From Burkholderiales bacterium (GTDB lineage Bacteria > Pseudomonadota > Gammaproteobacteria > Burkholderiales > Burkholderiaceae_C), in assembly GCA_003963005.1 (NCBI GenBank), contig RXJW01000003.1:1-64000 (forward strand): a stretch of DNA of 64,000 nt. The letters run 5' to 3'. The notes below the pieces were generated by a model. The model made no database searches and was not told where the DNA came from. It was given only the letters and a program-made list of their open reading frames with translations. Position numbers and translations under genes: made by a program. The stretch's first letter is position 1. The number at the start of each line of letters is the position of its first letter. Positions 1-64,000 of this stretch are shown piece by piece.

Positions 1-1
1 C

Positions 2-733
2 TTCTTCGCCGAGCTGGAGAAGACCATCCGCGGCAGCTACCCCAAGCCCAAGATGATGGTGTTCGGCTTCCCGTCCAACCCGACGGCGCAGTGCGTGGAG
101 CTGTCGTTCTTCGAGCGCGTGGTGGCGCTGGCCAGGAAGCACGACATCCTCGTCGTGCACGACCTGGCCTACGCCGACATCGTGTTCGACGGCTATGTCG
201 CCCCGTCCATCATGCAGGTGCCCGGCGCGAAGGACGTGGCGGTCGAGTTCTTCACACTCAGCAAGAGCTACAACATGGCCGGCTGGCGTGTGGGCTTCAT
301 GGTGGGCAACCCCGACCTGGTCGCGGCACTGGCCCGCATCAAGAGCTATCACGACTACGGCACGTTCACGCCGCTGCAGGTGGCCGCGATTGCCGCGCTC
401 GAAGGCGACCAGCAGTGCGTGCAGGACATCGCCGCGAGCTACCAACGCCGGCGCGATGTGCTCTACAAGGGCCTGCTGGAAGCGGGCTGGGCGGTGGACT
501 GCCCGAAGGCCAGCATGTACATCTGGGCCCGCATTCCGGCGCCCTACCAGGAGCTGGGTTCGCTGGAGTTCGCGCGCCAGCTGCTGGAGAAGGCCAAGGT
601 CTGCGTGTCGCCCGGCATCGGCTTCGGCGATCACGGCGACGGGCATGTGCGCTTCGCGCTCATCGAGAACGAGAACCGCATCCGCCAGGCCGTGCGCGGG
701 ATCAAGGCGATGCTCAAGGCGGACGGGTGCTGA
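2..733 (+). CDS. alaC: AlaC-like PLP aminotransferase, 3' part
   Basis: Class I/II pyridoxal-phosphate aminotransferase, truncated by the window edge; 244 codons are visible, with the frame open from base 2. The motif SKSYNMAGWRVGF contains the Schiff-base lysine of this fold, and VVHDLAYADIVFDG carries the conserved Asp and Tyr that contact the cofactor. The family (AlaC/AlaA, glutamate-pyruvate transaminase) interconverts alanine and pyruvate with glutamate in the cytoplasm. The assignment as AlaC rests on recalled similarity of the whole C-terminal half; another alpha-aminotransferase specificity cannot be excluded. The next gene starts 1 base after the stop, so the two are probably co-transcribed. 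This is odd, because alaC more often precedes homoserine dehydrogenase in betaproteobacteria. Confidence 0.8.
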   Translation, partial: FFAELEKTIRGSYPKPKMMVFGFPSNPTAQCVELSFFERVVALARKHDILVVHDLAYADIVFDGYVAPSIMQVPGAKDVAVEFFTLSKSYNMAGWRVGFMVGNPDLVAALARIKSYHDYGTFTPLQVAAIAALEGDQQCVQDIAASYQRRRDVLYKGLLEAGWAVDCPKASMYIWARIPAPYQELGSLEFARQLLEKAKVCVSPGIGFGDHGDGHVRFALIENENRIRQAVRGIKAMLKADGC

Positions 734-734
734 A

Positions 735-1394
735 GTGAGCCGGCCGCAGGCGGTCATCCTCGACCTGGACGGCACGCTCGTCGACACGCTGGGCGACTTC
801 GTCGCCGTGCTCGGCCTGACGCTGGCTGACCTCGGCCTGCCCGAGGTCGGCCGGGATTTCGTCGAGCGCACCATCGGCCGCGGCGGCGAGCACCTCGTGC
901 GCCAGACGCTCGCCCATGCGGGTGCCAAGCCCGGGCTGTTCGACCACGCGTGGTCGCTCTACCAGGCGCACTACGCCGACGTGAACGGCGCGCATGCGAC
1001 CGTCTACCCGGGTGTCGTGGAAGGTCTGGAGGTGCTCCGCGAGCTGCAACTGCCGCTGGCCGTGCTGACCAACAAGCCCGCCGCGCCGGCGCGCGAACTG
1101 CTGAAGCGCAAGGGATTGGCCAGCCACTTCCGGCATGTGTTCGGGGGCGACGACTTTCCCCGCAAGAAGCCCGACCCGCTGCCGCTGCTCAAGACCTGCG
1201 AAGCGCTGGGCACGGCGCCGTCAGCGACCTGGATGGTCGGCGACTCACGCAACGACGCCGAGGCCGCCCGCGGCGCGGGCTGCCCGGTGGTGCTGATGAC
1301 GTACGGCTACAACCACGGCGAGGATGTCCGCGCCATCCCGGCGCGGGCCCACCTCGACCGGCTGGACGCGATCAGCGCTTGCGTTCGCGCTTGA
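735..1394 (+). CDS. gph: Phosphoglycolate phosphatase (HAD family)
   Basis: 219-residue HAD-superfamily hydrolase. Motif I is DLDGT (Asp10 nucleophile, Asp12 acid), motif II is LTNKP, and motif III/IV covers KKPDP and GDSRNDAEAA. Gph removes phosphate from 2-phosphoglycolate, a product of DNA repair or RuBisCO oxygenation. The length and cap size fit the family. A GTG start at 735 is used because the reading frame upstream overlaps the aminotransferase in another frame and the HAD motif lies only ten residues in. In Burkholderiales gph typically precedes trpE, as here, but a convergent gene intervenes. The last 23 bases overlap the end of the opposite-strand gene. Confidence 0.88.
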   Translation: MSRPQAVILDLDGTLVDTLGDFVAVLGLTLADLGLPEVGRDFVERTIGRGGEHLVRQTLAHAGAKPGLFDHAWSLYQAHYADVNGAHATVYPGVVEGLEVLRELQLPLAVLTNKPAAPARELLKRKGLASHFRHVFGGDDFPRKKPDPLPLLKTCEALGTAPSATWMVGDSRNDAEAARGAGCPVVLMTYGYNHGEDVRAIPARAHLDRLDAISACVRA

Positions 1395-1974
1395 TGCCCA
1401 GCAGGGCGTCCTTCAGCGCGTCGTCGGCCGGCTTGTCGCCGAGCCAGATGCGCAGCAGCGCCGAGAAGAACTCCGGCTCCTTGATGGCATCGGGCATCAC
1501 CGACTTGCCGTTGAGCAGCAGCACCGAGCCGACGCCGGGCACGTAGTCCACCGAGAAGCTGTCGCCGGTGTTGAGCTGCTTGCGGCTGGCGAACACCTCG
1601 CTGAGCTTGAGTACGCCGTTGATGCACTTCACGAACTCTTCGCGCGGCGCATTGGCTTCCATGCCTTTGGTGAACAGCTTGCCGAGTTCATTGCCATCGA
1701 TGTCGCGCAGCATCTGGATGTGGATGCGCTTGGGACCCGGCGCAGCCAGCACCTCGGCGGTCGAGCCGGCCTTGTGGGTGAGGTACAGGCCTGCGGTGTA
1801 GACCTTCACGACGAACTTGTAGCGGATGCCGGCACCGTTGAGCACGAGCTTCTGGCCGGCCAGATCGACCGACGGCTCATACTTCACATTGGCCACTTCC
1901 ACCACCTGCGCCCAGGCACTCCCCCCGCTCAGGCTCGCTGCGGCCAGCAGGGCCGCCGCCATCAATGCGCGCAT
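1372..1974 (-). CDS. Chalcone isomerase-fold periplasmic protein
   Basis: About 200 residues. An N-terminal signal peptide (MRALMAAALLAAASL...SAWAQ) is followed by a domain with YKFVVKVYTAGLYL, the hallmark of the bacterial chalcone-isomerase-like family (Chalcone_3). These bacterial members are exported proteins of uncertain function, probably ligand binders rather than flavonoid enzymes. I chose the ATG at 1974 over one four codons upstream (1986) because GGAG lies about six bases before it. The 3' end overlaps gph by 23 bases tail-to-tail, so the two transcripts are complementary at their ends. Confidence 0.8.
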   Translation of the reverse strand: MRALMAAALLAAASLSGGSAWAQVVEVANVKYEPSVDLAGQKLVLNGAGIRYKFVVKVYTAGLYLTHKAGSTAEVLAAPGPKRIHIQMLRDIDGNELGKLFTKGMEANAPREEFVKCINGVLKLSEVFASRKQLNTGDSFSVDYVPGVGSVLLLNGKSVMPDAIKEPEFFSALLRIWLGDKPADDALKDALLGIKRERKR

Positions 1975-2053
1975 GTCTCGCTCCATGTTCGTGCCGCGAT
2001 GGCGGCATCTCCGTAGCCCGAAGTATGACCTGAGCCGAGAAAAACCCGACTGC

Positions 2054-2059
2054 TACACT
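2054..2059 (+). promoter_or_regulatory. Possible extended -10 upstream of trp leader
   Basis: TGCTACACT at 2051-2059 resembles an extended -10 (TGnTAnnnT). No good -35 is visible at the normal distance. Initiation from it would place the transcript start only a few bases before the leader peptide ATG at 2069, so either the leader is nearly leaderless or another promoter further upstream is used. Tentative. Confidence 0.3.
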
Positions 2060-2068
2060 GCCCGGACC

Positions 2069-2149
2069 ATGTTCACCACGCGCAAGTACATCACGGGGTC
2101 GAGTGACCGGGGAGCCTGGCCCTGGCGTCGCTGGTCAGCCCTGTCCTGA
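2069..2149 (+). CDS. trpL: Candidate trp leader peptide (attenuation)
   Basis: A 26-codon open frame ending about 100 bases before trpE, with the run Trp-Pro-Trp-Arg-Arg-Trp at codons 17-22. That is three of the rarest codon in six positions, directly upstream of the first gene for tryptophan synthesis. Ribosome stalling at such codons when charged tRNA-Trp is scarce is the established attenuation mechanism in enterobacteria. Downstream of the stop are inverted repeats that could form alternative hairpins: GCTTGGCG at 2154-2161 with CGCCAAGC at 2209-2216, and CCGGGGAG at 2107-2114 with CTCCCCGG at 2195-2202. A classic U-tract terminator is not obvious, so the readout could instead be Rho- or translation-dependent. 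No strong Shine-Dalgarno is seen. Confidence 0.6.
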   Translation: MFTTRKYITGSSDRGAWPWRRWSALS

Positions 2150-2153
2150 TGCT

Positions 2154-2216
2154 GCTTGGCGCGCCTTGACGCGCTTTCTCCCGCGTTGTCCGGTCTCCCC
2201 GGGCTGCACGCCAAGC
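2154..2216 (+). promoter_or_regulatory. Inverted repeat in trpE leader, attenuator candidate
   Basis: The 8-base arms GCTTGGCG (2154-2161) and CGCCAAGC (2209-2216) are perfect complements flanking a GC-rich stretch between the Trp-rich leader peptide and trpE. A second pair (2107-2114 with 2195-2202) overlaps the leader peptide Trp codons region and the first arm's loop, so the two structures look mutually competitive. This arrangement is expected for attenuation, but the folding was judged by eye only. Confidence 0.4.
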
Positions 2217-2246
2217 CCTGAAACACCTCTGTTCAAGGTTTGAGAC

Positions 2247-3734
2247 GTGATCACCGAACTGGAATTCCAAAGCCTGGCCGCTGAAGGCTACAACCGCATC
2301 CCGCTGATCAGCGAGGCCTTTGCGGATCTCGAAACGCCGCTGTCCCTCTACCTGAAGCTCTGCGCCGGCTCCGGCCAGGGCCGCAACAGCTTCCTGCTGG
2401 AGTCGGTCGTCGGCGGCGAGCGCTTCGGGCGCTACTCGTTCATCGGCCTGCCCTGCCGCACGCTGGTGCGCGCCACCGGCAGCTTGTGCGAGGTGGTGAC
2501 CGACGGCGTCGTCGTGGAGACGCACGAGGGCAACCCGCTGGACTTCATCGCCGCCTACCAGGACCGCATCAAGCCCAAGATCCCGGCGGGACTGCCGCGC
2601 TTCTGCGGCGGACTGGCAGGCTATTTCGGTTACGAGGCCGTCCGCGCCATCGAAAAGCGGCTGGCCGACACGCGCAAGACCGGCGGCCTCGGCACGCCCG
2701 ACATCCAGCTGCTGCTCAGCGAGGAGGTCGCCGTCATCGACAACCTCTCGGGGCGCCTGTACCTCATCGTCTGGGCCGATCCACGTCAGCCGGAGGCCTA
2801 CTTCCGCGCCACCAAGCGGCTCACCCAGCTGCGCGACAAGCTGCACTACTCGGTCAGCGTGCCGCGCGTGACGCGCAGCGAGTCGCACCCCGTGCAGCGC
2901 GACTTCTCCAAGGCCGAGCTGATGGCCGCGGTGGAGCGCGCCAAGGAGTACATCGCGGCCGGCGACCTGATGCAGGTCGTCATCGGCCAGCGCCTGGCCA
3001 AGCCCTACAAGGCCGAGCCGATCGCGCTGTACCGTGCACTGCGGGCGCTGAACCCCAGCCCCTACATGTACTTCTACGACTTCGGCGGCTTCCAGGTGGT
3101 CGGCGCCAGCCCCGAGATCCTCGTGCGCGAGGAGCACGGCGGCGACGGCTCGCGCAAGGTCACCATCCGGCCGCTGGCCGGCACCCGGCCGCGCGGCGGC
3201 ACGGTCGAGCGCGACCAGGCGCTGGAAGCCGAACTCAAGGCCGACCCCAAGGAGCGTGCCGAGCACCTGATGCTGATCGACCTGGCCCGCAACGACATCG
3301 GCCGCATCGCCCGCACCGGCAGCGTGCAGGTGACGCAGGCCTTCGACGTCGAGCGCTACTCCCACGTGATGCACATCGTCTCCAACGTCGAAGGCACGCT
3401 GCGGCCCGAGGTCGGGCAACTGGACGTGCTGAAGGCCACCTTCCCGGCCGGCACGCTCAGCGGCGCCCCGAAGGTGCGGGCGATGGAACTCATCGACGAG
3501 CTGGAGCCCGTGCAGCGCGGCATCTACGGCGGCGCCTGCGGCTACCTGAGCTTTGCCGGCGACATGGACCTGGCCATCGCCATCCGCACCGGCATCATCA
3601 AGGACGGCATGCTCTACGTGCAGGCCGCCGCGGGCATCGTGGCGGATTCAGTGCCTGAACTGGAATGGCAAGAGACGGAGGCGAAAGCACGCGCCTTGCT
3701 CCGTGCGGCCGAACTGGTGGAAGAGGGGTTCTGA
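2247..3734 (+). CDS. trpE: Anthranilate synthase component I
   Basis: 495 residues, the normal length for TrpE. It makes anthranilate from chorismate using ammonia delivered by the TrpG subunit, the first committed step of tryptophan synthesis. The N-terminal regulatory region has LLES at residues 50-53, the conserved tryptophan-binding motif for feedback inhibition. The C-terminal chorismate-binding domain shows [29 protein letters not shown] and the [12 protein letters not shown] block. The GTG start at 2247 begins MITELEF. It leads an operon with trpG one base after its stop, preceded by the Trp-rich leader. Confidence 0.97.
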
Positions 3735-3735
3735 C

Positions 3736-4320
3736 ATGCTGCTGATGATCGACAACTACGACAGCTTCACGTTCAACATCGTCCAGTACCTCGGCGAACT
3801 GGGCGCGGACGTGAAGGTCGTGCGCAACGACGAGATCACCGTGGCCGAGATGGCCGCGCTGAACCCCGACCACATCGTCTTCTCGCCCGGCCCCTGCACG
3901 CCCAATGAGGCGGGCGTGTGCGTGGAGGCCATCCAGCACTTCCTGGGCAAGAAGCCGCTGCTCGGCGTGTGCCTGGGCCATCAGTCGATGGGCCAGGCGC
4001 TGGGCGGCAAGATCATCCGCGCACAGCGCCAGATGCACGGCAAGGCCAGCACCATCACGACCGACCAGCGCGGCGTGTTCAGCGGCCTGCCGCGGGAGTT
4101 CAGCGTCATCCGCTACCACTCGCTCGTCATCGAGGAAGCCACCTGCCCCGACGTGCTGGAGATCACCGCGCGCAGCGAGGACGGCGAGATCATGGGCGTG
4201 CGCCACCGCGCACTGGCCGGCACGGCCACGCCCTGCGAGGGCGTGCAGTTCCACCCCGAGTCCATCCTCAGCGAACACGGCCACGCGATGCTGCGCAACT
4301 TCCTGGAGTTGAAGCCATGA
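3736..4320 (+). CDS. trpG: Anthranilate synthase glutamine amidotransferase subunit
   Basis: 194-residue class I glutamine amidotransferase. The catalytic triad is visible: Cys79 in GVCLGHQ, and His173 with Glu175 in QFHPES. The oxyanion loop SPGPCTP is present at about residues 50-56. It hydrolyses glutamine and channels ammonia to TrpE; homologues (PabA) can also serve 4-aminobenzoate synthesis. The ATG at 3736 lies 1 base after the trpE stop and gives the standard N-terminus [14 protein letters not shown]. Its stop overlaps the next start (ATGA at 4317-4320). Confidence 0.96.
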
Positions 4321-5369
4321 GCGACTACGCCCCTTCGTCCGGCGGCGGTGCGAGCAGCCCGGTCGTCGACCTGCGCAGCGACACGGTCACGAAGCCCACC
4401 GCAGCGATGCGCGAGGCCATGGCCCGCGCGGTCGTGGGTGACGACGTCTTCGGTGACGACCCGACCGTCAACGCGCTGCAGGAACGCGTCGCCGCGCTGT
4501 TGGCCAAGGAAGCTGCGCTCTTCATGCCCAGCGGGACGCAGAGCAACCTGTGCGGCCTGCTCGCGCACTGCGCGCGTGGTGACGAATACATCGTCGGCCA
4601 GCTCGCCCACACCTACCGCTACGAAGGCGGCGGCGCGGCGGTGCTGGGCAGCATCCAGCCGCAACCGCTGCCCAACCAACCGGACGGCACGATCAAGCTC
4701 GAAGACATCGCCGCGGCCATCAAGCCCGACGACCCGCACTTCGCCCGCACGCGGTTGCTCGCGCTGGAGAACACCTGGGGCGGCCACGTGCTGCCGGCGG
4801 GCTATGCCGAAGCTGCCTGCGACCTGGCCCACGCCCGCGGCCTGACCACGCACCTGGACGGCGCCCGGCTCTTCAACGCGGCCGTGGCCTCGGGCCGCAC
4901 CGTGGCGGACCTGACCCGGCCGTTCGACTCGGTCTCGATCTGCTTCAGCAAGGGCCTCGGCGCGCCCGTCGGCTCGATGCTGGTGGGCTCGCGCGAGCTG
5001 ATCCAGCGTGCCCACCGCATCCGCAAGATGGTGGGTGGCGGCCTGCGCCAGGTCGGCGTGCTCGCAGCCGCGGCCGACCATGCCCTGACGTACCACGTGG
5101 AGCGCCTGGCCGATGACCACACCCTCGCCAAACGCCTGGCCGACGGCCTGGCGGCGCTGCCGGGCGTCACGGTCACGCCACCGCAGACGAATATCGTCTT
5201 CGCCCAGGTCAGCGACGGCCGCGGTGCCGCCCTGCTGGAGCACCTGAAGGCGCGCGGCGTGCTGGCCACCGGCATGATCGGCCTGCGCTTCGTGACCCAC
5301 CTCGATGTCGATGCCGCCGGCATCGACCACGCCATCGCGGCGGCCCGCGACTTCTTTGACAAGGCCTGA
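4317..5369 (+). CDS. ltaE: Low-specificity L-threonine aldolase
   Basis: 350-residue PLP-dependent fold-type I aldolase that cleaves L-threonine or allo-threonine to glycine and acetaldehyde. Landmarks are [10 protein letters not shown] near the N-terminus, the PSGTQSN phosphate-binding loop, [10 protein letters not shown] with the cofactor Asp181, and [13 protein letters not shown] with the PLP lysine at 212. It is embedded in the trp operon: its ATG overlaps the trpG stop by four bases and it ends four bases before trpD. An aldolase inside a trp operon is not the textbook arrangement; see the findings. The product may supply glycine/serine-linked metabolism, serine being the TrpB co-substrate, but this link is only inference. 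Confidence 0.92.
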
Positions 5370-5373
5370 CGCC

Positions 5374-6407
<1,034 letters not shown>

Positions 6408-6411
<4 letters not shown>

Positions 6412-7202
6412 GCGCCGACATCCTCCAGCGCATCGTCGAGGTCAAGTGGGAAGAGATTGCCGCGGCCAAGGGTCGGCGGTCGCTCGCCTCGCTGCGCGAG
6501 GAGGCCGAGGGCCGCCGCGGGGAGCAGCGCGGCTTCGAACGGGCGCTGCGGGCCAAGATCGCCGCCGGCCGGGCCGGCGTGATCGCCGAAGTCAAGAAGG
6601 CCAGCCCCTCCAAGGGCGTGCTGCGGGCCGACTTCCGCCCCGCCGCCATCGCCGACAGCTACGCCCGCCATGGCGCGGCCTGCCTGTCGGTGCTGACCGA
6701 CGAACGCTTCTTCCAGGGCGCGACCGCCTACCTGCAGGAAGCCCGGGCGGCCTGTGACCTGCCCGTGCTGCGCAAGGACTTCATGGTGGACGAGTACCAG
6801 GTCATGGACGCCGGCGCGATGGGCGCCGACTGCATCCTGCTGATTGCCGCCTGCCTGTCGGATGGGCAGATGGCCGACCTGGAGGCCGCCGCCCACGCCA
6901 TCGGCCTGGACGTGCTGGTCGAAGTGCACGACGGCGAAGAACTCGACCGCGCGCTGAAGCTCAAGACGCCGCTGGTCGGCATCAACAACCGCAACCTGCG
7001 CACCTTCGAGGTCACACTGGACACCACGCTCGGCCTGCTGCCGCGCGTGCCGGCCGACCGGCTGCTGGTGACGGAAAGCGGCATCCTCGGCGCGGCGGAC
7101 GTGCAGCGCATGCGAGACGCGCAGGTGAACGCCTTCCTCGTCGGCGAGGCCTTCATGCGCGCGCCGGACCCGGGTCAGGCCTTGGCGACGCTCTTCGGAT
7201 GA
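6408..7202 (+). CDS. trpC: Indole-3-glycerol phosphate synthase
   Basis: 264-residue TIM-barrel enzyme that cyclises carboxyphenylamino-deoxyribulose phosphate to indole-3-glycerol phosphate. Conserved strands are visible: [10 protein letters not shown] at 61-70 (catalytic Glu and Lys), [35 protein letters not shown] and VTESGI. It stands alone rather than fused to TrpF. The ATG overlaps the trpD stop, and its own stop overlaps the ATG of ung (ATGA at 7199-7202). trpF, trpB and trpA are not in this window. Confidence 0.96.
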
Positions 7203-7885
7203 AGCTACCGCTGGCGCTGCCAGACACCGACTGGCGCCCCGTCGTGGACGCCTGGGCGGCCAGCCCCGTCGGCCAGAAGCTGATGGCCTTCCTGGCCGAG
7301 CGGGCGGCGGCGGGCGCGACGATCTACCCGCCCGAACCGCTGCGCGCGCTGACGCTCACGCCGCTGGCCAGCACGCGGGTCGTCATCCTCGGCCAGGACC
7401 CGTACCACGGCCCAGGGCAGGCCGAGGGCCTGTCGTTCAGCGTGCCCGAGGGCGTGCCGTTCCCGCCGAGCCTGCGCAACATCTTCAAGGAGATCCAGCG
7501 CGACCTCGGCAAGCCCTTCCCGCCCACCGGCAGCCTGGTTCGCTGGGCCGAGGGCGGCACATTGCTGCTCAACGCCGTGCTGACGGTGGAAGACGGCCAG
7601 CCCACCAGCCACGCCAACCGGGGCTGGGAGGTGCTGACCGATGCGCTAATCCGCGCCGCCGCCGAGGACCCGGCCCCCAAGGTGTTCATGCTGTGGGGCA
7701 GTTACGCCCAGGCCAAGGCGCCGCTGATCGACGCCGCGGGGACCGACCACCTCGTGCTGAAGGCCAACCACCCGTCGCCGTTTTCGGCGCTCAAGCCGCC
7801 GCGCCCCTTCATCGGCTGCGGCCACTTCTCCACGGCCAAGGCCTGGCTGGAAGCCCGCGGGCGCGGGGCACCGCGCAAGGCCTGA
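7199..7885 (+). CDS. ung: Uracil-DNA glycosylase
   Basis: 228 residues, family 1 UDG, which removes uracil from DNA to start base-excision repair. The water-activating motif [19 protein letters not shown] carries Asp67; the DNA-intercalating motif near the C-terminus reads HPSPFSA. Its start overlaps the trpC stop by four bases, so this repair gene rides as the last gene of the tryptophan operon and would be co-expressed with it unless it has an internal promoter. A GC-rich hairpin (7899-7917) follows the stop. Confidence 0.96.
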
Positions 7886-7898
7886 CACGCCGTGTGAC

Positions 7899-7917
7899 GG
7901 GCGGGATTGTTCCGCCC
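7899..7917 (+). terminator. GC hairpin after ung, possible operon end
   Basis: GGGCGG (7899-7904) and CCGCCC (7912-7917) form a 6-bp stem 13 bases after the ung stop. No T-run follows, so this is at most a weak or Rho-assisted terminator; it may simply stabilise the mRNA 3' end. Confidence 0.35.
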
Positions 7918-8028
7918 AGCGCAACTCGCCGTTCTGTGCGGGCCGCTTTTTCGACTCAGGGCAAGTCCCTAGAGTGGCACCTCGTCGGCCCATCCTCCGC
8001 CCGGAGGCGCGCCGGCCAGGAGTCCAAC

Positions 8029-8181
8029 ATGAACACCCGATCCTTCTTCACGCTGATCACCGCCGCGACGGCCGTCACGGCGCTGGCGGCGGGCATGCTG
8101 CTGGCGATCAGCGCGCCGGCGCCCGCGTCGGACGACTTCGGCCCTGCCAGCGTCGCTGCGGCGAGCCAGGAGTCCGCCTGA
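8029..8181 (+). CDS. Small exported peptide, unknown function
   Basis: A 50-residue product with a good Shine-Dalgarno (AGGAG at 8019-8023, 6 bases before the ATG). The N-terminus MNTRSFFTLITAATAVTAL is a plausible signal peptide or single membrane segment with a further Ala/Leu stretch, followed by a short acidic and serine-rich tail. It stands alone between ung and a convergent LysR gene, about 140 bases after ung, so it probably has its own promoter. I do not recognise a family. Similar short exported peptides are common orphans in this bacterial group, but that statement comes from memory and was not checked. Confidence 0.55.
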   Translation: MNTRSFFTLITAATAVTALAAGMLLAISAPAPASDDFGPASVAAASQESA

Positions 8182-8200
8182 GCCCTTCGGCCCCGCGCGC

Positions 8201-9136
8201 TCAGGCGCCCGGGCAGTTCATCTTCATGCCGCCCATCACTTCGCGGCCGATCAGTTCGACGACCCAGTCGACGAACACCCGCAACTTGCTGCTCAGGTGG
8301 CGGTTCGGCGGGTAGACCACATAGACCGGGATGGGCTCCGCCTCCCAGTCTTCCAGCACCCGCACCAGCGCACCGCTGCGCAGCAGCGGCCCGGCCATGA
8401 AGCAGGTGAGCTGCATCACGCCGAGATGCGCCAGGCCCGCCTGCAGATAGGCACTCGCATCGTTCACAGCCAGGATGTGGTTGCCGACGATCTCGACCTT
8501 CTCCTCGCCGCGCAGGAAGGTATCGCCCATCACCTTGCCGGAGCGCGCCGAGAAATAGCCCACCATGCGGTGCGGTGCGTCGCCCAGTTCCCGCGGGTGC
8601 GTGGGCTTGCCGTGGCGGCGCAGGTACTCGGGCGTCGCGCAGGTGATGAAGCGCAGCTCCGAGATGCGCCGCGCCACGAGGCTCTGGTCGGTCAGCTCGC
8701 CACCGCGGATCACGCAGTCGATGTTGTCGCTGATCAGGTCGACGGTGCGATCGCTGACGCCGAGTTCGATCTGGATGTCGGGGTAGCGGGCGTAGAAGTC
8801 CGGCAGGTGCGGAATGACCATCTCGCGCCCCACCACGCCGGGCACGTCGACCCGGATCCGCCCGCGCGGCGTGACGCGCGCCTGGTTCATGCTGCCTTCC
8901 AGCTCTTCCAGGTCCGACAGCAGCCGCATGGCCCGCTCGTAGTAGGCCGCGCCGTCGGGCGTGACCGTCACCCGGCGCGTCGTGCGGTTCAGCAGCTTGG
9001 TGCGCAGGTGGGTTTCCAGGGTCTGGATCAGGCGCGTGACCGTGGCCTTGGGCAGGTCCAGCGAGTCGGCCGCCTTGGTGAAGGTGCCGGCCTCGACGAC
9101 CCGGACGAAAGCTTGCATCGCGGTAAGACGGTCCAT
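8201..9136 (-). CDS. LysR-family transcriptional regulator
   Basis: 311 residues. The N-terminal winged helix-turn-helix (MDRLTAMQAFVRVVEAGTFTKAADSLDLPKATVTRLIQ, residues 1-38) is of the 'CrgA-like' LysR subgroup typical of proteobacteria, followed by the periplasmic-binding-like effector domain (RIRVDVPGVVG onwards). The frame continues upstream of the start, but Met at 9136 matches the family N-terminus (MDRLxAMQxFVRV). It is divergent from a hydrolase gene with 124 bases between starts. That spacer contains a perfect palindromic TTATCGAT-N9-ATCGATAA, a likely LysR operator, so it probably controls itself and the hydrolase. Confidence 0.92.
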   Translation of the reverse strand: MDRLTAMQAFVRVVEAGTFTKAADSLDLPKATVTRLIQTLETHLRTKLLNRTTRRVTVTPDGAAYYERAMRLLSDLEELEGSMNQARVTPRGRIRVDVPGVVGREMVIPHLPDFYARYPDIQIELGVSDRTVDLISDNIDCVIRGGELTDQSLVARRISELRFITCATPEYLRRHGKPTHPRELGDAPHRMVGYFSARSGKVMGDTFLRGEEKVEIVGNHILAVNDASAYLQAGLAHLGVMQLTCFMAGPLLRSGALVRVLEDWEAEPIPVYVVYPPNRHLSSKLRVFVDWVVELIGREVMGGMKMNCPGA

Positions 9137-9225
9137 GGGCAGGTGGGCGGCATGCAGCCGCCAGGGCAAGCGGAATGCGGCGCATTGTTCCACAGGGCGG
9201 AAAAGTGATTGGCTTTTCGAGCGGT

Positions 9226-9250
9226 TTATCGATGGGCTGTCAATCGATAA
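9226..9250. promoter_or_regulatory. Palindrome in lysR/hydrolase intergenic region
   Basis: Perfect 8-bp arms TTATCGAT (9226-9233) and ATCGATAA (9243-9250) separated by 9 bases, lying 10 bases before the hydrolase ATG and 90 bases before the LysR ATG. LysR regulators bind interrupted palindromes of the T-N11-A type between divergent genes, and this site has the right position and AT-rich ends. Confidence 0.6.
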
Positions 9251-9260
9251 GGTGCCGGAC

Positions 9261-10037
9261 ATGGACACGCGCGGATCACCAGCCCCGTCGGCCCTGCGGC
9301 TCGCCGCGGGGGGCGAGCTGCAGTTTCACCCGGCCCGCCGGGCGCTCGGTGGCAGGACGCGGGCGCTGCTGCTGTGGCTGCCCGGCGGCGGTTTCACCGG
9401 CGATCTGCCGGCGGCATCGCTGGCAAGCCCGGCACTGCTGGCGCAAGCCGGTGCTGATACCGTCGTGCTGACCTACCCGCGCCCGCCCCGCGATCCCTTC
9501 CCGGCAGGCCTCTCGGTCGCCTTCGAGGCGCTGAACGCCCTGGCGCACCAGCCCGGTCGGTGGACGGCCGGCGCGCCGGCGGCACTGTTCGTGGGCGGTG
9601 AAGATGCCGGGGGCAACCTCGCCGCGGCGCTCGCACTGATGGCCCGCGACCAGCTGGGCCCCACGTTGGCCGGCCAGGTGCTTGCGCTGCCGATGCTCGA
9701 TCCCCGCCTGGGGAGCGCCTCGATGCGGCGTGCCGCCTGTGGGGACCTGAGCTGTCCCTACACCCAGGGCTGGAAGGCCTACCTCGGGGACGACGCCCGA
9801 ACCGACCACCCGTACGCCGTGCCGCTCCATGCGAGCCGCCTGGCTGGCCTCGCGCCGACCTTGATCCTGGCGAGAGCGGACCATCCGCTGGCCGACGAAT
9901 CTCGTCGCTACGGCGCCGCACTGCGGGCCCAGGGCAGCCCGGCATGGGAGGCGATGCTTGATGACAGCGCCGGTACGCAGGCGGAGTCCACCCTGCACAG
10001 CTTCCTGTGCGAGGCCACCAAGCTCAGTGAGGGGTGA
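9261..10037 (+). CDS. HSL-type alpha/beta hydrolase with Asp in place of Ser
   Basis: 258 residues with the alpha/beta-hydrolase-3 (hormone-sensitive lipase) layout. The usual HGGG oxyanion motif reads PGGGF (41-45), and the nucleophile elbow GDSAGG reads GEDAGGNLA (113-121), so the catalytic serine position is Asp115. The remaining triad members are recognisable: Asp207 in RADHPLADE and His246 in LHSF. With Ser replaced by Asp this could be an Asp-nucleophile enzyme, as in dehalogenases and epoxide hydrolases, or a catalytically dead homologue. It is divergent from the LysR gene, its likely regulator. Confidence 0.75.
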   Translation: MDTRGSPAPSALRLAAGGELQFHPARRALGGRTRALLLWLPGGGFTGDLPAASLASPALLAQAGADTVVLTYPRPPRDPFPAGLSVAFEALNALAHQPGRWTAGAPAALFVGGEDAGGNLAAALALMARDQLGPTLAGQVLALPMLDPRLGSASMRRAACGDLSCPYTQGWKAYLGDDARTDHPYAVPLHASRLAGLAPTLILARADHPLADESRRYGAALRAQGSPAWEAMLDDSAGTQAESTLHSFLCEATKLSEG

Positions 10038-10064
10038 CAGGCCCGGACGCCGGGCCCGATGGGA

Positions 10065-10268
10065 TCAGGGTTCGGCCTTGCAGTTCGGCTTGCAGACGAC
10101 CTCGTTGCGGCCGAGCAGCCGGATCGACTGCAGGCTGGACGGGGCGCGGTGCTTGCCGCACTTGAAGCAGGAGCGGGTATGGCCGCTGCCGAGGAAGGGC
10201 GATCCGCCCACTTTCGACGCATAACGCAAGCCATCCTGGCGGACCGCGGTGACGGTGTCTTTGCTCAT
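10065..10268 (-). CDS. Cys-rich miniprotein, paralogue 1
   Basis: 67 residues. It contains CFKCGKHR near the middle and VCKPNCK at the end, a CxxC...CxxxC pattern suggesting a small zinc-binding fold. It shares the order DGLRYxSK, GSPF, CFxCGKHR, L-S--LLG, VCxPxCK with the 78-residue product at 11168-11404, so the two are paralogues bracketing tdk. I start it at the Met at 10268 (MSKDTVTAV), because the paralogue begins at the equivalent place. No function is known to me; DNA, RNA or protein binding would be typical for such a fold. Confidence 0.65.
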   Translation of the reverse strand: MSKDTVTAVRQDGLRYASKVGGSPFLGSGHTRSCFKCGKHRAPSSLQSIRLLGRNEVVCKPNCKAEP

Positions 10269-10403
10269 TCTTCGGCACAGGTCGGACGAAACCTGCATTG
10301 ACTCACGCCGAAGATGACAACGCCATCTCGCAAGCCCGCGGTTCTCGCTGAAAAGCGTCGAATCCTCGGGTTGACCCGCCCTCGATCTGCGGGGTCGAGC
10401 TGC

Positions 10404-10426
10404 CCTGACAATGGCTTCCTGTCAGG
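10404..10426. repeat. Short inverted repeat before tdk
   Basis: CCTGACA (10404-10410) and TGTCAGG (10420-10426) form a perfect 7-bp inverted repeat with a 9-base spacer, ending 8 bases before the tdk start and overlapping its Shine-Dalgarno AGGA. It could be an operator or an mRNA hairpin that hides the ribosome site. Confidence 0.4.
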
Positions 10427-10434
10427 AACACCCC

Positions 10435-10995
10435 ATGGCCAAGCTCTTCTTCCGTTATGCCGCGATGAACGCGGGCAAGTCCACCGCATTGCTGCAGGTC
10501 GCCCACAACTACGAAGAACGGGGCCATCGGGTGCGGATCTTCACCGCGCGGCTGGACGACCGCTACGGCCGCGGCTTCGTCACCTCACGACTCGGCCCGC
10601 AGCGCGAGGTGGAGCAGTTCGACGCCGACACCGACTTCGTCGCCCTGATGGACCAGACACCGGGCATCGCCTGCATCCTCGTGGACGAAGCGCAATTCCT
10701 CACGAAGCGCCAGGTGCAGCAACTCCACGAGATGGCCCACCTGCGCCACCTGCCGGCCATCTGCTATGGCCTGCGCACCGATTTCCAGGGCGAACTCTTC
10801 CCCGGCTCGGCCACGCTGCTGGCGCTGGCGGACGAGATGGACGAAATGAAGACGATCTGCGACTGCGGCCGCAAGGCGACGATGAACATGCGGGTGGATG
10901 CCAACAACCGCAAGGTCACGGAAGGCGCCCAGGTGGAGATCGGCGGCAACGCCCGCTACCGCTCCGTCTGCGGTCGCTGCTTCCGCCAGGGATAA
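10435..10995 (+). CDS. tdk: Thymidine kinase
   Basis: 186-residue type II thymidine kinase, which phosphorylates thymidine with ATP in pyrimidine salvage. The P-loop reads MNAGKST (11-17), the Walker B equivalent is DEAQF (84-88), and the zinc-binding 'lasso' domain supplies Cys142, Cys144, Cys179 and Cys182 (CDCG and CGRC). The substrate-proximal block YGLRTDF is present. An in-frame ATG at 10411 exists, but MAKLFFRY at 10435, 8 bases after AGGA, matches the family N-terminus. The gene is flanked on both sides by opposite-strand Cys-rich paralogous miniproteins. Confidence 0.95.
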   Translation: MAKLFFRYAAMNAGKSTALLQVAHNYEERGHRVRIFTARLDDRYGRGFVTSRLGPQREVEQFDADTDFVALMDQTPGIACILVDEAQFLTKRQVQQLHEMAHLRHLPAICYGLRTDFQGELFPGSATLLALADEMDEMKTICDCGRKATMNMRVDANNRKVTEGAQVEIGGNARYRSVCGRCFRQG

Positions 10996-11086
10996 AAACA
11001 AAGGCGGCCACCAGCCGCCCGGAGGCACGAGCAAAGCGTGGTGCCTTCACGGCGCCGACCGCCGGGCCGCCCCAAGGCGGCGCCTC

Positions 11087-11124
11087 TCGATGCATGTCGG
11101 GGCCACGGCCCCGACATGCATCGA
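11087..11124. repeat. 18-bp perfect hairpin, convergent intergenic palindrome
   Basis: Arms at 11087-11104 and 11107-11124 are perfect complements separated by AC; the core reads GGCCACGGCC. It lies between the convergent tdk and miniprotein genes, inside a 170-base GC-rich stretch with further stems (CCCCCTCGGGGGG just after). It may be a bidirectional terminator or a REP-like dispersed palindrome. There is no T-run on either side. Confidence 0.75.
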
Positions 11125-11167
11125 CCCCCTCGGGGGGGCAGCCCGCGCACGCGCGGGCCGGGGGCCA

Positions 11168-11404
11168 CTACTTCGCGGCAATCTGCGCGTCAAGTTCCTT
11201 GCAGGACGGCGAGCAAACCGGCTGCGACTTGCCGAGCAGCTTTTTGGACTTCAGCATCGCGCGGGGACGATGCTTGCCGCAGAGAAAGCACGACATCGTG
11301 GCCGCGCCGAAGGAGGAGGTCGCCGCGAAAGGCGAGCCGGGAGCTTTGGAGCGGTAGCGCAGACCATCCGCTTCGATGGTGGTCTTGGTGGTTTCTTTGG
11401 CCAC
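11168..11404 (-). CDS. Cys-rich miniprotein, paralogue 2
   Basis: 78 residues, with CFLCGKHRPR and VCSPSCK giving the same CxxC...CxxxC arrangement as the product at 10065-10268, and the shared N-terminal DGLRYRSK and GSPF blocks. The C-terminus adds a short helical tail (ELDAQIAAK). The two conserved Cys pairs at near-constant spacing suggest a zinc ribbon or treble-clef-like knot. It converges with tdk across a strong palindrome. Function is unknown; the paralogy with the gene on the other side of tdk is the main clue. Confidence 0.7.
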   Translation of the reverse strand: MAKETTKTTIEADGLRYRSKAPGSPFAATSSFGAATMSCFLCGKHRPRAMLKSKKLLGKSQPVCSPSCKELDAQIAAK

Positions 11405-11500
11405 GCTGGTCCTGTCGAAGAGTGTTGTGAGGGGAGACGCCCAGGCGGACGTCGACGCCCGTATTTTCCACGATGTGGCGAAACCGCCGGCCTAGGGCTT

Positions 11501-12262
11501 TCAACCCCCCTTGAACTGCGCCGGTCTCTGGCCCGCCCAGGCCGCCTGCCCTTCGCGCAGATCGGCGGAATCGCGCGCCCGCCGGATGTCCTCGGTCAGC
11601 ACCGCCGCATCCAGCCGACCGGCGGCGATCGCGTTCAGGTGCTGCTTCATCGGCAGCAGCGCGAGCGGCGCCATGCCGAGCAGGTCGTCAATGAGCGCCT
11701 GCAGGACCGCGTCGAGCGTGGGAACGTCGGGCAGGAGCTGGTCGAGGTAGCCGCAGGCGAGCAAGCCGGCCGCATCGAACGTGCGCCCGGCCAGCAGCAC
11801 CTGCTTGGCCGTCGCGAGACCCAGGCGGTTCACGAAACGCCGCAGGCCGCCCGCGTAGAAGTGCAGGCCGATGCGCGCCGCCGGCACGAACATCTCCACC
11901 GCAGGGCCACCCAGGCGGAAGTCGCAGGCCAGCGCCAGGTCGGCCGCACCGCCGTAGGCCCCGCCGTGCAGCCGGGCGATGGTGATCGGGCGAGCGGCCT
12001 CCAGCGCATCGGCCAGTTCGCCGAAGCGCGCGCCCGCATCGATCGCGCCCAGCGCGCCGAGATCGAACCCGGCGCAGAAATGGCGCCCCTCACCGGCCAG
12101 CACCAGCACGCGCACCGCATCACAGGCGTTCACCTCGTCGAGCAGCGAGCGCAACGTGGCGAGATCCTCCACCGCGAGCCGATTGGCCTGGCGCGGCCGG
12201 CGCAGCGTGATGCGCGCCACGCCGCCGTCGATGTGCAGAACGGGAGGCTGGCTGCTGCTCAT
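11501..12262 (-). CDS. Enoyl-CoA hydratase/isomerase family protein
   Basis: 253-residue crotonase-fold protein. It has the CoA-binding/oxyanion segment GRHFCAGFDLGALG and the second oxyanion segment ARLHGGAYGGAADLALACDFRLG. In classical enoyl-CoA hydratases two glutamates sit in the second motif and the one after; here the positions read GGAYGGAADLAL and FVPAARIGLHFYAGG, lacking an obvious pair of Glu residues. It may therefore be an isomerase, a hydrolase-type crotonase, or act on an unusual substrate. The ATG overlaps a possible 32-codon upstream frame by ATGA (12259-12262). Confidence 0.85.
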   Translation of the reverse strand: MSSSQPPVLHIDGGVARITLRRPRQANRLAVEDLATLRSLLDEVNACDAVRVLVLAGEGRHFCAGFDLGALGAIDAGARFGELADALEAARPITIARLHGGAYGGAADLALACDFRLGGPAVEMFVPAARIGLHFYAGGLRRFVNRLGLATAKQVLLAGRTFDAAGLLACGYLDQLLPDVPTLDAVLQALIDDLLGMAPLALLPMKQHLNAIAAGRLDAAVLTEDIRRARDSADLREGQAAWAGQRPAQFKGG

Positions 12263-12357
12263 GAGACCGCACCGGTGCCGCGCCCCTGGCGCGCGCAGCC
12301 TTGCGCCAGGCGCCGCGGCAGCGCGTGGGTGGGGTTGAAGTCGTCAGGCACGGGCAT
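12259..12357 (-). CDS. Possible 32-residue ORF coupled to crotonase gene
   Basis: An ATG at 12357 opens a 33-codon frame (MPVPDDFNPTHALPRRL...) whose TGA overlaps the ATG of the crotonase-family gene by ATGA, the junction style used by most real gene pairs here. Third positions are almost all G or C, as in neighbouring genes. No Shine-Dalgarno is apparent, and the product is too short to recognise. It could be a leader ORF for translational coupling or a chance frame. Confidence 0.25.
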   Translation of the reverse strand: MPVPDDFNPTHALPRRLAQGCARQGRGTGAVS

Positions 12358-12402
12358 CGCTTTACAAGCCAGACATTGTGACGACGTAAGCTCGCAGGCC
12401 CA

Positions 12403-12420
12403 TTGTCACAAAAACGTCAT
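12403..12420 (+). promoter_or_regulatory. Pho-box-like direct repeat at phosphatase start
   Basis: TTGTCAC-AAAA-ACGTCAT (12403-12420) resembles a PhoB half-site pair (CTGTCAT-AWAW-CTGTCAY) with the correct 11-bp phasing, just before a phosphatase-family gene. However, it overlaps the only credible ATG (12419), so a transcript activated in the classical way would start inside the coding region. It is recorded as a resemblance, not a functional call. Confidence 0.25.
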
Positions 12421-14086
12421 GTTGCACACCCGCCGTCGCCTGCTGGCCCTGACCGTCGCCGCCAGTTGCTCTGCCTTCACCGCGTGCTCGTCGACGCCGC
12501 CCGCCCGTGCTGCCACGGCCACCCCGGTGAGCCCGAAGCTGGTCGTGCTTGTCGTCATCGACGGCCTGCCGATGCGCCAGGTCACAGGCTACCGGGATCA
12601 GCTCGCTCCCGACGGCTTCGCCCGCTTCCTGGACCGCGGCCGCTGGTTCGCCGAGGCCCGATACGCCCACGGCCACACGGTCACAGCGGCGGGCCACTCG
12701 GTCATGCTCAGCGGCGCCTACCCGCAGCGCAGCGGGATCATCAGCAACGAATGGCGCGACCCGGTCACGGGCGAGCCCGTCTACAACACGGGTGACGCCG
12801 CCTACCAGTACATCGACAACCCCACGGCGCCGCTGTCGGGCACGAGCCCGCGCAACCTGAAGGTGGAGACGCTGGGCGACGTGCTGCGCACCCGCTCGCC
12901 GGCGTCCAAGGTGATCGGCATTTCGGGCAAGGACCGCGGCGCCATCCTGCCGGCCGGCCACAAGGGCACGGCCTACATGTACATGACGGAGACGGGCCGC
13001 TTTGCCTCCAGCACCTACTACATGCCGGCGCACCCGGCCTGGGTGACGGCCTTCAACGCAGCCAACCCGGCCGATGCCTTCTTCAAGAAGACCTGGGCAC
13101 CGCTGCTGCCCGAGTCGGCCTACGCCCGCTCGGTGCCGGACGGCCAGTCCTGGCAGGTGGCCAGCGGCAACGGCAACCAGTTGCCCGCGGTCATCGGCGA
13201 CAAGATGGACGCCCCCGGCGCGCGCTTCTACGGCAACTTGCTGGCATCGCCCTTCGGGGACGAACTGACGCTGGCCTTCGCACGGGCCGCCGTCACCAAC
13301 GAGCAACTGGGCGGGCGCGGCGTGACGGACATCCTGTCGGTGAGCCTGTCCAGCCACGACTACATCAACCATGCCTTCGGCCCCGAGTCGCGCCTGTCGC
13401 ACGACCACCTGCTGCACCTGGACCGCCACCTGCAGGCCTTCTTCCAGTTCCTGGACAAGACGGTGGGCGCCGGCAACTACGTGCTGGCGCTGACGGCCGA
13501 CCACGGCTTCACCGACACGCCCGAGTGGGCCGTCACCCAGGGCCGCGACGCCGGCCGCGTCACCACCGGCCCGGCGCTCAGCCTCATCAACAGCGCCCTC
13601 ACCGCCCGGTTCGGCGTCGACAAGCTGGCCTGGAACTTCTCCGCAGCGGGCCTGCTGCTCAACGAGAAGCTGGCCGCCGACAAGGGTCTGAAGTTCGCCG
13701 ACGTGCAGGCCGCAGCCCGCGACGAGCTGATGAAGCTCCCGGGCGTGGCCGCCGTGTTCACGCGCGAGCAGCTGCTGGGCAACGACACGACCACGCCGTA
13801 CCTGGAGGCGATGCGCAAGTCCTACGACCCAACCCGCGCGGCGCAACTGCAGATCGTCCTGAAGCCGGGCTGGATCTTCAGCTTCCGCGCCGGCGGGAGC
13901 ACGCACGGCAGCCCCTACCGCGTCGACACGCACGTGCCGCTGCTCTTCTGGGGCCCGTCCTATGTGGGCCAGGGTGAAGTGAAGACCCCGGTCGAGGTGG
14001 CCGACCTCGCCCCCACGCTGGCTGCCATCACCGGGCTGCCCGCACCAGCGCAGTCCCAGGGCCGCGACCTGAAGCTCAAGCCCTGA
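12419..14086 (+). CDS. PafA-like alkaline phosphatase/phosphodiesterase, exported
   Basis: 555 residues of the alkaline-phosphatase superfamily. The N-terminus has basic residues, a hydrophobic core and a Cys at 23 (SAFTACSS), close to a lipobox, so it may be a lipoprotein. The first metal ligand is in VVIDGL (Asp48). HTVTAAGHSVMLSG (86-99) carries the Thr nucleophile that distinguishes PafA-like and NPP enzymes from Ser-type PhoA. Further metal ligands lie in SSHDYINHAFGP, ADHGF and STHGSPYRVDTHVPLLFWGP. It likely hydrolyses phosphate mono- or diesters in the periplasm. No Shine-Dalgarno is evident before the ATG. The end overlaps the convergent PAS gene by 11 bases. Confidence 0.85.
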   Translation: MLHTRRRLLALTVAASCSAFTACSSTPPARAATATPVSPKLVVLVVIDGLPMRQVTGYRDQLAPDGFARFLDRGRWFAEARYAHGHTVTAAGHSVMLSGAYPQRSGIISNEWRDPVTGEPVYNTGDAAYQYIDNPTAPLSGTSPRNLKVETLGDVLRTRSPASKVIGISGKDRGAILPAGHKGTAYMYMTETGRFASSTYYMPAHPAWVTAFNAANPADAFFKKTWAPLLPESAYARSVPDGQSWQVASGNGNQLPAVIGDKMDAPGARFYGNLLASPFGDELTLAFARAAVTNEQLGGRGVTDILSVSLSSHDYINHAFGPESRLSHDHLLHLDRHLQAFFQFLDKTVGAGNYVLALTADHGFTDTPEWAVTQGRDAGRVTTGPALSLINSALTARFGVDKLAWNFSAAGLLLNEKLAADKGLKFADVQAAARDELMKLPGVAAVFTREQLLGNDTTTPYLEAMRKSYDPTRAAQLQIVLKPGWIFSFRAGGSTHGSPYRVDTHVPLLFWGPSYVGQGEVKTPVEVADLAPTLAAITGLPAPAQSQGRDLKLKP

Positions 14087-14717
14087 GCAGCAGCGCCGCG
14101 GCCGTCTCGCCCCAGATGGCTTCGGTGAGCGTCACCACGCCCAGCCGGCGCCCGAGGGCCGCCGCCTGGGCCGGGCCGGTGGCCGGCAGCATCAGCAGCA
14201 GGCGGCCGTCGTCCAGCCGCATGCAGCCGTCCTCACCGCGGATGCGCGACAGCAGTTCGGCCGGGTCGGCCGTGGCGGGCAGGGTCGCCACGGACAGCGG
14301 CCAGGCCCGTGGGTCTGCCAGCAGGGCCTGCAGAAGTTCGCGCCCACGCTGGGCCGACAGCAACTGGCCCGTCAAGGGCCGCGGCCCCGCCAGCGCGCTG
14401 ATGTCCACGCCCGTCATCGCCAGATCGCCCCGTGGCGTGCGCTGCTCCACCCACCAGAGTCGCCGACCGTCACGCCACGCCTGCTCATAGCCGCGCTGTG
14501 CCATGCGGCTGCGGCGCTCGGGTGGGTCCACCGGCCCGATGCCGGCCGCGCGTGCAGCCTCGACCAGTTCGGCCCAGCGCGGCGACGAGAGCGCGTCCAG
14601 CCCCCAAGCCTGCCGGTAGGCGGCGTTGGCATGCAGCAGGCGGTCGTCCGCATCGAACAGGGCCAGCATCAGCGGGCCGTCATGCAGGGTCTGCCACCAG
14701 AGGTCGTCGTGCGTCAC
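14076..14717 (-). CDS. PAS protein with degenerate GGDEF-like C-terminus
   Basis: 213 residues starting at a GTG. Residues about 15-110 look like a PAS fold (GPLMLALFDADDRLLHANAAYRQAWGL, then WWVEQRTPRGDLAMTGVDIS). The remaining about 90 residues keep the outline of a GGDEF half-domain: a strand (WPLSVATLP), then DDGRLLLMLPATG in the place where GGDEF-LLLLP would be. The signature Gly-Gly-Asp/Glu-Glu is lost and the domain is short. It is therefore probably a sensor remnant without cyclase activity, or a c-di-GMP/GTP binding module. It converges on the phosphatase gene with 11 bases overlap. Confidence 0.65.
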   Translation of the reverse strand: MTHDDLWWQTLHDGPLMLALFDADDRLLHANAAYRQAWGLDALSSPRWAELVEAARAAGIGPVDPPERRSRMAQRGYEQAWRDGRRLWWVEQRTPRGDLAMTGVDISALAGPRPLTGQLLSAQRGRELLQALLADPRAWPLSVATLPATADPAELLSRIRGEDGCMRLDDGRLLLMLPATGPAQAAALGRRLGVVTLTEAIWGETAAALLLRA

Positions 14718-14741
14718 ACCCCGATTCTGGGGCGCTCCGCC

Positions 14742-15539
14742 TCACCGGCGCTGGATCTCGCCGGATCCGGTGACGCTTTGGCGCAACTGCGGGCGGCCGG
14801 CGTAGGTGAGGTCGCCGGATCCGCTCAGTTGCACGTCCAGTTGCTCCGTCACGCCGAGGGACAGATCGCCCGAGCCGCTCAAGCTGACCTTGGCGCCGCG
14901 GCCGGACAGGGCCCGCGCGTCCACATCGCCCGAGCCGCTGACGGTCCAGCTCTGCTGATCGGCCCGGCCCGCCAGGCGCACATCGCCCGAGCCGCTGAGG
15001 TTGACGTTCAAGTCCTTCACCTCGACAAGGCCGACGTGAACATCCCCGGAGCCGACAACGGTCAGTGCGAGGCTGTCGCCCTTGAAGCTGTCCATGGCCA
15101 GGTCGCCCGAGCCGTGGATGGCGATCGCCTGCAGCGTGCGCGCCGTGATGCGCACCACCGGGGCCGACCGGGTCGTGAAGCCGGCGTCGCGCTTCAGGCG
15201 CACCACCAGCGTGTCGTTTTCGACCGCCGTCTCGACGAGCGGCTCGATGTTGTCATCGGCCGTGACGATGGCCTGGTCACTGCCACCCTGGGCGAGCTTG
15301 ACGTCGACCGGACCGTCGATGCGCAGCTTCGTGAACGCCGACAGCGCCCGCTGCTTCTCGACCTTGACACCCGAACCCCGCACCCGGTGCTTGCCGCTGC
15401 CGTAGTCCATCGGCCCCGTGAAGCTCGCCGACCAGCCGTCGGCCTCCCGCTTGATGCGCAGTCGCCAGTCGTTCTCGCTGGCCATGGCCGAGGACGCGAG
15501 CAACGCGGCGGCAATCGTGAGGAGGGCGAGGCGTGTCAT
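14742..15539 (-). CDS. Exported DUF2807 beta-helix protein
   Basis: 265 residues with an N-terminal signal peptide (MTRLALLTIAAALLASSAMA). The mature part matches the 'head GIN' DUF2807 pattern: AFTKLRIDGPVDVKLAQG, then IHGSGDLAM and at least six SGSGD/GSGDV turns spaced about 15-20 residues apart, consistent with a right-handed parallel beta-helix. The repeated GSGD makes the DNA repetitive (GCCCGAGCC units) on the plus strand. Such proteins are exported or surface-associated and of unknown function. It is divergent from the metallopeptidase at 15666. Confidence 0.82.
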   Translation of the reverse strand: MTRLALLTIAAALLASSAMASENDWRLRIKREADGWSASFTGPMDYGSGKHRVRGSGVKVEKQRALSAFTKLRIDGPVDVKLAQGGSDQAIVTADDNIEPLVETAVENDTLVVRLKRDAGFTTRSAPVVRITARTLQAIAIHGSGDLAMDSFKGDSLALTVVGSGDVHVGLVEVKDLNVNLSGSGDVRLAGRADQQSWTVSGSGDVDARALSGRGAKVSLSGSGDLSLGVTEQLDVQLSGSGDLTYAGRPQLRQSVTGSGEIQRR

Positions 15540-15665
15540 GGGAATCTCCGGTTCGTCGATCCGGCGGCAGTGTGGCGAGACCGTCCGCCGCCTGCCTGGA
15601 GGACGCGACGGACTGCACATTGGCGGTGACGGGCCGTAGGATGAGTCGATCAACAGGAGCCGCCG

Positions 15666-16538
15666 ATGAAATGGGAAGGTCAGCGCGAGAGTGAGAACGT
15701 CGAAGACGCCCGCGAGGGCGGAGGTGGCGGCGGCCGGGGCCTGCCGATCGGCGGGCGCGGCATCGGGCTGGGCGGCTTCGTCATTGCATTGCTGGCGTCG
15801 TGGGTGCTGGGCGTGAACCCGCTGACCGTGCTCGGCCTGCTCAGCGGCGGTGGCGGGCAGCAAGTCCAGGCACCGGCAGGCGACTCGCATGCGTCGGACC
15901 CCGCCTACCGTTTCGTCAAGGTGGTGCTGGCCGACACCGAGGACGTGTGGGGCGCCTATTTCAAGCAGCGCGGTCAGGCGTACCAGGAACCGAAGCTGCG
16001 CGTGTTCCGCGGCAGCGAGCCGACGGCCTGCGGCCAGGGCGAGGCTGCGATGGGCCCGTTTTACTGCCCGGCCGACCGCAAGGTCTACATCGACCTGGGC
16101 TTCTACGACACGCTGCGCACCCGGCTGGGCGCGCCGGGCGACTTTGCCCAGGCCTACGTCATCGCGCACGAAGTGGGGCACCACCTGCAGCACCTGATGG
16201 GCACCAGCGCCAAGCTCGACCAGGCCCGCGGGCGGGTGTCGGAACGTGAAATGAACGCGCTCAGCGTGCGGCTTGAACTGCAGGCCGACTGCTTCGCCGG
16301 GGTGTGGGCGCAGTTGTCGCAACGCAGCAAGGGCTGGCTGGAGCAGGGAGACATCGAGGAGGCCCTGAACGCCGCCGCCCAGATCGGTGACGACACGCTG
16401 CAAAAGCGCGCCCGGGGCACGGTGGTCCCGGAGAGCTTCACCCACGGCAGCAGCGCCCAGCGGGTGCGCTGGTTCAAGCGGGGGCTGGACGCCGGAGAAT
16501 TGCGGGCATGTGACACGTTTTCGTCAACCGCCCTCTGA
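15666..16538 (+). CDS. ypfJ: YpfJ-type neutral zinc metallopeptidase
   Basis: 290 residues. A Gly-rich N-terminus and one membrane segment ([19 protein letters not shown]) precede the peptidase domain with [12 protein letters not shown], whose two His and Glu bind and activate zinc. The third ligand likely lies in [12 protein letters not shown], where the Glu and Asp resemble the distal motif of this family. [16 protein letters not shown] is also diagnostic for the YpfJ/KPN_02809 family. The start is supported by AGGAG eight bases upstream. It is membrane-anchored with the catalytic domain outside the cytoplasm; substrates are unknown. Confidence 0.9.
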
Positions 16539-16713
16539 AGCCCGGACCCAGGCCCACCCAATCGAGGGGGCGGGCGATGCGCCTCAGCGGGCTTTGTATG
16601 GAACACTCCTTCCCAAACCGCCGAGCCCAACCGACGCCTCGGCGCGCCCAGTAAAAGAGCGCGGACGGCGCCCTCCCGGGTGTCTTCCGATCAGAACTAC
16701 GAGGCCCACTGTC

Positions 16714-17472
16714 ATGAGCGATCGCCCCATCTCCGACCCCCAGTCGACGCCGCCGGCGCCGGCCGTTGTCGACGCGACCGCCCGCCAGCTGGCCTCCGCC
16801 CGCCGCCGCCGCTTCATCAAGCTCGGCGGGGCAGCGGTCCCGACGGCCCTGACCCTGGCCAGCCGCCCGGTGATGGCCTGGCATTGCAACACGGCGTCGA
16901 CCTGGGGCTCGGCGCAAGGCATGTCCAACAGTGCCTACACCCGGTCGCAGGACTTGAACGTCCGCCTGTTCCCGGACGAGACCTACACGACCGCCTGCTG
17001 GCTCAACAACACGGCCCGTGCCGGGCTGAGCGGCAACCCCTGGGGCTGCCTGCCGCTCGGCTGCGACACCGCCAACCCGACCAACAGCAAGTACTACAAG
17101 GGCTACACCGTCGCCCAACTGCTCGCCAACACGGGCGGTGCGACGATTGCCGGCGTCAATACGGCCGACACCGTCTGGAGCATCCTGAACGGCGCACCCC
17201 AGCGGCCGGCCAGCAGCCCCTTCAACGGCAGGCTCGTGAACAGCAATTCCACCTGCGGCGAGTTCCAGAAGCTGATGCTCGTGGCGTGGCTGAACTTCAA
17301 GGTGCTGAACTCGACGTTGAACAAGTGCCTCGCACCCAACAGCACCAACGTGCTGGTCAAGTTCGGCAACACCTCCTACGTCGACCCGACCGGCGCCACG
17401 TGGACGCAGGCCAGGATCGTCACGTACCTGAAGAAGAACTTCGTCGCCTGCGCAGACGACAACTGCGTCTGA
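16714..17472 (+). CDS. Tat-exported Cys-rich protein of HPr-rel-A cassette
   Basis: 252 residues. A long N-region leads to RRRRFIKLGG (30-39), a twin-arginine signal with hydrophobic segment AAVPTALTLAS and probable cleavage after RPVMA. The mature part begins WHCNTAS and is rich in Asn, Thr and Trp. It has eight cysteines, an even number suggesting disulfides, including GCLPLGC and the last two near the very end (ACADDNCV). No enzyme motif is visible. It lies 22 bases upstream of the PqqD-like gene and in the same direction as the kinase and nucleotidyltransferase, so it is the best candidate for the protein acted on by that cassette. Confidence 0.7.
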   Translation: MSDRPISDPQSTPPAPAVVDATARQLASARRRRFIKLGGAAVPTALTLASRPVMAWHCNTASTWGSAQGMSNSAYTRSQDLNVRLFPDETYTTACWLNNTARAGLSGNPWGCLPLGCDTANPTNSKYYKGYTVAQLLANTGGATIAGVNTADTVWSILNGAPQRPASSPFNGRLVNSNSTCGEFQKLMLVAWLNFKVLNSTLNKCLAPNSTNVLVKFGNTSYVDPTGATWTQARIVTYLKKNFVACADDNCV

Positions 17473-17494
17473 CGGGAGTTCCCCCACCCTTGCT

Positions 17495-17776
17495 GTGGTG
17501 ACGCACTGGCAGCTGAACCGCGCCGACCAGGTGCGGGTACGAGAGTGGGATGATGGCGGCGTGATCTACGACGCGGCCAACGGCAACACCCACCTCCTCG
17601 ATCCGCTGGGCCTGGAACTGCTGGACCTGTTGCGCCAGCATGCCTGGGATCTGGGTGCGCTGGTGGCCGAACTTGCGCCCGTCATGCCTGACGACGTGCC
17701 GGCCAGCGATGTCCCCCGCGTGCTGCAGGCCAAGCTCGAGCAATTGATCCGGCTGGACCTGGTGTCACCCGCATGA
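17495..17776 (+). CDS. HPr-rel-A system PqqD-family protein
   Basis: 93 residues with the PqqD/RiPP-recognition-element fold signature: VREWDDGGVIYDAANGNTHLLDPLGLELLDLL and the trailing helix VLQAKLEQLIRLDLV. PqqD-like domains are peptide-binding chaperones that present a substrate leader to modifying enzymes. The start is uncertain: GTG at 17495 or 17498, with GGGAG rather far upstream. The stop overlaps the next gene by ATGA (17773-17776), so it is translationally coupled to the HprK-related kinase. This tight pair is characteristic of the annotated but uncharacterised 'HPr-rel-A' system. Confidence 0.78.
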   Translation: MVTHWQLNRADQVRVREWDDGGVIYDAANGNTHLLDPLGLELLDLLRQHAWDLGALVAELAPVMPDDVPASDVPRVLQAKLEQLIRLDLVSPA

Positions 17777-18705
17777 CGCAGCGCCTCGCCGCCCTCGGCG
17801 AGGGGGATGTGCTGCAGCTACTTCGTGGCCCGGGACTGACCCTGCAGCTGCCTCCCTTCGTGGCCCGGTTGACCTCCGACATTCCGCGCGTAGCGATCGA
17901 TCTGCTGCGGCTGTACGGCGATTTCGAGCTCGGCGACGTGGACGACTTCGCCGACTTTCACCTCGCCGTTAGCCACGACCGTGGCCTGCACGCCGTCTGG
18001 CGGCGTCTCGCCGGGCGACGGCAGGCGCGCTTCTCGACCGACGGCCTCGCAGCCTTCACCACCCTGCCCGCCCAGCAGGCCTTCCACATGGTGGAGTGGG
18101 GGTTGAATTGGGCCGTGACGGCGCATGCCCATCACTTCGTCGTTTACCACGCGGCCGTGCTGGAACGGGGTGGCCGTGCGCTGGTGCTCCCCGCACCGCC
18201 GGGCTCCGGCAAGAGCACGCTGACCGCCGCGCTCGCCCACCGCGGCTGGCGCCTGCTGTCGGACGAACTGGCCTTGCTGGACGCCCGCGAAGGCATGCTC
18301 TACGGCCTGGCGCGCCCGGTCAACCTCAAGAACCAGGCCATCCCGCTGATGCGCGCCTTCGCGCCCGACGCCGTGATGACCGAGCCGGTCCCGGACACGC
18401 TCAAAGGCACCCTGTCGCTGATGAAGGCACCCGCTGACGCCATCGCGCGGGTGCGTGAGGGGGCGCGGCCGGCGTGGGTCGTCGTGCCGAGCTACGAGGC
18501 CGGCGCGACGGCCTACCTGGAACCGCTGCCCAAGGCCCAGGCGCACCTGCTGCTCGCCGACCAGGCCTTCAACTACGACATCCATGGGGTCAACGGCTTC
18601 GAAGCCACGGCCGATCTGGTGGACGGCGCCAGTTGCTGGGCCTTCACCTACGCCAGCCTGGACGATGCCGTGCGGGTGTTTGATGAACTCGCCGCCGCCC
18701 CATGA
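17773..18705 (+). CDS. HprK-related kinase A
   Basis: 310 residues. The C-terminal half has an HPr-kinase/phosphorylase-like P-loop, PAPPGSGKSTLTAAL (Walker A at about 143-149), preceded by YHAAVLE with a His at 126 and followed by LLSDELALLD (163-165 SDE) at the position of the HprK catalytic acids. The N-terminal half is specific to this family. HprK homologues phosphorylate serine on proteins; members in lasso-peptide clusters phosphorylate the precursor peptide C-terminus. Start and stop are both ATGA-type; the stop TGA at 18703-18705 coincides with the first bases of the inserted 77-bp repeat. Confidence 0.82.
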   Translation: MTQRLAALGEGDVLQLLRGPGLTLQLPPFVARLTSDIPRVAIDLLRLYGDFELGDVDDFADFHLAVSHDRGLHAVWRRLAGRRQARFSTDGLAAFTTLPAQQAFHMVEWGLNWAVTAHAHHFVVYHAAVLERGGRALVLPAPPGSGKSTLTAALAHRGWRLLSDELALLDAREGMLYGLARPVNLKNQAIPLMRAFAPDAVMTEPVPDTLKGTLSLMKAPADAIARVREGARPAWVVVPSYEAGATAYLEPLPKAQAHLLLADQAFNYDIHGVNGFEATADLVDGASCWAFTYASLDDAVRVFDELAAAP

Positions 18706-18779
18706 GCGCCGCGCCGGGCCGTCCCAAGCAAGCTCGCTCCCGCCTGGCGGGACAGCGCGCAGCGCGAAGGGTGCACCCG
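18703..18779 (+). repeat. 77-bp start-codon element, copy 1
   Basis: First of two perfect tandem 77-bp units between the kinase and nucleotidyltransferase genes. It starts with TGA, shared with the kinase stop, and ends in CACCCG. It contains a stem CCCGCC-T-GGCGGG, outer GTCCC/GGGAC complements, and near its end GAAGGG. A TGA follows each unit, so its end plus the following bases read GTGA, that is, a GTG start codon. Confidence 0.92.
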
Positions 18780-18856
18780 TGAGCGCCGCGCCGGGCCGTC
18801 CCAAGCAAGCTCGCTCCCGCCTGGCGGGACAGCGCGCAGCGCGAAGGGTGCACCCG
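18780..18856 (+). repeat. 77-bp start-codon element, copy 2
   Basis: Identical to copy 1 base for base. Its last G is the first base of the GTG start codon of the nucleotidyltransferase gene, and GAAGGG (18843-18848) lies about 7 bases before that start, so the element appears to supply the translation initiation site. Removal of both units would leave ATGAGCCC, an ATGA overlap of kinase stop and downstream start. Confidence 0.92.
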
Positions 18857-19938
18857 TGAGCCCACCGCTGCTGCTGCAAGTCCTGCTGGCGCCCGCCGAA
18901 GCCGCGCGGTTGAGCCTGGCGGACTGGGACCTGCTGATCCGCCAGGCGCGTCGCGCCAACCTCATCGCGCGCCTGGCCACCGAGCTGCAACCCCAGCTCG
19001 ATGACCTGCCCGCCGCGCCGGTGCGCCATCTGCGTGCGGCCCTTCTGATCGCGGGGCGCCAGCGCATCGCCACGCGCTGGGAAGTGGCCTGCATCCGCCG
19101 GGCGCTGGCGCCGCACGGCATCGAACCGATCCTGCTGAAGGGTGCGGCCTACCTGATGCGGGACCTGCCCGCCGCTCGCGGCCGTCTGTTCGGCGACGTG
19201 GACCTGCTCGTGCCCCGCCACCAGCTGGCAGCGGCCGAGGCGGCATTGATCGATGCAGGCTGGGCGTTCGACGCCGAACTCACCGACTACGACCGCCGCT
19301 ACTACCGGGACTGGATGCACGAGATCCCGCCGCTGTTCCACCGGCAGCGTGACACGGCACTCGACCTGCACCACACGATCCTGCCACCGACGGCGCGCGT
19401 GAAGGTCAACACCGAGGCTCTGTTCGCCGACGCGCTGCCTGTGCCCGACATGCCGGGCGTGCGGGTGCTCGCGCCGGTGACGATGTTCCTGCACAGCGCC
19501 GCGCACCTGTTCCACGAGGGCGAACTGGACAATGGATTGCGGGATCTCTTCGACCTGGATGCGCTGTTGCGCGACTTCGGGCGAGATGCGACCTTCTGGC
19601 CCCGCCTGGTGCCGCGGGCTCGGGAGCTGGGTCTGGGCAGGCCGTTGTTCCATGCGCTGCGCTACACCACCCAACTGCTGGACACACCCGTGCCGGCCGC
19701 TGTGCTGCAGTCGGCAGCGACGGACGCTCCCGCCGCGCAGCGCCTGCTCGATGGGTGCTACCTCCGCGCCCTGATGCCCGCTCATGCGAGCTGTGACGAC
19801 GCCTTCACCGGTGCGGCACGCTTGGGCCTATACGTTCGCTCGCACTGGCTGCGCATGCCGGTGGGCCTGCTGGCCACCCACCTCGCGCGCAAGGCCTGGG
19901 GGCGCTTGCAGCCGCCGGCAGAAGCGCTGAAGGTCTGA
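18856..19938 (+). CDS. Nucleotidyltransferase-fold protein (NTP_transf_5)
   Basis: 360 residues. The nucleotidyltransferase signature of the NTP_transf_5 family is clear: PILLKGAAYLMRDLPAARGRLFGDVDLLVP, with the metal-binding pair in GDVD at 113-116. The C-terminal part (FLHSAAHLFHEGELDNGLRDLFDLDALL) has the His/Asp-rich helices usual in this family. Related proteins occur with HprK-like kinases in lasso peptide clusters and in polysaccharide loci; the chemistry is mostly unproven. The GTG start is contributed by the 77-bp element. It is the last gene of the cassette. Confidence 0.8.
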   Translation: MSPPLLLQVLLAPAEAARLSLADWDLLIRQARRANLIARLATELQPQLDDLPAAPVRHLRAALLIAGRQRIATRWEVACIRRALAPHGIEPILLKGAAYLMRDLPAARGRLFGDVDLLVPRHQLAAAEAALIDAGWAFDAELTDYDRRYYRDWMHEIPPLFHRQRDTALDLHHTILPPTARVKVNTEALFADALPVPDMPGVRVLAPVTMFLHSAAHLFHEGELDNGLRDLFDLDALLRDFGRDATFWPRLVPRARELGLGRPLFHALRYTTQLLDTPVPAAVLQSAATDAPAAQRLLDGCYLRALMPAHASCDDAFTGAARLGLYVRSHWLRMPVGLLATHLARKAWGRLQPPAEALKV

Positions 19939-19998
19939 AGGGATGGGCCCGATCAAGCCGGCGCAGACCGCCTTGTGACCTGGCCGCCTGGATCGCGC

Positions 19999-20220
19999 TC
20001 AGGCCGGACGGCGCGACAGCCAGCTCAGCGGGGACTCCTGGTGCGCGCGACCAGACTGGGATTCCAGCAGGTCGCTCGGCGGCTGGCTGCGGTACTCGCT
20101 GATGCCGCCTCCGTCCAGGCAGGCATCCAGCCCGAAAGCGGTTCCGAGGTCGGCCGGATCGGGCGCATGGCGCGCAGCGACGTCACGGCGGAACAGACGC
20201 AGTGATGGGACGAATCGCAT
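19999..20220 (-). CDS. Small hypothetical protein
   Basis: 73 residues from an ATG at 20220 that has a good Shine-Dalgarno (GAGAGG, 6 bases upstream). The product (MRFVPSLRLFRRDVAARH...) has a basic N-terminus, a Gly/Asp-rich middle (TAFGLDACLDGGG) and a Ser/Arg-rich end; no membrane segment and no known motif. It converges with the nucleotidyltransferase gene, leaving about 60 bases. Ribosome site and GC-rich codon use favour a real gene, but no family was recognised. Confidence 0.45.
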   Translation of the reverse strand: MRFVPSLRLFRRDVAARHAPDPADLGTAFGLDACLDGGGISEYRSQPPSDLLESQSGRAHQESPLSWLSRRPA

Positions 20221-20280
20221 GGCGCACCTCTCGGACTCATCGGCGCCGACAACCGCATCGACCCCGTGCAGGCAGTGTGC

Positions 20281-20305
20281 GGGATTCGTGTGACAACCGA
20301 ATCCC
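20281..20305. promoter_or_regulatory. Perfect 8-bp inverted repeat, possible operator
   Basis: GGGATTCG (20281-20288) and CGAATCCC (20298-20305), spacer 9, lie 60 bases upstream of the small minus-strand gene start (20220) in an otherwise gene-free stretch of about 300 bases. The spacing of nearly two helical turns between arm centres fits a dimeric repressor site. Confidence 0.45.
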
Positions 20306-20433
20306 CCACGTGTGAGTAAATATTGCCTGCTCATGCATTACCGCACGCGCTCGTGGGCCGTTTTCCCCAGTGGCGATGGGGCCCCGCGACACGGGACCCT
20401 GCGTTCGCGGGGGCGTTGCGCGTTTGCAATTGT

Positions 20434-20463
20434 TTGCCCACGCTCAACAGGCGTAGGGATAGT
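20434..20463 (+). promoter_or_regulatory. Candidate sigma-70 promoter
   Basis: TTGCCC (20434-20439) and GATAGT (20458-20463) with an 18-base spacer, about 55 bases before the small membrane-peptide ATG at 20517. The match is moderate. Confidence 0.4.
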
Positions 20464-20516
20464 CTGAAACACCCGCGCTCATAAGCTCTCTTCCCTCGTT
20501 TGCCCCCGGCTCTTGC

Positions 20517-20690
20517 ATGAGTTCAAACCTGTTGACCTGGCTGTCCAGCGGTCTGATCGCCCTCGTGCTGGGTGCCACGCTCTGGCTGGCCCACGCCGTC
20601 CACCCCGAGCAGGACGGGCCGCAGTTGCTGGTGGCCCAGGCTGCCCACATGCCAGCTGCGGCGGCCTCGGCAGTCACCCCGTCGCACTGA
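20517..20690 (+). CDS. 57-residue single-pass membrane peptide
   Basis: A short frame with Met-Ser-Ser-Asn, then a clear hydrophobic segment (LLTWLSSGLIALVLGATLWLA, residues 5-25), and a soluble Ala/His-rich tail. It ends one base before the argP stop codon on the other strand. A promoter-like pair (20434-20463) precedes it, but no convincing Shine-Dalgarno does. Its function is unknown; size and topology fit small membrane regulators. Confidence 0.4.
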   Translation: MSSNLLTWLSSGLIALVLGATLWLAHAVHPEQDGPQLLVAQAAHMPAAAASAVTPSH

Positions 20691-21596
20691 TCAGGCCAGA
20701 TCCCGCCGCGCGCCGGCTCCCAGGGCCTGGCCGATGCGGTCCAGCAGTGCATCGCGCCCTTGCAGCTGCCATTGGTGCCAGTACAGCGCCACGTCGATGC
20801 CGACCTCAGGCCTGATCACGACCAGTTGCCCCTGCGCCACCCATGGCCGCACCTGCACCTCCGGCGCGACACCCACGCCCCAGCCCATGAGCGCCGCCCG
20901 CACGTAGGCCTCGCTGGAGGGCACGAAGCGTTCGCGAAGCCGCGGCGCCCGGATGCCGAACGCACGCGACACCCACAGCGCCTGCGTGTCGTCCTTGCGG
21001 TTGAACACCAGGAAGGGCGTGTCTGCGAAATTGCCGGCGTGCAGGCCATCGGGCAGCCGCGTCGCCAGAAAGCCGGGGCTGGCCACGGCCACATAGCGCA
21101 TGACGCCCAGCGGCTGCACGCGGCAGCCCTGCAGCGCCTCGGCCACCGTCGACACGCAGCCCAGCACGGCCCCCTCGCGCAGCCGGTCGTGGGTGAAGTC
21201 CTGGTCGTCCACGACCAGCTCCAAGCCGTAGCCTTCGCGCAGGCCCTGCTGCACGAGCGCATCCAGCGCCGGCAGCACCCAGGTCGCCAGGCTGTCGGCG
21301 TTCACGGCAATCGCCAGGCGCGACTGCGGCGCCACCCGCTCGCCCAGCTCCCGGGCCACATCCACGCGCAAGGCCTGCATCTGCCGCGCGAACCGCAGCA
21401 GCACCTTGCCGGCCTCGGTGAGCCGCAAGGGGCGAGAGCGCACCACCAGGGGCTGTCCAACCTGGGCCTCCAGCGAACGCAGGCGCTGCGACACCGCGCT
21501 CTGCGTGATCGACAGGCGCTGGGCGGCCCGCTCGAAGCCCTGCTCGTCGGCGAGGGCCGCCAGGCAATCCAGCGCCGCAGGATCGAATTCGTTCAT
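20691..21596 (-). CDS. argP: LysR-family regulator ArgP
   Basis: 301 residues. The HTH (LAALADEQGFERAAQRLSITQSAVSQRLRSLEAQVGQPLVVR) and effector domain match the ArgP/IciA subgroup, including WVLPALDALVQQG, FNRKDD and the C-terminal WHQW. ArgP activates the arginine/lysine exporter gene argO according to intracellular basic amino acids. The start at 21596 (MNEFDPAALDCLAAL) fits the family. The gene is head-to-head with the LysE-type exporter (starts 74 bases apart), the classic argP-argO pairing, so the shared intergenic region is the expected binding site. Confidence 0.9.
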   Translation of the reverse strand: MNEFDPAALDCLAALADEQGFERAAQRLSITQSAVSQRLRSLEAQVGQPLVVRSRPLRLTEAGKVLLRFARQMQALRVDVARELGERVAPQSRLAIAVNADSLATWVLPALDALVQQGLREGYGLELVVDDQDFTHDRLREGAVLGCVSTVAEALQGCRVQPLGVMRYVAVASPGFLATRLPDGLHAGNFADTPFLVFNRKDDTQALWVSRAFGIRAPRLRERFVPSSEAYVRAALMGWGVGVAPEVQVRPWVAQGQLVVIRPEVGIDVALYWHQWQLQGRDALLDRIGQALGAGARRDLA

Positions 21597-21669
21597 AAGC
21601 CGGGCTAATGTACGGCGAATAATATGAATGGCCCTTCTTGAAATCAGGTCGGCTGCAGAGAATCGGCCG

Positions 21670-22308
21670 ATGCCCGCTGGCGACCCCACCTTCGCGACAG
21701 CCCCTGCCGTGTTCGTGCAGGGCTGGCTGATGGGCGCCGGGCTCATCCTCGCGATCGGCGCGCAGAACGCGCTGGTGCTGCGCCAGGGCCTGCGCCGCGA
21801 GCACGTGGGCGCGGTGGTTGCGGTGTGCACGTTGTCGGACTGGCTGCTGATCGCCCTCGGCGTCTTCGGGCTGGGCGCACTGATCCAGGCCCAACCGCTG
21901 TTGCTGGAAGTGTTCCGGTTCGGCGGCGCCGCCTTCCTGCTGGGTTATGCCGTGCTGGCCGCCCGCCGCGCCTGGCGCCCCGGCACGGGCCTGAGTGGCG
22001 CCGGCACCGGTGCCAGCCTCGGCGCCACGGTCTCGGCGGCGCTGGCCTTCACCTACCTCAACCCGCACGTCTACCTGGACACGGTCGTGCTACTCGGTGG
22101 GCTGGGCGCACGCCAGCCGCCCGAAATGCGCGGCGCCTTCGCGGCCGGTGCGGCGCTCGCCTCGGCGATGTGGTTCGGCCTGCTCGGGTTCGGTGCCGCC
22201 GCGGCCGCGCCCCGGCTGCAGAACGCCACGACCTGGCGCGTCGTCGATGGCCTTGTGGCTTTGCTGATGACCGGCCTCGGTTTACAACTCCTCCTGCAAC
22301 CCCTCTAA
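21670..22308 (+). CDS. argO: LysE/ArgO-type basic amino acid exporter
   Basis: About 212 residues, hydrophobic, with five to six membrane segments. The family motif AIGAQNALVLRQGL lies near residue 30 and YLNPHVYLDTVVLLG further on. LysE family proteins export L-lysine and L-arginine. An alternative upstream ATG (21628) would add 14 residues lying between the divergent promoters, so I prefer 21670 (MPAGDPTF). Control by the divergent ArgP is expected. dadA follows after 17 bases, so export and oxidation of amino acids may be co-expressed. Confidence 0.88.
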   Translation: MPAGDPTFATAPAVFVQGWLMGAGLILAIGAQNALVLRQGLRREHVGAVVAVCTLSDWLLIALGVFGLGALIQAQPLLLEVFRFGGAAFLLGYAVLAARRAWRPGTGLSGAGTGASLGATVSAALAFTYLNPHVYLDTVVLLGGLGARQPPEMRGAFAAGAALASAMWFGLLGFGAAAAAPRLQNATTWRVVDGLVALLMTGLGLQLLLQPL

Positions 22309-22325
22309 GAACTCGAAGGAACGCC

Positions 22326-23600
22326 ATGAAGATCGTCGTTCTCGGCGCCGGCATCATCGGCATCGCCACCGCCTGGTACCTGCTGGAAGAGGGGCACGAC
22401 GTCATCGTCGTCGACCGCCAGCCCGATGCTGCACTGGAGACGAGCTTCGCCAACGGCGCCCAGATCTCGGTGAGCTTCTGCGAGCCCTGGGCGAACGCCG
22501 GTGCGCCCTTCAAGGTGGCCAAATGGCTGCTGCGCGACGACTCCCCGCTGCTGTTCCGACCGCGGCTGGACCCGAACCAGTGGCGCTGGGGCCTGGCCTT
22601 CCTGCTGCAATGCACGAACGCAGCGTTCGAGCGCAACGTCGAGGAACTGGTGCAGCTCGGCCGCTACTCGCACGAGTCGCTGAAGGCGCTCGTCGCGAGC
22701 ACCGGCATCACCTACGACCGCCTCGAGCGCGGCATCCTGCACTTCTTCTCCAGCCAGGCCGACTTCGACAACGGGGCGGCGGGCGCGGAGATCATGCGCC
22801 GCCACGGCGTGGACCGCCGGGTGCTCAACCGCGAAGAGGTGCTGAAGGTCGAGCCGGCGCTGGCCGCCTTCGGCCCCAAGGTGTTCGGCGGCACCTTCAC
22901 GCCCAGCGACGAAAGCGGCGACGCCAAGGTCTTCACGCAGAAGCTGGCTCAGCGCTGCGCCGATCGCGGCGTGCAGTTCCTGTACGAACACGACATCCTG
23001 GCCCTGCAGCGCGCCGGGGGCGACATCGAGTCGGCGCAGATCGCCCACATCCGCACCGGCGAGCGCAAGACGATCAAGGCCGATGCCTTCGTCGCTGCGA
23101 TGGGTTCCTACACGCCCGCCCTGGTACGGCCGCTGGGCGAGTTCCTGAACATCTATCCCGCCAAGGGCTACTCCGCCACGTTGCGCCTGAAGAGGCCGGA
23201 GGCCGCCAGCGTCGTGAGCCTGCTCGACGACACCCGCAAGATCGCGATCTCGCGCCTGGGCGATCACATCCGCATCGCCGGCACGGCCGAACTGTCCGGT
23301 TTCGATCTGAACCTGGACTCGGCCACCGCCAAGGTGCGCTGCTCGGCCCTGGTGCGGCGCTACGAAGAACTCTTCCCCGGCGTGGCCGACACGAGCGAGC
23401 CGAACTTCTGGACGGGCCTGCGCCCCAGCACGCCCACCAACATCCCCTACATCGGCCGCAGCAAGGCTGCGCGCAACCTGTGGCTCAACGCCGGACACGG
23501 CACGCTGGGCTGGACGCATGGCGCAGGCTCCGGACGCGCCCTGGCCGAGCTCATCGCCGGTCGCAAGCCGGCGATGGCCTTCCGCTGCTACAACACCTGA
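22326..23600 (+). CDS. dadA: D-amino acid dehydrogenase
   Basis: 424 residues. The N-terminal FAD-binding Rossmann motif VLGAGIIGIATAWYLLEEGHDVIVVDRQ is typical of DadA, followed by SFANGAQIS and SFCEPWANAG. The C-terminal region (TNIPYIGRS, NAGHGTLGWTHGAGSGRALAELI) closes the FAD site. DadA oxidatively deaminates D-amino acids, mainly D-alanine, feeding electrons to the respiratory chain at the inner membrane. The start is supported by AAGGA eight bases upstream. The stop is directly adjacent to the convergent prsT stop (no gap). Confidence 0.94.
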   Translation: MKIVVLGAGIIGIATAWYLLEEGHDVIVVDRQPDAALETSFANGAQISVSFCEPWANAGAPFKVAKWLLRDDSPLLFRPRLDPNQWRWGLAFLLQCTNAAFERNVEELVQLGRYSHESLKALVASTGITYDRLERGILHFFSSQADFDNGAAGAEIMRRHGVDRRVLNREEVLKVEPALAAFGPKVFGGTFTPSDESGDAKVFTQKLAQRCADRGVQFLYEHDILALQRAGGDIESAQIAHIRTGERKTIKADAFVAAMGSYTPALVRPLGEFLNIYPAKGYSATLRLKRPEAASVVSLLDDTRKIAISRLGDHIRIAGTAELSGFDLNLDSATAKVRCSALVRRYEELFPGVADTSEPNFWTGLRPSTPTNIPYIGRSKAARNLWLNAGHGTLGWTHGAGSGRALAELIAGRKPAMAFRCYNT

Positions 23601-26387
23601 TCAGAGCCGCTTGAGCAGCGCCTGCACCTGGGCCTGCTGCGGCAGCTTGTCGCCCAGCTTGGCCAAGCCCTCGAGTTCGGTCCTGGCGGCTGCCTTGTCA
23701 CCGGACTGCAGCAGGATCTCCGCCAGGTTGACGCGGAACGACGGCTGGTCGGGCACATCACTGACGAGCTGGCGCAACTGGCTGATGGCCTTGCCGTAGT
23801 CCTTCTCGTTGGCGAGCACGGTGGCATAGGTATCCCGCAGCGCGGCGTAGTCGGGATTGATCTTCAGGCCGCGTTCGGCGAGCTCCCGGCCGCCCGGCTT
23901 GCCCAGGCGGCTGCGAAGCCAGGCGACGTTGTTGATGACCGGCAGCAGGTCGGGGTTGCGCTTGAGCAAACCTTCGTAGCGCTGCAAGGCCTGCTCAAAC
24001 TCACCGCGTGACAGCAGCACATCGGCCACGGCGCTCGCGAACACCGTGTTCTGCGGATGGGCAGCCTGCCACTGGGTCTCGAAAGCCAGGGCCTCGTCGC
24101 GCTTCTTGTTCAGCAGCAGCGCCGCGAACAAGCGCTGCGGCGCGTCGTTGGGATCACGCAGCGCCGTGGCCTTGCGCAGCAGGGCAATGGCGGCATCGGC
24201 CTTGCCGCGGGACAGCTCCACCTCCGACTCGGCGATCAGGCCATAGGCTTCCTCGGGGTACTTCTTCTGCCGCTCGCGCAAGGCGGCCACGCCTTCGTCC
24301 AAGCGCCCCTGGCGCAGTGCGAGCTGGATGAGCAGCCGCTGGGACACGACCGAGCTCGGCTCGGCTTCCAGCGCACGCTTGATCTCGCGTTCAGCGCCGG
24401 CGTAGTCCTTCTCGATGTAGCGCAGCTGGCCCAGACCCAGCCAGCCGGACGCCCGGTTGGGAGACAGCGCCGTCAGCCGCGTGTACGTCTTGGCCGCCTG
24501 GGCTCGGTCACCGCCTGCGAGCTGGACGCGCGCCAGGCGCTCCATCACGTCCGGGTTCTGCGGCAGCGCCGACGACGCTTCCTGCGCCGCCTGCGCCGCC
24601 TTGGCGGTATCGCCGACACGGAGGTACTGGTCGATCAGCGCCACACGCAGCGTCGCCTCGGTCGGCTCCTCGCGCACGCCCGCGGCGAGCACTTCGGTGA
24701 CGCGCTCGGCGGGGGCCCGCGTCTGCAGCAGCACATCGGCCAGCGCCAGGCGCGCCTGGGCGGCATGCGGTTGGCTGGTCACGAAGGTCTCCAGCCGCTT
24801 GACGCCTTCCTCGATGCGGTTCGAATTGAGGTCGATGGCCACCAGCCCGAGCACCGCGGGCAGGTAGCCGGCATCGGCCTTGAGTGCCGCCTCGAAAGCC
24901 GTCTGGGCGGCGGCATTGTCCTTGCGGGCCAGGTAGATGCGGCCCCGCAGGCCGTCGGGCACCGGGCTGCCCTTCATCTTGGGTGCCAGCTTGTCGATGG
25001 CTGCCAGCGCTGCCGGGAGTTCGTTGAGCCGCATCAGCGCGTTGACGAGCATCAGGTCGTAGTTGCTGCCGCTGTCCTTGGCGGCAATCTCCCGCAGCTG
25101 GTTGACCGCGGCATCCGCCTTGGCGCGGTTGGGGCCGCCGGGCGCAGTGCCATCTCGGGCGATGGCCGACAGGGCCAACGCAGCAGCCGTCTTGCTGTCG
25201 TCCGGACGCATCTTGGCAGCCACGCCGAACGCCTTGTCGGCAGCCTCGAAGTTGCCCTGCATCAGCTGCGCCTTGCCCGCCATCAGCAGCGTTTCCACGT
25301 CGGCCTTGCCGGATTCGAGGAGGGGGCGCAGCGTTTCCAGCGTCTTGGCGGGGGCACGGCGCTGCAGTTGCAGGCCGGCGAACTGGCGGCGCAGATCGAT
25401 GTCCTCGGGGGCGAGCTTGAGCGCCTGGTTCAGCAAGTTCTCGGCATCGGCGAGTTCACCCAGCTGCTGGTGTGCGCCAGAGGCCAGCCGCAGCAGCGGC
25501 AGGAAGTCGGGCATCTGCTTGAGCAGCGGCAGCGCCAGCTCACGTGCCTTCGCCGCATCGTTCTTGGCCAGCGCCAGCTGGGCCTGCATGAAACGGCCCT
25601 GGGGTCGCTTGGCCAGCGCTGGGGGCATGTCCTCGACCAGCTTGGCGGCCTCGTCCAGCTTCTGACGGCCCAATGCCAGGCGCAGCAGCAGGGAGCGGGC
25701 GTCGTAGGAGTTCGGGTCGAGCGTCAGCACATTCGCCAACAGCGGCTTGGCCTCGTCGAGCTTGCCGCGGGACAGCAGCACCTCGGCCTTGAGCTGAAGG
25801 GCCTCGACCGACTTCGGGTCCTTCACGAGCTGATCGTCCAGCACCGCCAGCGCCTCGTCGGCGAAGCCGCCCGCCAGCTTGACGCGGGCACTCACGATGA
25901 CGGCCTCGGTGGCGTCCGGCTTGAGCTGCAGGGCACGGCCCGAGGCGGCCTTGGCTTCCTGAAGGTTGCCCTGGGCCAGATAGGCCAGGGCCAGCAACTG
26001 CTGCAGGCGCGACATGGCGGCCGGATCAACCAGGCTCTGGTCGCTGAATTCACCGATCACCTTCCGGGACTGACCCAGATTCAGGAGCGCCTCGGCCAGC
26101 ATCGGGGCGATTTCGTCCCGCGGCCCGCCCAGCTCCCAGGCGCGGCGCAACTCGATCTCGGCACCGGCCATGTCACCACCGTCCAACAGGGCCTTGCCCA
26201 GCATCTGGCGAGCCTGGGCGTTGTCGGGCGTCTGCTGCAGCAGGTTCTTCAGCTCGATGACGGCACCACTGACATCCTTCTGCTCCAGGCGCTTCTGCGC
26301 GGATGACAGCAGGTCGGTTTCGGATTTCTGGCCACAGGCCGCCAGGGCGGCCAGCATGATGAGGGCGAGAGCGCGGCTCGATTTCAT
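23601..26387 (-). CDS. prsT: PEP-CTERM system TPR lipoprotein PrsT
   Basis: 928 residues. A lipoprotein signal (LAALAACGQKS, lipid-anchored Cys at about 18) is followed by almost uninterrupted tetratricopeptide repeats, about 34 residues each, for instance LEQKDVSGAVIELKNLLQQTPDNAQARQMLGKALL, ending with a last repeat at the C-terminus. The length and repeat layout match the PrsT family found in organisms with exosortase/PEP-CTERM protein sorting and exopolysaccharide genes. It probably acts as a periplasmic scaffold. No exosortase (xrtA) or prsK/prsR lies in this window, so the gene is detached from the usual cluster here. Confidence 0.88.
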   Translation of the reverse strand: MKSSRALALIMLAALAACGQKSETDLLSSAQKRLEQKDVSGAVIELKNLLQQTPDNAQARQMLGKALLDGGDMAGAEIELRRAWELGGPRDEIAPMLAEALLNLGQSRKVIGEFSDQSLVDPAAMSRLQQLLALAYLAQGNLQEAKAASGRALQLKPDATEAVIVSARVKLAGGFADEALAVLDDQLVKDPKSVEALQLKAEVLLSRGKLDEAKPLLANVLTLDPNSYDARSLLLRLALGRQKLDEAAKLVEDMPPALAKRPQGRFMQAQLALAKNDAAKARELALPLLKQMPDFLPLLRLASGAHQQLGELADAENLLNQALKLAPEDIDLRRQFAGLQLQRRAPAKTLETLRPLLESGKADVETLLMAGKAQLMQGNFEAADKAFGVAAKMRPDDSKTAAALALSAIARDGTAPGGPNRAKADAAVNQLREIAAKDSGSNYDLMLVNALMRLNELPAALAAIDKLAPKMKGSPVPDGLRGRIYLARKDNAAAQTAFEAALKADAGYLPAVLGLVAIDLNSNRIEEGVKRLETFVTSQPHAAQARLALADVLLQTRAPAERVTEVLAAGVREEPTEATLRVALIDQYLRVGDTAKAAQAAQEASSALPQNPDVMERLARVQLAGGDRAQAAKTYTRLTALSPNRASGWLGLGQLRYIEKDYAGAEREIKRALEAEPSSVVSQRLLIQLALRQGRLDEGVAALRERQKKYPEEAYGLIAESEVELSRGKADAAIALLRKATALRDPNDAPQRLFAALLLNKKRDEALAFETQWQAAHPQNTVFASAVADVLLSRGEFEQALQRYEGLLKRNPDLLPVINNVAWLRSRLGKPGGRELAERGLKINPDYAALRDTYATVLANEKDYGKAISQLRQLVSDVPDQPSFRVNLAEILLQSGDKAAARTELEGLAKLGDKLPQQAQVQALLKRL

Positions 26388-26402
26388 GAGTTCTCCTTGT
26401 CG

Positions 26403-26430
26403 GCGCGGATTGTGTTCCTAGAATCCGCGC
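26403..26430. promoter_or_regulatory. Inverted repeat in prsT/yegD divergent region
   Basis: GCGCGGATT (26403-26411) and AATCCGCGC (26422-26430) are perfect 9-bp complements between the two divergent starts (26387 and 26467). A second stem, CCGGCCC/GGGCCGG at 26443-26458, lies just before the yegD ATG. The first could be an operator or a promoter-overlapping hairpin. Confidence 0.5.
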
Positions 26431-26466
26431 CCCTCCTCAGGTCCGGCCCCAGGGCCGGTAATTTGC

Positions 26467-27753
26467 ATGATGGCCTCACCCCCTTTCTGCGCGATTGACT
26501 TCGGCACGTCCAATTCGGCCGTCGCCGTGCCGGACGCTTCGGGGCGCATGGCGCTCATCGAACTCGAACCCGGGCAGAGCACCATGCCCACGGCGGTGTT
26601 CTATTTCACCGAAGGACCCCATGACGCCGACGGCCCGCCCCGCGCCTTCGGCCGGGCCGCCGTGGCCGCCTACGTCGAGGGCCATGACGGCCGCCTGATG
26701 CGCTCGATGAAGAGCATCCTGGGCTCGGCACTCATCGACCAGACCACCGATGTGGGGGGTGGGCGCGGCGCCAAGTACGCCGACATCGTCGCCGGCTACC
26801 TGAAGCGCCTGCGCCGCCTGGCCGGCGATCCGGTGCGCGTGGTGCTTGGGCGGCCGGTGTTCTTCGTCGACGGCGAGCCCGAGCGCGACGCGGCGGCCGA
26901 GGCGCAGCTGGCAGCCTGCGCGCGGGCCGTGGGCTTCCAGCACGTGCAATTCCAGTTCGAGCCCATCGCCGCCGCCTTCGACTTCGAGCAACAGTCGATC
27001 GCGGCCGGGCGGGGCGAGCAGATCGTGCTGGTGGCCGACATCGGCGGCGGCACGAGCGACTTCTCCGTGGTGCGCGTCGGCCCTGAACGCGCCCAGCGGC
27101 TGGCGCGGCGCGACGACATCCTGGCCAGCCACGGCATCCACATCGCCGGCACCGACTTCGACCGCCACATCGAACTCGCCGGCATCCTGCAGGCCTTCGG
27201 CTACCGCGCCACCGGCCCGAGCGGCCGCGAGGTGCCCAGCGGGCTGTACTTCGACCTCGCCACCTGGCACCTGATCAACACCTGCTACGCGCCGCTGCGC
27301 GTGGCCGAGTGGCGCGGCATGAAAAGCTGGTTCAGCGACGTGCGCCAGCATGCGCGGCTGATGACCGTGCTGGAAGAACGCCTGGGCCACGAGCTGGCGG
27401 CCCGGGCCGAAGGCGCCAAGATCGCCATCTCGGGCGGTGCAGACACGACGGTGGACCTCGGCCACGTGGAAACCGGCCTGGTGCTGCCGCTGAGCGAGAA
27501 GACGGCCGTCGATGCGCTGCGCAGCGACCTGGACCGCATCATCGCGACCGCCCACGAGACGGTCGCCCTGGCCGGGCTGCAGCCGGGCCAGATCGATGCG
27601 CTCTATTTCACCGGCGGCTCCACGGGCCTGCGACTGCTCGTGGACGGCATGGCCGCGGGCTTCCCGCAGGCCGCGCGCGTCACCGGCGACCGGTTTGCTT
27701 CGGTCGCGACCGGCCTGGGCCTGCATGCCCGGCGGCTGTTCGCCGCCCCGTGA
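26467..27753 (+). CDS. yegD: YegD-type Hsp70 family protein
   Basis: 428 residues with the actin/Hsp70 ATPase fold: phosphate-1 IDFGTSNSAVAV (9-20), phosphate-2 VADIGGGTSDFSVVRVG, and the adenosine site FTGGSTGLRLL. Segments such as RSMKSILGS and PVFFVDG are characteristic of YegD rather than DnaK; there is no substrate-binding domain. It is likely an ATP-dependent chaperone-like protein of the cytoplasm with unknown clients. Two adjacent ATGs (26467 and 26470) are possible. Its last 74 bases overlap the C-terminal tail of the opposite UPF0149 gene. Confidence 0.88.
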   Translation: MMASPPFCAIDFGTSNSAVAVPDASGRMALIELEPGQSTMPTAVFYFTEGPHDADGPPRAFGRAAVAAYVEGHDGRLMRSMKSILGSALIDQTTDVGGGRGAKYADIVAGYLKRLRRLAGDPVRVVLGRPVFFVDGEPERDAAAEAQLAACARAVGFQHVQFQFEPIAAAFDFEQQSIAAGRGEQIVLVADIGGGTSDFSVVRVGPERAQRLARRDDILASHGIHIAGTDFDRHIELAGILQAFGYRATGPSGREVPSGLYFDLATWHLINTCYAPLRVAEWRGMKSWFSDVRQHARLMTVLEERLGHELAARAEGAKIAISGGADTTVDLGHVETGLVLPLSEKTAVDALRSDLDRIIATAHETVALAGLQPGQIDALYFTGGSTGLRLLVDGMAAGFPQAARVTGDRFASVATGLGLHARRLFAAP

Positions 27754-28378
27754 CCGGGCCGCGCCCGGCCGCGCCGGGTGCCGGCTTCAGCGGGCGCGAC
27801 ACGTCCGCCAGCATCAGCACCGCGCTGACCAGGCCCTCGACGGCGGCCTCCAGGTCGGCCGGTGGCTCCAGCGACTCGATCTCCTCCAGCAGCGCGTCGG
27901 CGTCTTCGAGGTCGTCGGGGTCCAGGTGCAGGTAGATGGCGGCCAGCGGCTCCAGCAGCGGCTCCTCCGGCAGGTCCATGAGCGCCGGATGGGCGTCCAG
28001 CGCGTGGGCGAAGCCGGCCACCCAGGGCAGCACCGTCTCGCTCGGGCTGTCGACCTCGTCGAGCTCGAAAATCCATGGGTCGAACCACTGCCGGCCGGCG
28101 ATCGCGACGTTCAGTTCCTTGTGGCGCCGCCGCAGCAGCGCGAGCAGCTCGTCATCCACGCGCGCCGGGGTCGGCCGGCCCTCGCTGTCGAGCAGCGGCG
28201 GCAGCCACTGCGCCAGCGGCACCGGCTCGGGCTGCAGCAGTACCCCGCAGAGGTAGCCGTCGGCCATGCTGACGTCCAGAGGCTCCAGCGGCGCAGGCAG
28301 CGCGTCCAGCAGGGTTTGCAGGCGCTCGAGGTCGGCCTCGGACAGCGATTCGGGGGGACGGTGCGGGGCTTGGGGCAT
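27680..28378 (-). CDS. UPF0149/YecA-family protein
   Basis: 232 residues. The YecA/UPF0149 signature is clear: LSEADLERLQTLLDAL, DVSMADGYLCGVLLQPEPV, WFDPWIFELD, LPWVAGFAHALDAHPAL and the Asp/Glu-rich DPDDLEDADALLEEIESLEPP. This family has helical proteins of unknown function (YgfB/YecA); some members carry a C-terminal SEC-C zinc motif, absent here. The last about 40 residues are low-complexity basic (GPVTGRRTAAGHAG...RPKQTGRR) and lie in the overlap with yegD, so they may be a recent read-through extension. Confidence 0.82.
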   Translation of the reverse strand: MPQAPHRPPESLSEADLERLQTLLDALPAPLEPLDVSMADGYLCGVLLQPEPVPLAQWLPPLLDSEGRPTPARVDDELLALLRRRHKELNVAIAGRQWFDPWIFELDEVDSPSETVLPWVAGFAHALDAHPALMDLPEEPLLEPLAAIYLHLDPDDLEDADALLEEIESLEPPADLEAAVEGLVSAVLMLADVSRPLKPAPGAAGRGPVTGRRTAAGHAGPGRSRPKQTGRR

Positions 28379-28436
28379 GGCGGGATTATCGGCAGCGCGC
28401 CGTGAATATTGCCCACCGCCGTCCGAGGCGGCGGCC

Positions 28437-28513
28437 TACAGTGATTCATCCCAACGACGTCCTCGATCCCGAGGGCTTCCAGACCCGGCAGCTTGCTGAC
28501 CGGGTCTTTTTTT
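28437..28513 (+). ncRNA. Candidate intergenic small RNA
   Basis: Plus-strand signals lie between two minus-strand genes. A TACAGT (28437-28442) could be a -10. A hairpin follows at CCTCG-ATCC-CGAGG (28461-28474), then a strong intrinsic terminator (28482-28513). A transcript from about 28449 would be roughly 60 nt, with two hairpins and a U-tail, typical of bacterial sRNAs. No convincing -35 was found 17 bases upstream. Alternatively the terminator ends a long yegD transcript antisense to the UPF0149 gene. Confidence 0.45.
28482..28513 (+). terminator. Rho-independent terminator
   Basis: Stem GACCCGG (28482-28488) with CCGGGTC (28500-28506), extended inside by CAG/CTG pairing around CTTG and a bulged A, followed by seven T (28507-28513). 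This is the clearest intrinsic terminator in the window. The T-run is only on the plus-strand side, while both flanking genes point left. Confidence 0.88.
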
Positions 28514-28602
28514 GCCGGTCCTTCGGGGGGCATCGCTGACGCAAGCCGTCACGGCGCTCACGCGCCTTTGCCGGGCGTGGCCCGGCGAAGGCAGCCGGTC
28601 AG

Positions 28603-30096
28603 TCAGACCGCCATCCGCTCCGGCGACACGTACTGCCGGCGGAAGGTCTCGAAGTCCACGGTGTCGGCCGCTTCGATGCGTGCCTGCTCGGCGAGCGACT
28701 CCACCGCCAGCCGCTCGAAGCGGCGCTGCAGCGCGTCGGAGAAGGGCAGCGCCAGCAGCTCGGCGCGCGTGGCGTCGCTCTGGCGACGGATGAAGCCGAC
28801 GTAGCTGTCCTCGAACTGCTCGCGCATGACCGCGAGCATGCGCGCCGACGGGCACAGCTCGGGCTGCTTCAGGCGCTGCGCCACGCGCTCCAGCGACTCG
28901 CGGTAGGCATGCCCGCCGTGGGCCGCATCCAGCGCATCGGCCTGCACGGCACAACCAGCGATGATCTCCTGGGCCCAGTCCGCCAGCGAACGCTGGCCGC
29001 CGCGCCAGTGCTCCAGCATCAGCCCCGGCTCGCGGCCCCGGGCTGCCACCTGGTGCTGGTTGCGGGCGTTGGCGGCGATCTCGGCCGGTGTGTCATGCGG
29101 GCTGTCGGTGCGCAGGCAGTGCAGCAGGAAGGCGTCCAGCACGCGGATCGTGTCGGCGCCGATGCCCACCGGCTCGAAGGGGTCCAGGTCCATCAGACGC
29201 ACTTCGATGTATTCCACGCCGCGCTCGCGCAGCGCATGCAGCGGCCGCTCACCGGTGCGGATCACGCGCTTGGCCCGGATGGTGCTGTAGAACTCGTTCT
29301 CGATCTGCAGCAGGCTCGTGGAGAGCTGGTTGTAGTCGCCGCCCGGCGTCTTCACGCCAATGGCCTCGTAGGCCGGGTAGGGCGTGGTCAGCGCACCCTG
29401 CAGCGACGCCGCATAGCTCTCCAGGCCGTTGTAGCTGACGGCGATGCTGGCCTGCGCGTCGCTCTGGTAGCCCAGGCGGCCCATGCGCAGCGACGTGGCA
29501 TGCGGCAGGTAGAGCGTGTGGCCGGACAGGCGCTGCAGGCCGTGCTCGCGGCCAGCCACGAAGCTGTCGCACAGCGCCGGGCTCGCGCCGAACAGGTAGA
29601 GCAGCAGCCAGCCGTCGCGGCGGAAGTTGCGGATCGCTCCCAGGTAGCCGTCCGTGCCCACACCGGGGATGGACCAGTTGTAGTGGATGCCCGAGATCGT
29701 CTGCATGCGCCGGCCGTAGCGCTGACCCAGGCCCATGCGGTAGACGCTCTTGGCCCGACCGACGTTGCTGCTGCCGTAGCGACCGATCGGGATGGTCTCG
29801 TCCGCCGGCAGGCCGCAGGGCATGGAGCCCACCCACAGCCGCTCCTCGCCGAGCGCACGGTAGACGGCCTGGTGGATTTCGGTGAGCTCGGTGAGCACGT
29901 CCTGCACGCCGGCCTGCACGCCGGTGATCAGCTCCAGCTGCGACTCGCTGTAGTCGGTCGTGATGTGCGGATGCGTCAGCGCCGCGCCGAGCACGAGCGG
30001 ATGGGGCGTCAGGGCCAGGCCGCCCCCGGGCAGGGCACGCAGGCTTTCTTTCTCGATGCCACGGCGGATGCCGAGCAGGGTCTCGTTGTTGTTCAT
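28603..30096 (-). CDS. gshA: Glutamate-cysteine ligase
   Basis: 497 residues, the length of the gammaproteobacterial-type GshA. It forms gamma-glutamylcysteine from glutamate and cysteine with ATP, the first step of glutathione synthesis. Motifs: GIEKESLR at the N-terminus, TDYSESQLELIT, SMPCGLP, GLGQRYGRRMQTISGIHYNWS, and EYIEVRLMDLDPFEP. The frame extends upstream, but MNNNETLLGIRRGIEKESLR (ATG at 30096) matches the family start. It lies 46 bases after the SulP gene in the same direction, suggesting co-transcription; a sulfate importer and a thiol-forming enzyme make functional sense together. Confidence 0.94.
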   Translation of the reverse strand: MNNNETLLGIRRGIEKESLRALPGGGLALTPHPLVLGAALTHPHITTDYSESQLELITGVQAGVQDVLTELTEIHQAVYRALGEERLWVGSMPCGLPADETIPIGRYGSSNVGRAKSVYRMGLGQRYGRRMQTISGIHYNWSIPGVGTDGYLGAIRNFRRDGWLLLYLFGASPALCDSFVAGREHGLQRLSGHTLYLPHATSLRMGRLGYQSDAQASIAVSYNGLESYAASLQGALTTPYPAYEAIGVKTPGGDYNQLSTSLLQIENEFYSTIRAKRVIRTGERPLHALRERGVEYIEVRLMDLDPFEPVGIGADTIRVLDAFLLHCLRTDSPHDTPAEIAANARNQHQVAARGREPGLMLEHWRGGQRSLADWAQEIIAGCAVQADALDAAHGGHAYRESLERVAQRLKQPELCPSARMLAVMREQFEDSYVGFIRRQSDATRAELLALPFSDALQRRFERLAVESLAEQARIEAADTVDFETFRRQYVSPERMAV

Positions 30097-30142
30097 GGCG
30101 TCCGGGGACCGCGATTCGGGCCGAGACGGTAGCAGAAGACGG

Positions 30143-31816
30143 CTACAGCTGCCCAGGCGCATCCTGGTCGGCCAGACTGGGCCTCAGGGCATGCTCGCCA
30201 GCCTGGATGCCTTCGTGGTGGCTCAGGTAGAGGGACACGTCGTAGCGCTCCAGCCAGCCGATCGCCCGCAGGCGGTCCAGCACCGGGCCCTTGACCTCGG
30301 AGAACTCCAGCCGCAGGCCCTCGGCCGCCAGCGCCGCCTGGAGTTCCTGCAAGGCGGTCAGGCCGGAGACGTCGATGTGGTTCACCGGTGCCATCATCAT
30401 CAGCACCCGCTGCGGCGGGCCGACGAGGCGACGGTGCTCGGCGAGGTGGGCCAGCACGGCCTCGGTGAGGCCACGGGCGTTGGTGAACACCAGGCTTTCG
30501 TCCACCCGCAGGCCCAGCACCTCGGGCCGGCACTCGACGGCGTAGCGCTCGACATTGCGAAAGTGCTGCGTGCCCGGCACGCGCCCGATGCGGGCCACGT
30601 GCGGCCGCGCGGTGCGCTGGATCAGCAGCGCCACCGACCCCACCACGCCGATCGCCAGCGCCGCGGCAATGCTCCACAACAGCACGGCGGCCGTGACGAC
30701 GGCCATCAACAGGCCCTCGGCGGGTGCATAACGCCAGGCGTCGGCGTCATGCCGCAGCGTGAACCCGCCCAGCACCGCCACGACGATCGTGGCTGCCAGC
30801 ACCGGCTTGGGCAGATGCGCCAGCGGGCCGGCCAGCAGCACCATCGCCAGGCCCATGAAGAGCGCCACGAACACCAGGCTCCAGCGCGTGCGCGAACCGG
30901 CCTGATGCAACAGGATGCTGCGCGAGAAGCTGCCCGCCACCGGCATGCCGCCGCTGATCGACGCGACGAGATTGGCCGCGGCGAGGCCACGCATCTCAGC
31001 GGCCGGCAGCAGCTTCTCCCCGCGCCGCTGCGCGAGCGACTCCGACACCGCCAGGCTCGACACGAACCCCATCAACGCCACCAGCGCGGCCGAAGGCAGC
31101 AGGTGCAGCCACACGGCGGCGTCCCGTGGCGGCAGGCCCAGCGGCAGAGCCAGCGACGGCAGCGCACCGACCTGCGCCACGCCCTGGGCCGCCGGCGTGA
31201 AGGCCGACAGCATCATGGCGGCCACGAGCAGCAGCAGTGGCGCCAGCCGGGCCAGCTGCGGCCGCCTGAGGCGGCGCGAGGCCAAAAGCAGGGCGATGGC
31301 GGCGCCCCCCCACAGCGCGCTCTGCCCATGCCAGCCGCGGTCCCAGGCCGAGGCGACCAGGGTCGGCAGCGTGAACCCGGTCGCCGTGCTGCCCAGCAGC
31401 ACCGGCAGCTGGCCGGCGGCGATCATCAGCGTCGCCCCGTTCTCGAAGCCGCGCAGCGCCGGCACCGACAGCAGGGAGGCCAGCGCATCCAGCCGCAGCA
31501 GCGCGGCCAGTGCCAGCACGGCGCCGACCTCGGCCGCCAGCACGAGCACACCCGCCTCGGCACTCACGCCCGGCGGCAGGCCGCCCAGCGCCTGCGCGAT
31601 CATCAGCGCGAGCACCGCCACGGGCCCAAGCCCGAGCACGGGGCTGGAGCCCAGTGCGGCATACGCCAGCAGGGGCAGCAGGCTCGCGTACAGGCCGACC
31701 TGCGGCGGCAGCCCGGCCAGCATCGCGTAGGCCAGGCTCTGCGGGATCAGCAGCACGGCCACCACGGCGCCGGCCAGCAGGTCGGCGCGCCAGGTGGCGG
31801 GAGGTTTCAGCAACAT
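30143..31816 (-). CDS. SulP-family anion transporter with STAS domain
   Basis: 557 residues. Hydrophobic N-terminal about 400 residues with the SulP pattern: ADLLAGAVVAVLLIPQSLAYAMLAGLPPQVGLYASLLP, LGPVAVLALM, and SISGGMPVAGSFSRSILLHQAGSRT. The cytosolic C-terminal STAS domain (about 430-557) includes VNHIDVSGLTALQELQAAL, where the Asp-Val-Ser resembles the phosphorylatable antisigma-antagonist loop. The family transports sulfate, bicarbonate or other anions. I chose the ATG at 31816 (MLLKPPATWRADLL) over a TTG three codons upstream. It is followed by gshA after 46 bases. Confidence 0.9.
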   Translation of the reverse strand: MLLKPPATWRADLLAGAVVAVLLIPQSLAYAMLAGLPPQVGLYASLLPLLAYAALGSSPVLGLGPVAVLALMIAQALGGLPPGVSAEAGVLVLAAEVGAVLALAALLRLDALASLLSVPALRGFENGATLMIAAGQLPVLLGSTATGFTLPTLVASAWDRGWHGQSALWGGAAIALLLASRRLRRPQLARLAPLLLLVAAMMLSAFTPAAQGVAQVGALPSLALPLGLPPRDAAVWLHLLPSAALVALMGFVSSLAVSESLAQRRGEKLLPAAEMRGLAAANLVASISGGMPVAGSFSRSILLHQAGSRTRWSLVFVALFMGLAMVLLAGPLAHLPKPVLAATIVVAVLGGFTLRHDADAWRYAPAEGLLMAVVTAAVLLWSIAAALAIGVVGSVALLIQRTARPHVARIGRVPGTQHFRNVERYAVECRPEVLGLRVDESLVFTNARGLTEAVLAHLAEHRRLVGPPQRVLMMMAPVNHIDVSGLTALQELQAALAAEGLRLEFSEVKGPVLDRLRAIGWLERYDVSLYLSHHEGIQAGEHALRPSLADQDAPGQL

Positions 31817-31865
31817 CGGGCGCAAGTATCGGCGGGCTTCATGCCGGCCCGGGGCGGGCGCGGCG

Positions 31866-32852
31866 TCAGTCGACCTTGGCGCCCGACACCTTCACGACCT
31901 TCGCCCACTTGGCCGATTCGCTGGCGATCAGCGCGACGAATTCAGCCGAACTGCCCCCGCCGGCGACGGCACCCTGCCCGGCCAGCCGCTCACGCAGGCC
32001 GGGTGTGCTCAGCGCTGCGGCAGCCTCGCGCTGCAGGCGGGCCACCTGATCGGCGGGCTGGCCGGACGGCGCCAGCAGCCCGAACCACGAACTCGCCTCG
32101 TAGCCCTTCAACACGGCACCACCCGCCTCGGCCACCGTCGGCAGCTCGGGCGCCGCCGGGCTTCGCTGGGCGCTCGTCACGGCCAGAGCCAGCAGCTTGC
32201 CGGCCTTGATGTGGGGCAGTGCCGAGGGCAGGTTGTCGAACATCAGGTCCATGTTCCCGGCGATCAGGTCCATCAGCGCCGGCCCGGAGCCGCGGTAGGG
32301 AAAGTGCAGCATGAAGCTGCCCGTCATCGCCTTGAAGAGTTCGCCCGCCAGGTGGATGGACGTGCCATTGCCGCTGGAGGCCATGTTCAGCTGGCCCGGG
32401 CGGGCCCGTGCGACGCGGATCAGGTCAGGCACCGACTGGATGCCGTACCGCGCCGCATGGGCCGGGTTGAGCACCAGCACGTTGGGCACAGCTGCCACCA
32501 GGGTGATGGGCGCGAAGTCCTTCACCGGGTCGAACGGCAGGCGCGGGTAGAGCGCGGCGTTGATCGCATGCGTGCCCACGGTGCCCATCAGCAGCGTGTG
32601 ACCGTCGGTGGCCTTGGCCACTTCGGCCGAGCCGATGTTGCCGCCCGCCCCCGCACGGTTGTCGACAACGACCGACTGGCCGAGGCGCTGCTGCAGTTCC
32701 GGCGCCAGAGCGCGCGCCAGCAGGTCGGTGGTGCCGCCGGGCGTGAAGGGCACGACCAGCCGCAGCGGCCGGGCTGGCCACGGGGATTGGGCCCGTGCAG
32801 GCAGCGCAAGACTGCCGGCCCAGGCCGTGGCCTGGCGTCGGGTGAGGTTCAC
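31866..32852 (-). CDS. Bug-family TTT substrate-binding protein, copy 1
   Basis: 328 residues. A Tat- or Sec-like signal ([21 protein letters not shown]) precedes the Bug/TctC domain: [53 protein letters not shown]. The start is GTG at 32852, whose G is the end of the inserted 77-bp element. Without the insert, an ATG with AGGAG 6 bases upstream would start the same protein as MNLTRRQ. Bug proteins bind carboxylates for tripartite tricarboxylate transporters or act as extracytoplasmic sensors; no TctAB membrane genes are nearby. It shares clear homology with the next gene upstream. Confidence 0.88.
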
Positions 32853-32928
32853 GGGTGCACCCTTCGCGCTCCGCACTGTCCCGCCGGGCGGGAGCGAGCT
32901 GGCTTGGGACGACCTGGCGCGGCGCTCA
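32852..32928 (-). repeat. 77-bp start-codon element, copy 3 (inverted)
   Basis: Reverse complement of the units at 18703-18856 with about seven substitutions in 77 bases and no length change. On the minus strand it begins TGAGCGCCGCG directly after GCCA and ends CACCCG before TGAACC, so it splits ATGA of the receptor gene start and re-creates GTGA. The upstream AGGAGATCGCC remains stranded on the far side of the insert. Confidence 0.9.
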
Positions 32929-32955
32929 TGGCGATCTCCTGGCTGTGCAGCCGTG

Positions 32956-33993
32956 TCAGCGGTCGCCCTTGATGCCGGCCAGCTGCAGCACGCGCGCCCA
33001 CTTCTCGGTTTCGGTGGTCATCAGCGCCGCCAGCTCGGACGCGCCGCTGCCATGCACGAGCATGCCACGCTGCGTGAGCCGATCGCGCAACACCGGGTTG
33101 GCCAGCACGGCCACACTGTCGCGCTGCAGCCGCGCCAGCTGCTCGGGCTGCTGGCTGCTGGGCGCAAACAGGCCCGCCCAGGTGCTGGCCTCGTAACCGC
33201 GCAGCGCCGGACCGCCAGCTTCTTCCAGCGTCGGCAGGTCGGGCAGGCTCGCGCTGCGGCGGGCACTCGTCACGCCCAGGGCCAGCAGCTTGCCGGCACG
33301 GATCTGCGCGAGCGCTGTGGGCAGGGCGTCGAACATCAGGTCCATGTTGCCGGCCACGACGTCCTGCTGCGCCGACGAGGTGCTGCGGTACGGGAAGTGC
33401 AGCATGTAGGTCTGCGTGAGCCGCTTGAACAGCTCACCGGCCAGATGCGTGGGCGTGCCGTTGCCGCCCGAGGCGATGTGGAGCCGGCCCGGCTGCGCGG
33501 TGGCTGCATGGATCAGGTCGGTCAGCCGGCGCACACCCAGGCTCTGGGCTACCACCGGGTTCATCACCAGCACCAGCGGCAGCGTCGCCACCAGGCAGAC
33601 CGGCGCGAAATCCTTGACCGCGTCATAAGGCAGGCGGCGAAACAGCAGCGGGTTGATGACGTGCGTGGCGGCGCCGCCCATCATCAGCGTGTGCCCGTCG
33701 GTGGCACCGGCCACCTCGGCGCTGCCGATGTTGCCGCTGGCGCCGGGCTTGTTGTCGATGAGCACCGGCTGGCCCAGGCTGCGCTGCAGTTCGGGCGCCA
33801 TCAGGCGAGCCGCGACTTCGCTCGCGCCGCCCGGTGCGAAGGGCACGACGATGCGCAGCGGCCGCGAGGGCCAGGCGGCGGTCGCACCGGGCTGCGCCGC
33901 AGCCGCACCGGCAGTGGCGGCAGCCAGCCAGGCGAGCAGTTCACGGCGTGGCAGGGGAGCAGTCGGCCAGCGGGGCGGCCGTGCGGGACTCAT
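32956..33993 (-). CDS. Bug-family TTT substrate-binding protein, copy 2
   Basis: 345 residues; N-terminus [22 protein letters not shown], a twin-arginine-like export signal, then [56 protein letters not shown]. Sequence order and length parallel the downstream receptor, so the two arose by duplication. Its ATG overlaps the stop of the upstream diguanylate cyclase gene (ATGA at 33990-33993). A periplasmic carboxylate receptor coupled to a cyclase gene suggests it may feed signal input, but this is inference. Confidence 0.88.
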
Positions 33994-36032
33994 GTCGGAC
34001 CGGGCAGTTGTCGAAGTTGGACCTGGCCGTTGATGCAGGCCGCGTCGAAATCCTGAAGCAGGGCCGCCAGCATATCCGCGTTGGGCGCCTCGACCGCCGT
34101 GATGCCCACCCCCCGATTGCGCCCCTCGGCCTTGGCCTTGTAGAGCACCATGTCCGCCCAGTTCACCGCCTGCTCCCAATGCAGGTGCAGGCCCGGCCCG
34201 GCGGCGCCGCCGAGCGGGAAGCTGGCAAAGCCGATCGACGCGGTGACCCGCAGCGGCCCCTCGGGCGTCTGCACCGGCGCCCCTCCGATGCCCCGCAGCA
34301 CGCGCTCAGCCATCTGGGCCAGGTCGTCACCCGGCAGGGCGGGCGCGAAGACGAGGAACTCCTCGCCCCCCCAGCGCACGACGAGGTCGCTGTCCCGCAC
34401 GGCCGCACGGATGCGCCGGGCCACCTCGACGATCACCGCATCCCCGGCCGCATGCCCATGCCAATCGTTGATGTTCTTGAAGTGATCGATGTCGATCATC
34501 ATCAGCGCGCCCTCGAAGCCCTCGCCCGGCTGCTCGCGGGTGCGCTGGTCCATCACCGCGAGGAAATGACGGCGGTTGGACAGGTCGGTCAGCGGATCGC
34601 GCTCGCTCTGGGCCCGCAGCAGGCTCTGGTTGGCGGTGAGCCGGGCCTGCGCGCGGCGCATGCGCACCAGCGTGACGCCGATCAAGGCCAGCGAGAGCAC
34701 CAGCAGGGCACCCACGGCCAGACCGACCTGCTGCGCGAGCTGCTGGTTGGCCAGCTGCTGGTCCTTGAGCTGGCCGTCGCGCGCGAGCAGATCCAGGTCC
34801 CGCTGTTTGGCGGCGCTGTCGTATTTGCGGCCGAGCTCCTCGAGGGCGGCTGCGCGGTTGCGCTCGTTGGCGCGGTCGTTGAGATCGCGCTCGGCATGCA
34901 GTGCAGCCAGCGCCTCCTTGAACTGGCCGGCCTCGGCCCAGGTGTCGGCCAGCTCCCGCAGCTCGCGCGCGCGCAGCACCAGGTCACCCGGATCGTTGCC
35001 GAACTCGCCCACCCGGGCCAGCGCCTGCCTCGCCTGGTCGAACTGGCGCAGCTTGATGTAGGCGATGGCGAGGTTATGGTGCAGGCCGCGTTCGTAGTAG
35101 CGGTCGCCAAAGCGCTGCAGCACAGGCAGCGCCTGCTGGCCCACGGCCAAGGCCTCCTTCAGCAGCCCGAGGTGCATGTAGGAATCGACGAGGTTGGAGC
35201 GCAGCACGGCAGCCAGGTGGGGGGCATCGGCCTGTTCGGCGATCAGCACACCGGCCTCGAATGCACTGCGGGCACCAGCCATGTCGCGCGCGCGGCGCTC
35301 GATGGCGCCTTCGTAGTTGCGCACGCGGGCTGCAGCCAGCAGATCACCGCTGGCCTCCACCTCGGCCGCACGCAGCTCGGCGCGCGCGGCATCCGTCTTG
35401 TCCTGGGCCTGCAGGCTCACCGCCAGCATGCCCAGGCTGATGGCCGCCAGATGCTTGTCCTCCCCGCCGCGCGCCAGGGCCAGCGCACGGCGCGCGCTGG
35501 CCTCGGAGACAGCGAAGGCCGCCTGCGCGAACTGCTCCCGCTGCAGCAGGCGCAGCGCCTCCCAGGCACTGCGGAAGTCGCAGCCCAGTTCGCGCACGGC
35601 CCGCCGCTCGTCGCCGGGCGGGCATTGCTTGTCCAGGCCGGCCAGGGCCCGTGTGGCCAGAGGCGCCGCCGCCTTGCCGGCTCGCTCGAGCGCAAGCGCC
35701 CGCAACAGCCAGCTGCGGTCCACACCGTCGGCGCGAGCCATCAACTGCTCGGCCACGGCCTCGGCCGCCTCGGCACGGCCCGCCTGGAGCAGCACGCGGC
35801 CGCGGGCCATCAGCCACGCCGACTCCCGCGGCTGGCCGGGCCCGGCGTGGGTCGGCCAGCGCTGCTGCAGCTCGGCCAGCACGGCCTCCGGCGCATCGAA
35901 GGCCCGCCGGACGAGGCTGGCCAGCAAGGCATCCTCGCTCGCCGGGTCCGGTGCCGTCACCGGCCCTGCCGTCGCCAGCAGCGGCAGGGCCAGGCCCCAG
36001 CCAGCCCACCAGTGGCGCCACCACCGGCTCAT
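33990..36032 (-). CDS. TPR-containing diguanylate cyclase, copy 1
   Basis: 680 residues. Signal-like N-terminus (MSRWWRHWWAGWGLALPLLATAGP), an Ala-rich helical periplasmic region with tetratricopeptide-like repeats (about 60-400), a single membrane segment (about 436-457, VGLAVGALLVLSLALIGVTLV), then a GGDEF domain: DPLTDLSNRRHF, MIDIDHFKNIND and RWGGEEF near residue 556. The RxxD inhibitory site (RDSD) is five residues before GGEEF. It should make c-di-GMP with product inhibition, under control of the periplasmic TPR part. ATGA overlaps at both ends couple it to its neighbours. Confidence 0.88.
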   Translation of the reverse strand: MSRWWRHWWAGWGLALPLLATAGPVTAPDPASEDALLASLVRRAFDAPEAVLAELQQRWPTHAGPGQPRESAWLMARGRVLLQAGRAEAAEAVAEQLMARADGVDRSWLLRALALERAGKAAAPLATRALAGLDKQCPPGDERRAVRELGCDFRSAWEALRLLQREQFAQAAFAVSEASARRALALARGGEDKHLAAISLGMLAVSLQAQDKTDAARAELRAAEVEASGDLLAAARVRNYEGAIERRARDMAGARSAFEAGVLIAEQADAPHLAAVLRSNLVDSYMHLGLLKEALAVGQQALPVLQRFGDRYYERGLHHNLAIAYIKLRQFDQARQALARVGEFGNDPGDLVLRARELRELADTWAEAGQFKEALAALHAERDLNDRANERNRAAALEELGRKYDSAAKQRDLDLLARDGQLKDQQLANQQLAQQVGLAVGALLVLSLALIGVTLVRMRRAQARLTANQSLLRAQSERDPLTDLSNRRHFLAVMDQRTREQPGEGFEGALMMIDIDHFKNINDWHGHAAGDAVIVEVARRIRAAVRDSDLVVRWGGEEFLVFAPALPGDDLAQMAERVLRGIGGAPVQTPEGPLRVTASIGFASFPLGGAAGPGLHLHWEQAVNWADMVLYKAKAEGRNRGVGITAVEAPNADMLAALLQDFDAACINGQVQLRQLPGPT

Positions 36033-38128
36033 GCGCTCGCTCCACGCGGCACGTGCTCGGCCGCTTCGCCCGGCCGCGCACCGCTCGGGCCGGTCAGCAC
36101 CTGCAGGCCCACGCGGCCCTCGCTGCAGGCAGCCTCCAGGCGTGCCGTGAGCTGCGCCGCGGCCAGCGCGTCCGGGGCATCGATGCGCTCCACGCCATAG
36201 GCCTTGTTGCGGCCGTGCGCCTTGGCCAGGTACATGACCGTGTCCACGAGATCGATGGCCCGCTCCCATGACATCCGCAGCCCATGCGGCGGCAGCGGCA
36301 GGCTGACGAAACCGATGGAGGCCGTGACCGGGATGGGGCGTCCCTCCTGGGGCACGGGCTCGCCGCCGATCAGATCGAGGAGGCGCTGCGCCAGCTGCGC
36401 CGCAAAAGGGCCCTCGCGCGCCCGTGCCACGATCAGGAACTCCTCGCCACCCCAGCGCACGATGAGGTCGTCGTCACGCACGGCCTGGCGCAGCCGTGAG
36501 GCCATCTCGATGAGCACGCTGTCGCCCGCTGCGTGGCCGTAGCTGTCGTTGATGCGCTTGAAGTGGTCGATGTCGATCAGGAAGACGCTGGCAGCCAGGC
36601 CGTCCCCGCTGGACAGGCTCTTGATCGCCGACTGGAAGTGGCGCCGGTTGGCCAGGCCGGTGAGCGGATCGGTTTCGCTCTGGCGCTTGAGCGAGGCGTT
36701 GCTGTGCGCCAGGGCTTCGTTGGTGCGGCGCACGCGGCGGAAGGCCTGCCACAGCAGCCCGAGCGACACCAGCACGCAGCCGCCCAGGGCTGCCCACAGC
36801 ATCAGGGCCAGGTTGCGCTGGTGGACCTGCTCGGCCTTCAGTGCATTGTCGCGGTTGAGCAACTCGATGTCGCGGGCCCGCTGCTCGGCATCCTGGCGCT
36901 CCTGGGCCTCGAGCAGCAGCTTGCGGGTCTCGTCACGCAGCACGCGTTCGCTGACGCGCCGGTGCTCGCGGTAGGCGCCCACGGCACCCGCCAGGTCACC
37001 GGCCCTCTCCAGGTAGCCGGCCAGTTCCTCCCAGCCCACCGAGGCGTCCGACAGCGCACCCTTTTGTTCGTCCAGCGTGTTGCTGGCACGCACATCGTCG
37101 CGCCCTTCGGCCACACGCCCCATCGCGATCTTGGCCAAGCCGATGTTGGCACGTGCAACGCTCTCGGCACTGGCGTGCCGCGCGGCGCGGGCCAGCGGCA
37201 GGGCCTGCTCGGCCAGTTCCAGCGCTCGTGCCCAGTGCCCCTGGCGCAGGTGGTAGTCGGCGAGATTGGCCAGGCCCAAGGCACGCACGGCGTCCGCACC
37301 TGCGCGTGACGCCTGCTCCAGGGCGTCGGAATAGGCCTGCAGGGTGATCCCCGAATCGGCGTCTGAGGAGTAGACGATGCCCCGCATCGTGTACACGCGA
37401 TTGAGCGTCATCGGATCGGGGTCCTTCTGGGCCTCGGAAAGTGCCTGCCCGATGAGCTGCCGGGCGCGCGCCGGTGTGTCGGCACGGTTGGACGTGTAGG
37501 ACAGCTCCACAAGCGCCAGCGCCATGCGCCAGGGCTGCCCCATCTGCTCGGCCAGGCGCAGTGCCACGTGGCCTTGATTGAGCGATGCATCGAGTTCGCC
37601 GGAATCGCTGCTGATGCCGGCGAGCTGGTCGTGGTAGCGCCACCGGATCACCGGGTTGGCGGCGCTGGCCTGGGACAGATCCACGGCGAGCAGCGTCTTG
37701 CGGGCTTCACGCAGATCCCCTTGCACACGCAGGTATTCAGCAGCGGCCGTCGCTGCGGCGACCACCGCGCTGGCGCGCAGCGGGCCCGCTGGCCAATCGC
37801 GCAGTTTTTGGCAGATGCCGTCCGTCAGGGCCCGGTCGCGCGCGAGTGCCGACAGCCAGGCCCTGAGCGCCAGCACATCCAGCTCCGCCGCGCTGCCGGG
37901 CTCGAGGCCGGCGCCGATGCTGCGCAGCTCCTGCTCCAGCAGGGCCGGCTTGGCGCGGGCCGCACGCTCAATCCGGTCCAGCTCGCGCGCCAGCCGCTGA
38001 TCGGCCGGGACCGAGGCCGCCGACGCCGGGGGCTGCGCATCGCCGCCACCCGGCGAGCAGGCGCACAACAACGCCAGCGCGGCCAGGGCCGCGCACAGCG
38101 TCGAACGTGAAGCCAGGGGTGGGTGCAT
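36029..38128 (-). CDS. TPR-containing diguanylate cyclase lipoprotein, copy 2
   Basis: 699 residues with the same architecture as the next gene: lipobox-like LCACS near residue 25, periplasmic helical/TPR region (LANLADYHLRQGHWARALELAEQAL and similar), coiled linker, membrane segment (about 438-462) and GGDEF domain (DPLTGLANRRHF, LIDIDHFKRIND, RWGGEEF near 559). The RDDD I-site is present. I start at the ATG at 38128; a TTG lies one codon upstream. It is the first gene of a four-gene minus-strand run (two cyclases, two Bug receptors). An unusual point is the tandem duplication of an entire transmembrane cyclase. Confidence 0.87.
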   Translation of the reverse strand: MHPPLASRSTLCAALAALALLCACSPGGGDAQPPASAASVPADQRLARELDRIERAARAKPALLEQELRSIGAGLEPGSAAELDVLALRAWLSALARDRALTDGICQKLRDWPAGPLRASAVVAAATAAAEYLRVQGDLREARKTLLAVDLSQASAANPVIRWRYHDQLAGISSDSGELDASLNQGHVALRLAEQMGQPWRMALALVELSYTSNRADTPARARQLIGQALSEAQKDPDPMTLNRVYTMRGIVYSSDADSGITLQAYSDALEQASRAGADAVRALGLANLADYHLRQGHWARALELAEQALPLARAARHASAESVARANIGLAKIAMGRVAEGRDDVRASNTLDEQKGALSDASVGWEELAGYLERAGDLAGAVGAYREHRRVSERVLRDETRKLLLEAQERQDAEQRARDIELLNRDNALKAEQVHQRNLALMLWAALGGCVLVSLGLLWQAFRRVRRTNEALAHSNASLKRQSETDPLTGLANRRHFQSAIKSLSSGDGLAASVFLIDIDHFKRINDSYGHAAGDSVLIEMASRLRQAVRDDDLIVRWGGEEFLIVARAREGPFAAQLAQRLLDLIGGEPVPQEGRPIPVTASIGFVSLPLPPHGLRMSWERAIDLVDTVMYLAKAHGRNKAYGVERIDAPDALAAAQLTARLEAACSEGRVGLQVLTGPSGARPGEAAEHVPRGASA

Positions 38129-38142
38129 CAATCGGTAGGCCG

Positions 38143-38157
38143 GGCGGTCTGACCGCC
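38143..38157. repeat. Short GC hairpin between cyclase and yejF
   Basis: GGCGGT-CTG-ACCGCC, a perfect 6-bp stem with a 3-base loop in the 130-base gap upstream of the cyclase operon. No T-run. It may be part of the 5' untranslated region or of the yejF-side promoter. Confidence 0.4.
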
Positions 38158-38258
38158 TTGCCAGGACATTTCAGCGCGGTTCACGCCTCCTGTCGCCCCC
38201 GATGGGGCCCAGGAGCGTTGAAATTGCACGTTACCGCCGGCCCGCCCGGTTAGGCAGC

Positions 38259-39937
<1,679 letters not shown>

Positions 39938-39941
<4 letters not shown>

Positions 39942-40963
39942 TCGAGGCCCCTCAACTTCGGGTCCAGCGCGTCACGCAGTGCGTCGGTGAACAGCGCGAA
40001 GGCGGTGACGAACACGGCCATGAAGGCCGTCACGGCGGCGAGCTGCCACCAGTAGCCGAGGATCATCTCGTTCTGCGCCTCGGCCAGCATCGTGCCCCAG
40101 GAGACCTGGTCGACACTCACGCCCAGGCCGAGGTAGCTCAGGATGACCTCGCTCTTGATGAAGCTCACCACGTGCAGCGAGAGCTGCACCAGTGCGACGT
40201 GCGACACGTTGGGCAGGATGTGCTTGAACATCCGCGACCACTGGCTCGCGCCGATGGCCTCGGCCGAGCGCACGTACTCACGCACCCGGTGCTTCATGAA
40301 CTCGGCCCGGATGAGCCGGTAGATGCCCGTCCAGCCGGTGAACGCCAGGATGCACACCACCGCCCCGATGCCGCGCGGGAAGATGGCCGCGAACGCGAAG
40401 ATCAGCAGGATGCTCGGGATGGCGGTGAAGACGTTGTAGACCCACTCCAGGAAATCGCCCACCTTGCCGCCGAAGAAGCCGGACAGGGCTCCCAGCACGG
40501 TGCCGATCAGCGTGGCCACGAGCGCGGCCGCCAGGCCGACGACGATGGACACCTCGGCACCTTTCACCACCTTGGACAACACGTCGCGGCCCAGGCGGTC
40601 ACCGCCCAGCGGCAGCGTCTCGGACTTGACGATCTCCTCGGTCTTGAAGGCCTTGGCGCGCTCGGCCCATTCGCCGTAGCGCGGAGCCAGCGGGTCGATG
40701 TCGCTCAGGTCGACGTTGGGCCCCTTGGGCGCGACGATGGCCCCGGTGTCCTCCTGGGGCTTCGGGCCGACGAGCGTCGGCGGCGCGTTCGGCACGCCGA
40801 TCTCCTTCTGCCAGCCGGCGGCGATGAGATCGGTGGCCGCGAGCAGCACCAGCACCAGGAAGGCCCCGACGATGGTCATGCAGACCATGCCGACGCGGTC
40901 GGTCTTGAGGCGCCGCCAGGAGGCGGCCCACACGCCGCCGGAAGAGGAAACAGCCGTTGTCAT
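39938..40963 (-). CDS. yejE: Peptide ABC transporter permease
   Basis: 341 residues. About six membrane segments, an N-terminal first helix followed by a large periplasmic loop with GDRLGRDVLSKVVKGAEVSIVVGLAAAL, and the cytoplasmic EAA loop EYVRSAEAIGASQWSRMFKHILPNV, which docks on the ATPase. It is of the DppC/OppC/YejE type. The ATG at 40963 overlaps the end of yejB (ATGA at 40960-40963). Confidence 0.94.
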
Positions 40964-41898
40964 TTGAGGACCACCCGCGGGTCGACAAGCTTGTAGAGGA
41001 GGTCGACGAACAGGTTGAAGCTCATCGTGAGTGCCGCCAGGTAGATGGCAAAGGCCTGCAGCACCGGGTAGTCGCCGCGGTTCACCGCCAGCAGCAGCTC
41101 GCGACCCAGGCCCGGGATCGAGAAGAACACCTCGATCAGGAAGCTGCCCACCAGCACGCCAGGCAGCAGCACCGACACGTTCGTGAGGATCGGGATCATC
41201 GCGTTGCGCAGCACTTGCTTGAGCAGCACGGTGCGCTCGGTCAAGCCCTTGGCGCGTGCGGTGCGAACGTAGTCTTGGCCGATTTCGTCGAGGAAGAAGC
41301 TGCGGTACAGGCGAATCTGCGGGGCCAGCGACACGGCCACGGCCACCAGCACCGGCAGCGGCGCGTAGGTGGTGAGGTTGGTCCCGTGGCTGGCCGTCCA
41401 GCCCTGCACCGGGAACCAGCCCAGGCGGAAGGCGAACAGGTACTGCGCCAGGATCACGTACACCAGCAGCGAAATGGACACCGCCACGGTCGTGCAGATC
41501 ATCACGGCGCGGTCGGTCAGGCTGCCGCGCACGGTGGCCACGGCCAGTGCGAACGGGATCGCGAGCAAGACCTCGAGGATCAGGATGGGCACCGTCACCG
41601 TCAGCGTGGCCGGCAAGCGCGTGGAAAAGAGGTGGGCGACCGACTCGTTCGTCGCCCAGCTCTTGCCCCAGTCGAAGGTGACGATCTGCTTGACGAAGAG
41701 GTAGAGCTGCTCCCAAACCGGCTTGTTCAGGCCCAGCTGCTCGCGGATGGATTCGATCTGCTCAGGGCTTGCGTTCAATCCACCAAGAATCACGGAAGGA
41801 TCACTTCCGAAATACTTGAAGAGGAAGAACACGAGCAGGACGACGCCGAGCAGGGTCGGGATCATCTGCCAGAGGCGTCGGATCAGATAGGCCGCCAT
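40960..41898 (-). CDS. yejB: Peptide ABC transporter permease
   Basis: 312 residues of the DppB/OppB/YejB type. N-terminal AAYLIRRLWQMIPTLLGVVLLVFFLF is the conserved first helix, and EAA-type DYVRTARAKGLTERTVLLKQVLRNAMIPI is present. I start at the ATG at 41898, preceded by GGAG seven bases away, rather than an upstream ATG at 41922. It is divergent from the two substrate-binding proteins. Confidence 0.94.
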   Translation of the reverse strand: MAAYLIRRLWQMIPTLLGVVLLVFFLFKYFGSDPSVILGGLNASPEQIESIREQLGLNKPVWEQLYLFVKQIVTFDWGKSWATNESVAHLFSTRLPATLTVTVPILILEVLLAIPFALAVATVRGSLTDRAVMICTTVAVSISLLVYVILAQYLFAFRLGWFPVQGWTASHGTNLTTYAPLPVLVAVAVSLAPQIRLYRSFFLDEIGQDYVRTARAKGLTERTVLLKQVLRNAMIPILTNVSVLLPGVLVGSFLIEVFFSIPGLGRELLLAVNRGDYPVLQAFAIYLAALTMSFNLFVDLLYKLVDPRVVLK

Positions 41899-41931
41899 CA
41901 AGGACTCCAGTGGGGCTCCCAAGAAACCACA

Positions 41932-41954
41932 AACCCCGCGGGTGACACGGGGTT
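41932..41954. promoter_or_regulatory. Inverted repeat in yejB / binding-protein intergenic region
   Basis: AACCCCG (41932-41938) and CGGGGTT (41948-41954), spacer 9, between divergent transporter genes. About 60 bases further on, TAGACT (42017-42022) would serve as a -10 for the binding-protein operon. The repeat may be an operator for coordinated control. Confidence 0.4.
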
Positions 41955-42051
41955 GCGCGACAAAACGGCCCGGAGTCTATGCGAGCGACCCGCCCTGCCG
42001 GCATGCCGGTTTCACTAGACTCCGCGACTTCCGCCGATCCCCCTGTCCGTC

Positions 42052-43863
42052 ATGAAGCTGCCCGCCCTGCTGTGCACCCTGGTTCTGAGCTTCGGTCTGA
42101 CCGCCGCGCAGGCCCAAAGTCCCGAACCGCAGAAGGTCTTGCGCTATGCCTTCAAGGTCGCTGAAACCGGTTTCGACCCTGCGCAGATCACCGACCTCTA
42201 CTCCAAGGCCATCGCCTCGGGCATCTTCGACGCGCCGCTGGAATACGACTTCGGCGCCCGCCCCTTCAAGCTGCGCCCGGCCACGCTGGCCGAGATGCCG
42301 CAGATCAGCGCGGACTTCAAGACCCTCACGATGCGGGTCAAGCCCGGCATCTACTTCAGCGACGATCCGGCCTTCAAGGGCCAGAAGCGCGAGCTGACGG
42401 CGGCCGACTACGTCTACAGCATCAAGCGCCACTACGACCCCAAGCTCAAGAGCGGCAACCTGTATCTGCTCGAAAACGCCAGGATCCTGGGACTTTCCGA
42501 GCTGCGGCGCGAGCTGATGAAGGCCAAGAAGCCCTTCGACTACGACCGCGAGGTCGAGGGCCTGAGGACGCTGGACCGCTACACCTTCCAGATCAAGCTC
42601 GGCGTGCCGGACCCGCGCTTCGTCTACCAGTTCAGTGATGCGGGCTTTCTGGGCGCGGTGGCCCGGGAGGTGGTCGAGTACTACGGCGACAAGATCATGG
42701 AGCACCCGGTCGGCACGGGGGCGTGGCGCCTTGGCGAATGGCGCCGCAGCTCGCGCGTCGTGCTCGAGAAGAACCCGAACTTCCGCGAGGTGCGCTACGC
42801 CGAGACGGCGCCTCCGGACGCCAGCGACCAACTCAAGGCCGAGGTCGCCGCGCTGCAGGGCCGCAAGCTCCCGCTGGTGGACCGCGTCATCATCGACATC
42901 ATCGAGGAAGCCCAGCCGCGCTGGCTGTCCTTCCTGCGCGGCGAGGCGGATGTCATCGAAGAGGTGCCCATCGACTTCGCCGGTGTGGCCATGCCCGGCA
43001 ACCAGCTGGCGCCCAACCTGGCCAAGCAGGGCATCACGATGATCCGCTACCCGCGTGCCGACATCGCGCTGAGCTACTTCAACATGGAGGACCCGGTCGT
43101 GGGTGGCTACACCCCCGAGAAGATCGCGCTGCGCCGCGCGATCAACCTCGCGGTGGACCTGGAGAAGGAGATCCGCCTGGTGCGCCGTGGCCAGGCGATC
43201 ATGAGCCAGGGGCCGATCCCGACCACGGTGTTCGGCTACGACCCCGCCTTCAAGTCCGAGATGACGGAGTACAGCGTGGCCAAGGCCAAGGCGCTGCTGG
43301 ACATGTACGGCTACAAGGATCGCGATGGCGACGGCTGGCGCGAGCAGCCCAACGGCGAGCCGCTGACCATCGAATACTCGACACTCGCCGACGGTGAGCG
43401 CCGTCAACTCGCCGAACAGTGGCAGAAGAACATGGCCGCCATCGGCATCCGCATGACCTTCAAGATCGGCAAGTTCCCCGAGCAGCTCAAGGCCGCCAAC
43501 GCCGGCAAGCTGCAGATGTGGGGCGTGGGCTGGGTCGGCACGACGCCCGACGGCGACACGTTCCTCGCGCTCGGCTCCGGCAAGGCCAAGGGCCATGCCA
43601 ACAAGCCACGCTTCGAGCTGCCCGCGTTCGATGCGATCTACGAGAAGCAGAAGGTGCTGCCCGACGGCCCCGAGCGCCAGGCGCTGATGGCCGAAGGCCA
43701 GCGCCTGCTGGTGGCCTACGCGCCGTACAAGTTCCACGTGCACCGCATCTGGACGGACATGGCCCATCCCTGGGTGAAGGGCTACAGCCGCAACATCTTC
43801 GTGCGGGACTTCTGGAAGTACATCGACGTCGACCCCGCCGCTCAACCGAAGGCCAAGTCATGA
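42052..43863 (+). CDS. Peptide ABC substrate-binding protein 1 (YejA-like)
   Basis: 603 residues. Signal peptide MKLPALLCTLVLSFGLTAAQAQ, then SBP family 5: KVLRYAFKVAETGFDPAQITDLYS, ADYVYSIKRHYDPKL, EHPVGTGAWRLGEWRRSSR and the C-terminal AYAPYKFHVHRIWTDMAHPWVKGY. It is a periplasmic oligopeptide receptor that delivers substrate to YejBEF, encoded divergently. Its stop overlaps the next start (ATGA at 43860-43863). The adjacent protein is a close paralogue, so the transporter has two alternative receptors. Confidence 0.92.
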   Translation: MKLPALLCTLVLSFGLTAAQAQSPEPQKVLRYAFKVAETGFDPAQITDLYSKAIASGIFDAPLEYDFGARPFKLRPATLAEMPQISADFKTLTMRVKPGIYFSDDPAFKGQKRELTAADYVYSIKRHYDPKLKSGNLYLLENARILGLSELRRELMKAKKPFDYDREVEGLRTLDRYTFQIKLGVPDPRFVYQFSDAGFLGAVAREVVEYYGDKIMEHPVGTGAWRLGEWRRSSRVVLEKNPNFREVRYAETAPPDASDQLKAEVAALQGRKLPLVDRVIIDIIEEAQPRWLSFLRGEADVIEEVPIDFAGVAMPGNQLAPNLAKQGITMIRYPRADIALSYFNMEDPVVGGYTPEKIALRRAINLAVDLEKEIRLVRRGQAIMSQGPIPTTVFGYDPAFKSEMTEYSVAKAKALLDMYGYKDRDGDGWREQPNGEPLTIEYSTLADGERRQLAEQWQKNMAAIGIRMTFKIGKFPEQLKAANAGKLQMWGVGWVGTTPDGDTFLALGSGKAKGHANKPRFELPAFDAIYEKQKVLPDGPERQALMAEGQRLLVAYAPYKFHVHRIWTDMAHPWVKGYSRNIFVRDFWKYIDVDPAAQPKAKS

Positions 43864-45677
43864 AGCCCTTGTCTGCTGCCCTCGCCGCGCTCGCTGCCGC
43901 GCTCACCCTGGCCCTGCCTGCCGCGCAGGCCGCCGAGCCCTCGCCACCCGTCAAGACACTGCGCTATGCCTTCCTGCAGGCCGAGACGGGCTTCGACCCG
44001 GTGCGCCTGTCGGACATCTACTCGCGCACCGTCACCTCGCACATCTTCGAGTCCCCCTACACGTATGACCCACTGGCGCGGCCGACGCGCATCGTGCCGC
44101 TGGTGGCGGAGGGCGAGCCGGAGATCAGCGCCGACTACAAGACCTTCCGCATCAGGATCCGCCCCGGGATCTACTTCGCCGACGACCCGGCATTCCAGGG
44201 CAAGAAGCGCGAACTCACCGCGCAGGACTTCGTCTACAGCATCAAGCGTTATGCCGACCCGGCCAACAACGCGCAGGGCTGGGTCAGCTACGAGGACGCG
44301 GGCATCGTCGGCCTCAGCGAACTGCGCAGCCAGGTCCTCAAGGCCAAGAAGCCCTTCCCCTACGACACCGAGGTGGAAGGCCTGAAGGCGCTGGACCGCT
44401 ACACGCTGCAGATCAAGACCGTCGAGGCACGGCCCCGGCTGGTGGAGTCGATCCTGGCCGGCAACGACCTGTACGGCGCCGTGGCGCGCGAGGTGGTGGA
44501 GTTCTACGGCGACAAGATCATGGAGCACCCGGTCGGCACCGGCCCCTTCGTGCTGAAGGACTGGCGCCGCAGCTCGCAGATCGTGCTGGTGCGCAACCCC
44601 GGCTACCGCGAGCGCCACTACGAGGCCCAGCCGGCCGCCGAAGATGCCGAGGGCCAGGCGATCCTCGCCAGGCTCAAGGGCAAGCGGCTGCCGATCGTCG
44701 ACCGGGTGGTGGTGGACATCATCGTGGAGCGGCAGCCCCGCTGGCTGGCCTTCCTGAACAACGAGCACGACTTCATCGAGCGCGTGCCGGAGGAGTTCAT
44801 CACCCAGGCCGCGCCGGGCGGCAAGCTGGCGCCCAACCTCGCCAAGCGTGGCATGCAGGCTGTCTTCACGCTGGCGCCGGACATGACGCTGACCTGCTTC
44901 AACATGGACGACCCGGTCATCGGTGGCATGGCGCCCGAGAAGGTGGCGCTGCGCCGGGCGATCTCGCTGGCCTACGACGTCAACAAGGAGATCCGCCTCG
45001 CACGCCGTGGCCAGGGCGTGCCGGCGCAGGCCCCCGTCGTGCCGAACACCACCGGCTACGACCCGGCCTTCAAGACCGAAATGAGCGACTTCGACCCGGC
45101 GCGCGCCAAGGCCTTGCTCGACCTGTACGGCTATGTCGACAAAGACGGCGATGGCTGGCGCGACATGCCCGACGGCAGCCCGCTCGTCATCACCCGCAAC
45201 ACCGAGCCCAACTCACTCAGCCGATCGATCGACGAGCTGTGGGAGAAGTCGATGCGGGCTGTCGGCATCCGTCTCAAGCTCAAGATCCAGCAGTGGCCCG
45301 AGAACCTCAAGGCCGCGCAGGCGGGCAACTACCAGATGTGGCCGGTGGGCTCCACCGCCGCCCAGCCCGACGGTGCCGGCTCCCTGCAGCGCTATTACGG
45401 GCCGGCCAGCGGCACACAGAACCTGCCGCGCTTCAAGGACAAACGCTTCGACGCGCTGTACGACCGCATCCAGGCCATGCCCGACGGACCCGAGCGCGAG
45501 GCGCTGTTCAAGGAGGCCAAGCGGCTGGCGGTGACCTACATGGCCTACAAGGTCCACGTGCACCGCATCGTCACCGACATCGAGCAGCCCTGGATGACCG
45601 GCTACCGCCGGCCGCTGTTCTGGCAGGACTTCTGGCAGTACGTGGACATCGATCCGGCCAAGCAGCCTGTCCGCTGA
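43860..45677 (+). CDS. Peptide ABC substrate-binding protein 2 (YejA-like)
   Basis: 605 residues with signal peptide MKPLSAALAALAAALTLALPAAQAA. Blocks parallel the upstream protein almost one-to-one: TLRYAFLQAETGFDPVRLSDIYSR, AQDFVYSIKRYADPA, EHPVGTGPFVLKDWRRSSQIVL, LNNEHDFIERVPEEF and MAYKVHVHRIVTDIEQPWMTGYRRPLF. It probably binds a different peptide set. Translationally coupled to its paralogue by ATGA. Confidence 0.92.
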   Translation: MKPLSAALAALAAALTLALPAAQAAEPSPPVKTLRYAFLQAETGFDPVRLSDIYSRTVTSHIFESPYTYDPLARPTRIVPLVAEGEPEISADYKTFRIRIRPGIYFADDPAFQGKKRELTAQDFVYSIKRYADPANNAQGWVSYEDAGIVGLSELRSQVLKAKKPFPYDTEVEGLKALDRYTLQIKTVEARPRLVESILAGNDLYGAVAREVVEFYGDKIMEHPVGTGPFVLKDWRRSSQIVLVRNPGYRERHYEAQPAAEDAEGQAILARLKGKRLPIVDRVVVDIIVERQPRWLAFLNNEHDFIERVPEEFITQAAPGGKLAPNLAKRGMQAVFTLAPDMTLTCFNMDDPVIGGMAPEKVALRRAISLAYDVNKEIRLARRGQGVPAQAPVVPNTTGYDPAFKTEMSDFDPARAKALLDLYGYVDKDGDGWRDMPDGSPLVITRNTEPNSLSRSIDELWEKSMRAVGIRLKLKIQQWPENLKAAQAGNYQMWPVGSTAAQPDGAGSLQRYYGPASGTQNLPRFKDKRFDALYDRIQAMPDGPEREALFKEAKRLAVTYMAYKVHVHRIVTDIEQPWMTGYRRPLFWQDFWQYVDIDPAKQPVR

Positions 45678-45780
45678 TTTCCGCGACCGCATCCCGCGGA
45701 ATCGACGGCCTGTCGCACAGGGATGGCCGGCCGACGCGGTGACGCTAGGCTTCGTCTCATCAACACCGAGAGGAGCTCCC

Positions 45781-46107
45781 ATGAACGATGCTGACGAACT
45801 CACCAAACTGGCCGACCTGCATGCCCGCGGGGTGCTGAACGACGAGGAGTTCGCCAAGGCCAAGGCGCGCGTGCTGGACGGCCAGGCCGCCGCGGCCGGG
45901 CATGCCACCGGCCCGAACGTCGGCGCCGTCAACGGCATCCGCCGCTCGCGCATGGACCGCTGGCTCGGCGGCGTCTGCGGCGGCATTGCCCGCGCAACCG
46001 CCCTGGACTCCTGGGTGTGGCGCCTGATCTTCACGGTGCTCTTCCTGGCCTTCGGCAGCGGCATCTTCCTGTACATCCTCCTTTGGATCTTCGTACCTGA
46101 AGATTGA
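45781..46107 (+). CDS. SHOCT-PspC membrane protein
   Basis: 108 residues with a strong Shine-Dalgarno (GAGAGGAG) before the ATG. The N-terminal SHOCT motif (DELTKLADLHARGVLNDEEFAKAKARVL) is a short oligomerisation helix pair; the C-terminal PspC domain (RMDRWLGGVCGGIARATALDSWVWRLIFTVLFLAFGSGIFLYILLWIFVPED) carries two membrane segments. PspC-type proteins sense envelope stress. No pspA/B neighbours are present, so it probably acts alone. Confidence 0.88.
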   Translation: MNDADELTKLADLHARGVLNDEEFAKAKARVLDGQAAAAGHATGPNVGAVNGIRRSRMDRWLGGVCGGIARATALDSWVWRLIFTVLFLAFGSGIFLYILLWIFVPED

Positions 46108-46116
46108 CCCCCCCTA

Positions 46117-46174
46117 CCGGCTTCGCCGGCCCCCCGAGGGGGCACGCCAGGCCGACCGGCAAAGCCGGATCGGC
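46117..46174. repeat. Cluster of three GC stem-loops
   Basis: In series: CCGGC-TTC-GCCGG (46117-46129), CCCCC-GA-GGGGG (46131-46142), and GCCGACCGGC-AAA-GCCGG-A-TCGGC (46151-46174), all directly after the PspC stop. They resemble REP-type dispersed palindromes (compare CCCCCTCGGGGGG at 11125-11137) and could also terminate transcription without a T-run. Confidence 0.65.
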
Positions 46175-46253
46175 CGGCGTCGCTGGAGGGGTCGGCCCTG
46201 GGGCCTCCGGTGAAATCGCCGGTATGCTGGCTGTCACGAGACGGAGACAGCGC

Positions 46254-47885
46254 ATGAAACAGCTTGCAGGCCTGGACGCCAGCTTCCTGTATCTGGAGAC
46301 GCCGCAGATGCCGATGCATGTCGGCGCGCTGCATGTGCTGGAGCTGCCCGAGGGCTACGACGGGGATTTCGTCGAGGACCTGCGGGAGCACATGCGGGCC
46401 CGGTTGCCGCTGCTGCCAGCGCTGCGCCGCAAGCTGCTGACGATGCCGCTGGGCCTGTCCAACCCGGGCTGGGTGGATGCCGACCCGGACCTCGAAGAAC
46501 ACATCGTCGAAATCCCCCTGCCCGAAGGCCGCGGCATGGCCGCGCTGGAAGCCCAGGTGGCTGCCCTGCACCCGGTGCTGCTGGACCGCAGCCGTCCGCT
46601 GTGGAAGTTCCACGTCTTCACGGGCCTGGAGCCCGGCCCCGAGGGTCAGACGCGCGTGGCGCTGTACACGCAGCTGCATCACGCGGCGGTCGACGGTCAG
46701 GCCGCCGTGGCCCTGGCCCAGGTCATCCTCGACCTGAGCCCCGAGCCGCGCGCCGTGGACGCCATCGCCGCCCGCGGCAAGAAGCGCGGTCAGCTCGGCA
46801 CGGTGGGCCTGCTGCGTGCGGCCGTCTCGCAGCAGTGGAAGCAGACCGTCAAGCTCGCCCGCTCGCTGCCGAGCGCGGCCGGCATCCTCGGCAACATGGC
46901 CGTGGGCTACGTGGGCGGCGCCGCGGCGGGGGCCTCGGTCAGCAAGCTGCGCCAGTTGCTGGCCGACGTGGCCTCGCAGACCACCGCCGTCGTGCGCGGC
47001 AAGACCGCCGTCTCCAGCCTCGGGCCGGCACCCCGCACCCGCTTCAACGTGAGCCTGTCGGCCACGCGCTCGTTCGCAGCCGTCACGCTGCCGCTGGCCG
47101 AACTCAACCGCACCCGCAAGCGCCACGGCGCGAGCCTGAACGATGCGGTGCTGTTCGTCATCGGCGGCGCGCTGCGCCGCTACTTCAGCAAGCACGGCCC
47201 GCTGCCTCGCAAGAGCCTGATCGCCGCCGTGCCGGTGTCCACGCGGGCAGCGGGCGACACCACGTCCAACAACCAGGCCACGATGACGCTGATGAGCCTG
47301 GGAACGCACCTGGCCCAGCCCGCCGAGCGGCTGGCGCATGTGATGGCCGCCAGTCAGGCCATGAAGGCGCAGATGAACCAGCTCAAGAGCCTGATGCCGA
47401 CCGACTTCCCGAGCCTGGGCATCCCGTGGCTGATGCAGGCCGGCGCGATGCTGTACGGCCGCGCCAAGGTGGCCGAGAAGCTGCCCGTCATCGCCAACGT
47501 CGTCATCTCCAACGTGCCCGGCCCGCAGATGCCGCTGTACTTGGCGGGCGCCCGGATGGTCACCAACTACCCCACGTCCATCGCCGTGCACGGCCTGGCG
47601 CTGAACGTGACGGTGCAGACCTACAACCAGTCGCTGGACATCGGCCTGATGGCCTGCGGCGAGGCCTTGCCCGAGACCGCTGAACTGGCGGCTTATGTGG
47701 AGGCTGCGTTCATGGAGTTCCAGGCCCTGCCGGTGGCCGAGCCGGCCGACGTCACCCCACCGCCGACGCGGGTGGCCGCGCGCAAAGCCCCGGCCAAGAA
47801 GGCCACCGCCAAGCGCCGAGCCGTCGCCAAGGCGACAGCCAAGCCCCGGGCAAGCACGCCTCGGAAACGCGCCACGGCTGGCTAA
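46254..47885 (+). CDS. Wax ester synthase/diacylglycerol acyltransferase
   Basis: 543 residues. It shows the WS/DGAT signature: LDASFLYLETPQMPMHVGALHVLEL at the N-terminus, catalytic HHAAVDG (142-148), RFNVSLSATRSFA, NDAVLFVIGGALRRYF, and VISNVPGPQMPLYLAGARM. It esterifies acyl-CoA to fatty alcohols or diacylglycerol for storage lipid. The last about 40 residues are a Lys/Ala/Arg tail (APAKKATAKRRAVAKATAKPR...), like histone H1-type repeats, not part of the core enzyme. It could bind DNA, RNA or an acidic surface of storage granules. Confidence 0.92.
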   Translation: MKQLAGLDASFLYLETPQMPMHVGALHVLELPEGYDGDFVEDLREHMRARLPLLPALRRKLLTMPLGLSNPGWVDADPDLEEHIVEIPLPEGRGMAALEAQVAALHPVLLDRSRPLWKFHVFTGLEPGPEGQTRVALYTQLHHAAVDGQAAVALAQVILDLSPEPRAVDAIAARGKKRGQLGTVGLLRAAVSQQWKQTVKLARSLPSAAGILGNMAVGYVGGAAAGASVSKLRQLLADVASQTTAVVRGKTAVSSLGPAPRTRFNVSLSATRSFAAVTLPLAELNRTRKRHGASLNDAVLFVIGGALRRYFSKHGPLPRKSLIAAVPVSTRAAGDTTSNNQATMTLMSLGTHLAQPAERLAHVMAASQAMKAQMNQLKSLMPTDFPSLGIPWLMQAGAMLYGRAKVAEKLPVIANVVISNVPGPQMPLYLAGARMVTNYPTSIAVHGLALNVTVQTYNQSLDIGLMACGEALPETAELAAYVEAAFMEFQALPVAEPADVTPPPTRVAARKAPAKKATAKRRAVAKATAKPRASTPRKRATAG

Positions 47886-47897
47886 CATGCCGGGGCT

Positions 47898-48746
47898 GTG
47901 CCTGCCCTCTCCGCCCTGATGCCCGCTTCCCGCACGCCGCGCTTCTCGCGCTGGCAGAACGCCCCGGCCCTGACGCCGCCTGACTGGTCCGACCTGCGCG
48001 CCCCCAACGCCTGGCTGCTGCTGCTGGAAGGCCGCGCGCCCTGGGAGTACGCCGCGCTGCTGGCCGCCACGCCCTGGCTGAAGAAGCTGCCGCACGGTGA
48101 CGGCCATCCGGTGCTCGTCTTCCCCGGCCTCGGCGCGAATGACCTCACCACGGCGCCGCTGCGCGCCCTGCTCGACAGCATCGGCTACATGACCCAGCCC
48201 TGGGGCCAGGGCTTCAACTTCGGGCCGCGGGCCGGCGTGCTGGAACAGATCAAGCACGACCTGCAGGCCCTGCACCGGCGCCATCACCGCAAGGTCAGCC
48301 TGCTGGGCTGGAGCCTGGGCGGCATCTACGCCCGCGAACTGGCCAAGGAATGCCCGGACCTCGTGCGCTGCGTCATCACACTGGGCACGCCCTTCACCGG
48401 GCACCCGCGGGCGACGAATGCCTGGCGCTTCTTCGAACTGGTCAGCGGCCACACCTCGAACGACCCCGAGCTGATGGCCGCCATCCGACAGGCGCCGCCG
48501 GTGCCCACGACGTCCATCTACTCGAAGACCGACGGCGTGGTGGCCTGGCGCTGCAGCGTCAATGAGCCGGGGCCGCTGGTCGAGAACATCGAGGTGCATG
48601 CCAGCCACATCGGCCTGGGCTTCAACCCCATGGCGCTGTACGCACTGGCCGACCGGCTCGCCCAGCCCGAAGGCTCCTGGACGCCCTTCGAGCCCAAGGG
48701 CGCGCGGCGCTGGTTCTACAAGACGCCGGGCGGCGCCAGCGAGTGA
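47898..48746 (+). CDS. Alpha/beta hydrolase, lipase-like
   Basis: 282 residues (275 if the ATG at 47919 is used; the GTG at 47898 has GGGG just upstream). The nucleophile elbow GWSLGGIYAREL contains the catalytic serine; VLVFPGLGAND gives the oxyanion loop, and the late ASHIGLGFNP likely carries the catalytic His. It lies 12 bases after the WS/DGAT gene, so a role in neutral-lipid turnover is plausible by context only. Confidence 0.82.
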   Translation: MPALSALMPASRTPRFSRWQNAPALTPPDWSDLRAPNAWLLLLEGRAPWEYAALLAATPWLKKLPHGDGHPVLVFPGLGANDLTTAPLRALLDSIGYMTQPWGQGFNFGPRAGVLEQIKHDLQALHRRHHRKVSLLGWSLGGIYARELAKECPDLVRCVITLGTPFTGHPRATNAWRFFELVSGHTSNDPELMAAIRQAPPVPTTSIYSKTDGVVAWRCSVNEPGPLVENIEVHASHIGLGFNPMALYALADRLAQPEGSWTPFEPKGARRWFYKTPGGASE

Positions 48747-48847
48747 GCGGGCGGCGTCCCGCCGCACGGCCGCATCCGGCCAAGAGCCCTTCCGAGGACC
48801 GCGTGACGAACTCGCGGTAAGGTATCGCCTTCAACCGGACCCGAGCC

Positions 48848-49444
48848 ATGCACCACCACACCCTCGCTGCCGACGACAAGGCCGCCAAGAAAGACGCCCC
48901 CGAGAAGATGGAAGAGCAGCTGCTCTTCAAGAGCCGCTTCGTGATGATCTTCGGCGAGATCGACGACAAGATGGCCCATGCCACCTGCCGGCGCCTGCTC
49001 GCGCTGAGCCAGGAATCCGATGCGCCCATCACGCTGCTGATCTCCAGCCCCGGCGGCCATGTGGAGAGCGGTGACGCCATCCACGACATGATCCGTTTCG
49101 TGCGTGCCCCGGTCACCGTGATCGGCACCGGCTGGGTGGCCAGCGCCGGCACGCACATCTACCTCGCCGCGCCCAAGGAACGGCGCCTGGCGCTGCCGAA
49201 CACGCGCTTCATGATCCACCAGCCGGCCGGTGGCGCCGGTGGCCAGGCGAGCGACATCGCGATCCAGGCCAAGGAAATCATCCGCACCCGCGAGCGCATC
49301 GCCGCGGTCATCGCGCGCGAGACCGGCCAGCCGCTGGAGCGCGTGGCCGTCGACATCGAACGCGATTTCTGGATGAGCACCGACGAGGCCATCGCCTACG
49401 GGCTGGTGTCGCGCGTCGTCGAGCGACAGTCCGACCTCGGCTGA
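48848..49444 (+). CDS. ClpP-family serine protease paralogue
   Basis: 198 residues with a ClpP fold: FGEIDDKMA, LISSPGGHVESGDAIHDMI, the nucleophile in GWVASAGTHI (Ser99), the catalytic His in RFMIHQPAGG (His124) and Asp in ERDFWMS (Asp173). In standard ClpP the serine motif is QAASMGA; here SAGTHIYL gives a variant. The N-terminal 20 residues are Lys/His-rich. It lacks adjacent clpX or tig, so it is probably a second, ClpP2/NfeD-like or independent protease rather than the housekeeping enzyme. Confidence 0.85.
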   Translation: MHHHTLAADDKAAKKDAPEKMEEQLLFKSRFVMIFGEIDDKMAHATCRRLLALSQESDAPITLLISSPGGHVESGDAIHDMIRFVRAPVTVIGTGWVASAGTHIYLAAPKERRLALPNTRFMIHQPAGGAGGQASDIAIQAKEIIRTRERIAAVIARETGQPLERVAVDIERDFWMSTDEAIAYGLVSRVVERQSDLG

Positions 49445-49458
49445 TCCCGTCACCGCTG

Positions 49459-50355
49459 ATGCAGCTGTCCTGCAATGGCGTGCGCCTCGAAGTCGAGGTG
49501 CACGGCCCCGACGATGGCGAGCCGCTGCTGATGATCATGGGCCTGGGCATGCAGCTCGTGGCCTGGCCGGATGGCCTCGTGGAGCAGCTGGTCGCGCGGG
49601 GCTTTCGCGTGATCCGCTTCGACAACCGGGATGTCGGGCTGAGCCAGTCCTTCGATGCGCTCGGCGTGCCCAACATCCCCGTCGCGGCCCTGCTGCACAC
49701 CTTCGGCCTGCCCGTGAAGGCGCCCTACCAGATCGCCGACCTGGCGCGCGATGCCGTCGGCGTGCTGGACGCACTCGGCATCGACCGGGCCCACGTCTGC
49801 GGGGCGTCGATGGGCGGCATGATCGCGCAGCACCTGGGCTTCGCCCATGGCCAGCGCGTGAAGAGCCTCACGCTGATGATGACCACCAGCGGCCACCGCA
49901 GCCTGCCCAAGGAAAGCCTCAAGGTGCGCCGCGCGATGCTGTCGCGCCCGCGCCCGGCCAGCACGCCGGCGCAGAAGTTCGAGCACGTGGTGGAGCACTA
50001 CGCGATGCTGTACGGCGTCATCGGCAGCCCCGGCTACCCGCCAGAGCCGCAGGTGCTGCGCGCGCGCATCGCCCAGACCGTGAAGCGGGCCTTCCGCCCG
50101 CAGGCCGTGGCCCGGCAGCTCGTGGCGATCGCCGCGGACACGCACCGCGCCGAGCGGCTGCCGCGCATCACCGCGCCGACACTGGTACTGCATGGCGAGA
50201 GCGACGCGCTGATCCCGGTGGCCGCGGCGCATGACCTGGCGCGGCGCATTCCCGGTGCCCGGCTCGAAACCCTCCCGGGCTGGGGGCACGACCTGCCCGA
50301 GGCCCTGTGGCCGCGCCTGGCTGACGGGATCGCCGGCATCGCCGGGATGCCCTGA
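49459..50355 (+). CDS. Alpha/beta hydrolase
   Basis: 298 residues. LIMGLGMQLVAWPDGLVEQL begins the core fold, RFDNRDVGLSQ follows, the nucleophile lies in CGASMGGMIAQ, and the C-terminal triad parts are LHGESDALIPV (Asp) and GWGHDLP (His). It resembles haloperoxidase/esterase-type hydrolases (TAP-like and 3-oxoadipate enol-lactonase relatives). The specificity is unknown. It follows the ClpP paralogue by 14 bases in the same direction. Confidence 0.85.
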   Translation: MQLSCNGVRLEVEVHGPDDGEPLLMIMGLGMQLVAWPDGLVEQLVARGFRVIRFDNRDVGLSQSFDALGVPNIPVAALLHTFGLPVKAPYQIADLARDAVGVLDALGIDRAHVCGASMGGMIAQHLGFAHGQRVKSLTLMMTTSGHRSLPKESLKVRRAMLSRPRPASTPAQKFEHVVEHYAMLYGVIGSPGYPPEPQVLRARIAQTVKRAFRPQAVARQLVAIAADTHRAERLPRITAPTLVLHGESDALIPVAAAHDLARRIPGARLETLPGWGHDLPEALWPRLADGIAGIAGMP

Positions 50356-50369
50356 GCAGGCGCGGGCGC

Positions 50370-50708
50370 TCAGCGCTGGGCGTCGGCCATCGCGGCAATC
50401 GTCTGGTAGGCCTGTAGGGCCTCTTCCAGGTTCGGACTGCCTTCCATCAACGCCTTCTTCAGCGTGAGCTGGGCGTCTTCGGTCTGCTGCTCCTGGTCGG
50501 ACACGGTGCCGTCGTGGTTGAGGTCGGCGGTCGCATGCACGATGCCGGTGGCGATCTTGGCGGCGTCCTGCGAGGCGGCAGCCCGCTGCCCGCCACGCGA
50601 CACCGTCACAACGACCGAGGCATCCCGCGCCTCGGGCGGGCGCGCTACCACCGGCGCCGCGGAGGGCGCCGCAGCGGTGTTCGGCACGGAGGAAACGGGG
50701 GGCAGCAT
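50370..50708 (-). CDS. Small EF-hand protein
   Basis: 112 residues. One canonical EF-hand loop is visible: Asp62, Asn64, Asp66, Gly67, Thr68, Ser70 and Glu73 (DLNHDGTVSDQE), preceded and followed by helices. The N-terminal half is low-complexity Ala/Pro/Val. It is probably a calcium-binding protein, but export is unclear because no typical signal peptide is visible. It converges on the hydrolase gene with a 14-base gap. Confidence 0.68.
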   Translation of the reverse strand: MLPPVSSVPNTAAAPSAAPVVARPPEARDASVVVTVSRGGQRAAASQDAAKIATGIVHATADLNHDGTVSDQEQQTEDAQLTLKKALMEGSPNLEEALQAYQTIAAMADAQR

Positions 50709-50787
50709 GACGGAATCAGCGGGTTCGTTCCCGGTTATCGGCCGGCGCCGCAGGAGCTGAAGCCCCGTGGCCAGGGTGGGCGCAGCC

Positions 50788-51207
50788 TCAGCGTGCGCGG
50801 GCCTCGGCCTTGATCTCGACGGTCGTGCGCTGATGGTTCTCGCCTTCCACGATCAAAGTGAGCGGCACGCTGTCGCCGGCCTTGATGGGTGCCTTCAGAC
50901 CCAGCAGCATGACGTGGTAACTGCCGGGCTTGAGCGCCACCGGCTGCCCGGCAGGCAGCGGCAGCGCGTCGACCGCGCGCATCTTCATGACGCCATCGTC
51001 CATCTTCATCTCGTGGATCTCGACGCTCTCGGCCACGGGCGAGCTGGCGGCAACGACCTTGCCAGCCTTGGTGGCGGTGAGCTGCATGAAGGCGCCGGTG
51101 GCCTTCTGCGGCGCGACGGTGGCACGCACCCAGGGGTCGTCGACCTTGACCTGGGCGTGCGCGGCGAGGGACGTGGCGAGGACGGTGGCGAGGAGGAAAC
51201 AGCGCAT
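50788..51207 (-). CDS. PCu(A)C-type periplasmic copper chaperone
   Basis: 139 residues. Signal peptide MRCFLLATVLATSLAAHAQ and the PCu(A)C fold (VDDPWVRATVAPQKATGAFMQLT). The Cu(I) ligands fit the H-M-X10-M-X21-H-X-M pattern: EIHEMKMDDG, VMKMRAVDALPL and YHVMLLGLK. It delivers copper to cytochrome oxidase in the periplasm. It is placed next to the EF-hand protein and divergent from the KAP gene; no sco1 homologue is adjacent. Confidence 0.92.
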   Translation of the reverse strand: MRCFLLATVLATSLAAHAQVKVDDPWVRATVAPQKATGAFMQLTATKAGKVVAASSPVAESVEIHEMKMDDGVMKMRAVDALPLPAGQPVALKPGSYHVMLLGLKAPIKAGDSVPLTLIVEGENHQRTTVEIKAEARAR

Positions 51208-51347
51208 GGCGTGAAGCGAGTGACGGGTTGAGCCCGGATTGTGGCAAGCCCGTCATCCCCCGGTTGCGCGTGCGCCCACCACGGCTGGCGGATTGACGCC
51301 ACATGCGGCCGACGTAGAACATGCGACCGCATCAGGGAGATACCAAG

Positions 51348-54300
51348 ATGATGGCTGATGAGCGGGAGCCAACTCCCGGTGATAACGGCGCCTCGATCGT
51401 CGAGCTGCTCACGCCGGAGGCCGATGCCGGCCGGAGTGTCCAGGTCGGAGAGGACCTTGCAGCGGCCCTGCGCCGCGCGCGCTATGTCCAGCCCCAGCAA
51501 GATGCGGTTGACGTTTCGTTCACGTCCCTTCTTCTTGCCCTCTCGCTTGGTGAGATGCGCATGGCCGTCTGGCTCCGCGACGCGTTGAACCGGGCGCAGG
51601 CGCTGCCGGAATTGCTGCGACGATTGAAGTCAGATGTTCTGCGCTACGAGGAAGCGTCGAAGGTAGATGCCGGCAGACTGCCCTTTCCGCGATCGTTCTC
51701 GGCTTCTGCCATCCGGGCGATCGAGTTGGGCGAGCAGGCCGCGCACCCTCGCCGGATCATTGAGCCTGCCGATGTACTTCTGGCGATGCTCTCGACCCAC
51801 GACTACCACGCTGAAGACTTCCGCGCGCTGGGTATCGACCGTCAAGCATGGGTGCGGGAACTGCAGGCAGTGCTGTCCGCGGCCGCGCAAACGGCGGGCC
51901 CGGTGGCGCCGAAACCGGTGCCTCCTGCGACGTCCGCGGCGACGGCCGAGGATCCGCTCACCCACCCCCGGCGCATGGAAGGGCACGTCTTCGCCACATT
52001 GCGGATTGCCGCCGCGCTGGCAGGTGACGAGCCGATCTCCCCCGTGCACCTGCTGACCGTCATCCGCGCGCGAGTGCAAGCCAAGTCCCCCGCATTCGAT
52101 CGGCTGCGCCAGCTGTTGCCGCCGGAGCCGAACGTGACGCTACCGGAAGGTGCCGAGTTGCAAGGGGCTACGTTCGCCCCCGCCCTGCGTGCGCAGCTGG
52201 AACGGGCACTGCGGCCGCTGCCGACTGATGGCCAGTCCCGCCTGATCTGGGGCCGCGATCTGGTGACGGCTGCATTGCTCTGCCCGGACGAGCTGGTGCA
52301 GCCCGCGGTACCCGGGGGCCTGGACGCCCTGGGGCGTGTACGCGATGCCTGGTACCGATTTGTGGTCGCCGACACGCTCAGCCGCCCACCGTCCGACTGG
52401 GCCGTCTGGTGGCAGGAGGCCGGCGTGCCACTGCCCGAACAGCCGCGGGCCGGCTATGCCGTGGAGACGGACGAGGGCGATGACCACCTCGGCATCGGCC
52501 CCGAAGCGTCGGCCTTCGCCCGGCTCATCCTCGACAAGGACGTGAAGCCGCCGCTGTCCATCGGCCTGCTGGGGGACTGGGGTTCAGGCAAGTCCTTCTT
52601 CATCGAGGAGATCAAGCGGCAGATCGGCGCGCTGCTGGAGGAGCAGCGGCCGGAGCTGCACGCCTCGGTCGTGCAGATCGAGTTCAACGCCTGGCATGCA
52701 TCAGACGCCAACCTGTGGGCGAGCCTGGTCACGAACATCTTCGACGAGATCTGGCGCACCGTCTCCGCCACGGACGAGAAGGTCACCCCCGCCGAAGCCC
52801 GGGCGCGGCTGAGCGAGCAGATCAAGCTCGCCCGCGGCGCGGTGCATGAAGCGCAGGCCGAGGTCGAGACCGGCCGCTTCGCGCTGGCCCAGGCCGAGGA
52901 GGAGTTTCAGCACAAGCAGGCGCTGCTGGCGCTCCAGCAGGCCGTCAGCACGCGGGTCGCGGCGCTGGCGCAGGCGGCCGGCTGGCACGCGCCGATCCAG
53001 ACGATCCACGACGTCGACCAGGCCGCGCGAGCGCTGCTGGGTTCGGGCCAGCGACTGCGCCAGACCGGCGCCGCGCTGCTGGAGCGACCGGCGCTGCGCA
53101 TCGGCCTGCCGGTGCTGGCCTGCCTCGGGCTGGCGGGGCTCGGCCTGGGCTGGCTGGATGACGCCGGGCTGAATGCCTGGCAGCAACGCGTGTCGCAGGT
53201 GCTGACGGCGGTGGCGGGCCTGGTCGGTTCGGTCATCGCGCCGCTGAAGCTCGCCAAGGCCAAGGTCGACACCCTGACCCGGACCCTGGCCCAGGTGCAG
53301 ACCGAGTTCGACGAACGCCTGGCCCGCCTGAAGGCGTCGGACGACCCGCGCAGCCACGCCGAGGCCCACTCGTTGGAGCGCGCCCGGCGAGAGGTGGAAA
53401 GCAGCGAGCAGCGCGTCAAGGTCGCGCGCGCGCACCTGGCCGAGCTGATGAACCAGCAGGTCGCCCTGGACCCGACCCACCGGCTGGGCAGCTTTCTGCA
53501 GGAGCGCGTGCAGAGCGGCCCCTACCGCGCGCAGCAGGGGATCATTTCGCTGGTGCACAAGGATTTCAGCGAGCTGTCCCAGTACATGAAGCGCCTGCGC
53601 GAGGCACCGGCGGACCCGCCGCCCGCGCCCGACGACCTGACGCCGGAGGGCGTCAAGCCGCGCGTGAAGATCAAGCCCATCGACCGCATCGTGCTGTACG
53701 TCGACGACCTCGACCGCTGCCGCCCGGCGCAGGTCGTGGCCATGCTGGAGGCGGTGCACCTGCTGCTGGCGCTGGACCTGTTCGTCGTCGTCGTGGCGGT
53801 GGACTCGCGCTGGCTCACGCGGGCGCTGGAAGTGCACTACAGCGAGCTGCTGGGCACACGGCCCGACGCCGAACGCGACGACTTGCGCGAGTCCACACCG
53901 CAGAACTACCTGGAGAAGATCTTCCAGATCACCTACGCGCTGGCGCCGATGCGTGCGACGCACCTGCGCGAGTATGTGGACACGCTCGCGGGCGACAAGC
54001 CGCCGCCCCAGGTCCCCGCGCCTGCGCCTTCCACCACATCAACACCCGCGCCCGTGCCGGCACCGACCACCGCGGCGGCGGGCGGCACGGCCCCAGCCGC
54101 CGCACCGACACCCACGGGCCCTGCCGACCCAGCCGAGCGCCCCGCCTCACCACCGCCGCCGGCCGGCGCGGCATCGCCCGCCACCATGCCCAAGCCGCCT
54201 CGCACGGCCCAGCCGATCACCATCGGCCCGGACGAGCGGGCGCTGATCGTCGCCCTCGCGCCACTGCTCGGCACGCCGCGGCTCACCAAGCGCCTCGTCA

Positions 54301-54716
54301 ACGTCTACCGCGTGATCAAGTCCAGCAAGTCGGGCGCGGACCTGGAGGCCTTCGAGAACGGCCGACGCGCCACCCCCTGCCTGGTGCTGCTGGCCATCCT
54401 GTTCGGCCGCCCGCTGATCGCCAACGCGCTGCTGCGCGGCATCCACGAAGGGTCCGCCCCGTTCGACGTGCGCGGCCGGCCGCTGCGCGAGGCCCTGGCC
54501 GACTGTGCCAACACACCGCACCAGCCGCCGCGCCAGCGACAGGCCTGGCAGGAGGCGGCCGACCTGCTGCAGGCGCTGGGCATCCACCGCACCATTGGCG
54601 ACTTCGCCGACGAGCCGGAGGAGGTGGCGCGCTACTCGCTGGCCTCGGGGCATGAGTGGCACACCTGGCGGCGCCCGAATCCGTCGGGGTCACGCGCGGC
54701 CGCGGCCACCCGCTGA
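51348..54716 (+). CDS. Membrane-anchored KAP-family P-loop NTPase
   Basis: 1122 residues. The N-terminal about 330 residues carry two or three Clp-N-like repeats (SAIRAIELGEQAAHPRRIIEPADVLLAML, FATLRIAAALAGDEPISPVHLLTVI). The KAP core begins with Walker A GDWGSGKS (about 409-416) and FNAWHASDANLWASLV. Between the Walker motifs there is a long insert with coiled coils and two membrane segments (about 584-605 and 617-635). Walker B is VLYVDDLDRC (about 781-790). A Pro/Ala/Thr linker (883-955) precedes the C-terminal helical part. KAP NTPases are associated with phage exclusion. The start at 51348 has GGAG eight bases upstream. It sits in a stretch of defence-like genes. Confidence 0.88.
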   Translation: MMADEREPTPGDNGASIVELLTPEADAGRSVQVGEDLAAALRRARYVQPQQDAVDVSFTSLLLALSLGEMRMAVWLRDALNRAQALPELLRRLKSDVLRYEEASKVDAGRLPFPRSFSASAIRAIELGEQAAHPRRIIEPADVLLAMLSTHDYHAEDFRALGIDRQAWVRELQAVLSAAAQTAGPVAPKPVPPATSAATAEDPLTHPRRMEGHVFATLRIAAALAGDEPISPVHLLTVIRARVQAKSPAFDRLRQLLPPEPNVTLPEGAELQGATFAPALRAQLERALRPLPTDGQSRLIWGRDLVTAALLCPDELVQPAVPGGLDALGRVRDAWYRFVVADTLSRPPSDWAVWWQEAGVPLPEQPRAGYAVETDEGDDHLGIGPEASAFARLILDKDVKPPLSIGLLGDWGSGKSFFIEEIKRQIGALLEEQRPELHASVVQIEFNAWHASDANLWASLVTNIFDEIWRTVSATDEKVTPAEARARLSEQIKLARGAVHEAQAEVETGRFALAQAEEEFQHKQALLALQQAVSTRVAALAQAAGWHAPIQTIHDVDQAARALLGSGQRLRQTGAALLERPALRIGLPVLACLGLAGLGLGWLDDAGLNAWQQRVSQVLTAVAGLVGSVIAPLKLAKAKVDTLTRTLAQVQTEFDERLARLKASDDPRSHAEAHSLERARREVESSEQRVKVARAHLAELMNQQVALDPTHRLGSFLQERVQSGPYRAQQGIISLVHKDFSELSQYMKRLREAPADPPPAPDDLTPEGVKPRVKIKPIDRIVLYVDDLDRCRPAQVVAMLEAVHLLLALDLFVVVVAVDSRWLTRALEVHYSELLGTRPDAERDDLRESTPQNYLEKIFQITYALAPMRATHLREYVDTLAGDKPPPQVPAPAPSTTSTPAPVPAPTTAAAGGTAPAAAPTPTGPADPAERPASPPPPAGAASPATMPKPPRTAQPITIGPDERALIVALAPLLGTPRLTKRLVNVYRVIKSSKSGADLEAFENGRRATPCLVLLAILFGRPLIANALLRGIHEGSAPFDVRGRPLREALADCANTPHQPPRQRQAWQEAADLLQALGIHRTIGDFADEPEEVARYSLASGHEWHTWRRPNPSGSRAAAATR

Positions 54717-54736
54717 CGGCACACACCCTGGCCCGC

Positions 54737-55390
54737 ATGACCGCCCCCACCGCCTGCACACGCGCTGACGCGATGCGTCTGGGCAACCTCGTGGTCTCGG
54801 CCTGGGCCGCCGCGCCGGCTGCCGAGCTCGCGCAGGCCTGGCTCGACACGGTCCTGGGGCGCCTGCTCGCCGACGACGCGCCGCTCTACCTGCTCGGCCA
54901 CCGACCGGGTGTCGTCGATCGCCTCCCCAGGCCGGCGCTCCCTGCAGATCTCCAGCGCTTGCTGGCGGCCCTGGCCGATGCCCCCGAGGCCGGTCCGCTG
55001 CACCGGGTGCCCTCCCAGGCCGGCGCTGACGTGCCCGCCCTCATCCGCCCGGGCGACCTGCACCTGCGCCGCACCGTGATCGACGACTCGACGGGTCTGG
55101 GCCGCATCGCATCGACCCACCTCGGGCGGCTCCTGTTCATCGTGCCCGCGGCGGCGGCACTGCGGGCGATCCAGTCGGCGCCGGTGCTGCCGCCGGTTCA
55201 GCGCAGCGTGAGCAGCCTCGTCAACGCCTGGGCGGGCTTGCGGCAGCCCGACGCCCGCTGGCTTCGCGCCATCCGGGCCTGGCCCGACGACCGCGTCGTG
55301 ATCACCTGGCAGGGCAAGGCGCTGTGCCTGCTGGCGGGTGAGGCGCAGGTCGGCGAGCTGCACCAGGCGTTGGCAGGCGCGGCGCCCTAG
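54737..55390 (+). CDS. Unknown partner of KAP NTPase
   Basis: 217 residues from an ATG at 54737, 20 bases after the KAP stop, same strand. I do not recognise a family. It is Ala/Leu/Arg-rich and mostly helical, with a Leu-rich beginning (LVVSAWAAAPAAELAQAWLDTVLGRLLADDAPLYLL), a beta-like patch (LLFIVPAAAALRAIQS) and no transmembrane prediction or catalytic motif visible. Its end overlaps the toxin gene stop by four bases tail-to-tail. Being coupled to the NTPase, it could be its effector or regulator. Confidence 0.6.
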   Translation: MTAPTACTRADAMRLGNLVVSAWAAAPAAELAQAWLDTVLGRLLADDAPLYLLGHRPGVVDRLPRPALPADLQRLLAALADAPEAGPLHRVPSQAGADVPALIRPGDLHLRRTVIDDSTGLGRIASTHLGRLLFIVPAAAALRAIQSAPVLPPVQRSVSSLVNAWAGLRQPDARWLRAIRAWPDDRVVITWQGKALCLLAGEAQVGELHQALAGAAP

Positions 55391-56256
55391 CCGCGCAATC
55401 CCAGTGCGCGCAGCCAAGCATCGACCTGACCAAAAGCATCCACCTGCCACTGGTCCGGCGATCGACTGTCGAGCACCTGGCTTTCTTCAACGAACTTGCG
55501 GACACAGGTAGGACCGAACCCGTCCTGCGAGTCGAACTTGCCAGCGATGCACTGATAGCCGGCAAGGCCGGCCTCGTGCTCCAGCAACGGTCGGCAGGCC
55601 TCGGCGAGGGCCTCGATGCCGTCGGGGTAGTTGCGGACGCAATAGTAGATGTCGTAGGCATCTTTCTGCTTGAACCGGCCCTCGATGGCATGCCCCTTCA
55701 TCGCCAGCAGCGCAGGGATGGAGCAGACGGCAATCTCGACCGTGTTGGTTCCGCCCCCGGGCATCGTCCCCGTGATCGCGACCAACTCATTGAACTGCAA
55801 CGCCAACTCAGCGCCGCTGGCTCGGATGACCGCAAAGTCGTCAATCAGCGGCGGCCTGTTCTTGACGATCACGGCATCCTTCGGCATCAGGAAGTCGACG
55901 ATGACGTCGATCGGCGGTCCACCGTCGATGGCCTCGATCTGGCGCACAAGCTGGAAGCTCCTGAGCTTCTCCCGCTGCTGATACCCGTGGCCCATCAATG
56001 ATCCGACGAGATCGGCGTACTCGCCATCGCCCAGGGCTTGCGCGTCGAGCCCGAGATCAATGTCCAGCGTGCCCACATGGTGCATGTCTTCGCTCTCGAG
56101 CAGCAGCCAAGGGACAGCACCGCCCACGACGGCGAACTTGCCCTTGTAGCTGCCAAGGATCTGACCGATTTCGATCAGCACCGCTTTGACAGCAGACGTC
56201 GTGCGCTCGTCGTAGTCTTTGGCGCTTTGCGGCTCGCCGGGGGTCATTTCTGCCAC
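55387..56256 (-). CDS. AbiEii-like nucleotidyltransferase toxin
   Basis: 289 residues. N-terminal nucleotidyltransferase signature: FAVVGGAVPWLLL and TLDIDLGLD (Gly-Gly motif at 45-46, DID at 65-67), then later IDVIVDFLMP with another acid. The family (AbiEii/AbiGii type, DUF1814) transfers nucleotides, in known cases to tRNA, and blocks growth during phage infection. The start overlaps the antitoxin end by 13 bases (56244-56256), typical of toxin-antitoxin pairs. Gene composition is visibly less GC-rich than neighbouring genes, suggesting acquisition by transfer. Confidence 0.8.
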   Translation of the reverse strand: MAEMTPGEPQSAKDYDERTTSAVKAVLIEIGQILGSYKGKFAVVGGAVPWLLLESEDMHHVGTLDIDLGLDAQALGDGEYADLVGSLMGHGYQQREKLRSFQLVRQIEAIDGGPPIDVIVDFLMPKDAVIVKNRPPLIDDFAVIRASGAELALQFNELVAITGTMPGGGTNTVEIAVCSIPALLAMKGHAIEGRFKQKDAYDIYYCVRNYPDGIEALAEACRPLLEHEAGLAGYQCIAGKFDSQDGFGPTCVRKFVEESQVLDSRSPDQWQVDAFGQVDAWLRALGLRG

Positions 56257-57323
56257 CGCAATCTTTCTTGCCGAAGATGTTCTGCCGCCTCACGGCCTCG
56301 GTCGCCGGAGGCGTACAGGTCCAGGTACGTTTGTACGGGGCTCGTGCAATGGATACCGTCCGTCGGTTCCACCGCATCATGGAAGAGGCCGAAATCGTCA
56401 AGCTCAGTGACGACAACGTTCTCGCCCCGAGTCGCGGTCGACAGCTTCAGGAGCTTGCGCATCCGGTCGACACCCTCCTGGTCCGCGTAGAAGTAGTGCG
56501 TTCCGGTGCGCGCATAGGGTGCGAGCCAGTTCGCTGCCGAGAACGACGAAAGGATTGCCACGCCATCCGAGGCCAGGGCAGTTCCACATTCGCGAAGCGC
56601 CGCCTCAAAGGCGCCGCCATGCAGTGTGGTGTAGAACGCTCGACGTTCACCAGCCGGCGGCACGTACGCTTCGCGCCAAGTGTCCAAGAGCTCGTCCGGA
56701 TCAGACAGGAACAGGCCGCCGTCGGACACTTCGGCCCACTTCCGGTCGAGCAGGCTGTTGCGCACGTTGCTGACGTGCCCGATGCTGACGAGCGACTCCC
56801 GGGCCAAATCGGCGACACGCCATTGCCGCGCAGGATCTCTGAGCATCGTTCGCATCACCTGGCCCGACTTGGGCTTGAAGAGCGAGCGAAGCTCACGCCG
56901 TTCCGCCGGCGGCTTCCCTGCGACCTCGCGCGAAAAGTAGAACCCGGGGAACTTGATGTGCGCGTTGCCTTCAAAGTCCAGGAAGCCGACGTTGCTCTCG
57001 GTGCACAGGGCGCGAGCGCTTTCCGAAAGGTAGGGTGCGACGACGATGGGAACGACGGATTCCTCATGCCCCTCGACATACCGCTGCAGCTGGAACAAAG
57101 CGGATTGGACGTGTCGAGGCTGACCGCTGGACTTGACCTCCGCCACGATGGTCCTTCTCTGGCCATTGAAGCTCAGGCGAACGATGAAGTCGATGGAGCT
57201 ATCCGGCTGATCTGGCGCCGCCTGGATCTCAAAAAGCTCGATTTCTGGCACGTCTGCGAGGACATGCCGCAGCGTCTCGACGGCCTGCCGCTCAACTTTC
57301 ACCGAATCCAGAGCTTTCAACAT
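56244..57323 (-). CDS. AbiEi-like antitoxin with PD-(D/E)xK-like N-terminus
   Basis: 359 residues. Residues 1-120 have a restriction-endonuclease-like pattern: an acidic residue at 45 in SSIDFIVRL and Glu62-Val-Lys64 in TIVAEVKSS, followed by a helix with Arg/Gln. The middle (about 150-210) is a winged helix (QWRVADLARESLVSIGHVSNVRNSLLDRKW), the DNA-binding part of AbiEi-like antitoxins. The C-terminal half (LHGGAFEAALRECGTALASDGVAILSSFSAANWLAPYARTG) matches the AbiEi effector region. It likely represses the operon and neutralises the adjacent nucleotidyltransferase. The nuclease-like fold may be a DNA-binding relic. Confidence 0.75.
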   Translation of the reverse strand: MLKALDSVKVERQAVETLRHVLADVPEIELFEIQAAPDQPDSSIDFIVRLSFNGQRRTIVAEVKSSGQPRHVQSALFQLQRYVEGHEESVVPIVVAPYLSESARALCTESNVGFLDFEGNAHIKFPGFYFSREVAGKPPAERRELRSLFKPKSGQVMRTMLRDPARQWRVADLARESLVSIGHVSNVRNSLLDRKWAEVSDGGLFLSDPDELLDTWREAYVPPAGERRAFYTTLHGGAFEAALRECGTALASDGVAILSSFSAANWLAPYARTGTHYFYADQEGVDRMRKLLKLSTATRGENVVVTELDDFGLFHDAVEPTDGIHCTSPVQTYLDLYASGDRGREAAEHLRQERLRWQK

Positions 57324-57331
57324 GCGTTGAA
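57316..57331. promoter_or_regulatory. 6-bp palindrome on the antitoxin start codon
   Basis: TTCAAC-ATGC-GTTGAA; the minus-strand ATG (57321-57323) lies inside it. It could regulate translation or be a second repressor site. Confidence 0.4.
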
Positions 57332-57340
57332 CATACCATA

Positions 57341-57371
57341 TTCAGTGAAATTCAGATGGACTTTCACTGAA
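57341..57371. promoter_or_regulatory. Operator of toxin-antitoxin operon
   Basis: Perfect 10-bp arms TTCAGTGAAA (57341-57350) and TTTCACTGAA (57362-57371), spacer 11, just upstream of the antitoxin start. A dimeric winged-helix antitoxin is expected to bind such a repeat and repress its own operon. A third partial site (GTGAAA) lies at 57409-57414. Confidence 0.7.
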
Positions 57372-57738
57372 AATCGGCGTTCAACAGGCGATGAAATCCA
57401 TCATTCGAGTGAAAAACCATGGCCACCAACACCGTGAGCGCGCAAGCTGCCAGCAAACGACATGCGTCCGACATGCCGCGCGGGCCTGACGGCGCGGGCA
57501 GGACAGCCTTGGTGCGCGTGACGTCCTCGCACCGACTCGGTTTCGGGCGCGGCGGCTGGCGGGCCTTCTTCCAGAGCCGTTTGAACGGCAGCCTCGATGA
57601 AGCTGGAATGCAGAATCGTTCCTCTCGTGGCAATCCTCAATTCTTCGACTGCCTCATGTAGCAGCGCCGCGTGGTCGGTCAAACGCGCAGGGACGGGCGC
57701 CCGGCCGGCCCCGGCACCGGGCTTGCGCAAACTGTCTA
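57372..57738. other. Stretch without a supported gene
   Basis: Between the toxin-antitoxin operator and the GntR gene. Plus- and minus-strand frames of 80 to 90 codons exist but lack family signals. The minus-strand frame ending at 57364 contains a short hydrophobic segment (CRLLAACALTVLVAMVF) from a Met at 57474 (36 residues); with no Shine-Dalgarno noted it is not called. Composition changes from less GC-rich to GC-rich at about 57420, a likely island boundary. Confidence 0.5.
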
Positions 57739-57762
57739 TGTGTACTATCGTACTAGTACACA
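57739..57762. promoter_or_regulatory. GntR operator
   Basis: Perfect 9-bp arms TGTGTACTA (57739-57747) and TAGTACACA (57754-57762), spacer 6, 13 bases upstream of the GntR ATG. The position overlaps the probable promoter, consistent with autorepression by the YtrA-type regulator. Confidence 0.75.
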
Positions 57763-57775
57763 TTGGCAGCCCAGC

Positions 57776-58171
57776 ATGGACCCCCAACACTTCGTCCAGA
57801 TCAACACCGGCTCCCCCGAGCCGATCTACCGCCAGCTCATCGAGCAGGTGAAGCGGCGGGTCGCGGCCGGGCAGTTGCAGGCCGGCGACGAGATCCCGTC
57901 GGTGCGTGAGCTCGCACAGGCCCTGGCCGTGCACCCCATGACCATCTCCAAGGCGTATTCGATGCTGGAGATGGAGGGCGTGCTGCTGCGCCGGCGCGGG
58001 CTGTCGATGGTGGTGGCCGAGCAGCACCAGGGCGCCCAGCCCTCGGCAGACCGCGCCGCGCTGCTGCGACCCACGCTGGAGAAGGCCGCTGCCGAGGCCC
58101 GCCAGCTCGACCTGCCTGACGAGCAGGCTGTGCAACTGTTCAAGACCATCCTCGAGGAGGCCCCGCGATGA
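57776..58171 (+). CDS. YtrA-type GntR transcriptional regulator
   Basis: 131 residues. GntR winged helix (PIYRQLIEQVKRRVAAGQLQAGDEIPSVRELAQALAVHPMTISKAYSMLEMEGVLLRRRG) plus a short C-terminal helix, as in the YtrA subfamily that regulates adjacent ABC transporters. The ATG at 57776 gives the standard N-terminus; the stop overlaps the next start by ATGA (58168-58171). The perfect palindrome at 57739-57762 is the expected site. Signals known for YtrA homologues are cell-envelope antibiotics; the ligand here is unknown. Confidence 0.9.
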   Translation: MDPQHFVQINTGSPEPIYRQLIEQVKRRVAAGQLQAGDEIPSVRELAQALAVHPMTISKAYSMLEMEGVLLRRRGLSMVVAEQHQGAQPSADRAALLRPTLEKAAAEARQLDLPDEQAVQLFKTILEEAPR

Positions 58172-59052
58172 GCCCGCATTTCCCACCCGCCGAAAGCCCC
58201 AGCGCCGCGCTCAGCGGCATCTCCCTGCGCTACCCCAAGGGCCCGGTCGTGCTCGACGGGCTGGACTGGCAGTTGCTGCCCGGCCAGGTGGTCGGGCTGC
58301 TCGGCCGCAACGGTGCGGGCAAGACGACGCTGCTGGAGACGCTGCTCGGCCTGCGCGCGCCGGACCAGGGTGTCGTGCAGGTCTTCGGCCAGCACGTGCA
58401 GCACCTGGACGACGCCGCCCGCGCGCGCATCGGCTACGTGCCTCAGCAAAGCGACCTGTTCGAGGCCTTCACGCCGGCGCAGCTGCTGGCGTATTTCCGC
58501 AGCTTCTACCCGCGCTGGAACGAGGCCAAGGTGGAGGGGCTCATGTCGCGCTGGGACATCGCCCGCGACAAGCCCATCCGCAAGCTCTCCGGCGGCCAGA
58601 AGCAGCGCCTGTCGATCATCCGGGCGCTGGCCCACGAGCCCGACCTGCTGGTGCTGGACGAGCCCGTGGCGAGCCTGGACCCGGCCGGCCGGCGCGACTT
58701 CCTGCGCGAGCTGGTGGGTGAGGTGCTGGACCGCGGCGCGACGGTGGTGTTCTCGACGCACATCCTGTCGGACCTGGAGCGCGTGGCCTTCAACATCGCC
58801 TTCCTGAGCCAGGGCCGCATCGCGCTGCAGGCGCCGCTGGACGAGCTGCTGGAGCAGGTGCGCGCCTTCACCGGCAGCGTCACCGAGATGGCCGCCCTGC
58901 TGACGCGGCTGGGCGCCGAGCCGCTCAAGCGCACGCCGCTGGAGGCCGGCCGCGAGCGCGTCCTCGCCCGCCTGCCCGCCGACACCGCCGTGCCGGCCGG
59001 CGTGGCCGCCGACCGGGTCAACCTCGACGACCTGTTCTCGGAGCTGACCTGA
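58168..59052 (+). CDS. ABC transporter ATP-binding protein
   Basis: 294 residues. Walker A GRNGAGKTT, Q-loop YVPQQSD, signature LSGGQKQRLS, Walker B LLVLDEPVASLDP, and H-loop FSTHILSD. The C-terminal about 60 residues form an extension. It belongs to the multidrug/YtrB-like class. It overlaps the GntR stop (ATGA) and the next gene start (TGATG at 59050-59054), an operon with regulator, ATPase and membrane protein. Confidence 0.93.
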   Translation: MSPHFPPAESPSAALSGISLRYPKGPVVLDGLDWQLLPGQVVGLLGRNGAGKTTLLETLLGLRAPDQGVVQVFGQHVQHLDDAARARIGYVPQQSDLFEAFTPAQLLAYFRSFYPRWNEAKVEGLMSRWDIARDKPIRKLSGGQKQRLSIIRALAHEPDLLVLDEPVASLDPAGRRDFLRELVGEVLDRGATVVFSTHILSDLERVAFNIAFLSQGRIALQAPLDELLEQVRAFTGSVTEMAALLTRLGAEPLKRTPLEAGRERVLARLPADTAVPAGVAADRVNLDDLFSELT

Positions 59053-60500
59053 TGAACACCGCCCAACTTTCACAGACGCTGCTCGCCGCCTGGCGCCAGC
59101 GCAACCGCGATGCGCCGTGGGAGCGCTGGTTGCTGTCGGCGGTCATCGTGGTGCCGGCGGTCAGCGCGGCCATCTGGGTGGAGGGGCCGCTGGGCCGCAT
59201 CCTGCCGGCGGTCATCGTGGTGCTGGCGATGCTCATCGCCTGGATGGTGGTGGCGTCCAACCTGCAACTGCAGAACGACCCGGCGGCCGCCCGCTTCGTG
59301 CCGGGCCATGTGCGAGCCCTGCAGCACGCGGCCTGGGTCGGCTGGGCGCTCTGCACCGTGCTGGTGGCGGGCGTGCTGTGGATCGGGCTGTCGCCCTTCC
59401 TGCGGTGGCAGACGCTGCTGCTGGGCAGCGCCGCCGCGGCAAGCTTTGCGCTCTGGGCCTCGCGCGCCTGGTGGCTGTGGCTGATGCTGTGCATCTACTC
59501 ACCGCTGCTCGGCGTGTTCCGCCAGCAGCTGGAAGGCCCTTTGGCCGCGGTGTACGGCCTGTGGGTGGCACACACCGACGGGCTGCTGGTGCTGGGCCTG
59601 CTGGCGCTCGCGGCCGTGGTGCCGGCCGTCATCGGACACGGTGACGCCCGCCATCGCCGCGCCTACGCGCGCCAGCGGCGCATGCAGGAATTGCAGCGCA
59701 TGATCCAGGAGGGCCGGCAGGCCACGCCGGCGCAGACCTTCGAGGGCCTGGAACGCTTCAGCCGACCGTTTGACGTCGTCATCGGCGCCTGGCGCCGCCA
59801 TGTGGTGGTCACGGCCGACAACCGACGCCTGGACAGCCTGATGGCCCGTGCCGACGTGGTGCTCAGCGGCAATCAGCACTGGACCTACCAGCTGCTCACG
59901 GCAGCCGCCGTGCTGCTGCTGCTGACGCTCTCGCTGGCCGCGGTGCTGGCCTTCACGGCCGCCGCCCCCGCCGACCTGCTCAAGGGCGGCGCCTTCGGCA
60001 TCACCATCGGCCTGGCCAGCATGGCCGCCAACCCGACCCTGTCACGACCGGTGCTCTGGCAGACGCGACGTGAGCAGGCCTTGCTGCGTCTGTTGCCGGG
60101 CATGCCGCAGGGTGCTGCACTGAACCGCGCGGTGGCCTGGCTCGGCTTGCGTCATGCGCTGCTGGCCATGCTGGGTGTGACGGTGTTGGTGCTGCCGCTG
60201 GCGGCCTTCACCGGCCCGTGGGGCCTGCTGTGGCTGCCCTTGATGGCCGTGCCTTGGGCCCTGTGGTCGACCACCCGACCCGTAGCGGCCATGCGCATGC
60301 CCACGGCCATGAGCACGATGCTGCCGATCTTCGGCTACTACGCCACAGCCCTCGCCGGCTATGCAGCGACCGAACGTGGCGGCGTGCCGATGCTGCCCCT
60401 GGCGGGCGCCGTGCTGCTGCTCAGTGGCCTTTGGGGTCGCGCGCGCTGGCGCCAGCTCGATGGCCAGCCGGCTGCGCTGCCGGCCGGGCGCCTGTCCTGA
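59052..60500 (+). CDS. ABC transporter membrane subunit
   Basis: 482 residues, about ten hydrophobic segments in two halves (first five within residues 20-195, next about 275-470), with a hydrophilic central loop containing RHRRAYARQRRMQELQRMIQEG. No known substrate motif. Its start overlaps the ATPase stop by one base, so it is the transporter partner; the size is larger than typical YtrC permeases. Substrates may be lipids or envelope-active compounds. Confidence 0.78.
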   Translation: MNTAQLSQTLLAAWRQRNRDAPWERWLLSAVIVVPAVSAAIWVEGPLGRILPAVIVVLAMLIAWMVVASNLQLQNDPAAARFVPGHVRALQHAAWVGWALCTVLVAGVLWIGLSPFLRWQTLLLGSAAAASFALWASRAWWLWLMLCIYSPLLGVFRQQLEGPLAAVYGLWVAHTDGLLVLGLLALAAVVPAVIGHGDARHRRAYARQRRMQELQRMIQEGRQATPAQTFEGLERFSRPFDVVIGAWRRHVVVTADNRRLDSLMARADVVLSGNQHWTYQLLTAAAVLLLLTLSLAAVLAFTAAAPADLLKGGAFGITIGLASMAANPTLSRPVLWQTRREQALLRLLPGMPQGAALNRAVAWLGLRHALLAMLGVTVLVLPLAAFTGPWGLLWLPLMAVPWALWSTTRPVAAMRMPTAMSTMLPIFGYYATALAGYAATERGGVPMLPLAGAVLLLSGLWGRARWRQLDGQPAALPAGRLS

Positions 60501-60527
60501 ACCGGGGCTGCGCCGATTCAGCCCAGC

Positions 60528-61004
60528 TCAGAGCGGCAGCTCGGTGAAGTAGCGCCCGCCGTGGAAAATCAGCGGCTGCGCCCCAGGGCGCGCCGTGCAG
60601 CGCTCCACTTCGCCGACGAAGATGACGTGGTCACCCTCCTCGTAGCGGCTGCGGTTGGCGCATTCGAAGGTGGCGACCGTGCCGTCCAGCACCGGCGCAC
60701 CGCCGGCCCCCTCGCGCCAGGCCACGCCGGCGAAGCGGTCGATGTCGCGGGTGGCGAAGCGCTGGGCCAGGTCCTTCTGGTCGGCCGCCAGGATGTTGAT
60801 GGCGTAGTGCGACCCGTGGGTGAACACCGGCATCGAGCCGGCGCGGCGGGCCAGGCTCCACAGCACCAGGGGCGGGTCCAGCGACACGGAGTTGAAGGAG
60901 TTCGCCGTCAGGCCGGCCAGGCTGCCGTCGGCGCCGCGCACGGTGATGATGGTCACGCCCGTGGCGAACATGCCCAGGGCGGCGCGGAATTGCTGGCTGT
61001 CCAT
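60528..61004 (-). CDS. Flavin reductase-domain protein
   Basis: 158 residues of the flavin-reductase-like/FMN-binding family: FRAALGMFATGVTIITVRG, GLTANSFNSVSLDPPLVLWSL and FAGVAWREGAGGAPVLDG. This type supplies reduced FMN to two-component monooxygenases or reduces flavins with NAD(P)H. It ends with FHGGRYFTELPL. It converges on the ABC membrane gene (28-base gap); no oxygenase partner lies nearby. Confidence 0.87.
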   Translation of the reverse strand: MDSQQFRAALGMFATGVTIITVRGADGSLAGLTANSFNSVSLDPPLVLWSLARRAGSMPVFTHGSHYAINILAADQKDLAQRFATRDIDRFAGVAWREGAGGAPVLDGTVATFECANRSRYEEGDHVIFVGEVERCTARPGAQPLIFHGGRYFTELPL

Positions 61005-61039
61005 GTCAATGAGGCCCGGCCGCCCGAAGCCAATGACAC

Positions 61040-61054
61040 GCCCCCGCAGGGGGC
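61040..61054. repeat. Short palindrome GCCCCCGCAGGGGGC
   Basis: Perfect 6-bp stem with GCA loop in the gap between the flavin reductase start and the M48 gene, followed by AGCGAGCAGCGTGAACGTGAG, which resembles dispersed intergenic repeats of this group. Not coding. Confidence 0.5.
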
Positions 61055-61149
61055 AGCGAGCAGCGTGAACGTGAGGGCTGGTTCATGCCGCCGATTGTCG
61101 CTGCCCTGTCCTACGGCATCCCGCGCAGGGCCATCGCACAATCGCGGGC

Positions 61150-62118
61150 ATGAACGCTGCCGACTTCCAGATCCGGGACGACCTTCGTTTCAGCCATCCG
61201 CCCCGCCGCTTGTTCGGCGACTGCGCCGACTGTGCCGCCGGCCGCTGCGGCCCGCCCGCCCTGCGGAGCCGCCGCCTGTTCACCGGCCTGCTCGGCGCCG
61301 CCGCGCTGACGCCGGCCTGGGCGCGCGAGGGCGTGGACGTGGGCCCCAAGAGCAAGTTCACCGGCTTTGTCTCTGCCGACCAGCTCGAATCGGCCGGCGG
61401 CCAGCAATACGCCCAGATGATGCGCGAGGCCTCCCAGCAGCGCGCCCTGGCCCCGATGGAGCATCCGCAGGCCCAGCGGCTGCGCTACATCGCCCAGCGC
61501 ATCATCCCCTTCAGCTATGAATGGAACGACCGGGCACGGCAGTGGAAGTGGGAGGTCAATCTGCTGGGCAGCCCGCAGCTGAACGCCTTCTGCATGCCCG
61601 GCGGCAAGATCGCCTTCTACTACGGCATCCTGGAGAAGCTGCAGCTGGAGGACGACGAGGTCGCCGCCGTCATGGGCCATGAGGTGGCCCACGCGCTGCG
61701 TGAGCACGCCCGGGAGCGCATGGGCAAGACGGCCGCCACCAACGGCCTGATCGAGCTCGGCTCGGCCCTCTTCGGCCTGGGCAACCTCGGACGCGGGCTG
61801 GCCAACCTGGGCGGTCAGCTGCTCACGCTGCGCTTCAGCCGCGAAGACGAAAGCGAGGCCGATCTCGTCGGCATCGAGCTGTCGGCCCGGGCCGGCTACG
61901 ACCCGGCAGCCGCCGTGCGCCTGTGGGAGAAGATGATGGCCGCCAACAAGGGGGCGCCGCCGCAGTGGCTGTCCACCCACCCGGCCAGCAGCACCCGCGT
62001 GCGGGACATCCAGGCCAACCTGGACAAGGTCGCCGGCCTGTACAGCCGCGCGCCGCGCCCGGAGCGGCGTTTCCCGATCGCGCCGCCGCTCAGGTCGGGC
62101 CAGCCGAACAACGGCTGA
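61150..62118 (+). CDS. Exported M48-family metalloprotease
   Basis: 322 residues. Zinc motif HEVAH (177-181) with the third ligand in EDESEADLVGIELSARAGYDP (Glu/Asp region at about 235-245), and GGKIAFYYGILEKL upstream. The export signal (RSRRLFTGLLGAAALTPAWA, residues 38-58) is twin-arginine-like. Before it lies an unusual 37-residue extension with CADCAAGRC, three Cys in nine residues, which would be cytoplasmic. Relatives (BepA/YfgC type) do quality control of outer-membrane proteins. Confidence 0.88.
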   Translation: MNAADFQIRDDLRFSHPPRRLFGDCADCAAGRCGPPALRSRRLFTGLLGAAALTPAWAREGVDVGPKSKFTGFVSADQLESAGGQQYAQMMREASQQRALAPMEHPQAQRLRYIAQRIIPFSYEWNDRARQWKWEVNLLGSPQLNAFCMPGGKIAFYYGILEKLQLEDDEVAAVMGHEVAHALREHARERMGKTAATNGLIELGSALFGLGNLGRGLANLGGQLLTLRFSREDESEADLVGIELSARAGYDPAAAVRLWEKMMAANKGAPPQWLSTHPASSTRVRDIQANLDKVAGLYSRAPRPERRFPIAPPLRSGQPNNG

Positions 62119-62142
62119 GGTGCGTCGGCCGCCTGGGCCGGA

Positions 62143-62775
62143 TCACCAGCGCGCGGGCAGCGTCTTCAGGCGCTGATACTGGCCGGCCGAGACGCGGCGC
62201 AGGTAGCCGCCGAGCTCCAGGTCCTTCACGAGCTTGGACACCATCTCGCGCGAGCAGCCCAGGCGCTGGGCCATGCCCTGGTGCGTGAGGGCCAGCGGGC
62301 GGCCGTCGCCGGTGGATTCGTCCACGAGGTTCTTCAGGCGGCCGTAGACGTCGTTGAGCGCGAGCTGCTTGGTCGACAGCGTGGCCGCCCGCGCGCGGCG
62401 GATGACCTTGGTCAGCAGCTCGAACGCGAACTCCGGATGCTCGCTGATGTGCGTCAGCAGGCTGGCGCGCGTCACCATGACGAGGCGGCTGGCTTCTTCG
62501 GTAATGACACTGGCCGAGCGGGGCCCGCCGTCCAGGCTCATCTCACCCACGTATTCGCCGGGGCCGTAGACGCCGTAGGTGATCTCGCGGCCGCGCACGT
62601 CGCTGCTGTAGGCCCGCAGGGACCCGGTGAGGATCAGGTAGAGGTTGTCGCCGATCGAGCCTTCCTCGATCAGCACACTGCCCTTGCGGTAGCTGCGGGG
62701 GATGCCACGCGCGGCCAGCAGGCGCAGCGAGGGCGGCAGGGACTGATATTCGTTGTCGAGAGCGTCGTCGGCCAT
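62143..62775 (-). CDS. Crp/Fnr-family transcriptional regulator
   Basis: 210 residues. N-terminal cyclic-nucleotide-binding domain (SYRKGSVLIEEGSIGDNLYLILTGSLRAYSSD, GEYVGEMSLDGGPRSASVITEE) and C-terminal winged helix (THQGMAQRLGCSREMVSKLVKDLELGGYLRR). The Cys cluster of FNR is absent. The recognition helix CSREMVSKLVKDL is typical of CRP. It converges with the M48 gene (24-base gap). Confidence 0.92.
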   Translation of the reverse strand: MADDALDNEYQSLPPSLRLLAARGIPRSYRKGSVLIEEGSIGDNLYLILTGSLRAYSSDVRGREITYGVYGPGEYVGEMSLDGGPRSASVITEEASRLVMVTRASLLTHISEHPEFAFELLTKVIRRARAATLSTKQLALNDVYGRLKNLVDESTGDGRPLALTHQGMAQRLGCSREMVSKLVKDLELGGYLRRVSAGQYQRLKTLPARW

Positions 62776-62849
62776 CCGGGCGTCGCCGGGGCAAGTGGCC
62801 CGCGGCTATCCCGAATGTTAGTGCCTGTGCCCCGCCCCTTCGGTGTCGC

Positions 62850-63527
62850 TCAGTTGACCAACTTCACGGGCCGCAGCGACGACACCAGCGGCGGCAGCAG
62901 CGCAAGCTGGCGCATCAGTTCACCGATGCTGTCGGCGCCACTCTTGGCACGGATGCTCTGGATCTGGCTGCGCACCGTCGAGATGGCGACGCCCTGGCGC
63001 TGCGCCACCTCGGTGGGCTTGACGCCGTTGGACAGCGCCTTCAACACCTCGGTCTCGGCCGGCGTGAGCTGGTAGCGCAGCGCAAACCATTGGGCAGCGA
63101 GGTCGCCGCAGAGTTGGCGCCGCTCCAGGATCAGCAGCACGGCGGCCTGGCTCACATCCCGGTTCAGGGGCACGATGACGACGTTCGCACGGCCGCACTC
63201 GGCGCGGTCATCGCCCAGGCGCAGCAGGCAGCGGCGGCCGCTCGCTTCCGCGCCCTCGAGTGCCTCGGCCAGCGGCACGGCGTCGGTCAGCAGCCGGGCC
63301 CGCAGGTGCTGGCCCACCAGCTCCAGCGGGTGGTTGTCGTCCAGCGAGGCGCGCGCCGCCAGGTTGGTGTGCAGCACGCGGCCAGCGCCGTTGAGGAGCA
63401 CGACGCCGTGGTCCAGCTCCTCCAGCACGAGGCTCATCCACTGGTTGGACAGCGACGCCGCCGCGCGACGCTCTCGCGGACGGGAGCCGGGCGTCTGTCC
63501 CGGCGGCACGAACTCGGACATCAACAT
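62850..63527 (-). CDS. PAS-LuxR transcriptional regulator
   Basis: 225 residues. A PAS-like sensor (residues about 30-150: VLEELDHGVVLLNGAGRVLHTN) is followed by a LuxR HTH: LTPAETEVLKALSNGVKPTEVAQRQGVAISTVRSQIQSIRAKSGADSIGELMR. The start at 63527 has AGGAG eight bases upstream (ATG TTG ATG). It lacks a response-regulator receiver. The regulated genes are unknown. Confidence 0.85.
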   Translation of the reverse strand: MLMSEFVPPGQTPGSRPRERRAAASLSNQWMSLVLEELDHGVVLLNGAGRVLHTNLAARASLDDNHPLELVGQHLRARLLTDAVPLAEALEGAEASGRRCLLRLGDDRAECGRANVVIVPLNRDVSQAAVLLILERRQLCGDLAAQWFALRYQLTPAETEVLKALSNGVKPTEVAQRQGVAISTVRSQIQSIRAKSGADSIGELMRQLALLPPLVSSLRPVKLVN

Positions 63528-63686
63528 CTCAGCACTCCTCGGCTCACCCCTTGCAAGCCATCCACAAAGCGTAGGAGAGCATGTTTGGCGTGCGTCGTAA
63601 ATGTTGCGGGACGTGTTTGTGAACGAATTACGGCGCAGCGCCGCCCAAGAAATTAGGGATTGCGGTCAGCGCGCAAAAACCTCTCG

Positions 63687-64000
63687 TCAGCGGGCCACGT
63701 ACGGGTTGGTGCGGCGCTCGTGACCGAGCGTGCTCTCAGGGCCGTGGCCCGGGATGAACACCGTGTCGTCGCCCATCGGCCACAACCGCGTGCGGATGGC
63801 GTCGAGCAATTGCGCATGGTTGCCGCCGGGGAAATCCGTCCGGCCGATGCTGCCCGCGAACAGCACGTCGCCCACAAACACCCGCTGCGCCGCGGCCGAA
63901 TGGAAGACCACATGCCCCGGCGTGTGCCCGGGGCAGTGGCGAACGGCCAGCATCTCCTGACCGATCTGCACGGTGTCGCCGTCCTCCAGCCAGCAGTCCG
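63687..64000 (-). CDS. MBL-fold metallohydrolase (partial)
   Basis: The 5' part is cut off by the window end. The visible 104 residues are the C-terminal half of a glyoxalase II/MBL-type protein: LAVRHCPGHTPGHVVFH, VFVGDVLFAGSIGRTDFPGG and FIPGHGPESTLGHERRTNP, with two zinc-ligand His and the Asp in GDVLF. Members hydrolyse lactoylglutathione, persulfides or lactones. The frame continues beyond base 64000 (DCWLEDGDTVQI precedes the first visible GTG). Confidence 0.85.
   Translation of the reverse strand, partial: DCWLEDGDTVQIGQEMLAVRHCPGHTPGHVVFHSAAAQRVFVGDVLFAGSIGRTDFPGGNHAQLLDAIRTRLWPMGDDTVFIPGHGPESTLGHERRTNPYVAR

Follow-up and report, generated by a model that had tools for sequence, protein, structure and literature searches.

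Bacterial dispersed repeats are usually thought of as extragenic. MITEs, ERIC sequences and Correia-type elements are small, non-autonomous and dispersed. In elements derived from the IS200/IS605 group, the left cleavage motif is the target and is kept outside the element, the right motif is borne by the element, and hairpins lie subterminally. Other short repeats have closer relations with genes: the termini of GTAG-tagged REP sequences often provide the stop codon TAG (accessible portion of PMC3733652), and nearly half of the Rickettsia palindromic elements (RPEs) lie inside genes, where they extend proteins (accessible portion of PMC10969869). Translational coupling between adjacent genes, as given in the accessible portion of PMC12548453, is best at spacings of -4 to +3 nt and drops about 3- to 10-fold by about +40.

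Here we describe a repeat found in a 64,000-nt stretch of Burkholderiales DNA (contig RXJW01000003.1, positions 1 to 64,000; hereafter the window). It sits at NTGA start sites, mostly 4-nt stop/start overlaps, and is flanked by an NTGA joint at either end. Many unlinked operons carry it, and it is absent from relatives at the three joints that we compared. Our preferred reading, to which we assign a probability of roughly 0.78 on the strength of sequence comparison, is that the repeat is non-autonomous and dispersed in Comamonadaceae/Roseateles-type bacteria, and that its unit would be a complete, translatable mini-cistron tolerated through translational coupling. Searches of the open-licence literature, including searches with the letters of the repeat and with its peptide, returned no description of the element, and the accessible portions of PMC2817692, PMC3733652 and PMC12306157 hold nothing on it.

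Tandem putative mini-cistrons at the window junction

The junction lies between a gene for an HprK-related kinase A (17773..18705, plus strand, from the ORF list; TIGR04352, 345.7 bits against a cut-off of 200) and a nucleotidyltransferase gene (18856..19938, plus strand, from its ORF; PF14907 NTP_transf_5, 195.6 bits). Between them are two tandem units, 18703-18779 and 18780-18856, that are identical at 77 of 77 bases, as the initial annotation had stated. Tandem Repeats Finder assigned this repeat a period of 77 and a score of 319, the top of nine rows in the window (runner-up 75). The remaining features first read from the junction proved equally accurate. The first bases of unit 1 are the kinase stop TGA, the last G of unit 2 together with the following TG forms the GTG start of the nucleotidyltransferase gene, and a Shine-Dalgarno (SD)-like GAAGGG lies 7 bases 5' of each rebuilt GTG (plus strand, 18766-18771 and 18843-18848). 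Excision of the 154 bases joins CCCCA to TGAGCCC, that is ATGAGCCC, and restores the ATGA stop/start overlap that had been proposed.

Each unit is also a 26-codon open reading frame, which begins at an ATGA or GTGA start and whose stop, TGA, stands in a 4-nt overlap with the following start. The mini-cistron of unit 1 (18702..18782, plus strand) runs from the ATG at 18702, which the kinase stop at 18703-18705 overlaps, to the TGA at 18780-18782. That of unit 2 (18779..18859, plus strand) runs from the GTG at 18779 to the TGA at 18857-18859, which in turn overlaps the downstream GTG. The kinase gene, the two mini-ORFs and the nucleotidyltransferase gene thereby form a four-cistron chain in which each joint reads ATGA or GTGA. 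Given that 77 nt equals 3 x 26 - 1, the length of the unit is exactly the one that a chain of 4-nt overlaps requires.

Immediately 5' of the SD-like site are two hairpins on the plus strand. Hairpin A (18738..18752 in unit 1, 18815-18829 in unit 2) has a 6-bp stem and a 3-nt loop, and hairpin B (18755..18765 and 18832-18842, respectively) has a 4-bp stem closed by C-G and a GNA loop. A search of Rfam with positions 18400-19200 yielded nothing at E<=1. The window holds the element at a second place, on the minus strand (32849..32929), as a 26-codon mini-cistron preceding a 328-aa ORF that starts at 32852. The target at this place is a start codon only, without an upstream ORF ending on the TGA of the element.

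Dispersal and empty sites

Searching the genome and its relatives for the unit confirmed that it is dispersed, with 17 good places in this genome and matches in every other genome of the genus. Within the genome there are 27 matches at E<=1, of which the best 17 reach E<=4e-22, and the occurrence of the repeat is not due to chance. All of the best 17 places (L001-L017) hold a 26-codon ORF with NTGA at each visible end. The upstream flank is visible in 14, and a clear upstream ORF (139-467 aa) ends on the TGA of the element in 11 of these; at two (L008 and the second place in the window, L013) no stop overlaps the start codon, and one (L012) is ambiguous. Downstream, where the flank is likewise visible in 14, an ORF of at least 70 aa begins at the 3' end of the element in every case. 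Two unlinked places (L005 and L006) carry identical 77-mers. Three further copies comprise one that has lost 33 nt and still keeps the frame (L019, 15 codons), one that has lost its tail (L018) and a diverged relative of 29 codons (L020). Six contigs (C13, C70, C103, C155, C181 and C185) terminate inside a copy or within 2 nt of one, as expected because repeats and arrays break assembly.

All 19 other genomes of the genus match at E<=0.001, and the exact core pattern is present in 48 of 299 family genomes, with its backward control in 0 of 299. We also used an interior anchor, picked without the ends of the element so that start codons were not favoured, and recovered at least 116 stretches and at least 125 anchors in named genomes; the named genera among the matches listed are Variovorax, Rhodoferax, Hydrogenophaga, Acidovorax, Pseudorhodoferax, Xenophilus, Roseateles and Rubrivivax. 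For the 125 anchor copies among the matches listed, an in-frame NTGA lies upstream in 106 and the frame ends on NTGA within 120 nt in 93. Among 80 loci taken from relatives, head A was missing at a tolerance of 6 mismatches in 12, which were dropped before counting; in-frame NTGA is present at both ends in 61 of the 68 copies read.

The element is also found on plasmid records, which include a conjugative IncP plasmid. Two plasmid records hold three places, each with a 65-nt unit, where the annotated end of the upstream CDS and the annotated start of the downstream CDS are exactly the two ends of the element. At a fourth place only the downstream gene abuts the element and an IS110 gene lies upstream, and two further plasmid matches were left out, their record having no gene annotation. 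A diverged match (76.5%) is located inside a Fic gene. Among 50,697 phage records there was no match, and the 18 pattern matches in IMG/VR include no copy with a whole head, one (L348) distantly resembling the element.

Three joints were compared within the genus, namely kinase/nucleotidyltransferase, RmuC and an exosortase-associated hydrolase (20, 20 and 19 loci, respectively, including our own genome). Within 250 nt upstream of the gene, and with up to 6 mismatches allowed, neither head A nor head B is present at the other 19, 19 and 18 loci, and our genome alone has either head by this measure. The possibility that the insert is a spacer conserved among relatives, which the initial annotation had named as the result that would count against mobility, therefore fails, with 0 of 19 other loci of the genus carrying the element at the kinase/nucleotidyltransferase junction. 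Under a loose rule, an NTGA overlap is found at 19 of 20 kinase/nucleotidyltransferase, 11 of 20 RmuC and 18 of 19 hydrolase loci, the remainder being spacers or uncalled. The nearest kinase/nucleotidyltransferase relative (84% identical) has ATGA at the joint, and the nearest RmuC relative (95%) has ATGAGC where our genome reads ATGAGC-element-GTGAGC. As judged from these comparisons, the empty sites show insertion into a pre-existing joint. At the window and RmuC joints the nearest relative starts with ATG and the occupied site with GTG, and for this reason the final base of the rebuilt start seems to come with the element. The hydrolase joint of genome G001 holds a different, GC-rich insert.

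Frame, length and proposed translational coupling

Pooling of the anchor and whole-unit searches, followed by removal of duplicate contexts, left 223 copies, the frames of which were tested without using the stop of the mini-ORF itself. The bias of other copies towards start codons that the initial annotation had anticipated is evident, with NTGA at the exact head in 189 of 223. For these 189, the frame was uncalled downstream in 22 and upstream in 32. In the 167 that are resolvable downstream, the gene stands in the NTGA relation in 140, is fused in 14 and lies in the third frame in 13; upstream, the gene frame ends on the TGA of the element in 153 of 157 resolvable copies. Where the upstream frame ends on this TGA and the downstream frame is also resolved (n=136), the relation is NTGA in 117, fusion in 11 and third frame in 8. 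Eight of the 13 third-frame cases precede a further unit, and in six of these eight the last recognised unit has the NTGA relation. The last unit is degenerate in L058 and L116, and the third-frame copies L062, L099, L129 and L252 are counter-examples. The stop of the mini-ORF overlaps the next start by 4 nt in 134 of 149 copies (119 by the automatic rule and 15 with the start reassigned). By its -4 overlap at both joints and the open frame between them, the unit has the layout expected of a coupled cistron.

Single copies with a resolvable gene frame (n=153) are 3n-1 in 136 cases, 3n in 7, 3n+1 in 6 and unassigned in 4, counts that include much shared descent, most copies having inherited their length. 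Only the length classes and the indels are independent, and since common descent explains much of the 3n-1 count, independent length changes weigh most. Copy sizes span 9 to 57 codons, and every one of the length classes 26, 44, 50, 62, 65, 74, 77, 86, 89 and 149 nt is 3n-1. The tandem pairs have a period of 77 nt in six cases, 65 nt in five and 84 nt in four; the last period is 3n, and its units continue in one frame. In L080 and L158 the double unit thus forms one mini-ORF, of 50 or 57 codons, that closes on ATGA; in L152 it forms one of 57 codons that closes on TTGA, and in L111 its frame continues into a long ORF.

A search with the tail pattern found 62 tails in 13 of 20 genomes, and the 30 loci that we examined revealed head B and forms of 26 nt. 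Head and tail letters of the 26-nt forms are clear in L407 and L415 and less so in L408 and L413, and the left joint of L407 is CTGA, not a usual start. Of 18 loci resolved at the purC joint (PF01259), 10 are empty, and the seven inserts measure 149, 26, 26, 74, 26, 74 and 26 nt, all 3n-1; two of these lengths were set by the homologous start and not by the automatic call (149 versus 68 and 74 versus 50), which left the class unchanged. A paralogous purC joint (L418) has 13 nt. At another joint, shared by two genomes (L142 and L148), two indels shift the interior, such that the frame of the head differs from that of the tail, and the total of 62 nt (3n-1) provides 21 open codons with NTGA at both ends. 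These two copies were considered as fusions and rejected as such, their frame being compensated and coupled at 62 nt. Individual departures are a TAG after 15 codons, well upstream of the next start (L428), a TAG two bases 5' of the ATG (L231) and a 1-nt loss that extends the frame slightly into the downstream gene (L249).

Some units have instead become part of the next gene. Units of 3n length lie in the frame of the downstream gene in L127, L193, L204 and L064/L074, and in L193 a kinase domain is found in the fused frame. The head-B subtype is fused in L432, L435 (75 nt), L439 and L447, and L446 is another fused head-B copy. Head-B matches are mixed, and many of the 30 loci belong to a sister repeat family without NTGA. 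As far as their frames can be read, 3n units are mostly in frame with the next unit or gene. The fused copy L432 is the LptB of genome G006 (372.5 bits, cut-off 240), the only match above the cut-off in that genome. No in-frame ATG, GTG or TTG lies between the ATG of the element and a GTG at codon 47, and the domain match begins at residue 36. Because this next in-frame start codon falls inside the domain match, LptB of G006 seems to be read from the ATG of the element, barring a non-standard start.

We asked what the open frame preserves. In the 77-nt type (71 copies) there are 135 synonymous changes (134.2 expected), 306 nonsynonymous changes (298.7 expected) and 0 in-frame stops, versus 8.1 expected. 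The 65-nt type (41 copies) has 58 synonymous changes against 43.9 expected, 104 nonsynonymous against 116.0 and 0 in-frame stops against 2.0. The frame is thus kept open although the peptide itself drifts, any constraint on it in the 65-nt type being weak at most. Head-A copies share a 12-residue peptide start, which, with the slight synonymous excess in the 22-codon type, could point to a functional micropeptide or an operon-regulating leader peptide kept for its amino-acid sequence. However, changes in the 26-codon type match chance, the second half of the peptide varies between length types, the frame-shifted L142 and L148 encode another peptide, 9-codon forms persist, and the named flanking genes are of unrelated families. 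We consider such a role highly improbable and rejected it on these substitution counts.

The open frame likewise bears on the reading given in the initial annotation, of a portable translation initiation region that brings an SD and a start, with an interior that would be untranslated and whose frame would be irrelevant. Much of that reading stands: the element is a dispersed, non-autonomous repeat, and its SD-like site, its 3'-end start and the empty sites agree with entry into ATGA joints with its own ribosome site and start. Most tail spellings carry an SD-like GAAGG or GGAGG about 7-8 nt before the start, and the downstream start base can differ from the ATG of the empty site. What it missed is the whole mini-cistron. 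An initiation region alone would predict an unconstrained interior frame, whereas length classes, missing stops, the compensated double indel and in-frame fusions show a constraint. That ten length classes from 26 to 149 nt are all 3n-1, that in-frame stops are absent from two length types, that variants of 3n length share the reading frame of the gene, and that LptB of G006 seems to need the ATG of the element together make an initiation region alone quite unlikely.

We favour instead the reading of a translated, coupled mini-cistron. Ribosomes ending the upstream gene would start again at the NTGA that belongs to the element, translate its 9-57 codons and stop at its RTGA beside the SD-like site, from which reinitiation on the downstream gene would follow and translational coupling would survive. 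As coupling falls with distance, an untranslated insert of 77 nt should hurt it, whereas a translated insert keeps the -4 spacing on both sides. The peptide would then be a by-product. Selection would maintain the hairpin, the SD, an unbroken frame and a length of 3n-1, or of 3n where the unit is fused in frame.

It might be argued that the bias arises solely from insertion machinery that cuts at NTGA, with frame and coupling as passive consequences. NTGA flanks at both ends would follow automatically from such a target, and the TGA is invariant. The background frequency of such sites makes this account unlikely. In a small sample of 46 annotated CDS from a Variovorax replicon, 23 have NTGA stops and 26 NTGA starts, and only 10 sites are both; only 10 of 23 stops overlap a start and 10 of 26 starts overlap a stop. 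Passive insertion consequently predicts many copies at gene ends or starts alone, yet the upstream gene ends on the TGA of the element in 153 of 157 copies and 117 of 136 also have the NTGA relation downstream. Passive insertion also predicts indels spread equally across the three length classes. The strong preference for double sites therefore needs selection or special targeting.

Hairpins, mobility and comparison with known repeats

Over 69 distinct copies, 97.4% of hairpin cells pair (96.6% in hairpin A and 98.6% in hairpin B), and two pairs of hairpin B have changed on both sides in 32 and 33 of the 69. There are 70 double changes in total, compared with 30.9 in shuffles and at most 11 in slid controls, although many copies may have inherited these from a small number of events. 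A GNA loop is present in 65 of 69 copies and in 39 of 39. C-GNA-G is the pattern of very stable DNA minihairpins. When the whole unit was folded, either as RNA or as DNA, most of the strands tried did not outperform shuffles; the exceptions, both modest, were L082 and the minus strand of the unit in the window.

The TGA is invariant at both ends of the element and is also present in the empty site; an element-borne TGA and a duplicated one are indistinguishable, TGA being shared by element and target. No terminal inverted repeats are evident in the consensus, the best ungapped terminal match being 6 of 10. NTGA is kept on the left and RTGA on the right, the last base seems to be brought by the element and the hairpins covary, a layout that could be compared with that of IS200/IS605-derived elements. 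The pair of hairpins, together with an anatomy of NTGA in and NTGA out, would suit movement in single-stranded form, and we suggest, more tentatively than for translation, that the element may move in this way; the target NTGA would then stay on the left and the RTGA of the element on the right. Under this model tandem arrays would be re-insertions into the regenerated NTGA.

We sought a source of transposase. There are 1-4 Y1_Tnp matches in every one of the 22 genomes searched from the genus and the family. These matches, and the existence of a related repeat family that has GCCCCCTCGGGGGGC hairpins and does not sit at junctions, would suit a palindrome of REP type that is moved by a RAYT (Y1) transposase. 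Against this, 20 Y1_Tnp loci (L254-L273, with flanks of about 1.5 kb) are without the exact core motif, and the consensus, which ends in TGA at either side, has neither a GTAG nor a CGTC tag at the foot of the palindrome. We regard mobilisation of this kind as doubtful. As for an autonomous partner, the 30 of 62 tail loci examined each end a short element or remnant, and no long element with the same tail was found among them; neither search yielded a mobilising enzyme.

These observations lead us to propose, at about even odds, a distinct class of mobile DNA: a translationally transparent cistron that would invade coupled joints, rebuild both sides and let the ribosome through, decaying to coupled 9-codon scars or to new in-frame N-termini. 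The C-GNA-G single-strand hairpin would then be the mobility signal. An element between overlapping genes that appears to obey the rules of translation (open frame, 3n-1 length, SD-like site and double overlap) offers a natural test of reinitiation models of translational coupling, in that occupied and empty pairs differ by one extra cistron. It would also be a route to new N-termini, as in LptB of one genome, and to tiny ORFs, and it suggests that many ORFs of 9-57 codons in these bacteria belong to one repeat family and are not peptide genes.

Comparison with described systems places the element near several of them. It is small, non-autonomous and dispersed with clean empty sites, like MITEs, ERIC and Correia-type elements, and differs from them in being without terminal inverted repeats and in having no target duplication separable from the shared TGA. 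Like REP/BIME sequences with a GTAG tag and RAYT, it is short, dispersed hairpin DNA near gene ends, but it is without the GTAG tag, or RAYT linkage in the loci examined, and it gives a stop and a start at both ends around an open interior. The RPEs, in the accessible part of PMC10969869, are also short dispersed repeats with an open frame, tolerated in an expressed coding context. Whereas nearly half of the RPEs lie within genes and extend proteins, most copies here are separate cistrons between genes, with NTGA overlaps at both ends, and a minority are fused. Finally, the joint itself is the -4 nt joint of ATGA-overlapping coupled gene pairs (accessible part of PMC12548453); here, however, a dispersed repeat duplicates that joint and adds a whole extra cistron.

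Longer units and tandem arrays

The 26-codon unit of the element also occurs as a 50-codon mini-ORF, in which a 72-nt palindromic segment is nested within the unit with the reading frame kept (loci L215, L223, L232 and L235, among others). This nested segment looks like a second repeat that was inserted into the first. In Pseudorhodoferax sp. Leaf265, three tandem units of 84 nt, a length divisible by three, are present (L111:1700-1980), and their frame continues into a long ORF.

Contig ends in the source genome

Six contigs of the source genome (C13, C70, C103, C155, C181 and C185) end inside copies of the element or at most 2 nt from them, which suggests unassembled copies or arrays at these points, for example at the purC joint (L005/L406).

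Related and distinct repeats

A sister repeat family (L093, L133, L147, L164, L421, L424, L440, L441 and L443-L445) has no tie to NTGA joints, the 4-nt stop/start overlaps where the element mostly sits; it shares 5' head letters with the element, and its hairpin resembles GCCCCCTCGGGGGGC. On a plasmid of Rhodoferax antarcticus, a diverged match to the element (76.5%, L368:1201-1281) falls within a gene of the Fic family. At the start of the exosortase-associated hydrolase gene of G001, a genome of the same genus, a GC-rich insert different from the element lies 3' of ATGA (L325). This insert is apparently in the same frame as the downstream hydrolase gene and may be another repeat that occupies the same kind of site.
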